A stretch of 64,000 nt of DNA, from contig JAHJYW010000007.1 of NCBI GenBank assembly GCA_018827375.1, positions 1-64,000 of the forward strand. Direction: 5' to 3'. Positions 1 through 64,000 of the stretch are shown here, piece by piece; position 1 is the stretch's first letter, and each line of letters begins with the position of its first letter. The translations under genes and the position numbers were made by a program. The notes under the pieces were generated by a model. The model was not told the DNA's origin. It saw only the letters and a program-made list of their open reading frames with translations, and made no database searches. This stretch comes from Alphaproteobacteria bacterium (GTDB lineage: Bacteria; Pseudomonadota; Alphaproteobacteria; Caulobacterales; Hyphomonadaceae).

Positions 1-1
1 C

Positions 2-118
2 GTCAAAATGGATGTCGAGCTGATCCAGCCGATCGCCATGGACCAGGGCCTGCGCTTCGCCATCCGCGAAGGCGGCCGTACCGTCGGCGCCGGCGTGGTC
101 TCCGCCATCAAGAAATAA
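2..118 (+). CDS. tuf: Elongation factor Tu, C-terminal end (partial)
   Basis: The first 39 codons of the window (frame 2) read as the last residues of a translation factor and end at TAA. The ending '[17 protein letters not shown]' followed by KK is the hallmark C-terminus of domain III of EF-Tu, the GTPase that brings aminoacyl-tRNA to the ribosome. The start and the GTPase domain lie outside the window. A terminator and tRNA-Trp follow, as is usual for one of the tuf copies in Alphaproteobacteria. The assignment is secure although the gene is partial. Confidence 0.95.
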
Positions 119-142
119 GCTCACATCAGCTTGTTAAAGTTA

Positions 143-173
143 AACGCCGCCTTGGAAACAGGGCGGCGTTTTG
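143..173 (+). terminator. Rho-independent terminator after tuf
   Basis: A 9-bp perfect GC-rich stem (AACGCCGCC / GGCGGCGTT) with a 10-nt loop ends in a run of four T. It lies 25 nt after the tuf stop codon and before tRNA-Trp, so the tRNA probably has its own promoter or depends on read-through. Confidence 0.85.
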
Positions 174-275
174 CGTTTCAGGAGTAAGTTCGACGCAGGA
201 AAAGCTTTTAGCCTTTGTCTGAACCTTCAGTCTTGCAGCCCGCGCTCATTTGAGGCAAACAACCGCTTCGCCTGT

Positions 276-351
276 AGGGGTATAGCTCAGTTGGTAGAGT
301 ACCGGTCTCCAAAACCGGGTGTCGTAAGTTCGAGTCTTACTGCCCCTGCCA
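276..351 (+). tRNA. tRNA-Trp (anticodon CCA)
   Basis: The 7-bp acceptor stem pairs AGGGGTA (276-282) with TGCCCCT (341-347), including one T-G pair. The discriminator is G348 and CCA is encoded at 349-351. The anticodon stem CCGGT/ACCGG (302-306 with 314-318) encloses loop CTCCAAA, giving anticodon CCA at 309-311. The D-loop motif AGCTCAGTTGGTAGAG and the T-loop motif GTTCGAGTC are intact. The position after tuf is typical of Alphaproteobacteria, where secE-nusG normally follow. They do not follow here: the next gene is on the other strand. Confidence 0.97.
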
Positions 352-381
352 GGCGTTAATTCATTCCAGATCTTCGCCGGG

Positions 382-1686
382 TCACGCGTCAGCCGTGGCC
401 GTTACAGACTGTGCTGAAAGCGCGGCAGTCATCTCGCGGACAACGATTTCACTCCGGCCGACCACACTCGAAACGAGCTCATGAGAGAATGTCGAGCCGC
501 TGAACCATGTCTTGTTATGACCCTGGACACGGAGGAGGTCGCCGAAAAGGCCGGTCGCTACCGCTTCAGCCTTATATTGCGGAAAATACTGCCAGGATTT
601 CTGAAGGATGATGTTGTTGATGGTGAATCCAAGGTGTGCGGCATCGGCATGAAGGATTTCACGCAATTCCTCGGGCGTCAGGCTGTCCGAGAACTGCCCC
701 GTAACGTAAAGGCGACCGCCCAGATCTGCGCTTTCCCCTTCGGCACGTCCCCCGAGAATCGCTCCCTGAAGCGAGCTGTCCTTGGACGCGCGAGAATAGC
801 CAATAACCTGATGCCCGGTGAACCAGTCATTCGAGGCAAGAAGTGTTGTTGTATAGGTTTTCCAAGCGATGCTGTCGGCAACGCGCTGCTCCATTTGAGT
901 CGCGTCCGTTATGGCGGTGAATAATTGCATCGGGATGGTCGAGATAACGGCGTCGAAGACCTGTTCGCCTTCACGGGTATGAATGACCGGTTTCGGGCCG
1001 GATCTGTCGAGACCGAGGACAGGTGTGCCCAGCCGGACATCGAGGGCGCTTGCGAATCGTTGCCAGAATGTGGTCCAGCCCTGTTCCGGCATGTGCAGGT
1101 CATTCAGCACACCCGAAAGGACGTATTGAAGGTCGCACCACTGTACGGTCTGACCGATTGTGGCTTCATCCACATAGCCATAGCCCTGCGTCGTCTGGAT
1201 TCGGTGCATGGCGCGTTCAATCTTCGGAATATTGAGCGCGTGCACCCATTCGATGGTTGAAAGCGAGGCTTCTCTCATCACTTCGGGGTCATCCGGGCGT
1301 GTGAGGATAGCTTTGCGAAGTTTAGCAGCTTTCCGAATGAAACGGACGACTTGCAAGGGCAGGGGGGCGCCCGGGCCATGTTTCACATAATTGACGACAG
1401 GTTCACCATCAAACCGGGCTTCGCCCAAGCGTTTGAGCGTTATCCCATTATCCTTCATCCACCCCTTGATCATCGTATGGGACCGCGTGGTGTAGCATGT
1501 GCCCATCTCGTTCATGTTATCGCCGTTAAGAATGGAAAAGGATTTTCCACCTATACGGTCATTAGCCTCGAAAACGGTCGCGCGTATGCCGCGCTGCATC
1601 AGAAAATGCGCTGCGCTGAGCCCGGCAGGACCAGCTCCGATTATTGCAATTCTGAATGGCTCCGGCGTGCCCACAATACGTCCCAT
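382..1686 (-). CDS. FAD-dependent oxidoreductase (amine-oxidase-like)
   Basis: A 434-residue protein with an N-terminal dinucleotide-binding fold: 'IAIIGAGPAGLSAAHFL' at residues about 13-29, followed by an acidic residue after beta-2 (VFEAN) and 'RIGGK', the pattern of flavin amine oxidases, phytoene desaturases and related enzymes. The rest matches no specific enzyme that I recognise, so the substrate is unknown. There is no signal peptide or clear membrane helix, so it is probably cytosolic. It is divergent from the histidine kinase gene across a 93-bp gap. The downstream neighbour tRNA-Trp gives no functional clue. The fold is confident; the function is open. Confidence 0.8.
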   Translation of the reverse strand: MGRIVGTPEPFRIAIIGAGPAGLSAAHFLMQRGIRATVFEANDRIGGKSFSILNGDNMNEMGTCYTTRSHTMIKGWMKDNGITLKRLGEARFDGEPVVNYVKHGPGAPLPLQVVRFIRKAAKLRKAILTRPDDPEVMREASLSTIEWVHALNIPKIERAMHRIQTTQGYGYVDEATIGQTVQWCDLQYVLSGVLNDLHMPEQGWTTFWQRFASALDVRLGTPVLGLDRSGPKPVIHTREGEQVFDAVISTIPMQLFTAITDATQMEQRVADSIAWKTYTTTLLASNDWFTGHQVIGYSRASKDSSLQGAILGGRAEGESADLGGRLYVTGQFSDSLTPEELREILHADAAHLGFTINNIILQKSWQYFPQYKAEAVATGLFGDLLRVQGHNKTWFSGSTFSHELVSSVVGRSEIVVREMTAALSAQSVTATADA

Positions 1687-1779
1687 GAACTCTATTTATT
1701 AACGAAATCGCATTCACTCTCATAAAGTTAGCACTTGGTGACAAGGCTCATTTTCATCTTATGGCGGTAATCGGGCCTA

Positions 1780-3471
1780 ATGCCGACTAATGGTTCTCAG
1801 ATTTCATTCCTGAAGTACTTGCTACAGCGCAAGCACCCGAACACCACGGCGGTGGATCGTGTGGTGTTGCTTGAGCAGCATCTGGCGTTTGCGAGTCACA
1901 CCGCGACCATGGCCGGGGTGATGCTCGTCAACTCGACAGCGACGACCATGCTGATCGAGCAGAGCATTGCCAACACATCGCTGCGCTACTGGTTGTTCAT
2001 GAACTGGGTGCTGGCGGCGGTCCTCGTCATTGATGCACTCCTCAAGCGCGGATTGTCGCGACCAACCAACGTAAGTGGACGTTACCTGCGCCGCTCTGAA
2101 TGGCTGGCCTACACGTTCGGGTTGGCGTGGGGTTCGCTGCCTTTCTTCATTAATGGCGATAAATATATGGCGGTTATCTATGCCGCCCTGCTCATTTTGC
2201 CGATGATTGCCGGCATGTCGGCGCTACTGCCACATGTGCCGCGCGTGGCTTTGCGATATTCCGGCGCCGCCATATTCATGTTTCTGCTATTCATCGCGAT
2301 AGCATCCGCCCGCTCGACTTTCGCTATTTCCCTCATGGTCATGGTCTTCATGTTCGCCGTCTATTTCGGCATGAAGCGGACATATCTGACTTTCGTGTCC
2401 AACGTGGAGTCGCGCATCCGCGCGACCGAATCACATGAAATCCTGATCGGCGCCTTGAACGCGAGCGGACAGGCATTCGCCTATCTGGATGCGAAAGGGA
2501 CCGTCCTTGTTCAAAATGATCTCCACAAAAGTTATTTCGCGGGGACAGAAGGCGACTTGAGCGTCGGTTCGCGGCGGCTTCCCAAGGCTGGGGATCGTTA
2601 CTGGCAGAAGTCGGTCGAAACCGTGCCAAATGGCGGTCACGTGATTCTCCACACCGATGTCACAAGTCTCGAGCAAAGTAAGCGCGAGATCGAGGTTGCG
2701 AAGGAAGAGGCGGAAACGGCTGACGCGGCCAAGACCCGCTTCCTTAATTCAATGAGCCGCGAGCTGAAAGTGCCTCTGGATGTAATCGTCGGCTGTTCGG
2801 GACTGATGGGTAGTGATTCGAATATCCCGTTCGATGAGCGCGAATTCCGAGGTTATGCCGACCAGATCCGCAAACATGCGTCCTATCTTGGTGGCATCAT
2901 CGATCAGATCATCAGCTTCTCGAAATTGAATCGGGAAACGGTCACAGCTGAAGAAGAAATTGTTGAACTGTCCGAGATCATCAACAGCGCGGTCAGCCGG
3001 GTTCGACTGGCTTCGCCAGGTTATGCCGATGTGCCGTTGCAGGTGAGTACCGAGCCAGGGCTGCCTAAAGTTTATTACGACCGCACCGCACTGGAGCGTA
3101 TTGTGCAGAACCTTGTGACGAATGCTTTCGAACACGGTTCTGCGTCACCGATTACCGTGAAAGTGTCCCGCATTGTCGGCCGTGGCATCCTCCTGATGGT
3201 CAGGGACCGCGGTTCAGGCATGAGCAAGGAAGAGCTTGAAAAGGCTTTTGAGCCCTTCTTCCAGGGTGCGCGAACCAATGAGTTCAAGGACGGTCGGGGT
3301 GTAGGCCTTGGCCTGACGGTCAGCCGGAAGCTTGCCCGTCAGCATGATGGCGACGTTCTGCTGGATAGTCAGGAAGGCCGGGGAACGAGCGCGTTTCTGG
3401 TCATTCCGTCCAGCCGCTGCGTTGTCGCCGGCGATCAAAATCCTGCGGATGGCGAGCGCAGCGTCGTCTGA
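1780..3471 (+). CDS. Membrane sensor histidine kinase with degenerate H-box (Arg for His)
   Basis: A 563-residue multi-domain kinase. About five or six hydrophobic segments fill residues 38-200. A PAS-like stretch follows (about 225-300, 'AYLDAKGTVLVQN'), then a short coiled region, a dimerisation/H-box region (about 320-385) and a HATPase_c domain. The ATPase boxes look intact: N-box 'IVQNLVTNAFEHG' near 440, G1 'DRGSGM' near 475, F-box 'FEPFFQG' near 490 and G2 'GRGVGLGLTVS' near 505. The H-box reads 'FLNSMSRELKVPLDVIVG', so the position of the usual phospho-acceptor His is Arg327 (codon CGC, 2758-2760). No receiver domain or adjacent response regulator is present. It may be a pseudokinase or scaffold, as known for DivL, which has Tyr at that position, but this is inference. 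Confidence 0.87.
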   Translation: MPTNGSQISFLKYLLQRKHPNTTAVDRVVLLEQHLAFASHTATMAGVMLVNSTATTMLIEQSIANTSLRYWLFMNWVLAAVLVIDALLKRGLSRPTNVSGRYLRRSEWLAYTFGLAWGSLPFFINGDKYMAVIYAALLILPMIAGMSALLPHVPRVALRYSGAAIFMFLLFIAIASARSTFAISLMVMVFMFAVYFGMKRTYLTFVSNVESRIRATESHEILIGALNASGQAFAYLDAKGTVLVQNDLHKSYFAGTEGDLSVGSRRLPKAGDRYWQKSVETVPNGGHVILHTDVTSLEQSKREIEVAKEEAETADAAKTRFLNSMSRELKVPLDVIVGCSGLMGSDSNIPFDEREFRGYADQIRKHASYLGGIIDQIISFSKLNRETVTAEEEIVELSEIINSAVSRVRLASPGYADVPLQVSTEPGLPKVYYDRTALERIVQNLVTNAFEHGSASPITVKVSRIVGRGILLMVRDRGSGMSKEELEKAFEPFFQGARTNEFKDGRGVGLGLTVSRKLARQHDGDVLLDSQEGRGTSAFLVIPSSRCVVAGDQNPADGERSVV

Positions 3472-3479
3472 TCCTGCCT

Positions 3480-4031
3480 TCAGGCGGCCACGCGCTCAGA
3501 GCCTGCCGACGCGCGCCCGGTTTCTGATTCGGCGATCATGCCCAGAAAGGTTGCATCCAGCTCGGGACTTTCCTCAGGCACGCCCAGCTGACTGGCGATT
3601 CCATCTATCCTGACCTTGGTGCCCTTGCGACCAATGATACGCGCCAACATGCGACTGACAGCGACGCTCTCGCCCTTGATAAGGATGTCATGTGTGTAGC
3701 AGACGTAATTGTCCTGCCAGCCAACTATTCGGGTGACGATCTCGACCTTGCCCGGACGCGTCAGGGCTTCCATTCGACTAATCGTTTCGGCCTGAATTAT
3801 CGGCATCCATCCATGTTTGCGGATCATCCGGCCAAGCCCGATGCGTATGACGGAATTGATTGTGCCGAGATCCGTGAGCGAGCGTACCCGGTGCAATGGC
3901 ACAGTCGAGGCAAAGCCCTGATCAAAGCGACACAGGCGCACAGTCAAGTACGTCGGTGCCAGCGGATCGTCCGCAATTGGCCTGCGCAGCGCAGCCAACA
4001 AGACAATCATGAAGCGTATAAACAGATTCAC
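3480..4031 (-). CDS. Hotdog-fold thioesterase-like protein (4HBT/THEM6-like)
   Basis: 183 residues. An N-terminal hydrophobic stretch is followed by a hotdog domain resembling the THEM6-like thioesterase group, with 'IGLGRMIRKHGWMPIIQAE' and the strand 'VEIVTRIVGWQDNYVCYTHDI'. These proteins are presumed to act on acyl-CoA or related thioesters. The Asp/Asn usually seen in the 'NGHMNN'-like loop is not obvious here ('SLTDLGTINS'), so activity is uncertain. The start is GTG, supported by an AAGGAGG ribosome site 7 nt upstream. It runs in the same direction as the flavin reductase (66-bp gap) and is convergent with the kinase gene, whose stop is 8 nt away. Confidence 0.7.
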   Translation of the reverse strand: MNLFIRFMIVLLAALRRPIADDPLAPTYLTVRLCRFDQGFASTVPLHRVRSLTDLGTINSVIRIGLGRMIRKHGWMPIIQAETISRMEALTRPGKVEIVTRIVGWQDNYVCYTHDILIKGESVAVSRMLARIIGRKGTKVRIDGIASQLGVPEESPELDATFLGMIAESETGRASAGSERVAA

Positions 4032-4097
4032 CTGGTCCCCTCCTTGCGGCGTGCTTATCGCGGAGGTGGCCCGTCCCGGCCGCCAGCGCGTGCTCGC

Positions 4098-4589
4098 CTA
4101 GGAAGTGACTGTATCAGACAAAGTGGCGTATCGCCCACCGTGAAAGAGAAGGGGGCGCGCATCATGATCTGCGGCGATGCGGATGACTTCGCCAAGGAAA
4201 ATCACATGATCCCCCCCATCATGCTGGGCATAGGTCCGGCATTCGAGTCGCGCCGCGCTGCCTGGAAGAATGGGAACACCGCCCGCTCCGGGCTCAAAAT
4301 CCATGCCTTCGAACTTGTCGATGTCGCTCATGGCAAAGTGCCGGGACAAGTCTGTCTGGTTTTCCCGCAGAATGTGTACGCAGAAATGCTCTGCCTTGCT
4401 GAAGGCTGTAACGTTGCGTGAAGCCCGGCTGAGGGACCAGAGGATCAAGGGCGGATCCATTGACACGGAATTGAAGCTGTTGGCTGTAACCCCGAACGGT
4501 ACGCCAGCTTCATTTCGCGCAGTGATGATTGTGACGCCCGTGACAAACAAGCCAAGTGCGTCCCGAAGAGAGCGGGTGTCGAATTCCAT
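4098..4589 (-). CDS. Flavin reductase family protein (FMN-binding split barrel)
   Basis: I chose the internal ATG at 4589, which gives 163 residues, the usual length of the family; the longer ORF start adds an unconserved 53-residue tail. Family features are 'LGLFVTGVTIITARN' at the N-terminus, 'GVTANSFNSVSMDPPLILWSL', the segment 'FCVHILRENQ' and the late 'GDHVIFLGEV' strand. Such proteins reduce free flavin with NAD(P)H, often for a two-component monooxygenase. No monooxygenase partner is adjacent, so the partner is unknown. It is divergent from the GH13 gene across a 136-bp gap. Confidence 0.85.
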   Translation of the reverse strand: MEFDTRSLRDALGLFVTGVTIITARNEAGVPFGVTANSFNSVSMDPPLILWSLSRASRNVTAFSKAEHFCVHILRENQTDLSRHFAMSDIDKFEGMDFEPGAGGVPILPGSAARLECRTYAQHDGGDHVIFLGEVIRIAADHDARPLLFHGGRYATLSDTVTS

Positions 4590-4725
4590 ACCTGCACATC
4601 TAAGGTGGTTTCGGTCCGGGTCAAAGCCGATTTTCCTGTTCCGGTATTCGGTTGACCGCGCGATGGTATACTCCTGAATGGGCGTTTTGCGGGTCTTGTG
4701 TCGCCCAAATGCGAGTGAGGATGAG

Positions 4726-6336
4726 ATGGAACAGGAAAAGGCCGACAAGCCCTGGTGGCGCGGCGCCGTAATTTACCAGATTTATCCACGCAGCTACCAG
4801 GACTCGAATGGTGACGGCATCGGTGATTTGCCGGGCATCACCGGGAGGCTTGATCATATCGCGTCACTAGGTGTCGATGGTATCTGGATTTCGCCGTTCT
4901 TCACGTCGCCCATGAAGGATTTTGGCTATGACGTTTCAGACTATTGTGATGTCGATCCTATTTTTGGAACATTGAATGACTTTGACCGCCTTCTAGAGGT
5001 CGCCCATGGGCTGGGCCTGAAAGTCGTGATCGATCAGGTCATGTCCCACACGTCAGACGAACATGCCTGGTTTGCGGAGAGCCGGACTGACCGCACGAAT
5101 GCCAAGGCGGACTGGTATGTCTGGCGCGATGCGCGTCCCGACGGAACGCCGCCAAATAACTGGCAGGCTGTTTTTGGCGGCGCCGCCTGGACGTGGGATG
5201 CGCGTCGCCAGCAGTACTTCATGCACAATTTCCTTCGCGAGCAGCCACAACTCAACCTGCACAATCCTGACGTACAGGATGCCTTGCTGGCGGCCTCACG
5301 GTTCTGGCTCGAGCGCGGCGTTGATGGCTTCCGCCTAGACGCCATCAATTTTTCCATGTTCGACCCCACCTTCAAGGACAACCCGGCCTGGGAGATTGGC
5401 AAGCGAACCATCACGCGGCCATTCGACTTGCAGCACCATGTTAACAACCAATCGCACGCCGATATTCCGCTCTATCTGCAGCGCGTGCGCGCTTTGACGG
5501 ACGCGTTTGGTGCCATTTTCACGGTGGCGGAAGTGGCCGGTCCCGATCCGCTGCCGGAGATGAAGGCCTTTACAAAAGGCGAGCGCCGCCTCAGCTCGGC
5601 CTACAATTTCGATTTCCTCTACGCATCGAGTTTGACGCCGGGCCGTGTGCGGCGGGCCCAGTCAAACTGGACAGGTCCGGTGGAGGAGGGATGGCCGTCC
5701 TGGGCTTTCTCCAATCATGATGCGCCTCGATGCGTCAGCCGTTGGTATGATGGCGCGTATAGAAGCCGGTTTGCCCAGATGACAAATGCATTGCTGCTGT
5801 GTCTGAGAGGCAATCCCATACTGTATCAGGGTGAGGAGCTCGGCTTGCCGCAAGCCGAGGTGCCGTTCGAATGCCTTCAGGACCCTGAAGCGATCGCAAA
5901 CTGGCCACTGACGCTTGGCCGAGATGGCGCACGCACGCCCATGCCGTGGACTTTGAACGACCATGAAGGTGGCTTCACGACGGGGTCACCTTGGCTGCCG
6001 ATGGGCCAGGGGCATCTTGAGGCGGCAGTCGATGTGCAGAATGCAGATGCCGGTTCCGTTCTGAACTTTACGCGCCGCCTTCTGGAGGTTCGAAAGGCTT
6101 CCAATGCGCTTACGGCCGGAGACATATCATTTGAAGAGGTCAACGCACCGCTACTGGCTTTCTGGCGTTCTTGTGAAGGCGAAAGGCTGCTCTGTGTATT
6201 CAACCTCGGGCCATCGCCCCAATCGCGGCCTGCCTGCATGCGCGAAGGTGCAGATGTGTTGCTTGCCTCAGGATGGAGCCAGGGAAACATGCCCGGGCCT
6301 GTGCCTGAATATTCCGTATGGATCGGCCGAGCTTAA
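4726..6336 (+). CDS. GH13 alpha-glucosidase
   Basis: 536 residues from ATG 4726, preceded by a GAGGATGAG ribosome site; the earlier ORF start lacks conservation. It begins with the classical '(V)IYQIYPRSYQDSNGDGIGDL'-type opening of oligo-1,6-/alpha-1,4-glucosidases. The catalytic triad is visible: Asp205 in 'GFRLDAINF' (nucleophile), Glu269 in 'VAEVAG' (acid/base) and Asp332 in 'FSNHDAP'. There is no signal peptide, so it is probably cytosolic and cleaves imported maltose or other alpha-glucosides to glucose. Its stop overlaps that of the convergent lacI gene (shared TTAA). The neighbouring Entner-Doudoroff operon would consume the glucose. Exact substrate preference (maltose, isomaltose or sucrose) is not readable. 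Confidence 0.92.
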   Translation: MEQEKADKPWWRGAVIYQIYPRSYQDSNGDGIGDLPGITGRLDHIASLGVDGIWISPFFTSPMKDFGYDVSDYCDVDPIFGTLNDFDRLLEVAHGLGLKVVIDQVMSHTSDEHAWFAESRTDRTNAKADWYVWRDARPDGTPPNNWQAVFGGAAWTWDARRQQYFMHNFLREQPQLNLHNPDVQDALLAASRFWLERGVDGFRLDAINFSMFDPTFKDNPAWEIGKRTITRPFDLQHHVNNQSHADIPLYLQRVRALTDAFGAIFTVAEVAGPDPLPEMKAFTKGERRLSSAYNFDFLYASSLTPGRVRRAQSNWTGPVEEGWPSWAFSNHDAPRCVSRWYDGAYRSRFAQMTNALLLCLRGNPILYQGEELGLPQAEVPFECLQDPEAIANWPLTLGRDGARTPMPWTLNDHEGGFTTGSPWLPMGQGHLEAAVDVQNADAGSVLNFTRRLLEVRKASNALTAGDISFEEVNAPLLAFWRSCEGERLLCVFNLGPSPQSRPACMREGADVLLASGWSQGNMPGPVPEYSVWIGRA

Positions 6337-7349
6337 GCTAGACCGCAGGATTCCCGTACGATGAGTTCGGTCGGGAGTCGTTCTGACGGCATAGCGACGC
6401 CATCGCTGGCAGCCAGGAGCTTTGACACGATCACACGGCCGGCCTTTCCCAGATCCTGCGAGATGGTCGTGAGTGAGGGAAGGCTGTAGGCGGCCAGGCC
6501 GATATTGTCATATCCGACGACTGACACATCCTGCGGCACTCGGCGGCCTGCTTGCGAGAGGCTGCGAATGGCGCCAAGCGCAACAAGGTCGCTGCTGCCG
6601 AATATGCCATCGAATTCCAGCCCCTCCGAAAGCAGCGCGTTCAAGGCCGCTTCGGCCGATTCAATCTCAAATCGGGCGGGGACAATCAGGGCTGGATCCA
6701 TTTCGGCACCGGCCCGCGCATGCGCTGCGACGTAGCCTTCATAGCGCTGCAGTACTTCAGGCACACGAATATCGCCCAGAAAGGCAATCCGGCGTCGGCC
6801 AAGGTTGAGGAGATGACTGGTCGCGCGCGCGCCGCCCTTCAGATTGTCCGATCCAACAGAGCCGTATTTTTGGCCAGGAAGCTGACCGCCCCAGACAATG
6901 AAGCGGGTCTCCGTTTCAGCAAGCTTGTTGAAACGCTCGTGGAAAAGGCTTTGGCCGAGGAAGAACACGCCATCTGCGCGATTGGTCGACATGACGTGGG
7001 CGAGATCGTCGGGGCTTTTCGGGGCGAGGTGTGAAATCAGGATGTCACAGTCCGAGCTGCGCGCGGCATCGCTTATGCCGCCTATGAGCTCCTGAAAAAA
7101 GGGGGTCGTGGTCTGCGTGGGTCGCCCGGGCGACGTCGGAATAATGAGGGCAATGGTTGCCGCAGAGCCGGATATGAGCGCTGGCATGCTCGGCCTGAAA
7201 CTGTAATTCTGCTCGCGGGCGATCTTCCACACACGGCGCTTTGTTTCATCGTTGACTGCCGCACTATTGTTCAAGGCACGTGATACAGTGGCGATTGATA
7301 CCCCGGCTATTTCGGCGAGGTCTTCAAGTCGGGTACGGTTGCTGGACAT
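6333..7349 (-). CDS. LacI-family transcriptional regulator
   Basis: 338 residues. The N-terminal helix-turn-helix 'LEDLAEIAGVSIATVSRALN' (about residues 8-27) and the hinge helix are typical of LacI/GalR repressors, followed by a periplasmic-binding-protein-like sugar-binding domain (about 60-330, with 'DGIFGSSDLVALGAI' and 'VSVVGYDNI'). The gene sits between the alpha-glucosidase (convergent, 4-bp overlap) and zwf (divergent). It probably represses one or both in response to a glucose-related sugar. An operator-like palindrome (ATAGCGCTAT) lies 56 bp upstream of its start. The effector is not known. An AglR-like role is inference from context. Confidence 0.93.
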   Translation of the reverse strand: MSSNRTRLEDLAEIAGVSIATVSRALNNSAAVNDETKRRVWKIAREQNYSFRPSMPALISGSAATIALIIPTSPGRPTQTTTPFFQELIGGISDAARSSDCDILISHLAPKSPDDLAHVMSTNRADGVFFLGQSLFHERFNKLAETETRFIVWGGQLPGQKYGSVGSDNLKGGARATSHLLNLGRRRIAFLGDIRVPEVLQRYEGYVAAHARAGAEMDPALIVPARFEIESAEAALNALLSEGLEFDGIFGSSDLVALGAIRSLSQAGRRVPQDVSVVGYDNIGLAAYSLPSLTTISQDLGKAGRVIVSKLLAASDGVAMPSERLPTELIVRESCGLA

Positions 7350-7401
7350 GTGACCTCGAATTTGGAAATCCGGCTGGTATTTCTAACGCCCCGTTTCCAA
7401 G

Positions 7402-7417
7402 TTGATAGCGCTATTCT
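7402..7417. promoter_or_regulatory. LacI-type operator palindrome
   Basis: TTGATAGCGCTATTCT contains the perfect 10-bp palindrome ATAGCGCTAT centred on CG, the architecture of LacI/GalR-family operators. It lies between lacI and zwf, closer to lacI, so it could serve autorepression, zwf control or both. The assignment is from pattern and position only. Confidence 0.55.
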
Positions 7418-7430
7418 AGGGGATGTGAAA

Positions 7431-7466
7431 AAAACCGCAAATCGGTTTTCAGTTCATGGGTGAACT
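7431..7466. repeat. Two adjacent inverted repeats in the lacI-zwf gap
   Basis: AAAACCG-caaat-CGGTTTT (7431-7449) is followed after 1 nt by AGTTCA-tggg-TGAACT (7451-7466). Both arms are perfect. They may be operators for a second regulator or additional LacI-type half-site pairs. They are AT-rich at the ends and not followed by a T-run suited to termination in the zwf direction. Confidence 0.4.
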
Positions 7467-7620
7467 ACAATAAACAATAGCAAAGATTGATGTAAATATG
7501 ATCATGCTCGACGAAATGTTGTGCGCTCACAAAGTCTGCTTTTGCAAGTTCGGCAAAATACTATAAGTCAGGCCTTAACGCGCGCATTTGCGTGCTGATG
7601 GTCGAGCGGGGAGTTTGAAT

Positions 7621-9090
7621 ATGGCCAAGTTTATTCCGGTCGATCCGTTTGACATCGTAATATTCGGCGGAACGGGTGACCTCTCACGGCGGAAGCTTCT
7701 TCCGGCGCTTTATCACCGGTGGGTCGACGGACAAATCCCGGAAACCAGCCGTATTGTCGGGACAGCGCGCTCTGAATTGACCACGAAGGAATACCGCGAA
7801 ATGGCGCGGGAAGCCTGCGAAACGGCGTCGGGCAAAAGTTGGGATGCGAAGGCCTGGAAGGCTTTTGAGCGGCTCGTTGAGTATGTCTCAATTGATGCCA
7901 CAGACCCGGCAGCGGATTGGCCCACGCTGAAGTCCAAGCTTTCGTCGAATAGCGAGCATCCGTGCGTCTTCTATCTCGCAACGTCGCCGCGGCTCTATGT
8001 CGGTATATCCGAGGCGCTCGGGCGCGCAGGGTTGGCGACGCCCAACGCACGAGTCGTGCTTGAGAAGCCCATTGGCACAGATCTCGAGTCTGCCCGTGAG
8101 ATCAATGATGGTGTCGGCGCGGTTTTCGCTGAGCGGCAAGTGTTCCGGATTGATCATTATCTCGGCAAGGAAACGGTGCAGAACCTGATGGTCCTGCGGT
8201 TTGCCAACATGCTGTTCGAGCCGCTCTGGTCTCGCAACTATATTGATCATGTCCAGATTACCGTCGCTGAGGATCTGGGCCTTGAGGGCCGTGCTGACTA
8301 TTACGACAAGTCCGGTGCGCTGCGCGACATGGTGCAGAACCACATGCTCCAACTGCTTTGTCTCACGGCGATGGAGCCACCAAACCATCTGGATGATGAC
8401 GACGTTCGTACCGAAAAGATAAAGGTTCTCAACGCGCTGACCCCGATATCGGGCGATGACGCGAAGCGCCTGACTGTGCGCGGGCAATACAAGGCCGGAG
8501 TGCGCGGCGATGAGCCCGTCAAAGGATACGTCGACGAGCTCTCGTCCGACACGGAGAGCACGACGGAAACGTTCGTGGCGATCAAGGCCGCCGTCGATAA
8601 CTGGCGCTGGGCCGGGGTGCCGTTCTACCTACGGACTGGCAAGCGCCTGCCATACCGCCATTCCGACATCGTCATTCAGTTCAAGCCGACACCGCATCCG
8701 CTGTTTGGTGAAGGCAATGACGCGGTGAACCGTCTCGTCATTCGCCTGCAACCCGACGAAGGCGTGCGGCTATATGTGCAGATCAAGGAGCCCGGTCCAG
8801 GTGGCTTGCGCGTGAAGTCACTTCCCTTGAACCTCTCCTATGCCGAGAGCTTTACGGTCCGGTATCCCGATGCTTATGAGCGTCTGCTGATGGACGTGGT
8901 TCGCGGCAATCTTTCACTCTTCATGCGCCGCGATGAAGTCGAGGCTGCCTGGACATGGGTGGATGGTTTGATCGAGGCCTGGGATCGGGGTGGTGGTGCG
9001 CCGGAGCTTTACGCGGCCGGCAGCAACGGCCCCCTTGCGGCGGCCATGATGATGGACCGCGACGGGCGCGCCTGGTTCGAAGGAAAGTAA
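7621..9090 (+). CDS. zwf: Glucose-6-phosphate 1-dehydrogenase
   Basis: 489 residues from ATG 7621, preceded by a GGGGAG ribosome site; the ORF-track start 33 nt earlier is not conserved. NAD(P)-binding motif 'FGGTGDLSRRKLLPALY' is at residues about 14-30, and the substrate/active-site signature 'RIDHYLGKE' is near 177. It oxidises glucose-6-phosphate to 6-phosphogluconolactone with NADP+, the first step into the Entner-Doudoroff route. It is the first gene of zwf-pgl-edd-glk-eda, with a 4-nt gap to pgl. It is probably regulated through the palindromic 271-bp region shared with lacI; a TATAAG (7562-7567) about 55 bp upstream could be its -10. Confidence 0.97.
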   Translation: MAKFIPVDPFDIVIFGGTGDLSRRKLLPALYHRWVDGQIPETSRIVGTARSELTTKEYREMAREACETASGKSWDAKAWKAFERLVEYVSIDATDPAADWPTLKSKLSSNSEHPCVFYLATSPRLYVGISEALGRAGLATPNARVVLEKPIGTDLESAREINDGVGAVFAERQVFRIDHYLGKETVQNLMVLRFANMLFEPLWSRNYIDHVQITVAEDLGLEGRADYYDKSGALRDMVQNHMLQLLCLTAMEPPNHLDDDDVRTEKIKVLNALTPISGDDAKRLTVRGQYKAGVRGDEPVKGYVDELSSDTESTTETFVAIKAAVDNWRWAGVPFYLRTGKRLPYRHSDIVIQFKPTPHPLFGEGNDAVNRLVIRLQPDEGVRLYVQIKEPGPGGLRVKSLPLNLSYAESFTVRYPDAYERLLMDVVRGNLSLFMRRDEVEAAWTWVDGLIEAWDRGGGAPELYAAGSNGPLAAAMMMDRDGRAWFEGK

Positions 9091-9094
9091 AGTT

Positions 9095-9805
9095 ATGAAG
9101 CACGAGTTTCTCGCCTATGAGACGCGTGATGAGGCTGCTGACTTCGCCGCGCGCATGGCGAGCGGCGTGCTGGCGGCTGCGATCGAGGATTCCGGCAAAG
9201 CGAGCTTCATGGTTTCAGGTGGCACGAGCCCCGCGCCATTGTTCAAGCGTCTCGCCACCACAGATCTATCATGGGACCGCGTCACAGTTGGCCTTGTCGA
9301 TGAAAGATGGGTGGGGCCTGAGCACGCTGGCTCCAACGAGGCGTTGGTCAGGCAGCACTTGCTGACGTCGAAGGCCGGCGCTGCGGGATTCCTGCCGATG
9401 AAAACGGCGGCGCTAACCGCCAAGGCTGCGGTTGAAGATCGCGTACAGGCCTATTGGCCTCATTGCGATCCGATTGACCTTATTTTGCTGGGTATGGGCC
9501 CGGACGGCCATACCGCCAGCTGGTTTCCGAAGGCGGGTGGCTTGAAGGCGGCGATGCATGCAGCGGATGGCGTCACTGTCGCAGCCATTGATGCGACCGG
9601 ATGTGAAGTCGCCGGAAAGATGCCTGAACGCATGACTCTTACGGGTCCGGCCATCATCGATTCTGATGCGGCGATCCTTCTCATATTTGGCGAGGACAAG
9701 CGGGCAGTGTTAGATGCAGCTCTCAAAGCGTCACCTGAAGACATGCCCGTTCGGTATGCCATCGATGGACTCGGACCGCGTCTCACAATCATATGGGCCC
9801 CATAA
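9095..9805 (+). CDS. pgl: 6-phosphogluconolactonase
   Basis: 236 residues of the DevB/SOL family. '[15 protein letters not shown]' (about 31-45) and '[17 protein letters not shown]' (about 129-145) are the diagnostic phosphate-binding and catalytic motifs. It hydrolyses 6-phosphogluconolactone to 6-phosphogluconate in the cytosol. The gene starts 4 nt after the zwf stop, and its own stop overlaps the edd start (TAATG), so translation is probably coupled. Confidence 0.95.
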
Positions 9806-11637
9806 TGCCAGACATGAACCAGACAATCGCTGAAGTCACAGATCGCATAAGGCTTCGTTCGAAAGATTCCCGCGCCGCCTATCTTGAACTGATCCGTTCG
9901 CGCCGCCCGACCAATTTTGCCCGCTTGAAGATGACCGAAGGCAATCTCGCCCACGCGTCTGCTGGTTGTGCGGTGATGGAGAAGGCCGAACTTCTGGGGG
10001 CAGGGTGGCCGAATATCGGGATTATCACGGCCTATAATGACATGCTCTCGGCCCATGCGCCTTTCGAGCACTATCCGGATATTATCCGCAAGGCTGCGCG
10101 CGAAGCCGGGGCTGTGGCGCAGGTTGCCGGCGGCGTGCCCGCCATGTGCGATGGCGTTACCCAGGGCCAGGAAGGCATGGAGCTGTCCCTCTTCTCTCGC
10201 GACGTGATTGCCATGTCATCCGCGATTGGCCTCAGCCATGACGTGTTCGACGCAGCCCTTCACCTGGGCGTTTGCGACAAGATCGTGCCGGGCCTGGTGA
10301 TCGCTGCCTTGCGCTTTGGCTGGATACCGTCGGTTTTTGTGCCAGCCGGCCCGATGCCGTCTGGTCTCCCAAACCCTGAAAAAGTCCGCATTCGTCAATT
10401 GTTCGCTGAAGGGAAGGTGGGCCGCGAGGAACTTCTGCGCGCAGAAGCCGAAAGCTACCATACACAGGGCACCTGTACATTTTATGGCACTGCCAACTCG
10501 AACCAGATGCTGATGGAAGTGATGGGCATGCACCTGCCTGGGGCGGCCTTCACCAATCCGGGCACGCCGCTGCGGGAAGCGCTGACGCGTGCTGCGACGC
10601 AGCGTGCGGCTGCCATAACTGCGCAAGGCGATGATTACAGGCCGATGGGCGAACTGATTGATGAGCGGTCTGTCGTCAATGGAATTGTGGGCCTCATGGC
10701 GACGGGCGGCTCCACCAATCATGCGCTGCATATACCGGCCATGGCGGCTGCTGCGGGCATTAAGGTCACCCTCGAAGATTTCGCTGACATCAGTGCCGTG
10801 ACCCCGCTCCTCGCACGGATCTATCCGAATGGTCCGTCCGATGTGAACCATTTCCACGCCGCGGGCGGCATGAGCTTTCTGATGCGCGAGCTGCTCGGTG
10901 CTGGTCTCATGCATGGGGATTGTGAAGGTGTTGCTGGCCCGATGTCAGGTTACGGGCAGGAGCCTTTCCTCGAGGATGGAAAGCTGGTGTGGCGCGACGC
11001 GCCGGCCGAGAGCGCTGACCTTGAGATACTGCGCCCGGCCAGCGATCCATTTTCCAAAGACGGCGGATTACGGCTGATGAGCGGCCGGCTGGGCAGGGGG
11101 GTCAGCAAGGTCTCGGCCGTCAAGCCTGCGAACCGGGTCCTGGAGGCACCAGCGATCGTCTTTGATTCTCAGGCGGCGCTTAAGTCTGCCTTCGAAGCCG
11201 GCAAGCTTGATCGCGATTTTGTTGCCGTGGTTCGTTTTCAGGGGCCGGCTGCGAACGGCATGCCTGAACTTCACGGCCTGACGCCTGTTCTGGGTATTCT
11301 TCAGGACCGGGGTTTCAAGGTTGCTCTCGTGACCGACGGACGCATGTCCGGTGCCAGCGGCAAGATCCCGTCTGCTATCCATATGAGCCCGGAAGCTGCG
11401 CGCGGCGGTCCGCTGGCAAAAGTGCGCGATGGCGACATGATTGCCTTCAATGCGGAGGAGGGCACTCTCGACATCGCTGTCGATAGCGCAACCTTCGATG
11501 CACGTGAGGCGGCGCAGTTCCGTCCTAATGAGTCATCGATAGGGCTCGGGCGCGAAATGTTCACCTACTTCCGCCAGTTCGCAGGAACGGCTGATGCCGG
11601 AGCTAGCCAGTTCGCCTTTCTTGGCGAGGAGCGCTGA
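9805..11637 (+). CDS. edd: 6-phosphogluconate dehydratase
   Basis: 610 residues from the ATG that overlaps the pgl stop (TAATG); an in-frame ATG at 9793 or 9814 is also possible. A member of the IlvD/Edd [4Fe-4S] dehydratases: '[13 protein letters not shown]' holds a cluster cysteine, with '[11 protein letters not shown]' and '[12 protein letters not shown]' also characteristic. 'TIAEVTDRI' at the N-terminus separates Edd from dihydroxyacid dehydratase. It converts 6-phosphogluconate to 2-keto-3-deoxy-6-phosphogluconate. It is the third gene of the Entner-Doudoroff operon and abuts glk directly. Confidence 0.96.
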
Positions 11638-12609
11638 GTGACGGATCATGAGCTTCTCGTCGGGGACGTTGGAGGGACCAATGTCCGTTTCGCGATGGCG
11701 CACCGCATGGACGGCCGCTTCCGAATCGAGGCGTTCGAGAAACTCAAGGGCGATGATTTCAATTCATTTGATGACGCCCTCGCCAGCTACCTGGACAAGA
11801 CGGGCCGTAAGCCGGCCAAGGCCTGCTTTGCTATGGCGGGACCGGTCAGCAAAGGGGAGGTCATCCTCACCAATCGGGGGTGGCAAGTATCGGCCAGCCG
11901 GATTGGCCGGACTTTTAACATTGGTAGCGTTCATCTCATCAATGATTTCGCCGCGATGGCTCGTGCTGTACCGGAACATGGCCCGGAAGATTTCGAAACC
12001 ATCATTGAGGGCACGGCTGTCGATGGCGCGCCGATGCTGGTGGCGGGTCCCGGAACAGGTTTTGGGGTTGCCACCCTGCTGCGTAACCGGACGGGCGGTT
12101 GGTATGTGCTGAATGGCGAGGGAGGGCATATCGCCTTCTCCCCCAGGGACGCTACAGAGATCGAGCTGACACGCGTTCTGCTCAATCGGTATGGCTATGT
12201 CTCGAACGAGCTTGTTGCCTCGGGCAGCGGGCTTGAGGCCGTCCATGAGGCCTTCTGCGAGATCTATGGCCGGCCGTATCTTGATGTAAGCCCTCAGGAA
12301 ATGCGCCGCCTGGCCGATGAGGGCGATGAAATGTTCCTAAAGCTTATAAGGGTGCGTGCGAATACGGTGATGAGTGCGGTGGGTGACCTCGTGCTTGCGA
12401 ATGGCGCGCTGGGCGGGGTTGTTGTTGCAGGTGGTGTTAGCGAGCGCATAGCGGACTTTCTCAAAACGCCTGAGGCGTGCGAGAGGTTCGTTGAGCGTGG
12501 GCCGCTTAGCAAGTATTTGAGTACTTGCCCTGTCAAGCTGATGCACGACCCTGAGGCGCCCCTTATTGGCGCTGCGGCTTATCACGAGCAGGAGACACAA
12601 AAGACATGA
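11638..12609 (+). CDS. glk: Glucokinase
   Basis: 323 residues with a GTG start directly after the edd stop; the site GGCGAGGAGCG supports it. The N-terminal ATP-binding motif 'GDVGGTNVRFA' (residues about 8-18) and 'FAMAGPVSKGE' mark the bacterial Glk family, and 'GPGTGFGVATL' and 'LNGEGGH' form the glucose pocket. It phosphorylates glucose released by the nearby GH13 enzyme, supplying Zwf. Its stop overlaps the eda start by 4 nt (ATGA). Confidence 0.94.
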   Translation: MTDHELLVGDVGGTNVRFAMAHRMDGRFRIEAFEKLKGDDFNSFDDALASYLDKTGRKPAKACFAMAGPVSKGEVILTNRGWQVSASRIGRTFNIGSVHLINDFAAMARAVPEHGPEDFETIIEGTAVDGAPMLVAGPGTGFGVATLLRNRTGGWYVLNGEGGHIAFSPRDATEIELTRVLLNRYGYVSNELVASGSGLEAVHEAFCEIYGRPYLDVSPQEMRRLADEGDEMFLKLIRVRANTVMSAVGDLVLANGALGGVVVAGGVSERIADFLKTPEACERFVERGPLSKYLSTCPVKLMHDPEAPLIGAAAYHEQETQKT

Positions 12610-13241
12610 CCTTCCCATTGAAGTCACTTGTCGAGGCGGCGAGCACAGCCCCGATTGTCCCCGTCCTTGTCGTTGACCGGATCGAAATGGCTGCGCCGCT
12701 GGCGCGCGCGCTGGTCGATGGCGGGCTGACCATTGCTGAAGTGACATTGAGAACGCCTTCGGGTCTTGCGGTCATTGAGGAAATGAAATCCGCCGAGCCC
12801 GGACTCAAGGTGGGCGCGGGGACCGTCCTGACGGAAGCAGATGTTGATAATGCACTTTCTGCGGGTTCGGACTTCCTGGTGTCACCGGGCATGTCACCAA
12901 AACTGCTGGCCGGCCTCGGGAATCGGCGGCGCCTCATGATCCCGGGTGTTGCAACGGCCAGCGAGGCCATGAGTCGCCACGAAGAGGGTTTTGATCTCTT
13001 GAAACTGTTCCCTGCCACAATCGCTGGTGGCGTAGGCGCGCTGAAGGCCATCGCCGGGCCGCTACCGCACCTGCGGTTCATGCCGACCGGCGGGATTACC
13101 GAAGCGGACGCAGGTAAATACGTGGCGTTGCCAAATGTCGTGGCGGTAGGGGGCTCGTGGATCGCGACCGGCGCAGACATTGCCGCAGAAGACTGGAAGG
13201 GAATCAGTGCGAAGGCGCGAAAAGCGCTGGCCGCGATCTGA
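12606..13241 (+). CDS. eda: KDPG aldolase
   Basis: 211 residues, the usual size for class I 2-keto-3-deoxy-6-phosphogluconate aldolase. 'VPVLVVDRIEMAAPLARAL', 'AEVTLRTPSGL' and 'GAGTVLTEADVDNAL' are family motifs. The Schiff-base Lys is in 'GFDLLKLFPA', and the phosphate loop is 'FMPTGGIT'. It splits KDPG into pyruvate and glyceraldehyde-3-phosphate, closing the pathway. It is the last gene of the zwf operon. The downstream 245-bp gap holds a weak hairpin and the probable nuo promoter. Confidence 0.95.
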   Translation: MTFPLKSLVEAASTAPIVPVLVVDRIEMAAPLARALVDGGLTIAEVTLRTPSGLAVIEEMKSAEPGLKVGAGTVLTEADVDNALSAGSDFLVSPGMSPKLLAGLGNRRRLMIPGVATASEAMSRHEEGFDLLKLFPATIAGGVGALKAIAGPLPHLRFMPTGGITEADAGKYVALPNVVAVGGSWIATGADIAAEDWKGISAKARKALAAI

Positions 13242-13410
13242 CGGAAAATATTGGATTTCCGGCTTTATAGGATTAAGCTTGGCTGTGACCATCAAGGCGC
13301 TACGCACAATAAATGGTTTAAGGGTTGATCGGCTGCCTGCGCGTGACGCACCGCCGCAGCTCATGGCCCGTGAATTCAGGGCCTTAAGAGTATAGAGTCT
13401 CCACTGGATA

Positions 13411-13416
13411 TATAAT
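13411..13416 (+). promoter_or_regulatory. Candidate -10 element for the nuo operon
   Basis: A consensus TATAAT lies about 70 bp upstream of nuoA in the 245-bp gap after eda. No good -35 (TTGACA-like) sits at 16-18 bp, so an activator or a different sigma factor would be needed. This is a pattern match only. Confidence 0.35.
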
Positions 13417-13486
13417 GTGGCTGTCTGTTGCGCGATGGGCGAAACCGTCCTAATCCGGCGCCAGACAAGGTCAGGAGAAACTGCAC

Positions 13487-13861
13487 ATGACCGAGATTGA
13501 ACGGCTCGCACTGGATTATTTTCCAGTGATCATATTCCTCGTGATTGGCGCCGCGATTTCGGGGCTTTTTATTGTCGGAACAACGCTTCTGGCACCATCA
13601 AACCCCGATCCTGAAAAGAACTCGGCCTATGAGTGCGGCTTCAATGCCTTCGATGACGCGCGGATGAAGTTTGATGTGCGATTCTACCTTGTCGCCATCC
13701 TGTTCATCATCTTCGACCTCGAAGTCGCGTTCCTGTTCCCTTGGGCAATATCGCTGGGCACCATTGGCCTCGTCGGCTTCTGGTCGATGGTTGGGTTCTT
13801 GGGCGTGTTGACGATCGGTTTCATCTACGAATGGCGCCGCGGCGCGCTGGAGTGGGAATAA
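13487..13861 (+). CDS. nuoA: NADH-quinone oxidoreductase subunit A
   Basis: 124 residues with three membrane helices (about 11-33, 65-87 and 94-116). The conserved loop '[26 protein letters not shown]' after helix 1 is the NuoA signature. NuoA forms part of the quinone-site interface of complex I in the inner membrane. AGGAGA 10 nt upstream supports the ATG. It is the first gene of the nuo operon; nuoB starts immediately after the stop codon. Confidence 0.96.
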
Positions 13862-14434
13862 ATGGCTGACGACGGTTTCAAGAAATATGCGCTAGGCGCG
13901 GCCCGCGCAGGCGTCGAAGGCGGATTTGTCCCTCGCGCGGATGACCCATTCTATAACGGCCTCTCGGATGAGTTGGCCGACAAGGGCTATTTCACCGCCG
14001 CTGCTGACGACCTGATCGCCTGGGCGCGCACCGGCTCGCTGATGTGGATGACTTTCGGCTTGGCGTGTTGCGCCGTCGAGATGATGCATGCGGGCAACCC
14101 GCGTTACGACCTTGAGCGTTTCGGCATGGCGCCGCGCGGTTCACCGCGGCAGTCTGACGTGATGATCGTCGCGGGCACGCTGACCAACAAGATGGCCCCG
14201 GCCCTGCGCAAGGTTTACGACCAGATGCCGGAGCCCCGTTACGTTATCTCGATGGGCAGCTGTGCCAATGGCGGCGGTTACTATCACTACAGCTATTCCG
14301 TTGTTCGCGGCTGTGACCGGATTGTGCCTGTGGACATCTACGTCCCGGGCTGTCCGCCAACCGCCGAGGCGCTGGTCTATGGCTTCCTGCAATTGCAGAA
14401 GAAAATCCGCCGCGAAGGCTCGATCGAGCGCTAG
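13862..14434 (+). CDS. nuoB: NADH-quinone oxidoreductase subunit B
   Basis: 190 residues, peripheral arm. The N2 [4Fe-4S] ligands are visible in '[10 protein letters not shown]', '[10 protein letters not shown]' and '[11 protein letters not shown]'; the adjacent Cys-Cys pair is diagnostic. NuoB passes electrons to ubiquinone at the junction with the membrane arm. It abuts nuoA and is followed by nuoC after 9 nt. Confidence 0.97.
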
Positions 14435-14443
14435 GGGAAGAGC

Positions 14444-15064
14444 ATGAGTATCGAAGCACTGAAAGATCTCGCGGCCCATATCGAGGCGACTCAGGGCGAT
14501 GCTGTGCGGGCGTCACAGATCGTCGTCGGCGAGCTGACATTGCTTGCCGAGCGCGATCATATCGTTCGCTTGTTGCGGTTCCTGCGCGACGACCAGCAAT
14601 GTAACTTCGAAACGCTGGTCGATATTTGCGGCGTTGATTACCCTGAGCGATCTGATCGCTTCGAAGTCGTCTACCATCTTCTGTCCATGCGCATGAACCA
14701 CCGTATTCGCGTGCGTATCCGCACCGATGAGGAAACGCCTGTGCCGAGCGCTACGGTTCTCTGGCCTGCCGCAAACTGGTTCGAGCGCGAAGCTTTTGAC
14801 ATGTACGGTATCCAGTTCGCCGATCACCCGGACCTGCGCCGGATCCTGACCGATTATGGTTTTGAAGGGTATCCGCTGCGCAAGGACTTCCCGCTGACTG
14901 GGCATTACGAGGTTCGCTATGATGACCTTGAAAAGCGCGTCGTCTATGAGCCGGTCAAACTGACCCAGGAATACCGCAACTTCGATTTCCTCTCGCCGTG
15001 GGAGGGCATGACCAGCCAGATTCCCGGTGATGAAAAAGCCGTCTCCGAGGAGGCACCTGAATAA
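14444..15064 (+). CDS. nuoC: NADH-quinone oxidoreductase subunit C
   Basis: 206 residues of the 30-kDa subunit family. The signature '[20 protein letters not shown]' followed by '[10 protein letters not shown]' is complete. It is a separate gene rather than a NuoCD fusion, as usual in Alphaproteobacteria. The stop overlaps the nuoD start (TAATG). Confidence 0.97.
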
Positions 15065-16269
15065 TGGCTGACACGATCCACGCATCCATCGAAGAAGATC
15101 GCAAGTTCACGCTGAACTTCGGGCCGCAGCACCCGGCCGCGCACGGCGTACTGCGAATGATCATGGACCTCGATGGTGAGGTCGTGACGCGCATCGACAG
15201 CCATATCGGCCTGCTTCACCGCGGTACAGAGAAGTTGCTCGAGTATAAGACTTACCTGCAGGGCCTGCCTTATTTTGATCGGCTCGACTATTGCTCACCC
15301 ATGAACCAGGAGCATGCTTGGTGTCTGGCCATCGAGAAGCTTCTGGGCGTTGAGGTTCCGCGCCGCGCCAGCCTTATCCGCGTGATGTTCTCGGAAATTG
15401 GCCGCATCATGTCGCATCTGCTCAATATTGGCACGGGCGTGATGGACGTCGGGGCGCTGACGCCGATCACCTGGTGCTTTGAAGAGCGTGAAAAGCTTTG
15501 CGGGTTTTACGAGCGCGCTTCAGGCAGCCGCATGCACGCCGCCTATTTCCGTCCTGGCGGTGTCCATCAGGACCTGCCTCAGGCGCTGATCGACGATATC
15601 GCGACCTGGTGTGATTTTTTCCCCACGGCGATGGAGCGTGTGGAGTCTCTCGTCACCGAGAACCGCATCTTCAAACAGCGCAATGTCGATATTGGTGTTG
15701 TCGATGTGAAGACCATCATGGAATGGGGCTTTTCCGGCGTCATGGTTCGCGGCTCGGGCCTGACCTGGGACCTTCGTCGTTCACAGCCCTATGAGTGCTA
15801 CGACGAACTCGACTTCAAGATTCCCGTAGGCCGAAATGGCGACAACTATGATCGCTACGTTTGCCGCATGGAAGAAATGAAGGAATCGACCAAGATCATC
15901 CAGCAGTGCATTGAGATTCTCGCCAAGGAAGGCCCCGGGCCGGTCCTGCCGCGCGATTCCAAACTCTCTCCCCCGCGCCGCGCTGAAATGAAGAATTCGA
16001 TGGAGGCCCTTATCCATCACTTCAAACTTTACACCGAAGGTTTCCACGTTCCAGAAGGCGAATGCTACGCCGCTGTCGAGGCGCCGAAGGGCGAGTTTGG
16101 CGTCTACCTTGTCTCGGACGGTACCAACAAACCCTATCGCGCCAAGATTCGTGCGCCGGGCTATCCGCACCTGCAGGCGATGGATCACCTCTCGAAGGGG
16201 CATATGCTGGCCGACGTTTCAGCAATTCTCGGTACGCTCGACATCGTGTTCGGGGAGATTGACCGTTGA
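15064..16269 (+). CDS. nuoD: NADH-quinone oxidoreductase subunit D
   Basis: 401 residues of the 49-kDa subunit. '[13 protein letters not shown]', '[12 protein letters not shown]' and the C-terminal 'DIVFGEIDR' are conserved from hydrogenases through complex I and line the quinone site. It pairs with NuoB and NuoC in the connecting module. Its TGA overlaps the TTG start of the following NTF2-like gene, which is not a complex I subunit. Confidence 0.97.
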
Positions 16270-16607
16270 GCGCGTCAACTGATCTCGTCCAGCGCCAGCT
16301 TGATGCCTACAATGCACAGGACATTGAGGCCTTCATGGCATTCTATACCGAAGACGCCATTCTGGCTGGCTATAATGGCGCCGTGAACCAGGCAGGGCAC
16401 AACGCTATTCGTGCGCGCCATCTGGACCTGTTTGCCGAGTTTCCCGAAAACCGCGCAGACGTGGTCAACGAGATCGACCTCGGCCCGATTGTGATGGTTC
16501 ATGAGCGTGTCGAGCGCGCCCCCGGCGGCGATAATTTCGAGGTTGCTGCAATCTACACACTCCGCGACGGCAAGATTGCCCGCGTCGACTTCGCACGGGG
16601 CAGCTGA
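16266..16607 (+). CDS. NTF2/SnoaL-like small protein inside the nuo operon
   Basis: 113 residues with a TTG start that overlaps the nuoD stop (TTGA). The pattern '[21 protein letters not shown]' plus '[16 protein letters not shown]' marks the nuclear transport factor 2/SnoaL cone fold, used by many enzymes and binding proteins. No specific catalytic set can be read. It has no signal peptide. Its place between nuoD and nuoE, translationally coupled, suggests co-expression with complex I. Whether it assists assembly or is a passenger is unknown. Confidence 0.8.
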
Positions 16608-16610
16608 GCC

Positions 16611-17060
16611 ATGGGGGCGTTTCCGGAAAAAAGACTGTCGATCATCACGCTCGGTGTGCAGGACCGCGCTGCGATAACCCAGTTCTATGAATCGGTGCTG
16701 GGGTTCCGGAATGTCGGCCCTGAGGGCATGACAATGTTTGACATGGGCGGCTTTGTTCTCGGCCTCTGGGAAGAAGACAAGCTCGCGAAGGATGCCGGAG
16801 TTGCGAACAATCGCACCGGGGACTTCAAGGGCGTAGCGCTGGCTTATAACGCGCGGTCGCCTGAAGAGGTCGATGCGATTTTCGATCGGCTGTCGGCGGC
16901 CGGTGTGACAATCAGCGCGGCGCCTCACAAAGCATTCTGGGGTGGATATTCAGGCTACTTCACTGACCCGGAAGGCAACGCCTGGGAGGTCGCTCACAAT
17001 CCGTTTTGGACACTGGACGAGGCAGGCCGCGTGGTGCTGCCCTCCACGGAGGACGTTTAG
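16611..17060 (+). CDS. VOC-family (glyoxalase-like) protein inside the nuo operon
   Basis: 149 residues with a single vicinal-oxygen-chelate domain. The opening 'LSIITLGVQDRAAITQFYESVLGF' and the ending 'GYSGYFTDPEGNAWEVAHN' are typical of glyoxalase/bleomycin-resistance proteins. It starts 3 nt after the NTF2-like gene and ends exactly at nuoE. The metal-ligand set looks incomplete (no His in the first strand; Glu in 'WEVAHN'), so catalysis is uncertain. I infer no role in complex I from the sequence alone. Confidence 0.85.
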   Translation: MGAFPEKRLSIITLGVQDRAAITQFYESVLGFRNVGPEGMTMFDMGGFVLGLWEEDKLAKDAGVANNRTGDFKGVALAYNARSPEEVDAIFDRLSAAGVTISAAPHKAFWGGYSGYFTDPEGNAWEVAHNPFWTLDEAGRVVLPSTEDV

Positions 17061-17849
17061 ATGGCATTGCGCCGGTTCGACATTGAAGCAGGCGGCGACA
17101 GTTTCGCCTTCAAGCCTGAAACTGAAGACAAGATTGCCTTCTGGCGCGCCAAGTATCCGGCGGATCGCCAGCGCTCCGCTGTGATCCCGCTGCTCTGGCT
17201 GGCCCAGAAGGACAACAATGGCTGGCTGTCCGAGCCCGCCATGCGCGAAGTCGCTGATCGCCTCGAGATGCCCTATATCCGCGTATATGAAGTCGCGACC
17301 TTCTATACGATGTTCCGTATGCAGCCGGTCGGCAAGTTTCACATCCAGCTGTGTGGCACGACGCCCTGCATGCTGCGCGGCTCGGAATCGTTGCGTGATG
17401 TGTGCAAAAAGGAAATCGGTCCGGCGATGTACGTCACCGACGACAAGCGCCTTTCCTGGGAAGAAGTCGAATGCCTCGGCGCCTGCGTGAACGCACCCAT
17501 GGCGCAGATCAATGACGACTATTTTGAAGACCTGACGGCTGACAGTTTCAGCAAGATCCTTTCCAAACTGAAGAATGGCGCCGATGTGCAGCCGGGACCG
17601 CAAATCGACCGGATCAACAGCGGCCCTGAAGGCGGCACGACCGTGCTGACCGAGCCGCACCTTTTCGATGGCTCCCGCAACGAGGTTTCGGTCCTTCCGA
17701 ACCTGCCGTCGGCTGAGCCGGAAGCGGATTCCGAAGGATCCAAGGCGCTACCGAAAGAGGATGCGCCAACAAACACGAAACGTGAAACACCAGAGGCAAA
17801 ACCGGGTACGAAAACGACCCTGCTGCCCAAGAAGGGTGATGAGGACTAG
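17061..17849 (+). CDS. nuoE: NADH-quinone oxidoreductase subunit E with extended tail
   Basis: 262 residues. The 24-kDa thioredoxin-like domain (about 1-172) carries the four ligands of the N1a [2Fe-2S] cluster: Cys98 and Cys103 ('CGTTPC'), Cys138 and Cys142 ('CLGAC'). About 90 extra C-terminal residues follow, rich in Pro, Glu, Lys and Thr and probably disordered, ending 'PKKGDED'. NuoE is part of the NADH-oxidising module with NuoF and NuoG. It directly abuts the VOC gene upstream, and nuoF follows after 3 nt. Confidence 0.95.
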   Translation: MALRRFDIEAGGDSFAFKPETEDKIAFWRAKYPADRQRSAVIPLLWLAQKDNNGWLSEPAMREVADRLEMPYIRVYEVATFYTMFRMQPVGKFHIQLCGTTPCMLRGSESLRDVCKKEIGPAMYVTDDKRLSWEEVECLGACVNAPMAQINDDYFEDLTADSFSKILSKLKNGADVQPGPQIDRINSGPEGGTTVLTEPHLFDGSRNEVSVLPNLPSAEPEADSEGSKALPKEDAPTNTKRETPEAKPGTKTTLLPKKGDED

Positions 17850-17852
17850 GAC

Positions 17853-19157
17853 ATGTTGCTCGACAAGGACCGCATCTTCACCAATCTCTACGGGCTCCAT
17901 TCACCGAGCCTGGAAGCCGCCAAGAAGCGCGGCGCCTGGCACCTCACACGCGAAATGCTCGCGATGGGGCCAGACTGGATCTGCGACCAGATCAAGGCCA
18001 GCGGCCTGCGCGGCCGTGGCGGCGCAGGGTTTCCGACAGGCCTGAAGTGGACATTCATGCCGAAGGAAGTGCGCGAACGTCCGCATTATCTTGTCGTGAA
18101 CGGTGATGAGTCCGAGCCAGGTACGTGTAAAGACCGCGAAATCATGCGGCACGACCCGCACCTTTTCATTGAGGGCTGCATGGTGGCCAGCCGCGCGATG
18201 CGGGCACACAAATGCTATGTCTACCTGCGCGGAGAATACATCGCCGAGCGTCATGCAATGGAACTCGCCATCAAGGAGGCCTACGAGGCCAAGCTGATCG
18301 GCCAGGACAATGACAATGGCTGGGACTTTGATATCTACGTTCACCACGGTGCCGGCGCCTATATCTGCGGCGAAGAAACCGCGCTGCTCGAAAGCCTTGA
18401 GGGCAAGAAGGGCCAGCCGCGCATGAAGCCGCCATTCCCGGCCAATGCCGGACTCTATGGCTGCCCGACGACAGTGAACAATGTTGAATCCATTGCTGTT
18501 GCGCCGACAATCCTTCGGCGCGGTGCGGAATGGTTCGCCGGCTTCGGACGCCCGAACAATGCTGGCACGAAATTGTTCTGCATTTCCGGCCACGTGAACA
18601 AGCCTTGTAATGTCGAAGAAGAAATGTCGATCACGTTCCGTGAGCTGATCGAAACGCATTGCGGCGGTATTCGTGGCGGATGGGATAATCTGAAGGCTGT
18701 GATCCCGGGTGGCTCATCTGTTCCTATGGTGCCCGCTGAGCAGATCATGGACGCATACATGGACTTTGACACGCTGCGCGACCTGAAGTCGGGTCTTGGC
18801 ACGGCGGCCGTCATCGTGATGGACAAGGACACCGACCTGATCAAGGCGATCGCGCGCCTCGCCTATTTCTACAAGCACGAATCCTGCGGCCAGTGCACAC
18901 CTTGCCGCGAAGGCACCGGCTGGATGTGGCGCGTCATGGAGCGCATGGTCAAAGGTGAGGCCGAGCATGACGAGATCGACACGCTGCTGGATGTGACCAA
19001 ACAGGTTGAAGGCCACACGATCTGTGCGCTCGGAGATGCAGCCGCCTGGCCAATCCAGGGCCTGATCCGCCATTTCCGGCCTGAAATCGAAGCCCGTATC
19101 AATGAATATCGCCTACCCCGCGCCATGGTGCAGGGCGCGGTCATCGCGGCGGAGTAA
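17853..19157 (+). CDS. nuoF: NADH-quinone oxidoreductase subunit F
   Basis: 434 residues, the NADH- and FMN-binding 51-kDa subunit. '[16 protein letters not shown]' binds the nucleotides, and '[21 protein letters not shown]' lies by the FMN. The N3 [4Fe-4S] ligands sit in '[13 protein letters not shown]' and '[10 protein letters not shown]'. It takes hydride from NADH and starts the electron chain. It is followed by nuoG after 6 nt. Confidence 0.97.
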
Positions 19158-19163
19158 CAAGAC

Positions 19164-21263
19164 ATGTCCGACACGTTCAAACTGAATATCGATGGCCAGG
19201 ACATCGAGGTCCCCAAGCACTACACGCTGATGCAGGCGTGTGAGGAAGCGGGCGCAGAGATTCCGCGCTTCTGCTATCACGAGCGCCTCTCTGTTGCCGG
19301 CAACTGCCGCATGTGCCTCGTCGAGTGGGAAGGCGCGCCGAAGCCGATTGCGTCCTGCGCCCAGACGGTTGGCGACATGCGTCCGAACCGCGATGGCTCG
19401 GCGCCAAACGTGCGTACGAAGGGCGACTATGTCCAGAAGGCCCGTAACGGCGTGATGGAATTCCTTCTGATCAACCATCCGCTCGATTGCCCCATCTGCG
19501 ACCAGGGCGGCGAATGCGACCTTCAGGATCAGGCCATGGCCTATGGCCGTGGCGGCAGCCGCTATGATGAAAACAAGCGTGCGGTCGACGACAAATACAT
19601 GGGGCCGCTCGTCAAGACGATCATGACGCGATGCATCCAGTGTACGCGCTGCGTTCGCTTCATTGCCGAGGTGGCTGGTGTCGAGGAGATCGGCATGATC
19701 TCGCGAGGCGAGAATGCCGAGATCACGACGTATCTCGAGAAATCGTTGACGTCCGAACTGTCTGGCAACGTGATCGACCTTTGCCCGGTCGGTGCTTTGA
19801 CATCCAAGCCTTACGCCTTCAACGCGCGCCCATGGGAGCTTCGCAAGACCGCTTCGATCGATGTCATGGATGCGATGGGCGCTTCGATACGCGTCGACGC
19901 CAAGGGTGATGGCGTGATGCGAATCCTGCCGGAGACCAACGAAGAAGTGAACGAGGAGTGGATTTCCGACAAGTCCCGCTTCGTCTGGGATGGTCTGGCC
20001 CGCCAGCGTCTCGACAAGCCCTATGTCCGCGTCAACGGCAAGCTCGTTCCTGCAACCTGGGGCGAAGCATTTGCGGCTGCAAAGGATGCATTGTCGGTGT
20101 CCTCCGACAAGATCGGCGTCGTCGCGGGCGACCTGATAGAAGTCGAACAAGCCAAAGCCGCGCTTGACCTGTTCCGCTCAATGGGCGTTCAGAATACAGA
20201 CTGCCGTCCGGCGGGCGCCACCTACGGCACCGACGGTGTGCGTGAGCGCTACATCCTCAACCCAACGCTTATGGGCGTGGAAGAAGCCGATGCGCTGCTG
20301 CTGATCGGCGCCAATCCGCGCGCTGAGGCGTCTGTCTGGAATGCGCGCATACGCAAGTCCTGGCTTTGGGGTGAACTCAAGGTCGGCGTCATCGGCGAAG
20401 CCGCTGACCTGACCTATGATTATGACCATCTCGGTACAGGCGGCGATGCGCTTGCCAATGTTGCCAGCAGCGACTTCTTCAAGGTTCTCAAGGACGCCAA
20501 GCGTCCAATGGTGGTTGTCGGCGAGGCTGCTCTCTGCCGCGCCGATGGGCAAGCCGTTCTGGAAGCTGCCCTGAAGCTTGCGCAGGACGTTGGCGCGGTA
20601 GAGGATGACTGGGCTGGCTTTGGCGTGCTGCACAATGCGGCTGGCCGAGTCGGCGCGCTGGATGTCGGCTTCGTGCCGGGTGAAGGCGGAAAAGCCACGG
20701 GAGAGATTCTTGGCGGAGGTATGGAAACACTTGTTCTGCTCGGCGCTGATGAAGTTGACCTGTCGGGTATCGGCAGCAGCAAAGTCATCTATGTCGGTTC
20801 GCACGGCGATGCAGGGGCCTCACGTGCCGACATTATCCTGCCTTGCGCCACCTATACCGAAATGGACGCAACTTATGCCAACACCGAAGGCCGCGTTCAG
20901 ATGACGACCCGCGCTGTGCAGCCGAAAGGCGAAGCACGTGAAGGCTGGGCAATATTCCGCGCCTTGTCGCAAGTTGTTGGCAAGACGCTGCCCTATGATA
21001 CCGCTGACGCTTTGCGCGCCGGCCTGCGCGGGCCAGAGGGCGAAAGCACAGTGTTCTCCGGACTGGGATTTGCACCAGGCACCAGTGGTGTATCCGCGCT
21101 ACAGGCAGCACCCACCGGTTCGGCCGGAGCGCTCTCGGCGGATGCCTTTAAACCGGCCATTGATGATTTCTACCTGACAAATCCGATCGCTAGAGCGTCT
21201 AAGACGATGGCGGAGTGCTCGGCGCTCAGCACGGCTCTAGACACTCCGGTAGCAGCGGAGTAG
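19164..21263 (+). CDS. nuoG: NADH-quinone oxidoreductase subunit G
   Basis: 699 residues. An N-terminal [2Fe-2S] domain ('RFCYHERLSVAGNCRMC') is followed by the His-Cys ligand region 'HPLDCPICDQGGECDLQD' and a 4Fe-4S pair ('CIQCTRC', 'DLCPVGALTS'). The remainder is a molybdopterin-oxidoreductase-like domain without cofactor function, as in all NuoG. It is the largest peripheral-arm subunit and carries electrons from NuoF towards NuoI. nuoH follows after 9 nt. Confidence 0.97.
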   Translation: MSDTFKLNIDGQDIEVPKHYTLMQACEEAGAEIPRFCYHERLSVAGNCRMCLVEWEGAPKPIASCAQTVGDMRPNRDGSAPNVRTKGDYVQKARNGVMEFLLINHPLDCPICDQGGECDLQDQAMAYGRGGSRYDENKRAVDDKYMGPLVKTIMTRCIQCTRCVRFIAEVAGVEEIGMISRGENAEITTYLEKSLTSELSGNVIDLCPVGALTSKPYAFNARPWELRKTASIDVMDAMGASIRVDAKGDGVMRILPETNEEVNEEWISDKSRFVWDGLARQRLDKPYVRVNGKLVPATWGEAFAAAKDALSVSSDKIGVVAGDLIEVEQAKAALDLFRSMGVQNTDCRPAGATYGTDGVRERYILNPTLMGVEEADALLLIGANPRAEASVWNARIRKSWLWGELKVGVIGEAADLTYDYDHLGTGGDALANVASSDFFKVLKDAKRPMVVVGEAALCRADGQAVLEAALKLAQDVGAVEDDWAGFGVLHNAAGRVGALDVGFVPGEGGKATGEILGGGMETLVLLGADEVDLSGIGSSKVIYVGSHGDAGASRADIILPCATYTEMDATYANTEGRVQMTTRAVQPKGEAREGWAIFRALSQVVGKTLPYDTADALRAGLRGPEGESTVFSGLGFAPGTSGVSALQAAPTGSAGALSADAFKPAIDDFYLTNPIARASKTMAECSALSTALDTPVAAE

Positions 21264-21272
21264 GGCGGCGGC

Positions 21273-22364
21273 ATGAGCAATCTCATCGAGTCTTTCGGCG
21301 ATTTTACGGGCTTCTGGATGGTGCTTGGCCAGATTGCCTTGTTCACGCTTGTCCTGTTGATCTCTATCGCCTTCCTGCTCCTGCTTGATCGCAAGATCTG
21401 GGCAGGTGTCATGATGCGTAAGGGCCCCAACGTCGTGGGGCCGTTCGGCCTTTTTCAGTCTTTCGCGGATTTCGGCAAATTCCTGCTGAAGGAGATCGTG
21501 ATTCCGGCTGGCGCCAACAAGACTGTTTTCATCCTTGCGCCAATTCTGACTTGTACGCTGGCCTTCGTGGCTTGGGCAGCCATTCCCGTGGCGCCTGGCA
21601 CAGTATCGGGCACGAGTTGGGTTGTCTCGAACCTGAACGTGGGCGTGCTTTACCTGTTCGCGATTAGCTCACTTGGTGTCTATGGCATCATCATGGGCGG
21701 CTGGGCCTCGAACTCGAAATATCCCTTCCTTGGCGCGTTGCGCTCGGCTGCGCAGATGGTGTCCTATGAGGTCTCTATCGGCTTTATCATCGTGACGGTC
21801 ATACTGCTCACCGGCTCAATGAATCTTAGCGCAATTGTCGAGAATCAGTCGGGCGGTTTCTGGAACTGGCATCTTTTCAGCTTCCAGTACTTCCCGATGA
21901 TTTTCGTGATGTTCCCGATGTTCGTCATGTTCTTTATCTCGGCACTGGCTGAGACCAACCGTCCGCCGTTCGATCTGCCGGAAGCTGAATCTGAACTCGT
22001 TGCCGGCTACCAGGTGGAATATGGCTCGACCCCATACCTGCTTTTCATGCTTGGCGAATATCTGAATATCGTTCTGATGTGCGCCATGATGACAGTCCTC
22101 TTCCTGGGTGGCTGGCATGGACCATTTGCCCTTGGCGACGTGGTCAAGGACTGGCCACCGCTATTGCTTAGCCTGTCCGGCCTGTTCTGGTTCATGCTGA
22201 AGATCCTGTTCTTCTTCTTTATGTTTGCCATGGTGAAGGCCATCGTGCCCCGCTATCGCTATGACCAGCTGATGCGTCTCGGCTGGAAAATCTTCCTTCC
22301 CACGTCGCTCGCAGCCGTCCTGATCGTCGCGGGCTATGTTGTTTACACCGGAGTGCAGTCATGA
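21273..22364 (+). CDS. nuoH: NADH-quinone oxidoreductase subunit H
   Basis: 363 residues with about eight membrane helices. The loop '[19 protein letters not shown]' and the acidic motif '[20 protein letters not shown]' are diagnostic for the ND1-type subunit that forms the quinone channel and couples to proton pumping. The stop overlaps the nuoI start by 4 nt. Confidence 0.97.
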
Positions 22365-22846
22365 GCCTCGCACAGACCATCCGCGGCGCCCTGCTAACCG
22401 ACTTCATCGGCGCTTTCTGGACCGCGCTTCGGGAGATGTTCCGCCGGAAGGCGACTGTGAACTATCCGTTCGAGAAGAACCCGCTCAGCCCGCGCTTTCG
22501 CGGCGAGCATGCGCTGCGCCGCTACCCGAGCGGCGAAGAGCGCTGCATCGCGTGCAAGCTATGCGAAGCGGTCTGCCCGGCGCAGGCGATCACGATCGAG
22601 GCCGAGCCGCGTGCGGACGGCGCCCGTCGGACAACGCGCTATGACATCGACATGGTGAAATGCATTTATTGCGGCTTCTGTCAGGAAGCCTGCCCGGTGG
22701 ATGCCATCGTCGAAGGGCCGAACTTTGAGTTTGCGACGGAAACGCGCGAAGAGCTGTTCTACGACAAGGATCGCCTGCTAGCCAATGGCGACCGCTGGGA
22801 ACGATTGATCGCGAAGAACCTGGAGCTGGACGCGCCTTATCGATAG
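22361..22846 (+). CDS. nuoI: NADH-quinone oxidoreductase subunit I
   Basis: 161 residues with two ferredoxin-type [4Fe-4S] motifs, '[12 protein letters not shown]' and '[12 protein letters not shown]', forming clusters N6a and N6b. An amphipathic N-terminus places it at the membrane surface. It links NuoG to NuoB. A 69-bp gap separates it from nuoJ, the longest inside the operon. Confidence 0.97.
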
Positions 22847-22915
22847 GGCGCACCCGCAGAATAACTGAACCGGAGCGGCAGGGCAGAGGCCTCGCTGTTT
22901 CACCAAATAGGGGCT

Positions 22916-23518
22916 TTGAGGGCTTTGGCAGTTTACGCTTTCTGGATTTTGGCCACAATCGTGGTCTTGTCCGCCGTAATGGTGATCGCGGCGCGCAACC
23001 CTGTGCACTCGGTCCTTTTCCTGATCCTTGCCTTCTTCACGTCGGCAGGCCTGCTGGTGCTCATCGGTGCCGAGTTCCTGGCGATGCTGCTCGTCGTCGT
23101 TTACGTCGGCGCTGTCGCCGTTCTTTTCCTTTTTGTCGTCATGATGCTCGACGTCGATTTCGTCGAACTCAAACAAGGCTTCCTGAGTTATCTGCCGTTT
23201 GGCCTATTGGTCGGCGCCGTGTTCCTGGCCGAGATTGTACTTGCGTCATTCGCTGGCCTCGAAAACCACGTTAGCACGTTCGATGCGTCGCCGGGCGCGG
23301 AAACCAATGCCGAGGCCATCGGTCAGGTCATGTACACGCAATACATGCTGCTGTTCCAGCTCGCCGGGATCGTCCTCCTGATCTCCATGATAGGCGCCAT
23401 TGTGCTGACACTGCGTCATCGTCCGGGGACGAAACGGCAGAGCATTGCCCACCAGACAGCACGACGTCGTTCCGACGCCTTCGACTTGAAAGACCCGAGC
23501 TCCGGGCAGGGGATCTGA
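22916..23518 (+). CDS. nuoJ: NADH-quinone oxidoreductase subunit J
   Basis: 200 residues with five membrane helices. '[17 protein letters not shown]' and '[18 protein letters not shown]' are the ND6-type signatures (the second contains the pi-bulge helix). There is no ATG in range; the start is called at TTG 22916, or possibly TTG 22925, and the ribosome site is weak. It is an inner-membrane subunit involved in coupling. nuoK begins 4 nt after the stop. Confidence 0.94.
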
Positions 23519-23522
23519 TATC

Positions 23523-23831
23523 ATGGACCTTGGACTTTCCCACTTTGTCGCCGTTTCGGCGGTCCTGTTCACGATTGGTGTCGTTGGCATCTTCGTGAAC
23601 CGCAAGAACATCATCGTCATCCTCATGGCGATCGAACTGATCCTTCTGTCAGTGAACATCAACTTGATCGCCTTCTCGGTGTTCAATGGTGACATCACCG
23701 GGCAGATTTTCGCCATGCTCGTCCTCACCGTCGCCGCTGCTGAAGCGGCCGTCGGCCTTGCCATTCTCGTTGTGTATTTCCGCAATCGCGGCGATATCGC
23801 GGTCGAGAATGTTGACCTGATGAAAGGGTAA
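23523..23831 (+). CDS. nuoK: NADH-quinone oxidoreductase subunit K
   Basis: 102 residues with three membrane helices, ND4L family. '[30 protein letters not shown]' contains the conserved buried Glu of helix 2 used in the proton path (quoted in part: '[13 protein letters not shown]'). It is followed by nuoL after 6 nt. Confidence 0.96.
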
Positions 23832-23837
23832 CGGACA

Positions 23838-25982
23838 ATGTTGCCGGACTTCCTCATCCTCTTCATCGTTCTGGCGCCCGGCATCGTGGCGCTGTCGGGT
23901 CTTGTTCACAAACAGATCGGTGACGGTCCTGTCATGATCCTGACAACGGGCACGGTTTTGCTCGCCGGTGCGCTTTCGCTGTTCCAGCTGTTTGCCTATG
24001 CTACCGGCATTCACGGCGCTGAAGGCCATGGCGAGGAACTGGGCCATGCGGTGGAGGCTGTTGCCACCAACGGCGCCCACGTCATCACCCTGATGCCATG
24101 GATTGATGTCGGCGCATTCCAGGCCAACTGGGCGATCCGTATCGACACGCTCTCCATCGTTATGATGGCTGTCATCACAGGCGTCTCTGGTCTCGTGCAC
24201 CTCTATTCCTGGGGCTATATGAGCGAAGATCCACACAGGTCGCGCTTCTTTGCCTACCTGTCGCTATTCACCTTCGCGATGCTGACGCTGGTTGTTGCAG
24301 ACAATTTTATCCAGCTCTTCTTCGGCTGGGAGGGGGTGGGCCTCGCCTCATACTTGCTGATCGGTTTCTGGTACACGAAGAAGGCGCCGAACGACGCCTC
24401 CATCAAGGCCTTCGTGACCAACCGCGTTGGGGACTTCGGTCTCGCGCTCGGCATCATGGCCGTGTTCTTCGTCTTTGGCTCGGTCGAATTCGAGCCTGTG
24501 TTGAGCGCGATCCGTGAGAACGCCATTGTGACGCCACTGGCATTTGCCAGTGCAGCACCGGCGCAGGAGTCGATCATCACGTTCCTCGGCCAGCGCGTCT
24601 ACGCGCTCGAATTGATCGGCGTGCTCCTCTTCATCGGCGCCATGGGCAAGTCGGCACAGTTCTTCCTGCACGTCTGGCTTCCTGACGCGATGGAAGGCCC
24701 AACGCCTGTGTCGGCCCTTATCCACGCGGCGACCATGGTGACGGCGGGCGTCTACCTCGTCTGCCTCATGTCGCCCCTCTATGAACACACGATATATGCC
24801 GCGGGCATGATCACGATCATCGGCGCAGTAACCTGTCTCTACGCGGCTACGGTCGGCATGGCGCAAAACGACATCAAACGCGTCATTGCCTATTCCACCT
24901 GTTCGCAGCTTGGCTACATGTTCTTCGCCGCAGGTGTTGGCGCCTATGAAGCGGCGATGTTCCACCTCTTCACACACGCGTTCTTCAAGGCGCTTCTTTT
25001 CCTTGGCGCTGGCTCGGTCATCCACGGCATGCACCACGAGCAGGACATGCGCCGTATGGGCGGCCTCGCGAAATACATGCCGCTGACTTATGCGGCGATG
25101 ATGATCGGCACGATCGCCATTATTGGCCTTGGCATTCCGCATACACTGATCGGTTTCTCCGGTTTCTTCTCGAAGGATGCGATCCTGGAAAGCGCCTTCG
25201 CGGCAGGCGAACATCATGTCATGTTCGGTCAGGTGGCCTTCTGGTTTGGTATCGTCGCAGCGATGCTGACCAGCTTCTATTCGTGGCGCCTCATCTACAT
25301 GACTTTCCACGGCCCAATGGCATCAGCGGAACATCATGACGATCACGCGGATCATTCGCATGCTGTTGCTGACGACCACGGCCATGACCACGCTCACGAC
25401 GCCCATGCCCATGAGCCGCATGAGAGTCCGGCGATCATGCTTGTGCCGCTTGGGCTACTCAGCCTTGGCGCCATGTTTGCAGGTTTCTACTTCCATGACT
25501 GGTTCGTCGGTGATGCCGAGAGCGCGTTCTGGGGTAGCTCAATCTATTCAGCGGCTGACAATCATGTTCTGCACGACCGTCACGATGTGCCCGAATGGGT
25601 CATCCTGGCTCCGCTGGTCGTTACCGTGATCGGCTTCCTGATCGCCACGTTCACGTATTTCTTCAATCGCGGTTTCGGCAAGCGTATCGCCGACAGCGGC
25701 GGACCCTTGCATGCCCTGTTCTCGAACAAATGGTACTTCGATGAGATCTACAATGCGACGCTCATCAAAGGTTCGGCCATGCTCGGCAACCTGTTCTGGA
25801 AGGCTGACAAGAAAATCATCGACCGTCTGGGACCAGACGGTGTGACATACCTTACCCGCTGGAGTGCGCGCCGCCTGTCGGCCATGCACACCGGCTACCT
25901 GTATCATTACGCCTTCGTGATCATCGGTGCTGCGCTCGTCTTTGGCGCGGTCATGTGGTTGCGGGCTGGAGGAGCTAACTAA
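23838..25982 (+). CDS. nuoL: NADH-quinone oxidoreductase subunit L with His-rich loop
   Basis: 714 residues, an antiporter-like subunit with about 15-16 membrane helices. 'GWEGVGLASYLLIGFWY' and 'HAATMVTAGVYL' are ND5-type motifs, with conserved Lys/Glu on broken helices. A loop at residues 498-530 is very rich in His (12 of 33) and Asp. The C-terminal lateral helix region is present. It pumps protons in complex I. The stop overlaps the nuoM start (TAATG). Confidence 0.97.
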   Translation: MLPDFLILFIVLAPGIVALSGLVHKQIGDGPVMILTTGTVLLAGALSLFQLFAYATGIHGAEGHGEELGHAVEAVATNGAHVITLMPWIDVGAFQANWAIRIDTLSIVMMAVITGVSGLVHLYSWGYMSEDPHRSRFFAYLSLFTFAMLTLVVADNFIQLFFGWEGVGLASYLLIGFWYTKKAPNDASIKAFVTNRVGDFGLALGIMAVFFVFGSVEFEPVLSAIRENAIVTPLAFASAAPAQESIITFLGQRVYALELIGVLLFIGAMGKSAQFFLHVWLPDAMEGPTPVSALIHAATMVTAGVYLVCLMSPLYEHTIYAAGMITIIGAVTCLYAATVGMAQNDIKRVIAYSTCSQLGYMFFAAGVGAYEAAMFHLFTHAFFKALLFLGAGSVIHGMHHEQDMRRMGGLAKYMPLTYAAMMIGTIAIIGLGIPHTLIGFSGFFSKDAILESAFAAGEHHVMFGQVAFWFGIVAAMLTSFYSWRLIYMTFHGPMASAEHHDDHADHSHAVADDHGHDHAHDAHAHEPHESPAIMLVPLGLLSLGAMFAGFYFHDWFVGDAESAFWGSSIYSAADNHVLHDRHDVPEWVILAPLVVTVIGFLIATFTYFFNRGFGKRIADSGGPLHALFSNKWYFDEIYNATLIKGSAMLGNLFWKADKKIIDRLGPDGVTYLTRWSARRLSAMHTGYLYHYAFVIIGAALVFGAVMWLRAGGAN

Positions 25983-27481
25983 TGGGCGGGTTCCCCATCC
26001 TTTCAGCAGTTGTATTCCTGCCACTGCTTGGTGCGCTGATCATAATGGGCGTGCGCACGGCTACGGCCGGCAGCTTCAGCAAGGAAGAAGCCGGCAAGGA
26101 AAACCGCGCAGCGTTGCTTGCGGGTATGATTATTTCCGGTGCGACTTTCCTCGCCTCGGTGGCCGCATTCCTGACATTCGATGCAAATGCTGCCGGCTAT
26201 CAGCTGGTCGAGCAATATGCCTGGTATGGCGCGGTGACCTACAAAGTCGGTGTCGATGGCCTGTCGATGCCACTGATCCTTCTGACAACCTTCCTGACGC
26301 CGATCTGTCTTCTGGCGAGCTGGAACTCAATCAATACACGGGTCACGGAATACGTCGTCGCATTCCTCGTGCTCGAGACATTCATGCTCGGCGTTTTCGC
26401 CGCGCTCGACATCGTCCTGTTCTACATCTTCTTCGAGGCTGGCCTGATCCCGATGTTCCTCATCATCGGTATCTGGGGTGGCAAGGAGAAGATCTACGCG
26501 GCGTTCAAGTTCTTCCTCTATACGCTGCTTGGCTCCCTGCTGATGCTGGTCGCGGTTGTCTACATGTTCCAGGCGGCGGGTTCATCCGACATTGAAGTGC
26601 TCGAGAAATATGCCTTCTCGCCACACGTCCAGACATGGCTATGGCTAGCCTTTGCGGCGTCGTTTGCGGTGAAACTGCCAATGTGGCCGGTACATACATG
26701 GCTGCCCGACGCCCACGTTCAGGCGCCAACGGCTGGTTCGGTCATCCTGGCAGGCGTGCTGCTGAAAATGGGCGGCTACGGCTTCCTGCGTTTCTCGCTG
26801 CCCATGTTCCCGGATGCGAGCCACCTGTTCCAGCCTGCCATGTTTGTTCTGGCCGTGATTGCGATTGTCTACACGTCACTCGTCGCCTGGCGCCAGACGG
26901 ATATGAAAAAGCTGATAGCCTATTCATCCGTGGCGCACATGGGCTTCGTCACGCTTGGCATCTTCTCGTTCACCGAAGTGGGTGTTCAGGGCGCGATCTT
27001 CCAGATGCTCAGCCACGGCCTGATCGCCAGCGCATTGTTCCTCATCGTTGGTGTCGTCTACGACCGTATGCACACCCGTGAGATTGCGGCCTATGGCGGC
27101 CTCGTCAATCGCATGCCGGTTTACGCCACACTGTTCATGCTCTTCACGATGGCAAACGTGGGCCTGCCAGGCACCAGCGGGTTCATCGGTGAGATCCTGA
27201 CTATGGTTGGTGGCTTCCAGGCCTCGACCTGGGCCGCTGCAGGCGCGGCGCTCGGTGTGATCTTCTCGGCTGTCTACATGCTGACGCTCTACCGTCGCAC
27301 CGTGTTCGGCGAGATCACCAATCCGAAACTCGAAGGCATTCGCGACATGAACATGATTGAGTTGGTCTGCATCGTGCCGCTGGCCTTGCTGACCTTGCTG
27401 TTTGGCGTCGCGCCGAACCTGATTTTCCACATTACTGAAGGGGCGGCGAACCGCATTCTGTCCCTGATGGTCGGAGGCTGA
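25982..27481 (+). CDS. nuoM: NADH-quinone oxidoreductase subunit M
   Basis: 499 residues with about 14 membrane helices, ND4 type. 'FFEAGLIPMFLIIGIWGG' holds the conserved Glu, and 'HTWLPDAHVQAPTAGSV' is the family motif. It is one of three antiporter-like proton-pumping subunits. nuoN starts 6 nt after the stop. Confidence 0.97.
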   Translation: MGGFPILSAVVFLPLLGALIIMGVRTATAGSFSKEEAGKENRAALLAGMIISGATFLASVAAFLTFDANAAGYQLVEQYAWYGAVTYKVGVDGLSMPLILLTTFLTPICLLASWNSINTRVTEYVVAFLVLETFMLGVFAALDIVLFYIFFEAGLIPMFLIIGIWGGKEKIYAAFKFFLYTLLGSLLMLVAVVYMFQAAGSSDIEVLEKYAFSPHVQTWLWLAFAASFAVKLPMWPVHTWLPDAHVQAPTAGSVILAGVLLKMGGYGFLRFSLPMFPDASHLFQPAMFVLAVIAIVYTSLVAWRQTDMKKLIAYSSVAHMGFVTLGIFSFTEVGVQGAIFQMLSHGLIASALFLIVGVVYDRMHTREIAAYGGLVNRMPVYATLFMLFTMANVGLPGTSGFIGEILTMVGGFQASTWAAAGAALGVIFSAVYMLTLYRRTVFGEITNPKLEGIRDMNMIELVCIVPLALLTLLFGVAPNLIFHITEGAANRILSLMVGG

Positions 27482-27487
27482 CGGCCC

Positions 27488-28915
27488 ATGCTCGACTATA
27501 CCGCTATGATCTTGGCAATCGGACCGGAGCTTTGGCTTGCGGCGGCGGGCCTCGTGGGCGTGCTGCTGGGCGCCGTGCTCAAGGACCGCTTCAACAGCCT
27601 GTCATTCAAATACGGGGCGCTTGCACTCTTCGGCGCTGCAGCCCTAACGCTTATATTCTATCAAGGCGGCGAAGCCTTTGGCGGCCTTGTGCGAACGAAC
27701 ACGTTCGTGAATTTTGCAAAATTCGTCAGCTTCACCGTTGGCGGCTTTGCGCTGATCATGTCCGAGGGCTTCCTCAAGCGTCATGAAACAATCCGCTATG
27801 AATATGTCCTGCTGACGATCTTTGCGTCTCTTGGTATGGGGATCATCCTGTCAGCGTCTGACCTGATGACCCTCTATATGGGCGTCGAGACGCTCAGCCT
27901 GTCTTCTTACGTTCTGGCAGCGTTTCACCGCGATTCCGCGCGCTCGTCCGAAGCCGGCCTGAAGTATTTCGTACTAGGGGCCTTGGCATCCGGTATGCTG
28001 CTTTATGGCGCGTCGCTTGTGTACGGCTTTGCCGGCACCACAAGCTATGCAGGCATCTTTACGGCTGAGACATCCATCGGCCTGCTGTTCGGCATGGTCA
28101 TGATGATCGTGGGCCTTGCCTTCAAAGTATCCGCCGCACCGATGCACGTCTGGACGCCCGATGTTTACGAAGGCGCACCAACTCCTGTGGGCGCCTTCTT
28201 TGCAACGGCCCCGAAAATGGCGTCCATGGTCGTTTTTGCAAATGTGATGTTCACGGCCTTTGGCGGTATTCTGGACCAATGGCAGATGATCATCTCGATC
28301 ATCGCGGGCATGTCGATGCTGATCGGTTCATTTGGCGCGCTCACGCAGACCAACATCAAGCGCCTGCTTGGCTATTCATCAATTGCGAACATGGGCTATG
28401 CGCTGGTCGCTGTTGCTGCGGGCCGTGAGACCGGAGCAGGTGCTCTGTTGATATTCATGACCCTGTACGTGATTTCATCGCTTGGTCTTTTTGCGGGCGT
28501 TCTCGCCATGCGTCGCCGCGGCGGTATGGTGGAAAGCATTGATGAACTCGGCGGCCTGATGAGCACGCGACCCTGGTTGGCGATCGCCCTGTCGATCCTG
28601 ATTTTCTCGATCGCGGGCTTGCCGCCTTTCGGTGGCTTCTTCGGGAAGTGGGAAGTCTTCAATGCAGGCGTTCAGGCCGGTCTCATGCCGCTGGCGATCA
28701 TTCTGGTCATCGCGTCGGTCGTGTCGCTTGGTTATTATCTGCGCATGGTGAAGATCATGTGGTTTGATGAGCCGAAAGAGCGCTTCGAACCGATTGATGG
28801 CTCTGTCACGCTGACCGTTCTAGCATCGGCCTTTGTGGCGGGTATCGTGTTCCTGATCTTCATTAACACGCTTGCTGACTGGGCGAACACGGCCGCTCTG
28901 GGACTGCCCTCTTGA
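27488..28915 (+). CDS. nuoN: NADH-quinone oxidoreductase subunit N
   Basis: 475 residues with about 14 membrane helices, ND2 type. '[17 protein letters not shown]', '[17 protein letters not shown]' and '[16 protein letters not shown]' are characteristic. It is the last complex I gene. Its TGA overlaps the TTG start of birA, so the nuo transcript probably continues into birA-coaX-rnj. Confidence 0.97.
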
Positions 28916-29649
28916 AGTTTGACTGGCCCGTCCATCACCTCGGTACGATAGACAGCACCAATAGCGAGGCAAAGCGGCGCGCCGCAGCAGGGGGCTTCGC
29001 TGATTGCTGGCTTGTCGCCGAAACCCAGTCGGCCGGTCGCGGAAGGCTCCAGCGCAGCTGGTTGTCGCCTCAGGGAAACCTCTTCACCACAGCGCTTTAT
29101 CGCGAACCTGGCGGAATGGTCGTGGCTGCCCGCACGCCATTCGCGGCCGCGCTGGCGGTCAGCGATATGGCCCTTCAGTTCGCACCCGATGCGGATATCC
29201 AGGTTAAATGGCCAAATGACGTGCGCATCCATCGCGCGAAACTCTCCGGCATACTGATTGAAACCGGCGGTTCGGGCGCAGACACATGGGTCGCGGCAGG
29301 CATCGGCATCAACGTCACGCATGCGCCAGAAGGCGCTGGGCAGTCTGCAACTTCAATTGCGAGTTTGCGCGGCGATACGGCCGTCAAGGCAGACATGGTG
29401 CTCGAGGCCCTGCAGGAAGCGTTCACGGCGCGCATAACCGAGGCCCGCGCGGGGTTCTCGATGCTCCGTAAAAGCTGGCTCGAGCGCGCCGAGGGGCTTG
29501 GGAGCACTGTCCGCGTCACCGCTTCGGGAGAGCCTGTTGAAGGCATATTCGAGGACATGGACGAAACTGGTGCTCTTATACTCAGATTGCCCGATGGCAC
29601 TCTGCAGACCATAAGGGCTGGAGATGTTGACCTGATAGGGAGAGTATAA
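28912..29649 (+). CDS. birA: Biotin--[acetyl-CoA-carboxylase] ligase
   Basis: 245 residues, catalytic part only, with no N-terminal DNA-binding domain as found in E. coli BirA. '[13 protein letters not shown]' and '[18 protein letters not shown]' (biotinyl-AMP loop, normally GRGRxGR) plus 'VKWPNDV' are diagnostic. It attaches biotin to carboxylase carrier proteins. The TTG start overlaps the nuoN stop (TTGA). It probably does not act as a repressor, because the HTH is missing. Confidence 0.93.
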
Positions 29650-29654
29650 GCGCG

Positions 29655-30422
29655 ATGCTGCTTGCGATTGACGTGGGTAACACGAACACCGTTTTCGGTG
29701 TGCACGACGGCGACAAGTGGATCGTCCAATGGCGCAGTGCCACCGATGCCCGCAAGACGGCCGACGACCATGCGGCATGGCTCTGGCGTCTGGCTGACAT
29801 GCACGGCATGGATCTTGGTAAAATTAATGGCTGCGTGATTTCGACCGTTGTGCCGCAGGCGGTGTTCAACTTCCGCAACCTTGCGCGCCGCTACCTCAAT
29901 GTAGAGCCAATGTTCATTGGTGATCCGTCGCTCAAATCGGGCGTCGAGATCCGTATTCACCGGCCGGAACAGGTCGGTGCCGACCGCATCGTTAGCGCGC
30001 TTGGGGCGCATGTTACGTATCCGGGCAACCTGATTGTCATCGACAGCGGCACGGCCACGACCTTTGATATCGTTGCCGAAGATGGCGGCTTTGAGGGGGG
30101 TATCATTTCGCCCGGTATCAACCTCTCAGTCAGCGCGCTGCATGATGCTGCGGCGCAATTGCCGCGGATCGCCATCCAGCGCCCTGCACAGGTAATCGGC
30201 CAGGATACGATCAGTGCGATGCAGTCCGGTGTGTTCTGGGGCTATATCGACCTGATTGACGGGCTGGTACGACGCATCAAGGCCGAGTATGGAAAGCCCT
30301 TGCAGGTGGTTGCGACCGGCGGCGTTGCCTCGCTTTTTGAAGGCGCCAGCGAAACGATCGACCACTATGACCCGGATATTCTCATCACGGGCCTCCTCGA
30401 AATCTATAAACGTAATAAATAG
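29655..30422 (+). CDS. coaX: Type III pantothenate kinase
   Basis: 255 residues. '[15 protein letters not shown]' (phosphate-binding), '[11 protein letters not shown]' and '[11 protein letters not shown]' are the CoaX motifs of the ASKHA fold. It phosphorylates pantothenate in the first step of CoA synthesis. It lies between birA and rnj in the order usual for Alphaproteobacteria. Confidence 0.96.
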
Positions 30423-30428
30423 GACCTT

Positions 30429-32114
30429 ATGGCCGATTCAGCACAGACAACCGACGAACTAGTCTTCCTCCCGCTTGGGGGATGCGAGGAAATCGGCATG
30501 AACCTGAACGCCTACGGCTATGGACCGGCGCATGCCAGGCGCTGGATCCTGGTCGATGTCGGCGTCACGTTTGGCTCGCTGGATACGCCCGGTATCGATC
30601 TCATCTGCGCCGACCCTGATTTCCTGATCGGCGAGCAGATCGACGCTATCTTCCTTACCCATGCGCACGAAGACCATATCGGGGCCGTCGGCCTGCTTTA
30701 CCCGCGGCTGCAGACCAAAGCGCCCATCTATGCAACGCCCTTCACGACAGAGCTCGTGCGCTCCAAGATGCTCGAGCGTGGGGTTGATCCGCGTTGGCTG
30801 AAGCCGGTAGCGCTTGGCGGCACAGTCGTGGCCGGGCCGTTCTCGGTTACCTACATAACGCTGACCCACTCGATCCCCGAGCCCAATGCGCTGGCCATTG
30901 AAACGCCGGCAGGCATGATCCTGCACACGGGCGACTGGAAGATCGATCCCGATCCCCAGATTGGCGGCCCGACCGACATTGCAGGTCTCACGGCACTCGG
31001 CGACCGCGGCGTGCTCGCCATGGTTTGCGATTCCACGAACGTCTTCGAGGAAGGCGAGTCTGGCTCTGAAGAAACCGTGAAACAGGGCCTGATAGACCTG
31101 ATTGCCCAGCAGAAACAGGCCGTTGCCGTCACCACCTTCGCCTCGAACGTCGCGCGTGTGAAATCCATCATTGAAGCCGCCGAGCTTGCGGGCCGCAGCG
31201 TCTGCCTCGTTGGGCGTAGCATGCATCGCATCACGGACGCCGCAAAAGCCGTCGGTATCCTGCCGCGCAACATGGAGTTTGTGAACGAGGCTGACGCCAG
31301 CTCCATTCCGGCCGAGAACATCCTCTATCTTTGCACGGGCAGCCAGGGTGAGGCACGCGCCGCACTCGCCCGTATCGCCCGCAAGGACCACCGCAACGTT
31401 TCGCTCCATGAAGGTGATTGCGTGATCTTTTCCTGCCGTATCATTCCCGGCAACGAGCGCGAGATCTTCCAACTCCAGAACTCGCTCGCTGACCAGGGCG
31501 TGCGGATTATCACGCCGCGCATGGTGAAGGATCCGATCCACGTATCCGGTCACCCCTGCCGCGGCGAGCTGCAGCGCATGTACCAATGGGTGCGGCCCGA
31601 GATTGCCGTGCCTGTGCATGGCGAGCGACGCCACATTGTCGAACACGCCGCCTATGCCAAGTCGCTGCAGGTCCCGCAGGCCATTGCACCGCGCAATGGC
31701 AGCCTTGTGCGCCTCGCGCCTGGCAAGGCCGAGATCATCGACCTCGTGCCGGCAGGTCGCCTTTATCTTGATGGCAAGTTCCTCGTGCCGGAAGGCGCGC
31801 AGGGCATCAACGAGCGCCGCAAGCTGGCTGAGAATGGTTTTGTGCTGGCCAGCGTCGTCATTGACGAAGCCGGCGACGTGATCGACGGGCCGGTTGTGGT
31901 CGTGCGCGGCTTTTCTGAAGCGGACGGCCGCCTCGCGGATGAAAGCCTGGACGAACTCGACGAGGCCGCCGAGAACGCTGTCCAGAAGATGAAGCGCAAG
32001 ACCCGGCTTGAAGATGATATGGTTGAACGCGAGATCGGCCGCGCCTTGCGCAAGGCGTGTGACGCCACGTTCGGCCGCCGTCCGATGATTGATGTGACTG
32101 TTTTGAGGAGTTGA
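30429..32114 (+). CDS. rnj: Ribonuclease J
   Basis: 561 residues of the beta-CASP metallo-beta-lactamase family. The metal site 'THAHEDHIGAVG' lies near residue 77, with 'HTGDWKID', 'CDSTN' and the beta-CASP motif 'SGHPCRGELQRM' further on. RNase J performs 5'-3' exonuclease and endonuclease processing of mRNA and rRNA. The gene starts 6 nt after coaX. Its stop is followed by the mce start 5 nt later. Confidence 0.95.
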   Translation: MADSAQTTDELVFLPLGGCEEIGMNLNAYGYGPAHARRWILVDVGVTFGSLDTPGIDLICADPDFLIGEQIDAIFLTHAHEDHIGAVGLLYPRLQTKAPIYATPFTTELVRSKMLERGVDPRWLKPVALGGTVVAGPFSVTYITLTHSIPEPNALAIETPAGMILHTGDWKIDPDPQIGGPTDIAGLTALGDRGVLAMVCDSTNVFEEGESGSEETVKQGLIDLIAQQKQAVAVTTFASNVARVKSIIEAAELAGRSVCLVGRSMHRITDAAKAVGILPRNMEFVNEADASSIPAENILYLCTGSQGEARAALARIARKDHRNVSLHEGDCVIFSCRIIPGNEREIFQLQNSLADQGVRIITPRMVKDPIHVSGHPCRGELQRMYQWVRPEIAVPVHGERRHIVEHAAYAKSLQVPQAIAPRNGSLVRLAPGKAEIIDLVPAGRLYLDGKFLVPEGAQGINERRKLAENGFVLASVVIDEAGDVIDGPVVVVRGFSEADGRLADESLDELDEAAENAVQKMKRKTRLEDDMVEREIGRALRKACDATFGRRPMIDVTVLRS

Positions 32115-32119
32115 ACACG

Positions 32120-32548
32120 ATGAGCGAATTCAAGCTTGGCCCGCTGAACCATGTCGGCGTCGCCGTTCCGGACCTGGAGGAAGCCTGCGAGACCTACCGC
32201 ACGCTCTATGGCGCGACCGACATCACCACACCATTCGACATGCCGGAGCAGGGCGTCAAAGTTTGTTTCGTCAACCTGCCTAATGCCCAGATCGAATTGA
32301 TCGAGCCGCTGAATGCCGAATCGCCCATCGCAAACTTCATTACCAAGAACCCCAAAGGCGGCCAGCACCATGTCTGTTTCGAGGTTGATGATATCAATCA
32401 GGCCGTCGACGAGATGAACAAACGCGGCGCAACCGTACTCGGCAAACCGCGCATCGGTGCGCACGGCACGATGATCATCTTCGTACATCCGAAGAACTCC
32501 AACGGCGTCCTGATCGAATTGATGGAAACGCCCAAAGGCGCCCACTGA
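32120..32548 (+). CDS. mce: Methylmalonyl-CoA epimerase
   Basis: 142 residues from ATG 32120. The TTG at 32111 lies too close to the GAGGAG ribosome site, which suits the ATG. It is a VOC-fold protein: 'LNHVGVAVPDLEEACETYRTLYG', 'GGQHHVCFEVDDI' and 'HPKNSNGVLIELME' supply the His/Glu metal ligands of the epimerase. It interconverts (S)- and (R)-methylmalonyl-CoA in propionate metabolism. The stop overlaps the start of the DUF1467 gene (TGATG). No mutase genes are nearby. Confidence 0.93.
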   Translation: MSEFKLGPLNHVGVAVPDLEEACETYRTLYGATDITTPFDMPEQGVKVCFVNLPNAQIELIEPLNAESPIANFITKNPKGGQHHVCFEVDDINQAVDEMNKRGATVLGKPRIGAHGTMIIFVHPKNSNGVLIELMETPKGAH

Positions 32549-32781
32549 TGACCATTGCGAGTGGCGTTGTTGTCTTCGTGCTGGCCTGGTGGATCAGCTT
32601 TTTTGCGGTCCTGCCGATCGGTGTGCGCGGTCAGTTCGAGGACGGTGAGCACACGCCAGGAACGGAAGAGGGAGCTCCTGTCAGGCCGATGGTCTGGAAG
32701 AAAGCCCTCTGGGCCACCATTGGCGCAACTGTCCTGACGGCCATTGCCGCTGTCGTTGTGCCGCTCCTCCTTGCGGAGTAG
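32548..32781 (+). CDS. DUF1467 family membrane protein
   Basis: 77 residues with two membrane helices (about 5-25 and 53-74) and a short charged loop ('GVRGQFEDGEHTPGTEEGAP'). The pattern and its position between mce and proS match the DUF1467 family, which is widespread in Alphaproteobacteria and of unknown function. It starts at the overlapping TGATG of mce. Confidence 0.85.
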   Translation: MTIASGVVVFVLAWWISFFAVLPIGVRGQFEDGEHTPGTEEGAPVRPMVWKKALWATIGATVLTAIAAVVVPLLLAE

Positions 32782-32830
32782 GGGCGGCTGCGGCTAGTTG
32801 AGCGCCTAATTCAGCGATAACGGGGAATCC

Positions 32831-34150
32831 ATGCGCCTATCGAAGTTCTTTCTGCCCGTTAGCAAGGAGGCGCCGGCAGATGCCGCGATTGCTTCTCACA
32901 AGCTTATGCTGCGCACAGGCATGGTCCGCCAGAATGGCGCTGGCATCTACACCTGGCTGCCGATGGGACTGAAGGTTCTAACGCGCATCGAACAGATCGT
33001 GCGCGAGGAAATGAACCGCGCCGGTGCCGTCGAGATGCTGATGCCGACCCTGCAGCAGGCTGACCTCTGGCGCGAATCCGGTCGCTATGACGACTATGGC
33101 AAGGAAATGCTGCGCATCACGGACCGGCATGACCGCGAGATGCTCTACGGCCCGACCAATGAAGAGCTGATCACCGACGTCTTCCGCGCCTATGTGAAAA
33201 GCTACAAGCAGCTGCCACTGAACCTGTATCACCAGCAGTGGAAGTTCCGCGACGAAGTGCGTCCGCGCTTCGGCGTCATGCGGGGGCGTGAATTCCTCAT
33301 GAAGGACGCCTATTCGTTCGATCTTACGGAAGAAGACGCACGTGTCTCCTATCGCAAGATGTTCTGCGCCTATCTCAACGCTTTCGATCGAATGGGCCTC
33401 ACCGCCATTCCTATGCGCGCGGATACCGGCCCCATCGGCGGCGATATGAGCCATGAATTCATCATCCTGGCTGATACGGGCGAAAGCGCTGTCTTCTGTG
33501 ACAAGGCGCTGCTGGACCTGCCGCCTCCCGGACTGGACCTGGATTTCGACAGTGACCTGAATGCTGAAGTCGAAAAGCGGACGCAATATTACGCGGCCAC
33601 CGAAGAGATGCACGACGAGGCAGCTTTTGCAGCGATCCCGGCGGAGAGCCAGGTATCTGCACGCGGCATCGAGGTTGGCCACATTTTCAACTTCGGGACA
33701 AAGTACTCACTGCCCATGAACGCGGTTGTGCAATCGGCAGATGGCCAGATGGTGCCTGTCCAGATGGGCAGCTACGGCATTGGCGTGTCACGCCTCGTCG
33801 GCGGTATCATTGAGGCCTGCCATGATGAGAACGGCATTGTGTGGCCTGAATCGGTCGCCCCATGGCATGTCGGCTTGATCAACATGCGCGTGGGCGATGC
33901 GGCCTGTGACGCCGCCTGCGACGATGCCTACAAGGCGCTGACGGATGCTGGCATGGACGTGCTTTATGATGACACAGATGAACGCGCTGGGGGCAAGTTC
34001 GCCCGGATGGAACTCATCGGCCTGCCCTGGCAGATCGTGATTGGTCCACGCGGCATCGAGAATGGGGTGGTCGAGGTCAAGAACCGCAAGACTGGTGAGA
34101 AGACCGAGATGCCCTTTGCTGAAGCGATGAAGAAAGTGGCGCCTAAATGA
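32831..34150 (+). CDS. proS: Proline--tRNA ligase (short alphaproteobacterial form)
   Basis: 439 residues, lacking the INS editing domain present in the long bacterial type. Class II motifs are '[15 protein letters not shown]', '[23 protein letters not shown]' (motif 2) and '[16 protein letters not shown]' (motif 3), followed by an anticodon-binding domain. It charges tRNA-Pro. The stop overlaps the lolC start (ATGA). Confidence 0.96.
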
Positions 34151-35439
34151 ACGAGTTAGGGCATCTCGCCTCACCATTTGGCAAGCTGGAGCGCACACTG
34201 GCTTGGCGCTATCTGCGCGCCAAACGCGAACATGGCGGTGCGTCGCTCATCTCGATCATTTCCTTTGTTGGCATCTTCTTCGCGGTCGCGGCCCTGATCA
34301 TCACGATGTCCGTCATGAGCGGGTTCCGGGCGACGCTGCTGGATGCGCTGCTCGGCGGCCAGCCACATGTCTATGGTGTCGTCAGCAGCTACACCGAAGA
34401 CGAAGCCAACGCCCTGGCTGCCAAGATCCGCGACATCGACGGCATCACGAGCGTCACGCCCTATATCGAGGAATACGTCCTGATCACGGCCAATGGCCGC
34501 AAGACGGGCGCTGCCATCCGCGCTATCCGTAACGAAGATCTGGCCACGATGCCTTTCCTGAAAGACGGCGGCAAAGCGGCTGTCGAATCCGGTTTTGGTG
34601 AGGGACGCAATGGCGGCAATGTCATCATGCTTGGCGCCTTCCTGGCGGCCGGGCGTGAAGGATTGGGCGTGCGTCCGGGCGACAAGGTCGACATCATCAC
34701 ATCGCAGCAGACAGCAGGGCCCATGGGCGGCACGCCGCGAAGCAAATCCTATGTCGTCGGTGATATCTTCAAGACAGGCAGTGTCGAACTCGACAGCCTT
34801 TATGCCTTCATGCCCATGGAGCAGGCGCAGATCCTGTTCCAGTCGAAGGGGCATTATTCGATGTTGGATATCCGGCTGAAGGACCCCGAGAAAACCCACG
34901 AAGCCATGGCCGCTATATCCAACGCGACAGGCAATGCGCTTTACACATTTGACTGGAAGAGCCAGCGCGAGAGCTATCTCAATGCCCTGCGCGTTGAGCG
35001 CACGATGGTGCGGCTGCTTGTCATGGTGATCATGGCAATTGCCACACTCAACATCATCGTCGGCGTGGTGATGCTGGTGAAGAACAAGTCACGCGATATC
35101 GCCATCCTGCGCACAATAGGTCTGGGACAGGGCGGGGTGCTGCGTGTGTTCCTTCTGGTGGGCACGGTACTTGGCACGCTGGGAGCGCTTCTGGGCGTTC
35201 TTGTGGGTGTACTGGTAGTCCTCAACATTCATTACGTTGAAGCCTTCATCAACCTGTTCGTCCAGGGCGAGGTGTTTGACGCGGAGACCTATGGGCTTGA
35301 GGGCCTCCCCGCGATTCTTGACTGGAATGAAGTCATCCGCACGGGGCTTTATGCCCTGTTCATGTCGATGGGCGTGTCGCTCATTCCGGCCTGGTGGGCT
35401 TCCCGCCAGGATCCAGTCAGCGCGTTGAGGTTCGAATAA
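34147..35439 (+). CDS. lolC: Lipoprotein-releasing ABC transporter permease
   Basis: 430 residues with four membrane helices: one near residue 35-60 ('[23 protein letters not shown]') and three in the C-terminal third (about 285-430), with a large periplasmic domain between. This is the LolC/LolE layout. It extracts lipoproteins from the inner membrane for LolA. Only one permease gene is present, as is common in Alphaproteobacteria. The stop overlaps the lolD start (TAATG). Confidence 0.94.
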
Positions 35440-36128
35440 TGTCGGGTCCCGTTCTTGAGCTGATCGGTATCGACCGAACCTACCGGACTGAAGCTGGCGA
35501 ATTGCCTGTTCTTCGTGGCACTGAGCTTCGCCTCAATGCCGGTGAGCTTGTGGGCCTTGTCGGTCCGTCCGGCTCGGGTAAGTCGACGCTGCTGCACACG
35601 GCCGGCCTCCTTGAGCGTCCTGAAGGCGGCAAGGTCATGCTCGACGGCATCGACTGCCTCGCGCTTGACGACAAGGGGCGCACAGCCGTCCGCCGCAACA
35701 AGATCGGCTTCGTCTATCAGTTCCACCACCTGCTGCCCGAGTTCAATGCGGCGGACAATATCGCCATGCCGCTGATGATAGCTGGCGTGAAAAAGAAAGC
35801 CGCGCGCGAAAAGGCGCAGGCGCTTCTCGAGGTCATGGGCCTCGCTGATCGCGGCCATCACCAGCCGGGACAGATGTCCGGCGGTGAGCAGCAGCGCGTG
35901 GCGATTGCCCGTGCGCTGGCCAATGACCCACGTCTGGTGATTGCGGATGAGCCAACCGGCAACCTCGACCCGGTCACGACAGAGCGTGTCTTTGCAACGC
36001 TCATCAAGATGGTGCGCAATGAGGGCGCCGCTGTGCTAGTCGCGACCCACAATTTTGCGCTGACTCAGCATATGGACCGCGTCCTCACGCTCCAGGATGG
36101 CCAACTGGTCGATTACAAACCGGAATAA
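35439..36128 (+). CDS. lolD: Lipoprotein-releasing ABC transporter ATP-binding protein
   Basis: 229 residues from the ATG that overlaps the lolC stop; the longer ORF start is unconserved. Walker A 'GPSGSGKST', signature 'MSGGEQQRVAIARAL' and Walker B 'LVIADEPTGNLDP' are intact. It powers LolC during lipoprotein release. dnaE follows about 80 bp later. Confidence 0.96.
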   Translation: MSGPVLELIGIDRTYRTEAGELPVLRGTELRLNAGELVGLVGPSGSGKSTLLHTAGLLERPEGGKVMLDGIDCLALDDKGRTAVRRNKIGFVYQFHHLLPEFNAADNIAMPLMIAGVKKKAAREKAQALLEVMGLADRGHHQPGQMSGGEQQRVAIARALANDPRLVIADEPTGNLDPVTTERVFATLIKMVRNEGAAVLVATHNFALTQHMDRVLTLQDGQLVDYKPE

Positions 36129-36207
36129 GCTGTGGAACAGCCGCCGCTGACGGGTGGTCTGGCGGCGGGGCTGGCGGCAAGGTATTCTGGCCGCTGGAGA
36201 AACCGTT

Positions 36208-39200
36208 TTGTCTGAGTCGTCCTTCATCCACCTTGCCATCCGCTCGAGCTATTCGCTGCTCGAAAGCATGGTCACGCCCAAGGGGCTGAAAGGCTGGCTG
36301 CTGGGGCAGGGCATGCCTGCGGTTGCCGTCACGGACCGGAACAACCTGTTCGGCGCGCTCGAAATATCCCTCACCATGTCGGAAGCCGGCATTCAGCCCA
36401 TTATGGCCTGCTGCTTCGACCTGACCGACGGCGCCCATCGCAGCGAGCCGAGCCGTATCAGCCTCTACGCACAAGACCAGACCGGCTATCAGCGGCTGAT
36501 GCTGCTCTCATCTCGGGCCTATCTCGACGCTGATGATGGCGTGCCTAAACTGCACCGTGACCTGCTGCTCGAAAACACTGACGGCCTGATCGTGCTGACG
36601 GGCGGCGCCGAGGGCGAAGTTGCGCGCCATCTGCTGAAGGGCCGCACAGCGGACGCGCGCACGGAACTTTCGACACTGGCGAGTGCCTTTCCGGGGCGCT
36701 GCTACGTCGAGATCACACGGCACGGAACGCCGGATGAGGTCGCAACCGAACCCGGGCTGATTGACCTTGCCTATGAACTCGACTTGCCGCTGGTTGCCAC
36801 CCATGACGCGCGGTTCATGAAGCCTGCAGACGCCACGGCGCATGACGCCCTGATGTGTATCGCTAATGGCCAGTATCTTGGACAGGATGACCGCAAGCGG
36901 GTATCGCCGTCGCAATATATCAAGACGGCAGCAGAGATGACTGCGCTGTTTGAAGACCTGCCGGAAGCCATCGAGAACACGATTGAAATCGCCCAGCGCT
37001 GCGCCGTTCAATCTGTCACGCGTGCGCCAATCCTTCCCTCGTTCAGCAATGAGGGGCGCTCGGAAATCGAGGAGCTCAAGAAACAGGCGCGGGAAGGGCT
37101 GGAAGGGCGTCTTGAGGCCGCTAGCAAACTCTACGCCGAACGTGAGACCTATTTCACGCGCCTGGACTATGAGCTCAGCGTCATCGAACGCATGGGCTTT
37201 CCGGGTTACTTCCTGATCGTCTCGGACTTCATCAAGTGGGCCAAGGAGCAAGGCATTCCGGTCGGGCCGGGCAGGGGCTCCGGCGCTGGCTCGCTCGTGG
37301 CCTGGTCGCTGTTGATCACCGATCTTGACCCGCTCCGCTTTGACCTGCTGTTTGAACGCTTCCTGAACCCTGAGCGCGTCTCGATGCCCGACTTTGACAT
37401 CGACTTCTGTCAGGAACGGCGCAGCGAAGTCATACGCTATGTCCGCGACAAGTATGGCGCCGACAGTGTGGCCATGATCATCACGTTCGGTACGTTGCAG
37501 GCCAAGGCTGTGGTGCGTGACGTGGGCCGCGTGATGCAGATGCCATACTTTCAGGTCGACCGGCTGGCCAAGCTCATCCCGTTTAATCCCGCCAAGCCGC
37601 CAAAGCTGCAGGAAGCCATCGACGACGAGCCGAAGTTCGATGACGAAATCGAGGCGGACCCCCGCGTTGGCGAGCTGATCAAGATCGCCCTTGCGCTGGA
37701 AGGTCTATACCGGAACGCTGGCACGCACGCGGCGGGCGTGGTGATCGGTGACCGGCCTCTGGTCGAGATAGCTCCGCTCTACAATGATCCGCGCGCGGAC
37801 CTTCCTGCCTCGCAGTTTAACATGAAATACGCCGAGATGGCTGGGCTCGTGAAGTTCGACTTCCTCGGCCTGAAGACCCTCACGGTGATTGACCGCGCGC
37901 TGAAGCTGATCCGCCGCGATGGTCGCGACGTTGGCCCGGAATGGGAAAACCTCGACGATAAGGCGACCTACGATCTGATGGCGAGTGGCGAGACGCTTGG
38001 TGTCTTCCAGCTGGAAGGCGCCGGCATGCGCGACACGCTGCGCAAGGTACGGCCGAATAATATTGAAGACGTGATCGCCATCATCTCGCTCTACCGCCCG
38101 GGGCCGATGGAGAACATCCCGCTCTATGTGCAGGGCAAGGAAAACCCGGAAGGCGTGCAATATGCCCACCCGGACCTGAAGCCGGTTCTGGAGGCCACCT
38201 ATGGCGTGCCGGTCTATCAGGAGCAGGTTATGCGGATGGCGCAGGAAATCGCCGGCTATTCGCTCGGCGAAGCCGACCTTTTGCGCCGGGCAATGGGTAA
38301 GAAAAAGCTCGAAGAGATGATCGCGCAGCGCAAGCGTTTCGTGGAAGGCGCCGCAGCCAGCAAGGAGATGCTGGAGCCGCTCGCAAACGAGATCTTCGAT
38401 ACGATGGAGAAATTCGCTGGCTACGGCTTCAACAAGTCCCACGCCGCCGCCTATGCCCTCATCGGTTATCAGACCGGCTATCTGAAACGCCATTTTCCGG
38501 TCGAGTTCCTGGCGGCATCAATGAGCCTCGATCTTGGCAATACGGATAAACTGGCTGCCTTTTTCCAGGAGGCGCGCCGCTTGAAGATTCCGGTCCTCGC
38601 GCCGGATGTGAACACATCGACGGCGGACTTCGATGTGCGGGACGGGGCAGTTGTCTATGCGCTTGGCGCGTTGAAGGGTGTGGGGCTCGAGGCCATGCGC
38701 CATGTCGAGGCCATGCGGAGCACAGACGGCAAGTTTATCGATCTCTATGATTTCGCCGAACGGGTGGACCCGCGGCACATCAACAAGAAGGCTTTCGAAT
38801 CGCTCTCCAAGTCAGGTGCGCTGGACGGGCTTGATGCTAACCGCGCTAAGGTTCTCGCTGCCGCGCCAATCCTCGCCCAGATGGCAAACAAGTCTGCCGA
38901 AGACCGTCAGGGCGGGCAGGGGGGCTTGTTTGGAGAAGCCGAGCCGGCGCTGCGGCCGTCACTGCCCACGGCAAAGGCATGGAACGGCCAGCAGAAGCTG
39001 GATGAGGAATTCAAATCGATCGGCTTCTATTTTTCCGGTCACCCGCTGGACGATGTACTTGAAGGCATTGACCGCGACCGGGTTACGCTCGCCATCGAAA
39101 TCGAGGAGCGCGCGAGCGACGGCAAACCGCTCGAACTGATCGGCGTCGTGCGCATGCGCAATGAGAAGCCGGCCCGCAATGGCGGCAAGTTTGCCTTCCT

Positions 39201-39630
39201 CACCCTTTCTGATCCCACGGGCGAAGTGGAGATGATGGTCTTCCCGGAAACGCTGCAGCAAAGCTATGACTTGCTTCAGGTCGGGAATGCCGTGGCGATC
39301 ACTGTTGGCGTGAAGCGGACGGGCGATGAAATCAAACTCAATGCCGAACGGATCGTCCAGCTGGAATCGGCCCGCCTGTCCAAGTCCATGGGCGCACTCA
39401 AGGTCCGCTTGGCTGTTGGGGCGAAAACAGACGATATCGTTGGCATTATCAGCCATTTGGGGCGCCTTCAGGACCATGAACGGGGCGCCATTCTGGTCGA
39501 GATGCCGCTTGAAGATGGCCGTATTGTTCTTCTTCGTCTGGCAGACACATATACGATTGGTCTGAAGGCTCAGCGTGCCCTCAAGGATGCGCCGGGAGTC
39601 GAGCGGGTCGAGCCCATGAAGGCGGCGTAA
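36208..39630 (+). CDS. dnaE: DNA polymerase III subunit alpha
   Basis: 1140 residues when started at TTG 36208, which has GGAGA 8 nt upstream; the GTG at 36154 is an alternative. It has a PHP domain at the N-terminus, polymerase core motifs 'GPGRGSGAGSLVAW' and 'PDFDIDFC' (catalytic Asp pair), 'FVEGAAASKEM', a helix-hairpin-helix region and an OB-fold near 990-1060. It is the replicative polymerase. The first PHP motif reads 'HLAIRSSYSLLES', with Arg where HLRVHS-type proteins have His, so the PHP site is probably non-catalytic, as in many DnaE. Confidence 0.96.
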   Translation: MSESSFIHLAIRSSYSLLESMVTPKGLKGWLLGQGMPAVAVTDRNNLFGALEISLTMSEAGIQPIMACCFDLTDGAHRSEPSRISLYAQDQTGYQRLMLLSSRAYLDADDGVPKLHRDLLLENTDGLIVLTGGAEGEVARHLLKGRTADARTELSTLASAFPGRCYVEITRHGTPDEVATEPGLIDLAYELDLPLVATHDARFMKPADATAHDALMCIANGQYLGQDDRKRVSPSQYIKTAAEMTALFEDLPEAIENTIEIAQRCAVQSVTRAPILPSFSNEGRSEIEELKKQAREGLEGRLEAASKLYAERETYFTRLDYELSVIERMGFPGYFLIVSDFIKWAKEQGIPVGPGRGSGAGSLVAWSLLITDLDPLRFDLLFERFLNPERVSMPDFDIDFCQERRSEVIRYVRDKYGADSVAMIITFGTLQAKAVVRDVGRVMQMPYFQVDRLAKLIPFNPAKPPKLQEAIDDEPKFDDEIEADPRVGELIKIALALEGLYRNAGTHAAGVVIGDRPLVEIAPLYNDPRADLPASQFNMKYAEMAGLVKFDFLGLKTLTVIDRALKLIRRDGRDVGPEWENLDDKATYDLMASGETLGVFQLEGAGMRDTLRKVRPNNIEDVIAIISLYRPGPMENIPLYVQGKENPEGVQYAHPDLKPVLEATYGVPVYQEQVMRMAQEIAGYSLGEADLLRRAMGKKKLEEMIAQRKRFVEGAAASKEMLEPLANEIFDTMEKFAGYGFNKSHAAAYALIGYQTGYLKRHFPVEFLAASMSLDLGNTDKLAAFFQEARRLKIPVLAPDVNTSTADFDVRDGAVVYALGALKGVGLEAMRHVEAMRSTDGKFIDLYDFAERVDPRHINKKAFESLSKSGALDGLDANRAKVLAAAPILAQMANKSAEDRQGGQGGLFGEAEPALRPSLPTAKAWNGQQKLDEEFKSIGFYFSGHPLDDVLEGIDRDRVTLAIEIEERASDGKPLELIGVVRMRNEKPARNGGKFAFLTLSDPTGEVEMMVFPETLQQSYDLLQVGNAVAITVGVKRTGDEIKLNAERIVQLESARLSKSMGALKVRLAVGAKTDDIVGIISHLGRLQDHERGAILVEMPLEDGRIVLLRLADTYTIGLKAQRALKDAPGVERVEPMKAA

Positions 39631-39650
39631 CAAAAGCGCACCTGTGAAGC

Positions 39651-39678
39651 TTGCCGACATTGCGGATATATGTATAAG
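39651..39678 (+). promoter_or_regulatory. Candidate rpsB promoter
   Basis: TTGCCG (39651-39656), a 16-bp spacer and TATAAG (39673-39678) lie 98 bp upstream of rpsB in the 145-bp gap after dnaE. This leaves a leader of about 90 nt, in which autoregulation by S2 would be possible. It is a pattern match only. Confidence 0.5.
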
Positions 39679-39775
39679 CCGCCTTATCTGAAACCATTTC
39701 GCGGGTGCATCCGGTGCGGAAAGCCATTCTGGCCCAACGTTCCACCTGCGAAGGCTAACCGGATGGAGAAAATGA

Positions 39776-40576
39776 ATGGCACTACCTGACTTCACAATGC
39801 GTCAGCTACTCGAAGCTGGCGTTCACTTCGGTCACCAGACCCACCGCTGGAACCCACGCATGAAGCCGTACATCTACGGCGAGCGTTCCGGCATCCACAT
39901 CATGGACCTGTCCCAGACCGTCCCTGCGCTGCACCAGTCGCTGGTCTTCGTGCGCGATACGGTTGCCAAAGGCGGCCGCGTGCTTTTCGTCGGCACCAAG
40001 CGTCAGGCATCTGACCCTGTGGCAGAAGCAGCCCAGCGCTGCGCCCAGTATTACATGAACCATCGCTGGCTTGGCGGCACGCTGACCAACTGGACCACGG
40101 TGTCCAAGTCGATCAGGCAGCTGAAAGAGCTCAACGCGATGTTCTCGACCGGTGGCGGCGAAGGCCTCACCAAGAAAGAACTGCTCGACCTGGAGCGTCG
40201 CCGCGACAAGCTAGAGCGCGCCCTCGGTGGTATCTCTGAAATGGGCGGCCTGCCTGCTGCCATGATCGTGATCGACACGAACAAGGAAGCCATCGCCGTC
40301 ATGGAAGCCCGCAAGCTGGGTATTCCGGTCGTGGCCGTGCTCGACACGAACTGCGATCCTGCCGACGCTGACTACGGCTTTGCCGGTAACGACGATGCGG
40401 CGCGCGCCATCTCGCTCTACTGTAACCTGTTCGCAGACGCAGTGCTCGATGGCCTCGCAGAATCGACAGCTGGCCTTGGCGTTGACCTCGGTGCCCTCGA
40501 AGATATCGAAGGTATGGCCGATGCTGACATCGCTGCAGCTGCTGGCGAAACCACGGAAGATGCAACGGGCGCCTAA
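39776..40576 (+). CDS. rpsB: 30S ribosomal protein S2
   Basis: 266 residues. '[22 protein letters not shown]' and 'HIMDLSQTV' open the protein, and '[12 protein letters not shown]' and 'AVLDTNCDP' are family motifs. The C-terminus has an acidic Ala-rich tail ('[14 protein letters not shown]'). The ATG at 39776 is chosen over the overlapping out-of-frame ATG at 39772. It is co-transcribed with tsf (38-bp gap). Confidence 0.98.
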
Positions 40577-40614
40577 GCCCCCGAGTTGAACTTTTACACT
40601 GAAGGATAACCGCA

Positions 40615-41517
40615 ATGGCCCAGATTACTGCTGCGCTCGTCAAGGAACTGCGCGAGAAAACCGGCGCAGGCATGATGGATGCGAAAAAAGCACTCGTAGA
40701 AAATGACGGCGACGAAGAAGCCGCCATCGAGTGGCTCCGCGCCAAAGGCCTGTCCAAAGCTGCCAAGAAGTCGGGCCGCACCGCGGCTGACGGTCTTGTG
40801 GCTGTGAAAGTGTCTGCTGATGGCAAGTCCGGCGCGATCGTCGAACTGAACGCAGAGACGGACTTCGTGGCCCGCAACGAGGGCTTCCAGAAAGCCCTCT
40901 CCGGCATCACCGAAGCTGCGCTCGGCACCGACGGTTCGGTCGAAGCTGTTTCGGCTGCGCCTGCGCCAGACGGCAATGGCACTGTTGATGACATGATCAA
41001 GCGCATGATCGCCACGATCGGCGAAAACATGACGCTTCGCCGCTCCGCCAAGCTCACCGCTGACAAGGTTGCGTCCTATATCCACAACGCCGAAACGGCT
41101 GGTATGGGTAAAGTTGGCGTCCTGGTTGCGCTTTCGGGCGCAGGCGACCTCGACGATATCGGTCGCAAGATCGCTATGCACATCGCGGCGACCTCGCCGG
41201 CTGCTGCAACGACGGACGAACTCGACCCGGCCCTCATCGAGTCCGAAAAGCGCGTCCTGACAGAACAGGCTCGCGAAAGCGGCAAGCCCGACAATATCAT
41301 CGAGGGCATGATCAAGGGCCGGATGCAGAAGTTCTACAAGGAAGTCGTTCTTCTTGAGCAGCCTTTCGTCATGAACCCTGATCAGACGGTTGCCGCTTAC
41401 CTTAAAGATCAAGGCGCGACGCTGACTGGCTTCGTCCACTTCAAACTGGGTGAAGGTATTGAAAAAGCTGCGGATAACTTCGCAGATGAAGTCGCTTCGC
41501 TTACAAAAGGCAGCTGA
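40615..41517 (+). CDS. tsf: Elongation factor Ts
   Basis: 300 residues. The N-terminal UBA-like segment '[21 protein letters not shown]' and the core motif '[11 protein letters not shown]' are diagnostic. It exchanges GDP on EF-Tu. GAAGGATAACC supplies the ribosome site. It is followed by a strong terminator, then pyrH. Confidence 0.98.
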
Positions 41518-41555
41518 ACGGGCTTGCCTTTAGCCCCACGTGAGGCCTTAAACAG

Positions 41556-41591
41556 TCCCGGCTGCCCATGACAGGCAGCCGGGAATCTTTT
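41556..41591 (+). terminator. Rho-independent terminator after tsf
   Basis: An 11-bp perfect stem (TCCCGGCTGCC / GGCAGCCGGGA) with loop CATGACA is followed by ATCTTTT. It lies 38 nt after tsf and 38 nt before pyrH, so it separates the abundant rpsB-tsf message from the envelope genes, perhaps leakily since no pyrH promoter is evident in the short gap. Confidence 0.9.
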
Positions 41592-41629
41592 AGGAGCTCT
41601 ATTGAGGGCTTCAAGTGACGGAGAAAGCT

Positions 41630-42385
41630 ATGCCAAGCGAGAATCCGGAGACCAGCCCGCTAAAGTACAAGCGCGTGCTCCTTAAATTGTCCGGCGAGGC
41701 CCTTATGGGCCCCGGCCAGTTCGGCATCGACATTCCGACCGTAGAACAATTTGCCAAAGCCATAGCCAATGCCCGCAAGGCAGGGGCAGAGATCTGCCTC
41801 GTCATCGGCGGTGGAAACATCTTCCGCGGGATGGCGGGCGCTGCCAAGGGCATGGAGCGCGCGCAGGCTGACAGCATGGGTATGCTGGCAACTGTGATGA
41901 ACGCCCTCGCTATGCAGAGCGTGCTGGAAAGCCAAGGCGTCCCTACGCGCGTCCAGTCGGCCATCACAATGGACCAGATCTGCGAACCCTATATTCGCCG
42001 CCGCGCTCAGCGCCATATGGAAAAGGGCCGCGTTGTTATCTTCGCGGCCGGCATCGGCAACCCGTTCTTCACGACGGATACCGGTGCTGCGTTGCGCGCC
42101 ATTGAAATGAATTGCGACGCGCTTCTCAAGGGCACCCAGGTCGACGGCGTCTATACGGCAGATCCGAAGCTCGACAGCAGCGCAACGCGTTATGAAAAAG
42201 TCGCGTATCAGGAATTGCTGGCCAAAGATCTGCGAGTCATGGATTCGTCTGCTGTCAGCCTTATGCGTGACAACAATATCCCGATTGTGGTTTTCTCGCT
42301 CAAGGAAGAAGGTTCGCTCCTGAATGTCCTGCACGGGCGGGGCACATCGACAACGATTTCGAATGAAGGAGGGGTCGCGAAATGA
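41630..42385 (+). CDS. pyrH: Uridylate kinase
   Basis: 251 residues from ATG 41630, which has GGAG 6 nt upstream; the GTG at 41615 is an alternative. '[13 protein letters not shown]', '[10 protein letters not shown]' and '[17 protein letters not shown]'-like '[13 protein letters not shown]' are motifs of the bacterial amino-acid-kinase-fold UMP kinase. It makes UDP from UMP. The stop overlaps the frr start by 4 nt. Confidence 0.97.
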
Positions 42386-42936
42386 CCTATGACAAGAAGG
42401 ATCTTGAACGCAGGATGGAGGGCGCGCTTACGTCTCTGTCGACCGAGTTCAGCGGCCTGCGTACGGGCCGCGCCTCGGTAAACCTGCTCGATTCGATCAA
42501 CGTGCCCGCTTATGGCTCGACTGTGCCCCTTTCACAGGTCGCATCGGTATCTGTGACCGACATGCGCATGCTGTCCGTTAACGTCTGGGACAAGACCGTT
42601 GTGGGCGCGACAGACCGCGCAATCCGTGAATCGGGCCTTGGCCTGAACCCGGTCATGGATGGCCAGACCCTGCGCATCCCAATCCCGCCGCTCAACGAAG
42701 AGCGCCGTGTGGAGCTGACCAAAATTGCAGGCAAGTATGCCGAAGCCGCGAAGGTGGCGGTGCGCAACATCCGCCGCGACGGCATGGACAGTCTCAAGAA
42801 AATGGAAAAGGACGGCGAGATCAGCGAAGACCGCCTGCATAGCCTTTCCGATGAAGTACAGAAGCTGACTGACGCATTTGTCAGCCGTGTGGATGACGCG
42901 CTGAAAGCCAAGGAAACGGAGATCATGCAGGTTTAA
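42382..42936 (+). CDS. frr: Ribosome-recycling factor
   Basis: 184 residues. '[20 protein letters not shown]' and '[14 protein letters not shown]' are highly conserved RRF segments, and the three-helix bundle ends with '[14 protein letters not shown]'. It splits ribosomes after termination together with EF-G. Its stop overlaps the uppS start (TAATG). Confidence 0.98.
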
Positions 42937-43697
42937 TGTCAGCTGCATCCGCCTCTGATGTCACCAACGTTGTATCGGGGCAGCAGCCGGGGCTCTCCCA
43001 TGTCGCGATCATCATGGATGGCAACGGCCGCTGGGCCAAGGCGCGAGGACTCCCGCGCGCAGCAGGGCATGAGCGGGGTGTTGAGGCGCTTAGACGTACG
43101 GTCGAGGCGGCCGGCGAGATCGGCATCCGCTACCTGACGGTCTTCTCCTTTTCGACCGAGAACTGGCGCCGGCCTGCTGCTGAAGTGAATGCACTGTTTG
43201 GCCTGCTCAAAGCTTATGTCCAGCGTGACCTGGCGCGGCTGACACAGGAAGGCGTCCGCGTTCGCATCATCGGACAGCGTGAAGGCCTCCCTGACGATGT
43301 TGCAGCCCTTGTCGACAAGGCGGAGCGCACAACGGCGGCCAATACGAAATTCTATCTGACAATTGCTTTCAATTACGGCGGGCGAGAGGAAATTGCCCGT
43401 GCCGCGCGTCGCATGGCCCTTGCTGTCGAGGCGGGTGACCTGATGGCGGATGAGATCGACGAGACACGGCTGGGCCATTTCCTGGATACCGAAATGCTGC
43501 CTGACCCCGATCTCCTCATCCGTACGAGTGGCGAATACAGGCTGAGCAATTTCCTGCTTTGGCAGTGCGCCTATTCGGAGCTTGTTTTCATGGATGTGCT
43601 CTGGCCTGACTTTGACCGGGCCTGCCTCGAGGAGGCGCTGGCGAAGTATCAGGAGCGCGAACGCCGGTTCGGCGCGATCTCGCCTGGAGCTTACTGA
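42936..43697 (+). CDS. uppS: Isoprenyl transferase (undecaprenyl diphosphate synthase)
   Basis: 253 residues. '[21 protein letters not shown]' holds catalytic Asp28, and '[13 protein letters not shown]', 'FNYGGREEI' and '[19 protein letters not shown]' are the cis-prenyltransferase regions. It makes the lipid carrier for peptidoglycan and LPS. It overlaps cdsA by 1 nt. Confidence 0.97.
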
Positions 43698-44515
43698 TGG
43701 GCGATTGGACGCCGCGAGACCGGCGTTTCTCGGAACTTGGGCTTCGCCTGATGTCGGCAGCGGTGCTGATCCCCGTCGCTGTTGCAATGGTGTGGGCCGG
43801 TGGCTGGTGGCTGGCAATTGGCTGCGCAGTCTTTGCCGCTGCAATGGGGCACGAATGGAGCCAGATAAGCGCATTCCCGCGTCCCCGCGCCATGTCAGCC
43901 GCAACAGCCCTTTTCTGCCTTTCCCTGCCGCTCGGCTTGGTATGGATCTCCGCGCTGGTCTTTGTCGCAGGCTCCGTTTTCTGTGTCGTTGCCGCGGGTG
44001 GAACGCCTCGGTTTCGCAGCACGGCGGCCTTTGGCCTGCTCTACGTTACGGGCATGGCTGCGGGACTCTATTTCCTGCGCTCCGGCCCGTGGGATGGTCG
44101 CGCGGCCGCGCTGTTCTTCATGTCACTTGTCTGGGCATCGGATGCCGCCGCTTACTTCACCGGTCGTGGATTGGGCGGCCCGCGCCTTCTGCCTAGTGAA
44201 AGCCCGAATAAGACCTGGAGCGGGGCATTGGGCGCCGTAACGGCCTGTGGCCTGTGCGGGCTTGCGATCGGCGACATCGAGATGGCCTCCTATCCTGTTT
44301 GGATCGCTGCAGGCGTCGGCACATCGATTGTGGCCCAGTTCGGTGATCTGTTCGAGAGCGGCATCAAGCGCCGTTTCAAGGTCAAGGATGCGGGCACGTT
44401 GCTGCCCGGGCACGGCGGCGTGCTTGACCGGGTCGACGGCTTGGGTGCTGTTTGTATTTTTGGATCGCTTGCGCTCTATGCCATACCGGGGTTCGCAGAA
44501 ACGCTTGGATTCTAG
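43697..44515 (+). CDS. cdsA: Phosphatidate cytidylyltransferase
   Basis: 272 residues with about seven or eight membrane helices. The C-terminal signature 'KVKDAGTLLPGHGGVLDRVD' and 'SPNKTWSGALGA' mark CdsA. It makes CDP-diacylglycerol for phospholipid synthesis in the inner membrane. It lies in the conserved uppS-cdsA-dxr order. Confidence 0.95.
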   Translation: MGDWTPRDRRFSELGLRLMSAAVLIPVAVAMVWAGGWWLAIGCAVFAAAMGHEWSQISAFPRPRAMSAATALFCLSLPLGLVWISALVFVAGSVFCVVAAGGTPRFRSTAAFGLLYVTGMAAGLYFLRSGPWDGRAAALFFMSLVWASDAAAYFTGRGLGGPRLLPSESPNKTWSGALGAVTACGLCGLAIGDIEMASYPVWIAAGVGTSIVAQFGDLFESGIKRRFKVKDAGTLLPGHGGVLDRVDGLGAVCIFGSLALYAIPGFAETLGF

Positions 44516-44518
44516 TTT

Positions 44519-45718
44519 ATGGCCGTTCCCCGTCGTATTTCCATTATGGGCTCGACCGGCTCGATAGGCACGTCTGCACTTGATGTTGTCGCGCAGGCCA
44601 ATGCTGCAGCGGAAACACCTTTTGAAATCGTCGTGCTGGCTGCTGGCAGGGATGTCGCGGCGCTCGCGGAGCAAGCCTTGGCCGTTCGGCCTGAAATTGC
44701 TGTCATTTCCGATGAGTCGCAGCTGCCAGAGTTGCGTGAGCGTCTGGCAGGGAGCGGCATTGAAGCTGCCGGAGGTGTCGCCGCCATTACAGAATCGGCT
44801 ACCCGGCCCTGTGACAGGGTTCTGGCAGCGATCGTCGGCGCGGCGGGACTAGCGTCTACGCTCGCGGCCGTGCGGCATGGCACCGATGTCGCGATTGCCA
44901 ACAAGGAAAGCATTGTCTGCGGCGGCAAGCTGATTCTGTCAGAGGCGGCGAAGTCAGGCGCGCGGATCCTGCCCGTTGATTCGGAACATAGCGGCATTTT
45001 CCAGAGCATCGGCGATGGGCGCTCGCTGGAAAAGCTTACCATAACCGCATCTGGCGGACCCTTCCGGACGTTTTCACGGGAAGATATGGCCAATGCGACT
45101 CCGGCTGAAGCGGCCGCCCATCCCAATTGGTCCATGGGCATCAAGAATTCCATCGACAGCGCAACGCTGATGAACAAGGCGCTCGAATTTATCGAAGCGG
45201 CCTATCTGTTCGAAGTCGATGCCGCGCAGATCGATGTTCTGGTCCACCCGCAATCGATCATCCACGGCATGGCCCATTTCACGGATGGCTCAGTGATCGC
45301 ACAGCTCAGCATGCCGGACATGCGCGCGCCGATTGCCTATGCCCTCGGCTGGCCGGACCGCATTGCGACCAATGTGGCCCGTCTTGACCTCGCAACGTTG
45401 GGCCGTCTCGACTTTGAACCTGTAGACGCGACACGCTTTCCGGCGATCAAACTCGCGCGACAGGCGATTAGTCTCGGAACCGGCGGTACCACGGTATTAA
45501 ATAGCGCTAATGAATCAGCGGTTTCTGCATTTATCGCGGGTAAATGCGGATTTCTGGACATAAGCTGGGCCGTAGAAGAAGCCTTGAGTCGCTTTTCTTC
45601 CGGCAATATGGCCGCTTTGGCCTGTGACACGCTGGACGAAATAGCTTATCTGGACCAGTTCGGGCGGGAAACTGCGACTGAATTGTTGAGAAAGGCCCCT
45701 AGTCGGGCAGGAGGGTAA
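44519..45718 (+). CDS. dxr: 1-deoxy-D-xylulose-5-phosphate reductoisomerase
   Basis: 399 residues. NADPH-binding 'ISIMGSTGSIGTSALDVV' at the N-terminus, 'ANKESIVCGG' and 'PVDSEHSGIFQSI' (metal and substrate site) and 'ATLMNKALEFIEA' are complete. It forms 2-C-methylerythritol 4-phosphate in the non-mevalonate isoprenoid pathway, upstream of the UppS product. rseP starts 5 nt after the stop. Confidence 0.97.
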   Translation: MAVPRRISIMGSTGSIGTSALDVVAQANAAAETPFEIVVLAAGRDVAALAEQALAVRPEIAVISDESQLPELRERLAGSGIEAAGGVAAITESATRPCDRVLAAIVGAAGLASTLAAVRHGTDVAIANKESIVCGGKLILSEAAKSGARILPVDSEHSGIFQSIGDGRSLEKLTITASGGPFRTFSREDMANATPAEAAAHPNWSMGIKNSIDSATLMNKALEFIEAAYLFEVDAAQIDVLVHPQSIIHGMAHFTDGSVIAQLSMPDMRAPIAYALGWPDRIATNVARLDLATLGRLDFEPVDATRFPAIKLARQAISLGTGGTTVLNSANESAVSAFIAGKCGFLDISWAVEEALSRFSSGNMAALACDTLDEIAYLDQFGRETATELLRKAPSRAGG

Positions 45719-45723
45719 GTCGT

Positions 45724-46893
45724 TTGGGTCAGCTGCTTAGCCAGGGTCCGCTCTTCATCGTATGCCTCATCTTCATGATGGGCATCGTCGTGATTATTCA
45801 TGAGCTTGGCCACTACCTCATGGGCCGCCTTTTTGGCGCTGCGGTTGAGTCCTTCTCTGTTGGATTTGGGCGCCCCGTATTTGAGCGCAAAGACAAGGTA
45901 GGCACACGCTGGCGCGTCAACTGGATCCCGCTTGGCGGCTTCGTAAAATTCGTTGGTGAAAGCCAGCTTGCAGGTGATGTCGGCAAGGTTGAGCAGGGGC
46001 CGGTCGGCAAGCCCTACAAGAACCTGACTGTCTGGCAGCGCATGCTGGTCAGCCTTGCGGGACCACTCGCCAACTTCGTTCTTGCCAGCCTGATCTTCTC
46101 CCTCATTCTCGGCACGCATGGCCGGACCAACTATTCCGTTGGCATCGCAGCCGTCGTTGCTGATTCGCCTGCAGATCGCGGCGGCCTGAAAGAAGGCGAC
46201 GCCTTTGTCAGCATTAACGGCCATCCCGTGAAGGATGCGAGCAGCATCACCATTCCGATCATGCTCAACCCCAATCAGGAAATGACTTTCGAGATGCTGC
46301 GTGATGGCGCGCCCGTTACGTTGAAAGTGACGCCTGACGAAGTGGTTCGCGAGAATGAATTCGGTCAGATGGTGCCTCAGGCTACGATCGGTATTGGCAT
46401 GGCGCGCATCGCGGTGGGCGAGCGTATCAAATACAACCCTGTCGAGGCGCTTGGCGCCGGGGTGGTGGAAACCGGCGCGACGATTGACCGGACTGTCACC
46501 ATGTTGTCGCGCATCGTCACAGGAAAAATGTCCGTGCACACGATGACGGGCCCTGTGGGAATCGGGGATATCTCCCGGCGCGTCGTGAACAAGGTCTGGG
46601 AACAGCCGGACGTCAGCCAGACTGCCAAGCTGGAACAACTTTTCTGGATGCTACTCAGCATCTGCGCCGCCATTTCCGTTGGTGTCGGCTTCTTCAACCT
46701 TCTGCCACTGCCTGTGCTGGATGGCGGACACCTTGTCTTTCATGCTTATGAGGCCGTCGTGGGCAGGGAACTGCCAGAGAAAGTGCAGGAGATGAGCCTG
46801 ACATTCGGTCTGATCCTGTTATTGGGGATGGTTGTGGTGATCACGTGGGGTGACATCATGGAGACCGGCTTGTTCGGAGGAACAGGCGGCTGA
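45724..46893 (+). CDS. rseP: RIP metalloprotease RseP
   Basis: 389 residues with a TTG start. Zinc motif 'HELGH' (His26, Glu27, His30) lies in the first membrane helix, a PDZ domain spans about 135-225 ('VVADSPADRGGLKEGDAFVSING'), and 'NLLPLPVLDGGHL' gives the third ligand near 335. It is a site-2 protease cleaving transmembrane anti-sigma factors and remnant signal peptides. It precedes bamA, as in other Proteobacteria. Confidence 0.96.
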   Translation: MGQLLSQGPLFIVCLIFMMGIVVIIHELGHYLMGRLFGAAVESFSVGFGRPVFERKDKVGTRWRVNWIPLGGFVKFVGESQLAGDVGKVEQGPVGKPYKNLTVWQRMLVSLAGPLANFVLASLIFSLILGTHGRTNYSVGIAAVVADSPADRGGLKEGDAFVSINGHPVKDASSITIPIMLNPNQEMTFEMLRDGAPVTLKVTPDEVVRENEFGQMVPQATIGIGMARIAVGERIKYNPVEALGAGVVETGATIDRTVTMLSRIVTGKMSVHTMTGPVGIGDISRRVVNKVWEQPDVSQTAKLEQLFWMLLSICAAISVGVGFFNLLPLPVLDGGHLVFHAYEAVVGRELPEKVQEMSLTFGLILLLGMVVVITWGDIMETGLFGGTGG

Positions 46894-46932
46894 TCCGGCC
46901 GCCTCAGAGTTAATCAGAGAGATTTGTCAACA

Positions 46933-49500
46933 ATGCGTAAGTTCCTTGCAGCAACCCTTATGGCGACCAGCGTATTTTCGTTTGTTGTCATGCCGGGACT
47001 GAACAATACCGCAGAAGCGCAGGAAGACTCCCGCTATGGCGGCACGATCCGCTCTATTCTCGTTGAGGGTAATCAGCGTATCGAGGCACGTACGGTTCAA
47101 TCATATCTCCTGGTTGAACCAGGTGATGCATTTGACCCGGAGCGTATCGACCTCTCCTTGAAGACCCTGTTTGCGACAAACCTGTTTGCGGACGTGTCGA
47201 TCGACCGTAGCGGCGATGACCTTCTGGTCCGTGTCGTGGAAAACCCGATCATCAACCGTGTGATTTTCGAGGGTAACCGCGCCCTGAAGGACGAAAAGTT
47301 TCAGGAAGAAGTTCAGGCCGCGCCGCGTGGTATCTTTACCGCAGCGCGTGTGCAGGCAGATGTGCAGCGAATTCTCGAGCTTTACCGGCAGTCCGGCCGT
47401 TTCGCCGCCAAGGTCGAGCCGCAGTACAAGCCACTCGAGCAAAACCGCGTCGATCTCGTATTCGAGATCACCGAGGGGCCTGTGACAGGCGTTCGCTCGA
47501 TCAACTTCATCGGCAACAAAGCTTATACCGACTCGCGCCTGCGCAGCGAGATCGTCACACGCCAGTCGCGTCTGTGGCGCTTCTTCAGCTCGAATGACAA
47601 CTATGACCCCGGCCGTCTGGAGTATGACCGCGAAAAGCTTCGCGAGTTCTACCAGAACAATGGCTACTACGATTTCCGCGTGGATTCAGCCGTCGCCGAA
47701 CTGACGCCTGACCAAAAAGACTTCTATATCACGATGACCATTGATGAAGGTCGTCAGTATGATTTCGGCGAGGTGAAGGTCGAAACTGCGCTTGAGAAAC
47801 TTGATGCCAAGGCGCTGCGCGCCGCCGTGCCGATCCAGACAGGCGATCTTTTCCGCGGTAATCTTATCGAAACCACCATCGACACGCTGACCTATGCGGC
47901 AGGCATTGCAGGCTATGCCTTTGTCGACATCCGTCCGCAAATCGATGTGAACCCTGAAACAGGCCGTATCGATGTAACCTTTGCTGTGGACGAAGGTCCG
48001 CGGGTCTATATCGAACGGATCAATATCGTCGGTAACACGCAGACACTGGACCGTGTCATCCGCCGTGAACTGCGCATTTCCGAAGGGGACGCTTTCAACC
48101 GCATTCTGCTCGACCGTTCCAAGAACCGTGTTCGTGCGCTGGGCTTCTTCAAGGATGTCGAGATTGTTGAAAATCCGGGTGATGGCCCAGACAAGAGCAT
48201 CGTGGATGTGAAGGTCACTGAGCAGCCCACTGGCGAGCTTTCCTTCGCTGCTGGCTTCTCATCGGTTGATTCCTATCTGTTCGATCTCAGTGCCTCGCAG
48301 CGGAACCTGCGTGGTCGCGGCCAGTCCGTTGTGGCTCGTGTGTCGACCTCTAGCCGTCAGCAAGTCGTTGACCTGCGCTTCACCGAACCGCGCTTCCTTG
48401 ATCGCAACCTCTCTGCTGGCGTTGATGTCTACGCCACCAAGCAGGACTTCAAGCAGTTTGGCAGCTACACTGCCGAAACGATCGGTACGGGCCTGCGTGT
48501 CGGCTTCCCGCTCAGCGAGCGAATGCAAATGGGCCTCAGCTACAAGATTCAGTCGGATGACGTTCAGATCCCCGATGTGAACATCCTGCTTGATACAAAT
48601 ACCGGTTTCCGGTCCACTCGAGTTATCCAGACAGCCGGTGTGGACACGCCGAACGACGCGACTGATGACGAATTTCGGTCGGCGACAACGGCAGATTTCC
48701 CTGATGAGCTTCTGATCGTCGACCAGTGCGATCCGCTATACCTTCTGCGCGATTCAAGTTGCCGGTCCGAGCGCAGCGAGATCTCGAGCATCGTCGGCTA
48801 CAGCTTCTTCTGGGACCGGACCAACGATCCGATCCGTCCAACACGCGGTTTCGACTTCCGCTTCAGCCAGGAAGCGGCAGGGCTTGGCGGCGATGTGAAG
48901 TATCTTCGCACCGAAACCAGCGCGTCCCTTTATCGCGGCATCTGGAAAGACATCATTGCCAGCGCACGTCTCTCGGGCGGCTATATCTTCCCTCTCGAAG
49001 ATGGACAGGGCATCCGGATCAACAACCGCTTCTTCCGGGGCGGTAGCACGTTCCGTGGCTTTGACGTTGCCGGCCTCGGCCCACGCGAGATCGTGCGGAC
49101 CTTCGATCCCAACACAGGTGAAATCATATCGACGCGTCGCGGTAACTCGCTCGGCGGTAACGTCTATTATCAGGGCACTTTCGAATTGACCTTGCCGAGC
49201 GTTTTCCCTGAAGAATACGGCATCAAGAGCGCCCTCTTTGCAGACGTCGGCGCGGTCGGTTCACTACGCGGGCCGGATGTCAGCCCCAACGTTTTCTACC
49301 AAACAACAGACGCTGCCGGTAATCCGGTTTCGGCTGTTCGGGTTACCAAGGATGCCACATCGCTGCGCGCATCCGCCGGTCTTAGCGTGTTCTGGGATTC
49401 GCCTTTCGGACCCATCCGCTTCGACTTCTCGCAGATCCTGCGCAGGGAAGACTATGACCGAACCGAGACTTTCCGGTTCTCAACCTCTACACGTTTCTAA
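46933..49500 (+). CDS. bamA: Outer membrane protein assembly factor BamA
   Basis: 855 residues from ATG 46933; the TTG 9 nt earlier is less likely. A signal peptide ends near 'NTAEA-Q' (about residue 29). Five POTRA repeats fill about 35-430 ('SILVEGNQRIEARTVQSYL' opens the first), followed by the 16-strand barrel. 'GGSTFRGFDVAGLGPR' is the VRGF/Y-type lid-lock motif, and the protein ends in aromatic Phe ('STSTRF'). It inserts beta-barrel proteins into the outer membrane. Confidence 0.97.
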   Translation: MRKFLAATLMATSVFSFVVMPGLNNTAEAQEDSRYGGTIRSILVEGNQRIEARTVQSYLLVEPGDAFDPERIDLSLKTLFATNLFADVSIDRSGDDLLVRVVENPIINRVIFEGNRALKDEKFQEEVQAAPRGIFTAARVQADVQRILELYRQSGRFAAKVEPQYKPLEQNRVDLVFEITEGPVTGVRSINFIGNKAYTDSRLRSEIVTRQSRLWRFFSSNDNYDPGRLEYDREKLREFYQNNGYYDFRVDSAVAELTPDQKDFYITMTIDEGRQYDFGEVKVETALEKLDAKALRAAVPIQTGDLFRGNLIETTIDTLTYAAGIAGYAFVDIRPQIDVNPETGRIDVTFAVDEGPRVYIERINIVGNTQTLDRVIRRELRISEGDAFNRILLDRSKNRVRALGFFKDVEIVENPGDGPDKSIVDVKVTEQPTGELSFAAGFSSVDSYLFDLSASQRNLRGRGQSVVARVSTSSRQQVVDLRFTEPRFLDRNLSAGVDVYATKQDFKQFGSYTAETIGTGLRVGFPLSERMQMGLSYKIQSDDVQIPDVNILLDTNTGFRSTRVIQTAGVDTPNDATDDEFRSATTADFPDELLIVDQCDPLYLLRDSSCRSERSEISSIVGYSFFWDRTNDPIRPTRGFDFRFSQEAAGLGGDVKYLRTETSASLYRGIWKDIIASARLSGGYIFPLEDGQGIRINNRFFRGGSTFRGFDVAGLGPREIVRTFDPNTGEIISTRRGNSLGGNVYYQGTFELTLPSVFPEEYGIKSALFADVGAVGSLRGPDVSPNVFYQTTDAAGNPVSAVRVTKDATSLRASAGLSVFWDSPFGPIRFDFSQILRREDYDRTETFRFSTSTRF

Positions 49501-49528
49501 TCCAGAAATGCCAAACAGGAGACCGACC

Positions 49529-50119
49529 ATGTCCCCAATCAAAAATATGCTTTTTGCCCTTTCGCTGGTTGTCAGCGCTGCGGCGATCGTTGCGCCTGCC
49601 GCTTCTGCACAGGGCACGACAGTCGTCATGATCGACGAAGGTCGCATTCTCAGTGACAGCAAGGCTGGCAAGGACATCCAGACCAAGCTCAAGAACCTTG
49701 AAACACAGATGAAGAACGAGCTGGAGCCAACGCGCGCGACGCTTGAGACAGACGGCAAGGCACTTCAGACCAAGGTCGAAGGCAAGACCCGCGAAGCGGT
49801 TGCTGCCGATACGGCACTTGTCTCCCAGCTTACGGCTTATCAGACACGCGCGAACGCCTTTGCGCAGAAACGCCAGACCGTTAGCCAGGAATTCCAGCTG
49901 ACCGAGCGTCAGGCACTGATCGAGTTCAACAAGGCAATCGAACCTGCCCTGATGGAAGTGGTCAAGGAGAAGAACGCGCAGGTTGTGATGTCGACCAGCC
50001 AGGTCATTTACAGCGTCGAAGCCATCGATGTGAGCGCACAGGTGATCTCAAAGCTTGATGCCAAGACGCCGACCATAACAGTCACACGTCAACGCGTTCC
50101 GGCCCAGCCCGCACAATAG
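49529..50119 (+). CDS. OmpH/Skp family periplasmic chaperone
   Basis: 196 residues from ATG 49529 (CAGGAG 8 nt upstream); the ORF-track start lies inside bamA. A signal peptide ends at 'PAASA-Q' (about 27/28). The mature part starts with '[20 protein letters not shown]' and has a long helical coiled-coil arm region with a Lys/Glu pattern, as in Skp. It holds unfolded outer-membrane proteins for BamA, its upstream neighbour. Confidence 0.88.
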
Positions 50120-50132
50120 AAAGACAGGCTCC

Positions 50133-51149
50133 GTGACGGTCGACCCACGCTTCTATGCCCCTCAGGGCACCCTGACGCTTGGCAAGATCGCGGAGCTGAC
50201 GGGCGCCGTGCTTAACGGGGATCCGTCTGTCGAAATTACCGGTGTCTCCGCAGCGGCCACGGGTCGCGGCGGAGACCTCGCATTCCTTGATGGCGACGGG
50301 AAAGGCGAGGTTTCAGTCGATCCTTGTGTCTCTGCGCTCATCCTGAATGAGGCGAACCTTCGGCATGTCCCAGAAGGCGTTCCTTATTTGACGACGCCGC
50401 TTCCGCGCCATTTCCACGGCCTTGTCGCCTATGCGCTCTTCCAGCCGCGTCACCTCATCTGGTCTGGCGAAGACCGTATCTCACCTGATGCCAAGGTGCA
50501 TGAGGGCGCGATCATTTCCCCCGGTGCCGTCGTGGGCCCTGGTGCCACAATTGGCGAAGGCACTGTCATCGGCGCAAATTCGGTCATCGGACCAAGTGTG
50601 CAGGTAGGGCGTCAGTGCCGCATCGGCGCCAATGTATCGATTATTTGCGCTCTTGTCGGTGACAAGGTCACGCTTCTCTCCGGCGTGCGCATCGGTGAGG
50701 CTGGTTTCGGCGTCACAGGTGGACCGACAGGTATGGAGGATGCGCCGCATTTCGGACGCGTCATCCTACAGGACAATGTCACGATTGGCGCAAATTCCTG
50801 CATTGATCGCGGGGTGTTCGATGACACGATCATCGGCGAGCGCACCAAAATCGATAATCTCTGCCAGATCGCCCACAATGTCGTTTTCGGGCGCAGCGTT
50901 GTCATGGCCGCTTTCGGCGGCATTTCCGGTTCGGTCGTCATTGGCGACGGCGCAAGGATCGGCGGTCGCGTAGGTATTGCCGATCATGTGCGCATTGGTG
51001 AAGGCGTCAATCTGGCTGCCTCAGCTGGCGTTTTCAGGCATATCGATGCTGGCGAAACTTGGGGAGGTACGCCCGCCAAGCCCCTCCGCCAGTGGATGCG
51101 GGAAGTTGCCTGGTTGCAGAAACAGGCAAATCCGAAGAAAACGTCCTGA
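50133..51149 (+). CDS. lpxD: UDP-3-O-acylglucosamine N-acyltransferase
   Basis: 338 residues with a GTG start. The N-terminal uridine-binding domain ('[18 protein letters not shown]') is followed by left-handed beta-helix hexapeptide repeats (about 110-300) with '[10 protein letters not shown]', which contains the catalytic His. It N-acylates the lipid A precursor. It is followed directly by lpxA after 47 bp, with no fabZ between them. Confidence 0.96.
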
Positions 51150-51196
51150 ACGCGGCTGCACCAATTTTTCCTTAACCGCAGCGCCCGGACCCGATA

Positions 51197-51985
51197 ATGC
51201 CCATCGAAATCCATCCTACTGCCCTCGTGGAACCCGGCGCCAAACTCGGCGACGGCACGCGCGTGGGGGCTTTCTGCCATGTGGGCCCGCATGCCGTGAT
51301 CGGTTCGGGCAGCGAGTTGCGCTCTCACGCCGTTGTCACGGGGCATACGACATTGGGAGAGAACTGCGTCCTGCATCCCCATGCCGTTATCGGCGGGCCA
51401 CCACAGGTCATCGGCTTTCAGGAGACTGCGGAGTCGCGCCTCCTTATCGGCAACAATTGCATATTCCGGGAATATGCGACGGCCCATACAGGCATCCCGA
51501 AGTTCGGCGGCGTCACCCGGATTGGCGACAATTGCTTCCTGATGATCGGGGCGCATATCGCGCATGACAATCATATCGGCAACAATGTCGTGATGGCGAA
51601 CAATGTCTCGCTCGCTGGCCATATCACCGTGGGTGACAATGTCTGGTTTGGTGGGCTAGCCGCCGTCCACCAGTTCACACGCATCGGTCGTAATGCCTTT
51701 GTCGGCGGCGGCGCGATCCTGGTGGAAGACGTCATTCCGTTCGGATCGGTTGTCGGCAACCATGCAAAGCTTGCTGGCCTGAACATGGTCGGCCTGAAGC
51801 GACGCGGTTTTGACAAGGCGCAGCTTCAGGAAATACGGGGGGCCTACAAAGCCGTATTCACCGGTGAGGGCATTTTCAAGGATCGTCTGGCGCAGGCCGC
51901 TATTACTTTCGCGGATAAGCCGCTGGCGATGGAGATGATCGATTTCATTCGCGCAGGCGGCGACCGTCCGATCTGCAAACCCTGA
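51197..51985 (+). CDS. lpxA: UDP-N-acetylglucosamine O-acyltransferase
   Basis: 262 residues. Hexapeptide repeats occupy about 1-190; 'MIGAHIAHDNHIGNN' holds the catalytic His, and 'GLNMVGLKRRGF' leads into the helical C-terminus. 'GGPPQVIGFQ' replaces the PQDLKY-type loop of E. coli LpxA. It performs the first step of lipid A synthesis. Confidence 0.96.
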   Translation: MPIEIHPTALVEPGAKLGDGTRVGAFCHVGPHAVIGSGSELRSHAVVTGHTTLGENCVLHPHAVIGGPPQVIGFQETAESRLLIGNNCIFREYATAHTGIPKFGGVTRIGDNCFLMIGAHIAHDNHIGNNVVMANNVSLAGHITVGDNVWFGGLAAVHQFTRIGRNAFVGGGAILVEDVIPFGSVVGNHAKLAGLNMVGLKRRGFDKAQLQEIRGAYKAVFTGEGIFKDRLAQAAITFADKPLAMEMIDFIRAGGDRPICKP

Positions 51986-51995
51986 TGAGTGGGTC

Positions 51996-52829
51996 ATGAC
52001 GGCGCCTCTCGGACTTATCGCAGGCTTGGGCGACTTGCCCGTCAGCATTGCAGAAAATGCCGTTCAGATCGGGCAGGGTGTCTATGTCCTCCGACTGAAG
52101 GGCTTCGAGGAACCGCGCCTTGCGAGCTATCCGGGCGCTGTTGTGGGCCTCGGCGAACTCGGCAAGCTATTCTCCCTGCTCAAGACCGCCGGCTGCAAGG
52201 ATGTATTGTTTGCTGGCATTGTGAAACGTCCGAACTTCAAGGACCTCAAACTTGACCTGCGCGGCGCCGCGCTACTGCCCAAAGTCATCGCCGAAGCCGG
52301 GAAGGGCGACGACGCGCTCTTGCGCCTTATGGTCAAGGAAATCGAGAAACAGGGCTTCAACGTGATCGGCTCAGATGTGGCCCATGCCGGACTGCTGGCG
52401 CCAAACGGCTTGATCGCCGGTCCTGCGCCCACTGACAGAGCACTCGCGGACATCTCACGCGGCGCGCATGTTGTGGCCGCCTTGGGCGATCTGGATATCG
52501 GGCAGGGTTGCGTGGTTTGCGACGGTCTGGTGCTCGCTGTTGAGGCGCAGGAGGGCACGGACGCGATGCTAACGCGGTGCGCCACCCTTCCGGAAACGGT
52601 TCGCGGAACGCCCGCAGCTCGCCGGGGGGTACTCGTCAAGCGGCCCAAACCCGGCCAAGAGCGGCGCATCGACCTGCCGACGGTTGGCGTATCAACCGTT
52701 GAGCTGGTCGCGGCTGCAGGCCTTGCGGGTCTTGCCGTCGAGGCTGAAGGTGCTCTCATGCTGCGTCGAGCCGAGATGGAGGTTGCTGCTGAACGGCTTG
52801 GCGTCTTCATCTATGGCTTTGAACCATGA
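51996..52829 (+). CDS. lpxI: UDP-2,3-diacylglucosamine pyrophosphatase LpxI
   Basis: 277 residues of the DUF1009/LpxI family. 'LIAGLGDLPVSIAENAV' and 'LLVKRPKPGQERRIDLPTVGV'-like 'VKRPKPGQERRIDLPTVG' are typical, with Asp-rich 'DLDIGQGCVV' in between. It makes lipid X from UDP-diacylglucosamine and replaces LpxH in Alphaproteobacteria. The stop overlaps the lpxB start by 4 nt. Confidence 0.95.
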   Translation: MTAPLGLIAGLGDLPVSIAENAVQIGQGVYVLRLKGFEEPRLASYPGAVVGLGELGKLFSLLKTAGCKDVLFAGIVKRPNFKDLKLDLRGAALLPKVIAEAGKGDDALLRLMVKEIEKQGFNVIGSDVAHAGLLAPNGLIAGPAPTDRALADISRGAHVVAALGDLDIGQGCVVCDGLVLAVEAQEGTDAMLTRCATLPETVRGTPAARRGVLVKRPKPGQERRIDLPTVGVSTVELVAAAGLAGLAVEAEGALMLRRAEMEVAAERLGVFIYGFEP

Positions 52830-53983
52830 CCGCGCCGCGTCTTTACTTCGTCGCCGCGGAGGCTTCGGGTGACCTGCTGGCCCGTGAGGTGATTGAAGCC
52901 ATCAGGGCGCGGCAACCGGACGTGCAAGTCTCAGGGATAGGTGGCGCCGAGATGGCGTCTCTTGGCATCATGTCACCGCTCGATATTTCGCCGCTTTCTG
53001 TTCTCGGTTTGCTGGAAGGCCTGAAAGCCTACGGAACAGTGGTGAAGCTGGCCGATGTCGCCGCTGACGCCATCATCGCTGACGCGCCTGACGCTGTTAT
53101 CCTGGTGGATTCCTGGGGTTTTATGCTGCGTGTCGCACAGCGCGTAAGAGCACGCGCGCCGCATATCAAACTGGTCAAACTGATCGGCCCGCAGGTCTGG
53201 GCCACGCGGGCGGGCAGGGCGAAAACGCTGGCGGCGACGGTCGATCACCTGCTCTGCATGCATGAGATTGAAGCCCCGTTTTATGAACCTTTCGGGTTAA
53301 AAACGACTGTCATCGGGAATCCCGCCCTATCGCGCCACCAGTGGGGTGACCGGACTCGCTTCCGCATGGCGCAAGGCATTTCTGAGGCCGCGCAGGTGGT
53401 GCTCGTCCTGCCGGGCAGTCGTTCCAGCGAGATAAAGCGTGTTGCGCCGGCGCTTGTCGAGGCAGCGCGGATTCTCAAGGATTCTGATCCGGATCGTACG
53501 ATCGTCATGGCGCCCGCTGCCAACGTGGCTGCCCAGTTCGCTCAGGCCTTTCCAGATGTCACGGATTGGGCGACGGTTTCGACGAACCCTGCCGAACGCT
53601 ATGATGCGATGGCGGCCGCTGACTTGGCGCTTGCCTGTTCCGGCACAGTAACGAGCGAGCTGGCCATGCAGGGCACGCCGATGATCGTTGCTTACAAAAC
53701 GGGTTGGGTGACCTGGTCGCTCGCGAGGGGGGTCCTCTACAAGAAACGCCATATAACGCTTCTTAACATCGTAAGTGATGATCAGGAAATCGTGCCGGAG
53801 TTCGTCCAGACCGAGCAAAAGCCGGAGCTAATCGCAGCGCGCGCGTTACATTGGCTGACGGATGCGGGTGCGCTGGCCGAACAGAGGGCCAAACAGCAAA
53901 TCGCCCTCTCCCGGATGAAAGAGGGCGATCGCGATGCAGCCGAAATTGCGGCTGAAGTGATACTCGAGGAAGCTGGCGCCTAG
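52826..53983 (+). CDS. lpxB: Lipid-A-disaccharide synthase
   Basis: 385 residues of the GT19 family. '[16 protein letters not shown]' and '[13 protein letters not shown]' open the protein, and '[13 protein letters not shown]' and '[21 protein letters not shown]' bind the nucleotide sugar. It condenses lipid X with UDP-diacylglucosamine. It is the last gene of the envelope block; its stop overlaps that of the convergent gltA by 4 nt. Confidence 0.96.
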
Positions 53984-55290
53984 CGCTTGTCCATCGGAAC
54001 GTAATCGCGCATGGCGTGGCCTGTATAGATCTGGCGCGGACGGCCGATACGCTGCGTTGGGTCGTCGATCATTTCGTTCAGCTGGGCAACCCAGCCAACC
54101 GTACGTGCCAGCGCGAAGAGAACAGTGAACATCTGCTTCGGGAAGCCCATCGCATCGAGGATAATTCCGGAATAGAAGTCGACGTTCGGATAGAGTTTCT
54201 TCTCGACGAAATACTCGTCTTCGAGGGCGATACGCTCAAGCTCCATGGCGACTTTCAGGATCGGCTGGTCACGCAGGCCGAGCAGGTCGAGCACTTCGTG
54301 GGCCGATTCCCGCATGACAGTGGCGCGTGGATCGTAGTTTTTATAGACGCGGTGACCGAAGCCCATGAGACGGAAGGGATCGTTCTTGTCCTTGGCCTTC
54401 TCGATATATTCCGGAATGCGGTCAACCGTGCCGATCTCGTGCAGCATGTTGAGGCAAGCCTCGTTGGCGCCGCCATGGCTTGGACCCCAGAGACAGGCAA
54501 CGCCGGCCGCAACAGCTGCAAACGGGTGAGCGCCCGACGAACCAGCAAGACGCACGGTCGATGTCGAGGCATTCTGTTCGTGGTCTGCGTGCAGGATGAA
54601 GAACCTGTCCATCGCCTTGGCGATTTTCGGATCGACCTTGTAATCCTCTGCCGTGACGGAGAAGCACATGTTCAGGAAGTTCTCGGCATAGGAGAGCTCG
54701 TTACGTGGATCAACGAACTTCTGGCCCATATTGTACTTCAGGATACGCGCGCAGAGTGTCGGCATCTTGGCGACGAGGCGGATCGAGCCGAGGTGGCGTT
54801 CCACAGGGTCTTCGCTGTCGATGGCGCCGGGATAGAATGATGCCATCGCGCCAACGGCGCCCGTGAGCATGGCCATTGGGTGGCTGTCACGGCGGAAGCC
54901 TTCGAAAAAGCGGTCCATCTGTGTGTGGAGCAGGGTGTGCTGCTTGATCTCGGCGTTGAACACGTCGAGTTCATCCTTCTTGGGCAAAGCGCCCTTCAGG
55001 ATCAGGTGGCACACTTCCGGGAAGGTCGACTGCTCGGCGAGCTGGCCAATCGGGTAACCCCGGTGCAGCAGGACGCCCTCGTCGCCGTCGATGAAGGTTA
55101 TCTGGCTCTCGCAGCTGGCTGTCGAAGTGAAGCCAGGGTCGAATGTGAAATGATTGGATTCGGCGTAGAATTTGCGGACATCCACAACGTTTGGACCATG
55201 TGTTCCGGAGAGCACTGGCAGGTCATATGTGTTACCGGCAACTTCGAGTTTGGCGGTTCCGGCGTTCTTCGTCTTGTTTTCCATCAGCAT
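53980..55290 (-). CDS. gltA: Citrate synthase
   Basis: 436 residues from the ATG at 55290 (AAGG 5 nt upstream); the ORF-track start adds an unconserved 38-residue extension. It is the large allosteric bacterial type: '[12 protein letters not shown]' and '[14 protein letters not shown]' hold catalytic His residues, and the Asp-containing '[10 protein letters not shown]' region is present near the C-terminus. It joins acetyl-CoA and oxaloacetate in the TCA cycle. Confidence 0.97.
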
Positions 55291-55324
55291 TTGCCCTTCA
55301 TGTTCAGTGTCTGTCCGGCGTGGC

Positions 55325-56794
55325 TTATGAGCCAGCCTGGACGATTTGATCGTCAATCCGCCCGAGCGCTTCCTCTTTGCCGAGCCATTCCAGCACCGGC
55401 GCAATGTCGGGTGCGGGAAGGCCGCCAGTGAGCGCGCCGCGAAGCGGTTGACCTACCTGCCCCATAGATAGGTCTTGTGCAGTGCAATACGAAGTAATCG
55501 TTCCCGAAATTTCTTCAGCTGTCCACTGCGATATCCGAGCCAGTTCGTGGCGCAACCCGGCGAGCCGGTCAAGTCCCTCTGCGGAAAGCGCCTTTCTGGC
55601 GTTCTTGTTGAGATCCAGTGGTCGTTGGGCCTGCAGGAATGCAAAAGCGGATGCCAGCTCTGAAAGCGTGCTGCCGCGGTCCTTCAGATGCGGCAGCGCG
55701 CGGAGAATACGCGCCTGTTGTTCCAGCTGCAGCGGGCCGTCGGCCTCGAAGAGCGGCTTCAGCAGGGCGAACAGGCGGTCGTCATCTGCAAGCCGCATGA
55801 AATGGGAGTTGATCTGGCCCAGTTTCTCAAGGTCGAGCCGCGCAGGCGCGCGTCCGATGCCTGCCAGATCGAAGACGGAAATGGCTTCTTCCTGGGTAAA
55901 GATCTCCTGGTCGCCATGGCTCCATCCGAGACGCAGAAGGTAGGCCTTCATGGCTTCGGGCAGGTAACCCATTTCGCGGTAGGCCAGTGTCGATAGCGCA
56001 CCATGCCGTTTGGAGAGCTTGGCGCCATCCGGCCCGTGAATCAACGAGACGTGCGCAAAGGCAGGCGCTTGCCAACCCATTGCCTCATAAATCGGGATCT
56101 GGCGGAACGTGTTGCGCAAATGGTCGTCGCCGCGAATGACCTGCGTGACGCCCATGTCATGGTCGTCAACGACAACGGCCAGCATGTAGGTCGGCGTACC
56201 GTCGGCGCGCAGCATGATCAGGTCGTCGATCTCGCTGGCCTGGATGCGGACACTGCCCTGCACGCCATCTTCAACCACGCGGTCGCCGTCATCCGGCGCG
56301 CGTAGGCGGATCGTATAAGGGGCCTCAGGAGAAGGGGCCGGGGCACCATCGCGCCATGGCGAACGGTAGGGCGCCAGCAGGTCATTAGCCTCGGCCAGCA
56401 GGGCCGCACGGTCGCCGTCGCTCAGGCCATCAGCCTTGGCGGCCTGGCGCTTCTCCTCGCCGAGGTCGCGGCGGGCCTGCAGCTCTTCCGGGGTGGCGTA
56501 GCATTTGAACGCGGTACCGCGCGACAGCATCTGGGCGGCGACTTCGGCGTGGCGGGCTTCGCGGCTCGATTGCATTAGCGGCGGCTCATCCGCGTCAAGG
56601 CCGAGCCATTTCATGCCTTCAAGAATGGCGGCTGTCGCTTCGTCAGTCGAGCGGGCGCGATCGGTGTCTTCGATGCGCAGTAGAAAGCGGCCGCCATGGT
56701 GGCGGGCAAACAAGTAGTTGAAAAGTGCGGTCCTTGCCCCTCCAATGTGCAACATGCCGGTGGGAGAAGGGGCAAATCGCGTGACAACGGTCAT
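55325..56794 (-). CDS. gltX: Glutamate--tRNA ligase
   Basis: 489 residues, class I. '[20 protein letters not shown]' contains the HIGH-type motif and 'KLSKRHGAL' the KMSKS-type motif. An anticodon-binding helical C-terminal domain is present. It charges tRNA-Glu (and tRNA-Gln if GatCAB is used). It stands upstream of gltA in the same direction and is divergent from the comEC remnant. Confidence 0.96.
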
Positions 56795-56816
56795 AAGGGC
56801 GGCATGCTCCAGCTAA

Positions 56817-58232
56817 ATGCAGGTGAATACTTCATCTGCGGTGCACAAACACAAGGTTGCGCCGGAAGGCAAGGGGGCGGCCCCGGACTGGCGCAGCCTG
56901 TGGTCCGGTATGTGGTCGCTGGCGGCAATCGATGCTGTTCGCCTTTTCCCTCTGCGCGGGAGCGACGACCTACTTTCTGATGCCCGACGAGCCGCGTCTC
57001 ATCGCCTGTCTCGTGACGTGGCTGGGCGCGCGAATGCTCTTGATCGGCGCCCGTCGTCTGGTGGCGTGGACTTCTCTTTATGTGGTCATGGTGGCCGGTT
57101 TCGGGGTCGTGACAGGCTTTACGGCAGGGGCCCTGCGGGCGCGAATGGTGGACGCTCCAGTGGTCAGCGAAGCAACGCGACCGGTAATGCTGGAAAGTTG
57201 GGTGGCAGGCATTGAGCCTGGCAAGAAGGGACCGCGCGTGCGCCTTGAAGTTCACGCGATCCAGGGCTTCGCGCCCGAGGATCAGCCGCGCTTTGTGCGG
57301 TTGACACATATGGCGCGGCTCGAGGTCGCGCCGGGGCGGTTCGGGCGCTGCTGGGCTGTGCTAAGGCCTCCGCCGGGGCGGGACGTTGGGCGCGCCAACA
57401 GGGCTTGCTGATCGGCTTGGCATAGGCCTCTCAACGTTTCGCGTAACCTCGCCGCGCATGTGAATGTCCCCACAGCACCCTTTGCGCTCTACCATTTCGA
57501 CAGGCTGGCGGGGCTTGGCCTTATCGCGAACCTGCTCGCCATGCCGGTGATCAGCTTTGTGAGCGCGCCGTCAGCGGCGCTGGCGCTGCTGTTGACGCCT
57601 TTCGGACTTGGCTATGTGGGCCTGAGACTGTTCGGCTATTCGCTGGAGCTTGTCCTGATGATTGCGCACTTGTGTGCGGGGATATAGCGCCGTCGAAGGT
57701 CTCGCTTCCCTCAGCGATGCCGGGGGCGAGTATGGCACTGTTTGCGGTCGCGCTGGCGCTGGTGACGACAGCGCGCGGAGCCGGGCAGGCGTTACTGGGT
57801 GGTTTAGCAGTGGTTCCGGCAGTGTGGTTGTGGGCCATAAGCCCGAAGCTGCTGCTGCATTGGTCGGCTTCCGGGGAGGTTTCTGCACGCACCAGCGACG
57901 GCGGAATCACGCGATTTGAGTTTGCCGATGGCGATGGTCTTGCGCCGCTGCGCTATAGCACATTGGAGGCGACAAACTGCGGGGAGCTGCCGTGCGAACT
58001 GTCGACGCCTGCGGGCACTATCGAACTGAGCGCCCAGAGCAATTGCCGTCGTCAAACGGAGGCGATCATGCAGCTGTCACTGACAGAACCGACCGAAGCC
58101 TGCGCTTTTAGTCACAATTGGGACGCTGTCAGTCGCGAAGGTGGACTGTCGGTCTGGCAGGGTAAGGCTGGATTGATTGTCCAGGCCGGCGCGGTACGCC
58201 GCGACCGGCCCTGGAGGCAGTGTCAGTCGTAG
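56817..58232 (+). pseudogene. comEC: comEC/rec2 remnant (internally deleted, frameshifted)
   Basis: Three ORF pieces together resemble the DNA-uptake channel protein ComEC. The N-terminal DUF4131 part lies in 56857-57411 (ending 'RFGRCWAVLRPPPGRDVG'), preceded in another frame by a plausible extreme N-terminus from 56817. The same frame then has a TGA (57409-57411) and resumes at 57460 with 'APFALYHFDRLAGLGLIANL', the end of the Competence domain. A further shift near 57670-57690 leads to the C-terminal piece up to 58232. Most of the central Competence domain and the beta-lactamase-like part are missing: 472 codons remain versus roughly 650-800 in the family. Its position between gltX and lexA is the usual comEC locus in Alphaproteobacteria. 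Confidence 0.8.
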
Positions 58233-58906
58233 CGACGGACGAGGGCAACGAGGCGGCCCTGGATCTGCACGCGGTCGGGACCGAAAATGCGGGTTTCGTA
58301 AGCGGGGTTGGCGGCTTCGAGAGCGACGGAGGCCCCCTTGCGGCGGAGGCGCTTGAGCGTGGCTTCCTCACCGTCGATCAGAGCGACGACGATATCGCCT
58401 GTATTGGCGGCTTCGGTGCGACGCAAGATGACGAGATCGCCTTCAAGGATGCCGGCCTCGATCATGGAATCGCCTTTTACCTCGAGTGCGAAATGTTCTT
58501 CGCCCTCGGCAAGATCATCCGGCGCGGTGATATGGCCATTGTCCTGCTGAATGGCGGAGATTGGCACACCCGCCGCGATACGCCCAAGGATCGGAATGGC
58601 GCGGGGCGCGCGGGCTTCGGTTGGCAGACCGGTGGCGACGAGTGCAGGCTTGAAATCCTTGCGACCCCGGACAGCCTGATTTGGAATAGCCGACTCAGGC
58701 ATCTTGAGTACTTCAAGAGCGCGTGCCCGATGCGCGAGACGGCGGATGAATCCGCGCTCCTCAAGCGCCGAGATCAGGCGGTGAATGCCGGACTTGGAAG
58801 CAAGATTGAGCGCTTCCTTCATCTCATCAAAAGAGGGGGAAACGCCTGTCTCCTTGATCCGCTCATTGATGAAGAGCAGCAGCTCTTTCTGTTTACTGGT
58901 CAGCAC
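58223..58906 (-). CDS. lexA: LexA repressor
   Basis: 227 residues. It has an N-terminal winged HTH (about 1-68, '[13 protein letters not shown]'), an autocleavage site Ala112-Gly113 in 'RIAAGVPIS', and a protease dyad of Ser147 ('GDSMIEAG') and Lys185 ('ATLKRL'). It represses SOS genes until RecA-stimulated self-cleavage. A GTTC-N7-GTTC box lies 37-51 nt upstream, implying autoregulation. Its 3' end overlaps the comEC remnant by 10 bp. Confidence 0.97.
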
Positions 58907-58942
58907 GGGTGATTCCTTCCGTCCGAATCTATGTTCGCTTAT

Positions 58943-58957
58943 GTTCTACATGCGTTC
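58943..58957. promoter_or_regulatory. SOS box (LexA operator)
   Basis: GTTC-TACATGC-GTTC matches the alphaproteobacterial LexA site GTTC-N7-GTTC. It is upstream of lexA itself. A third GTTC at 58933-58936, 6 nt from the first half-site, extends the array. Confidence 0.85.
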
Positions 58958-58967
58958 ATGTTTCGGG

Positions 58968-59771
58968 TCAATTGGAACGCGCTTTTCTTAACCCTCTTAC
59001 AGAGGACTCGCGCATTTGGTTCATTTTCATCAGGCTTTCCCCAATGAGGAAGCGCCGGGCGCCAGTGGCCCGCAGACGAATTATGTGATCTGTCGTGGAT
59101 ATGCCGCTTTCAGCGATCAGGTGACGATCTGACGGCACCAGAGGGGCAAGTCGCTCGGTGGTCGAAAGATCAGTCACCATGCGTTTCAGGTCACGATTGT
59201 TGACGCCGATCAGGGGCGATGGGAGGCGCAAGGAACGTTCCAGTTCGGCCTCGTCATGGGTTTCGACGAGAACATCCATGCCGAAACTGGTTGCGGCAGC
59301 CGAAAGTTCAGCGGCCAGCACGTCATCGACGGCCGACAGTATGACGAGGATGCAGTCAGCGCCATGGGCGCGCGCCTCGGCGACCTGGATCGTGTCGACG
59401 AGGAAATCCTTGCGCAACATGGGCAGACTGACGGCGCTTCGGATGGCGGCGAAATCGGCGAGCGAGCCGCCAAAGCTGGGTCCATCGGTGAGGACGGAGA
59501 GGCAGGCGGCGCCGCCGGACTCGTATTCGGTGGCGATGGCCACAGGATCGGCGCCGGGCAGGATCTCGCCGGCGGAAGGGCTCTTGCGCTTGAGTTCGCA
59601 GATCAGGGCGTTTTCATCCTGCGCGGCGATACGGTCCATGGCGGCGGCAAAGCCGCGAACCGGGCTGGCCTCGCTGGCCATGCGGGAGAAGCTTTCGAAG
59701 GATTCGGCCTGCTTCAGCGCGGCCACTTCGTCATGCTTGTAGGCGATGATGCGATCGAGGGCGGTTGTCAT
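58968..59771 (-). CDS. trpC: Indole-3-glycerol phosphate synthase
   Basis: 267 residues, a stand-alone TIM barrel not fused to TrpF. 'CELKRKSPSAGEI', 'PMLRKDFLVDTIQV' and 'IGVNNRDLKRM' contain the catalytic Lys/Glu set. It performs ring closure in tryptophan synthesis. The start overlaps the trpD stop by 4 nt. The downstream neighbour is lexA, without moaC-moeA in between. Confidence 0.96.
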   Translation of the reverse strand: MTTALDRIIAYKHDEVAALKQAESFESFSRMASEASPVRGFAAAMDRIAAQDENALICELKRKSPSAGEILPGADPVAIATEYESGGAACLSVLTDGPSFGGSLADFAAIRSAVSLPMLRKDFLVDTIQVAEARAHGADCILVILSAVDDVLAAELSAAATSFGMDVLVETHDEAELERSLRLPSPLIGVNNRDLKRMVTDLSTTERLAPLVPSDRHLIAESGISTTDHIIRLRATGARRFLIGESLMKMNQMRESSVRGLRKARSN

Positions 59772-60802
59772 GCCGGTTCCTGCCCGTTGGAGAGCGCAGC
59801 GAGGCGACGCAACGTATCACGGGCCTTACCGGAGTCGATCGCCTTGGCCGCCATGGCGACGCCCTGTTTAAGATCAGTAGCGAGGCCGAGGACGTGGAGC
59901 CCAGCGGCGGCGTTTAGCAGGACGGCGTCGCGGAACGGACCTTCCTGGCTGTCGAGCAGGTCGGTGATGGCCATTGCATTGTCCTGTACGCCGCTGCCTT
60001 CAAGACGCGAGAGCGGGCTGGTGTCGAGGCCGGCATCGCCGGGATGGATCTCGAATTCGCGGATCGCGCCGTTTTCGACTTCGCAGACATGGCTGGCGCC
60101 GGCGATGGAGAGCTCGTCAATACCGTCACGGCCGTGGATAACCCAGGCCTTGGTCGTGCCGAGCGCGGCAAGCGCTTCAGCCATGGGGCGGGTCCATTGC
60201 GGGGCGAAGACGCCGAGGACCTGGAATTGCGCGCCGGCCGGATTAGAGAGGGGGCCGAGCAGGTTGAAGATTGTGCGGATGCCGAGCTTGGCCCGCACAG
60301 GCGCGACATGGCGCATGGCGCTGTGGTGGGCGCGAGCAAACATGAAGGCGACTCCGGCGCCATTGAGGCAGGCCTGGAATTCGCTCTCGTCGGTTTCAAG
60401 GTTCACGCCGAGTGCTTCCAGCACGTCGGCCGAGCCTGTCTTGGGCGGCACGGACCGGTTGCCGTGCTTGGCGACGCGGCCACCCGCAGCGGCGATAACG
60501 AGCGCGCTGGCGGTTGAGGTGTTGAGGCTTTTCCAAGGGAGCCCGCCGGTGCCGCACGTGTCGAGCACGGGGCCTTCGACATGAACCTTGCGGGCGTGCT
60601 GGCGCATGATGCGCGCGCCGGCGCTCAGCTCGGTTGCCGTTTCGCCGCGCACGGCCAGGCCGGTAAGGAAGGCACCGATCTCTTCCGGGGCCGCTTCGCC
60701 GGTCAGCAGGAGTTCGAACGCCGTTTCAAGCGTATCGCCTTCCAGCGTCTCATTGCGGGCGATGGCCTTGATGGCGGTGGTGAGGGCAGTATCAGTCATC
60801 AA
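59768..60802 (-). CDS. trpD: Anthranilate phosphoribosyltransferase
   Basis: 344 residues. 'VLDTCGTGGLPWKSLNTSTAS' is the PRPP loop (the Asp of the common GTGGD form is Leu here), 'KHGNRSVPPKTGSADVLEALG' and 'IHGRDGIDELS' (metal-binding Asp-Glu) follow. It couples anthranilate to PRPP. It overlaps trpC by 4 nt and follows the alpha/beta hydrolase gene after 67 bp. Confidence 0.95.
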   Translation of the reverse strand: MMTDTALTTAIKAIARNETLEGDTLETAFELLLTGEAAPEEIGAFLTGLAVRGETATELSAGARIMRQHARKVHVEGPVLDTCGTGGLPWKSLNTSTASALVIAAAGGRVAKHGNRSVPPKTGSADVLEALGVNLETDESEFQACLNGAGVAFMFARAHHSAMRHVAPVRAKLGIRTIFNLLGPLSNPAGAQFQVLGVFAPQWTRPMAEALAALGTTKAWVIHGRDGIDELSIAGASHVCEVENGAIREFEIHPGDAGLDTSPLSRLEGSGVQDNAMAITDLLDSQEGPFRDAVLLNAAAGLHVLGLATDLKQGVAMAAKAIDSGKARDTLRRLAALSNGQEPA

Positions 60803-60869
60803 TCATTTCCAATGGAAGAGCGACACCGATAGCGGCCTTGGGTGCGCGGTTCAATGCGCCAAACCTGAC

Positions 60870-61628
60870 TCAATAGCCAAGAAAGGCCAGGATGTCGGAC
60901 AGGATACCCGGATCGAGGGCAAGATCGCGGTGGCTGAGCGTTTCGCGTTCGATCAGTTTGGCGCCCGGCAGGGAAGCGGCGAGATCGCGGATCAGGCCGA
61001 GCGGGGAACTCTCGTCGGCGTCCGAGCCGATCACGAGGATGGAGCCTTCATAGTCTGAGAGGGCAGCCGTGATGTCCGTTTTGGACATGGGTGCGCCTGT
61101 CTTCTCTTCGTGCAGTTCGAGTGCGCGCGTAATGACGGCGTCATCCTCGCCCCGCATGCGCTGGTAGTCTGCCCAGCAAAGCAGCGGAGGCGCGACCATG
61201 ACGAGGTAGTCGGGCTCGGCACCTGCCGCAATGGCAAGCGCGGCGGCTTCGCATCCGAAGGAATGGGCGATGATCGTGTCGATAGGACCTTCGGCTGCGC
61301 AGACTGCAGCGACGGACGCGCCTGCCATGACGGGCGTACAGGCTTCAGCTTTAGAGGCGCCATGGCCCGGCAGATCCATCAGCAGGAGGGGCCGTGTGTT
61401 CTGGAGGAAATCCTGCGCGAAGCGGCGCCAGACGCGGTGCGTGTCGTCCCAGCCATGCACGAACAGCGCGGCCGGGCCAGTGCCCGCGCGCCATATGGGC
61501 GTGTCGCCAAATTCGCCGGGAATGTCGCTTCGCGTGTTGGGCGGCAGGAAGTTCTGGCCCGGCGCGGCACTGGGGCTGATCGGCAGGGCACCCAGAAGGG
61601 CTTCAGCTCTGGCATCCAGATCGCTCAT
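60870..61628 (-). CDS. Alpha/beta hydrolase inside the trp operon
   Basis: 252 residues of the alpha/beta-hydrolase fold. 'ALFVHGWDDTHRVW' forms the oxyanion region and 'IIAHSFGCEAAAL' the nucleophile elbow (Ser). A probable acid lies in 'VIGSDADES' and a probable His in 'ETLSHRDLAL'. There is no signal peptide. It lies between trpG (10-bp gap) and trpD on the same strand, so it is probably co-transcribed. The substrate is unknown, and a direct tryptophan role is not supported by sequence. Confidence 0.85.
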   Translation of the reverse strand: MSDLDARAEALLGALPISPSAAPGQNFLPPNTRSDIPGEFGDTPIWRAGTGPAALFVHGWDDTHRVWRRFAQDFLQNTRPLLLMDLPGHGASKAEACTPVMAGASVAAVCAAEGPIDTIIAHSFGCEAAALAIAAGAEPDYLVMVAPPLLCWADYQRMRGEDDAVITRALELHEEKTGAPMSKTDITAALSDYEGSILVIGSDADESSPLGLIRDLAASLPGAKLIERETLSHRDLALDPGILSDILAFLGY

Positions 61629-61638
61629 GACGCGCCTT

Positions 61639-62217
61639 CTATTTCACCTTGCTGAGGAAGTTCTTCAGCAGGGCGTGGCCGTGTTCGGTCATGATGGATT
61701 CGGGGTGGAACTGGACGCCGTAGAGCGGGCGGGTCTTGTGGTGTAGCGCCATGATCTCGCCGTCGTCTGTGTGGGCATCGGCGACGAGGCAGTCCGGCAG
61801 GTCACTCTCGCGCACGGAGAGCGAGTGGTAGCGGACGACCGTGTAGGTTTCGGGCAGGCCCTCGAAGAGGTCACCACCAGTTTGGTGGATGTCGGACAGC
61901 TTGCCGTGGCGGATTTCCTTGGCCGTGATGACAGCGCCGCCAAAGGCCTGTCCGATCGACTGATGGCCAAGGCAGACGCCGAGGATGGGCATGTCGTCAG
62001 GTGCGGACTTGATCAGGTCGACACAGATGCCGGCCTCGTTGGGCGTGCACGGGCCGGGGGATAGCAGGATGCCGTCGGGCTTTAGCGCGAGGGCCTCTTC
62101 CACCGTCAGTTCATCGTTGCGGATGACCTGCGTATGGGCGCCAAGCTCTTCCAGATAGTGGACGAGGTTCCATGTGAAGCTGTCATAATTGTCGACGACG
62201 AGGATGTGCGGCTTCAT
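61639..62217 (-). CDS. trpG: Anthranilate synthase component II (glutamine amidotransferase)
   Basis: 192 residues. 'VDNYDSFTWNLVHYLEELGA', 'LLSPGPCTPNEAG', the nucleophile elbow 'GVCLGHQSIGQAFGG' (Cys) and 'QFHPESIMTEHG' (His, Glu) are the class I amidotransferase triad. It supplies ammonia to TrpE. The start overlaps the trpE stop by 4 nt. A PabA role is also possible, as in many bacteria. Confidence 0.95.
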   Translation of the reverse strand: MKPHILVVDNYDSFTWNLVHYLEELGAHTQVIRNDELTVEEALALKPDGILLSPGPCTPNEAGICVDLIKSAPDDMPILGVCLGHQSIGQAFGGAVITAKEIRHGKLSDIHQTGGDLFEGLPETYTVVRYHSLSVRESDLPDCLVADAHTDDGEIMALHHKTRPLYGVQFHPESIMTEHGHALLKNFLSKVK

Positions 62218-63641
62218 TGGTCGAACTCGTAGGTGGCGGCGAGTTCGGCGGCGCGGCGGAGGGCGCCCGCCTTGTGCAGGGTCTCGTCATATTCATATTG
62301 CGGAACGGAATCGAGGACGACCCCGCCACCGGCCTGAATGTGGAGCTGGCCGTCCTTGATGATGGCGGTGCGCAGGGCGATGCAGGTGTCGAGGTCGCCA
62401 TTCCAGCCGAAATAGCCGACGGCGCCGCCATAGATGCCGCGGCTGGCGCTTTCCATCTCGTCGATGATCTGCATGGCGCGTATCTTGGGTGCGCCAGAGA
62501 CTGTGCCTGCCGGGAAGCCGGCGAAGAGCGCATCAACGGCGTCGAGGCCTTCCCGGAGATTGCCTTCGACATGTGAGACGATGTGCATGACGTGGCTGTA
62601 GCGCTCGACGATGAAGCGCTCGGTGACTTCGACGCTGCCATAGGCGGCGACGCGGCCGACATCATTGCGGCCAAGGTCCAGCAGCATGAGATGTTCGGCG
62701 ATCTCTTTGGGGTCAGCCAGCAACCCCTCGGCGCGGCGGGCATCCTCTGCGGCATCGCCCGAGACGGGACGCGTGCCGGCGATCGGCCGGATGGCAACGC
62801 GGCCATCGCGGACGCGGACCAGGATTTCCGGGCTGGAGCCGACGAGCCGTACCTTGCCGAGGTTCATGTGGAACATGAAGGCCGACGGGTTCAGGCGGCG
62901 CAAGGCCCGGTAGAAGCTGATCGACTTGCGGGTAAAGGGCGTCGACAGGCGCTGGCTGGGGACGACCTGGAAGATGTCGCCAGCGCGAATATAGTCGCGG
63001 CACGCTTCGACGATCTCGAAATAGCGCTCTTTGCTCGTATTGGAGGTGAGCGTCACTTCGGCGGGCTTCTGGTCCTTCGGTGGCACGACGGGCAGGCGTT
63101 CGAGCCGGGCTTCAACTTCGTCGAGCAGTGTGTTGATTGCAGCTTCGTTGCCGCCCTGGACACGGCCGATCAGCAGGATTTCCTGATAGATATGATCGAA
63201 GACGATCACGACCTTCGGAATGACCAGCAGGGCTTCGGGCACGTCGAGCGTGTCTTCGGTGGTGATGGTGACCGGCTCGACGTGCTGGATCATGTCATAG
63301 CCGACATAGCCAAACGCGCCGGAGGCCATGGGGGGCAAGGGCGTATCGGTTTCGGCGCGGGCGCTGGCGACGAAACTGCGCAGGGCGTCGACGGGGTGCG
63401 CGTCCAGCTTCACGGCATCGCTGAAGGCGGCATCGGTTGCTGTTTCAGCGACGCCGTCCTGAATGCGGAACCATTGCTCGGGTTCAAGACCGATGAAGGA
63501 ATAGCGGCCGAGCCGCTCGCCGCCGGCAATGGATTCGAACAGGAAGCTGCCGGGCTGGTCATCGCCCAGTTTCAGCATCGCGCCGACGGGCGTTTCAATA
63601 TCCCCGATGCGCCGACGAACAATCAGACGGGCTGGTTTCAT
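62214..63641 (-). CDS. trpE: Anthranilate synthase component I
   Basis: 475 residues. The chorismate-binding domain has 'QVVPSQRLSTPFTR', 'RPIAGTRPVSGDA' and 'GTVSGAPKIRAMQIIDE', which separate it from isochorismate enzymes. The N-terminal region 'GSFLFESIAGGERLGRYSFIG' contains the tryptophan feedback pocket. It makes anthranilate from chorismate with TrpG. The start overlaps the stop of the upstream isomerase gene (ATGA). Confidence 0.95.
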   Translation of the reverse strand: MKPARLIVRRRIGDIETPVGAMLKLGDDQPGSFLFESIAGGERLGRYSFIGLEPEQWFRIQDGVAETATDAAFSDAVKLDAHPVDALRSFVASARAETDTPLPPMASGAFGYVGYDMIQHVEPVTITTEDTLDVPEALLVIPKVVIVFDHIYQEILLIGRVQGGNEAAINTLLDEVEARLERLPVVPPKDQKPAEVTLTSNTSKERYFEIVEACRDYIRAGDIFQVVPSQRLSTPFTRKSISFYRALRRLNPSAFMFHMNLGKVRLVGSSPEILVRVRDGRVAIRPIAGTRPVSGDAAEDARRAEGLLADPKEIAEHLMLLDLGRNDVGRVAAYGSVEVTERFIVERYSHVMHIVSHVEGNLREGLDAVDALFAGFPAGTVSGAPKIRAMQIIDEMESASRGIYGGAVGYFGWNGDLDTCIALRTAIIKDGQLHIQAGGGVVLDSVPQYEYDETLHKAGALRRAAELAATYEFDQ

Positions 63642-64000
63642 TGTTCTGTGGCAATCGATTTCTTGTAGGCCGCGAGGGCGCCGGGGCTGGTTTTCAGCTT
63701 GATGGCTTTCTGGATCTCTGCCTGCAGGGCGACCTGAAGGTCTTCATTTAGCGCCTGGTTCAGCGAGGAGGTGGCACGCGTGCCCAGCACTGCGAGCGCT
63801 TCGTCGGAAGGCGGTGTGATCTTGTCGAGGCGAACGACCATGTACTTGTCACCAGCGCGGTTTGGATAGGCGTAGACGTCGCCTTCACTGCCGCTGAAAA
63901 TGTCGGTGATGGCCGGTGATGGCAGGCCGCTTTGCTCAGCGGTTACGCGGGTGAGTGGCATGGGCGGCGATTCGAGAACAGAGTCAGCGGCTGCAGCGGC
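63638..64000 (-). CDS. PpiD/SurA-type peptidyl-prolyl isomerase, C-terminus (partial)
   Basis: 121 codons are open to the end of the window, with no start inside it. The segment 'VYAYPNRAGDKYMVVRLDKI' and the helical ending with 'ALQAEIQKAIKL' resemble the C-terminal part of PpiD-like periplasmic folding factors, which precede trpE in many Alphaproteobacteria. The parvulin and membrane domains would lie outside. Assignment rests mainly on neighbourhood and style. Confidence 0.65.
   Translation of the reverse strand, partial: AAAAADSVLESPPMPLTRVTAEQSGLPSPAITDIFSGSEGDVYAYPNRAGDKYMVVRLDKITPPSDEALAVLGTRATSSLNQALNEDLQVALQAEIQKAIKLKTSPGALAAYKKSIATEQ

Follow-up and report, generated by a model that had tools for sequence, protein, structure and literature searches.

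A Hyphomonas membrane protein with the domains of a histidine kinase carries arginine in place of the phospho-acceptor histidine, is held under strong purifying selection in this state, and is encoded beside a flavoenzyme gene in all 76 genomes (76/76) in which the pair was followed. The protein, of 563 amino acids, is encoded at 1780–3471 (+) of the window, by which we mean the whole 64,000-nucleotide stretch of DNA that was analysed. An earlier note on this DNA had described the altered acceptor site but had overlooked the constant partner, which is the new fact reported here; how the two proteins might work together is proposed below from sequence evidence.

The genome containing the window belongs to Hyphomonas, and its named relatives are H. 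chukchiensis, H. oceanitis and H. johnsonii. Pfam detects HisKA at residues 317–384 of the kinase-like protein (32.1 bits, cut-off 26.9), followed by HATPase_c at residues 434–544 (89.2 bits, above cut-off), which is the domain order of a HisKA sensor histidine kinase. In an AlphaFold model (mean pLDDT 79.9, pTM 0.49) the N-terminal part is made of six long helices compatible with a six-transmembrane (TM) bundle, followed by a sheet of PAS type, the hairpin of DHp and the CA domain. These parts are predicted to lie at about residues 24–229 (six TM helices), about 230–293 (PAS-like), 295–385 (DHp) and 393–545 (CA/ATPase), and fold and structure searches relate the kinase core to the crystal structures of HK853, YycG and DivL. 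Judged by its domains, the protein is assigned to the HisKA/HATPase_c superfamily; judged by the defining residue, it is not a histidine kinase.

Around the acceptor site the open reading frame reads ...KTRFLNSMSRELKVPLDVIVG..., and the codon CGC at 2758–2760 (+), which aligns to the HisKA phospho-acceptor, encodes arginine, as the earlier note had claimed. Counted from the ATG at 1780 this residue is Arg325, two lower than the number 327 given before, and the residue four positions further on (+4) is Val329. Among the 21 HisKA-matching proteins of the same genome, 19 have histidine at this site, one has tyrosine (the DivL orthologue) and one, the window protein, has arginine. The N, G1, F and G2 boxes for ATP binding had been described as intact, and all of their key residues are indeed present (N448/N452 in N; D476, G478 and G480 in G1; F493 in F; G507, G509 and G511 in G2), together with G535 in G3. 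The absence of an adjacent response regulator extends to the whole 90-kb contig, on which none of the genome's 31 Response_reg matches (0/31) is located.

Selection and acceptor states among relatives

Arginine is present at the acceptor site in all six independent assemblies of the window's Hyphomonas clade, at 83–100% identity, which rules out a sequencing error at 2759. The codons in these six are CGC, CGC, CGC, CGA, CGG and CGC, so that it is the amino acid, not the codon, that has been kept; the acceptor-site residue is likewise constant inside each of the other clades despite synonymous codon change. In the Arg clade, dN/dS (Nei-Gojobori) is 0.057 overall, 0.10 in the TM part, 0.04 in PAS, 0.018 in DHp and 0.041 in CA, figures that are approximate, as dS exceeds 1. 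The most constrained domain is thus DHp, the bearer of the lost acceptor. By the same method His-bearing Henriciella orthologues give 0.17 overall, and the Arg and Ala clades lie lower, at 0.02–0.06. Rough as they are, these low values speak clearly against relaxed selection and rule out pseudogene decay, in agreement with the earlier view that the gene is not simply decaying. The case for a maintained pseudo-histidine kinase is strong.

The earlier note had proposed that homologues should be aligned, and that histidine in sister species combined with relaxed selection would count against its reading. Sister species have arginine and retain the ATP boxes; histidine appears only at genus distance, in Henriciella, and relaxed selection is not seen.

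More broadly, the acceptor site is occupied by a residue other than histidine in 39 of the 39 inspected Hyphomonas genomes that have the gene. Further clades of the genus show Ala (with one Thr), Met, Ser, Thr, or, in a second Arg clade, arginine again. Outside Hyphomonas, histidine is present in g14, g18 and the main Henriciella-type group g15, whose tie to Henriciella is through L059 (Henriciella mobilis) and L087 only (query match 100%). Other replacements outside the genus are Gln in g21, Arg in the divergent g15 subgroup g15-b, and either Ala or Val in g35, which belongs to a different family of the order. In all, two clades beyond that of the window have arginine independently.

At least three changes between histidine and other residues are required on each of two maximum-likelihood trees, one built from the kinase-like protein and one from the adjacent flavoenzyme, and the flavoenzyme tree implies four or five losses if histidine was never regained, the exact number being uncertain on account of long branches. 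Against a single loss at the base of Hyphomonas, the genus falls into two lineages on the flavoenzyme tree and one clade is rejected (p 0.004), a test that carries little weight given the long branches. Of the earlier picture, the pseudo-histidine kinase stands, with the correction that arginine is one of several replacements that followed repeated loss of histidine.

Other parts of the kinase have changed as well. In kinases with phosphatase activity the +4 residue is Thr or Asn. Here 22 of the 22 members with histidine have Thr or Ser, and the Hyphomonas and g15-b clades show Val, Ala, Leu, Tyr or Gly. Intact ATP boxes are found in the window's Arg clade and in the Ala clade; they are degenerate in the second Arg clade, a second Thr clade and g15-b, and in the Ser clade, with proteins of 417–444 amino acids, the CA domain is missing altogether. 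The TM, PAS and DHp parts remain in the clades whose CA domain is degenerate or lost. ATP binding is therefore not a constant feature of the family, although it may matter in the window's clade; the earlier description as an ATP-binding pseudokinase agrees with the intact boxes there, but not with the ruined or absent ATP domain of related clades.

The flavoenzyme neighbour

The neighbouring gene (382–1686, −), divergent from the kinase-like gene, encodes a flavin amine-oxidase-fold protein (PF01593) of 434 amino acids. The distance between the two genes reaches about 1.1 kb in one of the 76 genomes (G102), and their order varies among divergent, tandem and convergent. In a Henriciella-type subgroup (L147–L152, L170, L171 and L174) the pair is convergent and the two frames overlap by about 28–31 bp at their 3' ends. 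The outer surroundings differ between clades; going by names that we presume from reading the sequences, the window clade has zwf and sugar genes there and the Ser clade has lon; mreB is found near the pair in both the Ala clade (with pbp2 and rodA) and the second Thr clade, and further clades have other neighbours. Linkage that survives such shuffling of order and neighbourhood points to a shared job and not to a shared promoter.

The linkage also holds in reverse: all inspected flavoenzyme genes of the order (E <= 1e-40) have a kinase-like partner, bar a fragment at a contig end (G011). A second exception (G674), from a distantly related family of the same class, is a flavoenzyme copy that stands alone. 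This homologue (L164, 6601–7953; 42–47% identity) lies in a 6.4-Mb genome outside the order, no kinase-like partner or functional neighbour was found near it, and it is possible that it was acquired by horizontal transfer.

The closest solved relative of the flavoenzyme is 2b9w/2bab, a distant match that covers its whole length (residues 11–403, E 2e-19), and 2BAB is a polyunsaturated fatty acid isomerase of P. acnes (PMC6162330). The two proteins are alike in this whole-length match and in the FAD-binding amine-oxidase fold, and the Hyphomonas protein carries the FAD-binding Rossmann motif IGAGPAG, so that both homology and motif agree with an enzyme of this kind; they are unlike in that the match is a distant one. 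Taken together, the Hyphomonas flavoenzyme is probably a fatty-acyl isomerase or oxidase.

Candidate modes of action

On balance, we lean towards a six-TM/PAS pseudo-histidine kinase receptor in which phosphotransfer has stopped, whose output would pass by contact and which would be tied to the flavoenzyme. An ancestor that was a normal HisKA kinase would have lost the acceptor histidine, joined in Hyphomonas by loss of the phosphatase residue at +4, and the His-less protein would then have been retained as a non-phosphorylating signalling protein. The four-helix bundle of DHp would serve for binding or conformational change and deliver the output through contact with other proteins, and ATP or ADP bound in the intact CA domain would modulate it at most. 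The working unit would be the adjacent flavoenzyme, often together with a thioesterase-like protein (see below), and with such a unit the receptor would most likely sense the membrane, or the lipid substrate or product of the flavoenzyme, and control or anchor the enzyme. Physical contact between the two proteins is suggested by the linkage of their genes. Against this reading, the intact ATP boxes of the Arg and Ala clades, with dN/dS of about 0.04, would go unexplained if ATP were irrelevant. Also, in the genera that retain histidine this pair presumably works with phosphotransfer, and the flavoenzyme gene may then be a target of regulation instead of encoding a physical partner. A broader version, which we put forward only tentatively, is that a sensor-kinase scaffold has repeatedly been turned, within one order, into a phosphate-free membrane receptor serving an adjacent lipid-modifying flavoenzyme, in which case the histidine kinase architecture would anchor a metabolic enzyme or act as its allosteric subunit, and would not head a two-component system.

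The strong conservation of DHp would suit a modulator like DivL, whose DHp would bind a phosphorylated single-domain regulator (for example DivK) or another histidine kinase and set its activity, the flavoenzyme linkage being incidental or related to input. For docking in DivL, three positions after Y550 are important (+3 R, +7 T and +12 Y). They read R/N/F in His members, K/D/C in the window clade and differently again in most other clades; this variation among His-less clades argues mildly against one fixed receiver partner, and no gene for a kinase or regulator is linked to the pair. In favour of such a role, DivL, from the same order, works in this way, since with Y550 it binds DivK~P and is without kinase or phosphatase activity (PMC4211667), the DivL proteins of some alphaproteobacteria have no kinase domain (PMC2877005) and so resemble the Ser clade, and a study of H. 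neptunium infers that further inputs feed into the CtrA pathway (PMC7200025). Overall, we consider this alternative, which includes the modulation of another kinase suggested in the earlier note, less likely than the receptor reading but still a serious candidate. Quite improbable, in our estimate, is a mixed dimer in which the protein would keep its catalysis, binding ATP and trans-phosphorylating the histidine of another kinase. Heterodimers with a dead partner are known (ChrS/HrrS; PMC9491836), and the Arg and Ala clades keep the N, G1, F, G2 and G3 residues, with a dN/dS of about 0.04 for the CA domain; however, a search for a His-bearing family paralogue that could serve as partner found none in Hyphomonas genomes, other matches being ordinary kinases that share the core, and in sister clades the gene persists although its CA domain is ruined or missing.

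The long stem branches that follow loss of histidine, and the decay or loss of CA in some clades, could be taken as signs of a gene on its way out, losing catalytic residues under relaxed selection. With dN/dS in the Arg and Ala clades below that of the His-bearing orthologues, frames that are open, and a flavoenzyme gene kept alongside at every locus inspected, we hold this to be very unlikely. The idea that arginine (Thr or Ser in other clades) is itself the phospho-acceptor would fit its invariance in six species through synonymous codon changes, but Ala, Val or Met occupies the site in close and distant relatives and the +4 residue has been lost too. We know of no HisKA kinase that phosphorylates arginine, and give this idea hardly any credence.

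Our favoured receptor reading has parallels in known systems. NifL combines PAS with a histidine-kinase-like core that acts by direct protein contact, and appeared in our fold search as 9qq6; it is unlike the window protein in being soluble and in having a transcription factor, NifA, as its partner, and the relationship between the two is seen for the kinase core only. A pseudokinase variant of ChrS in C. glutamicum is likewise a dead kinase that still influences signalling, with a heterodimer proposed (PMC9491836), although it is a laboratory-evolved frameshift mutant and the present proteins form a natural, conserved family. DivL (fold match 4q20) shares the HisKA/HATPase_c domains, a replaced acceptor histidine and the want of kinase and phosphatase activity (PMC4211667), and its kinase domain is dispensable or absent in some species (PMC2877005). 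It differs in being a separate gene with a longer, different N-terminal part, in having no six-TM bundle and in its tyrosine at the acceptor. The DivL-type gene of the window genome is L078, with the H-box VSYQLRSPL, and the window protein aligns to its product over the kinase core only, at 25% identity; DivL, cited in the earlier note, therefore holds as a precedent but not as the same protein. Identity with DivJ was rejected as well, the NF050805 equivalog model scoring 109.8 bits against a cut-off of 1000; in H. neptunium, divJ is HNE_0746 (PMC7200025).

Well-studied natural pseudo-histidine kinases are few, DivL above all, and we found no report of this kinase-like family in the open-licence literature. 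Here a single orthologous gene, tracked by its fixed neighbour, occurs in His forms beside several independent His-less forms, with or without the ATPase domain. With such a series it becomes possible to examine which elements of a histidine kinase keep their importance in the absence of phosphotransfer, and the series also offers a candidate partner that is not a kinase.

Intergenic region and thioesterase-like gene

The divergent genes are separated by 93 bp (1687–1779), in which blocks are conserved across an alignment of the six Arg-clade species: ATTAACGAA; CATAAAGTT; and GGTGACAAGGC...ATTTTCA. Presumably this region holds the promoters of both genes. Additionally, GGTGACAAGGC...ATTTTCA and ATTAACGAA are near-invariant among species whose coding synonymous divergence exceeds 1 per site, and they resemble the site of a regulator more than a promoter alone.

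Convergent with the kinase-like gene, on its other side, is a gene (3480–4031, −) for a hotdog thioesterase-like protein of 183 amino acids with a weak match to PF13279. This gene also adjoins the pair in Henriciella, g21, g15-b and g35 loci; elsewhere in Hyphomonas the homologue is unlinked to the pair. Several Arg-clade genomes have two copies, one beside the pseudokinase gene and one elsewhere. The second homologue (G000:C45:87464-87994) is the better conserved and is present in all tested Hyphomonas genomes.
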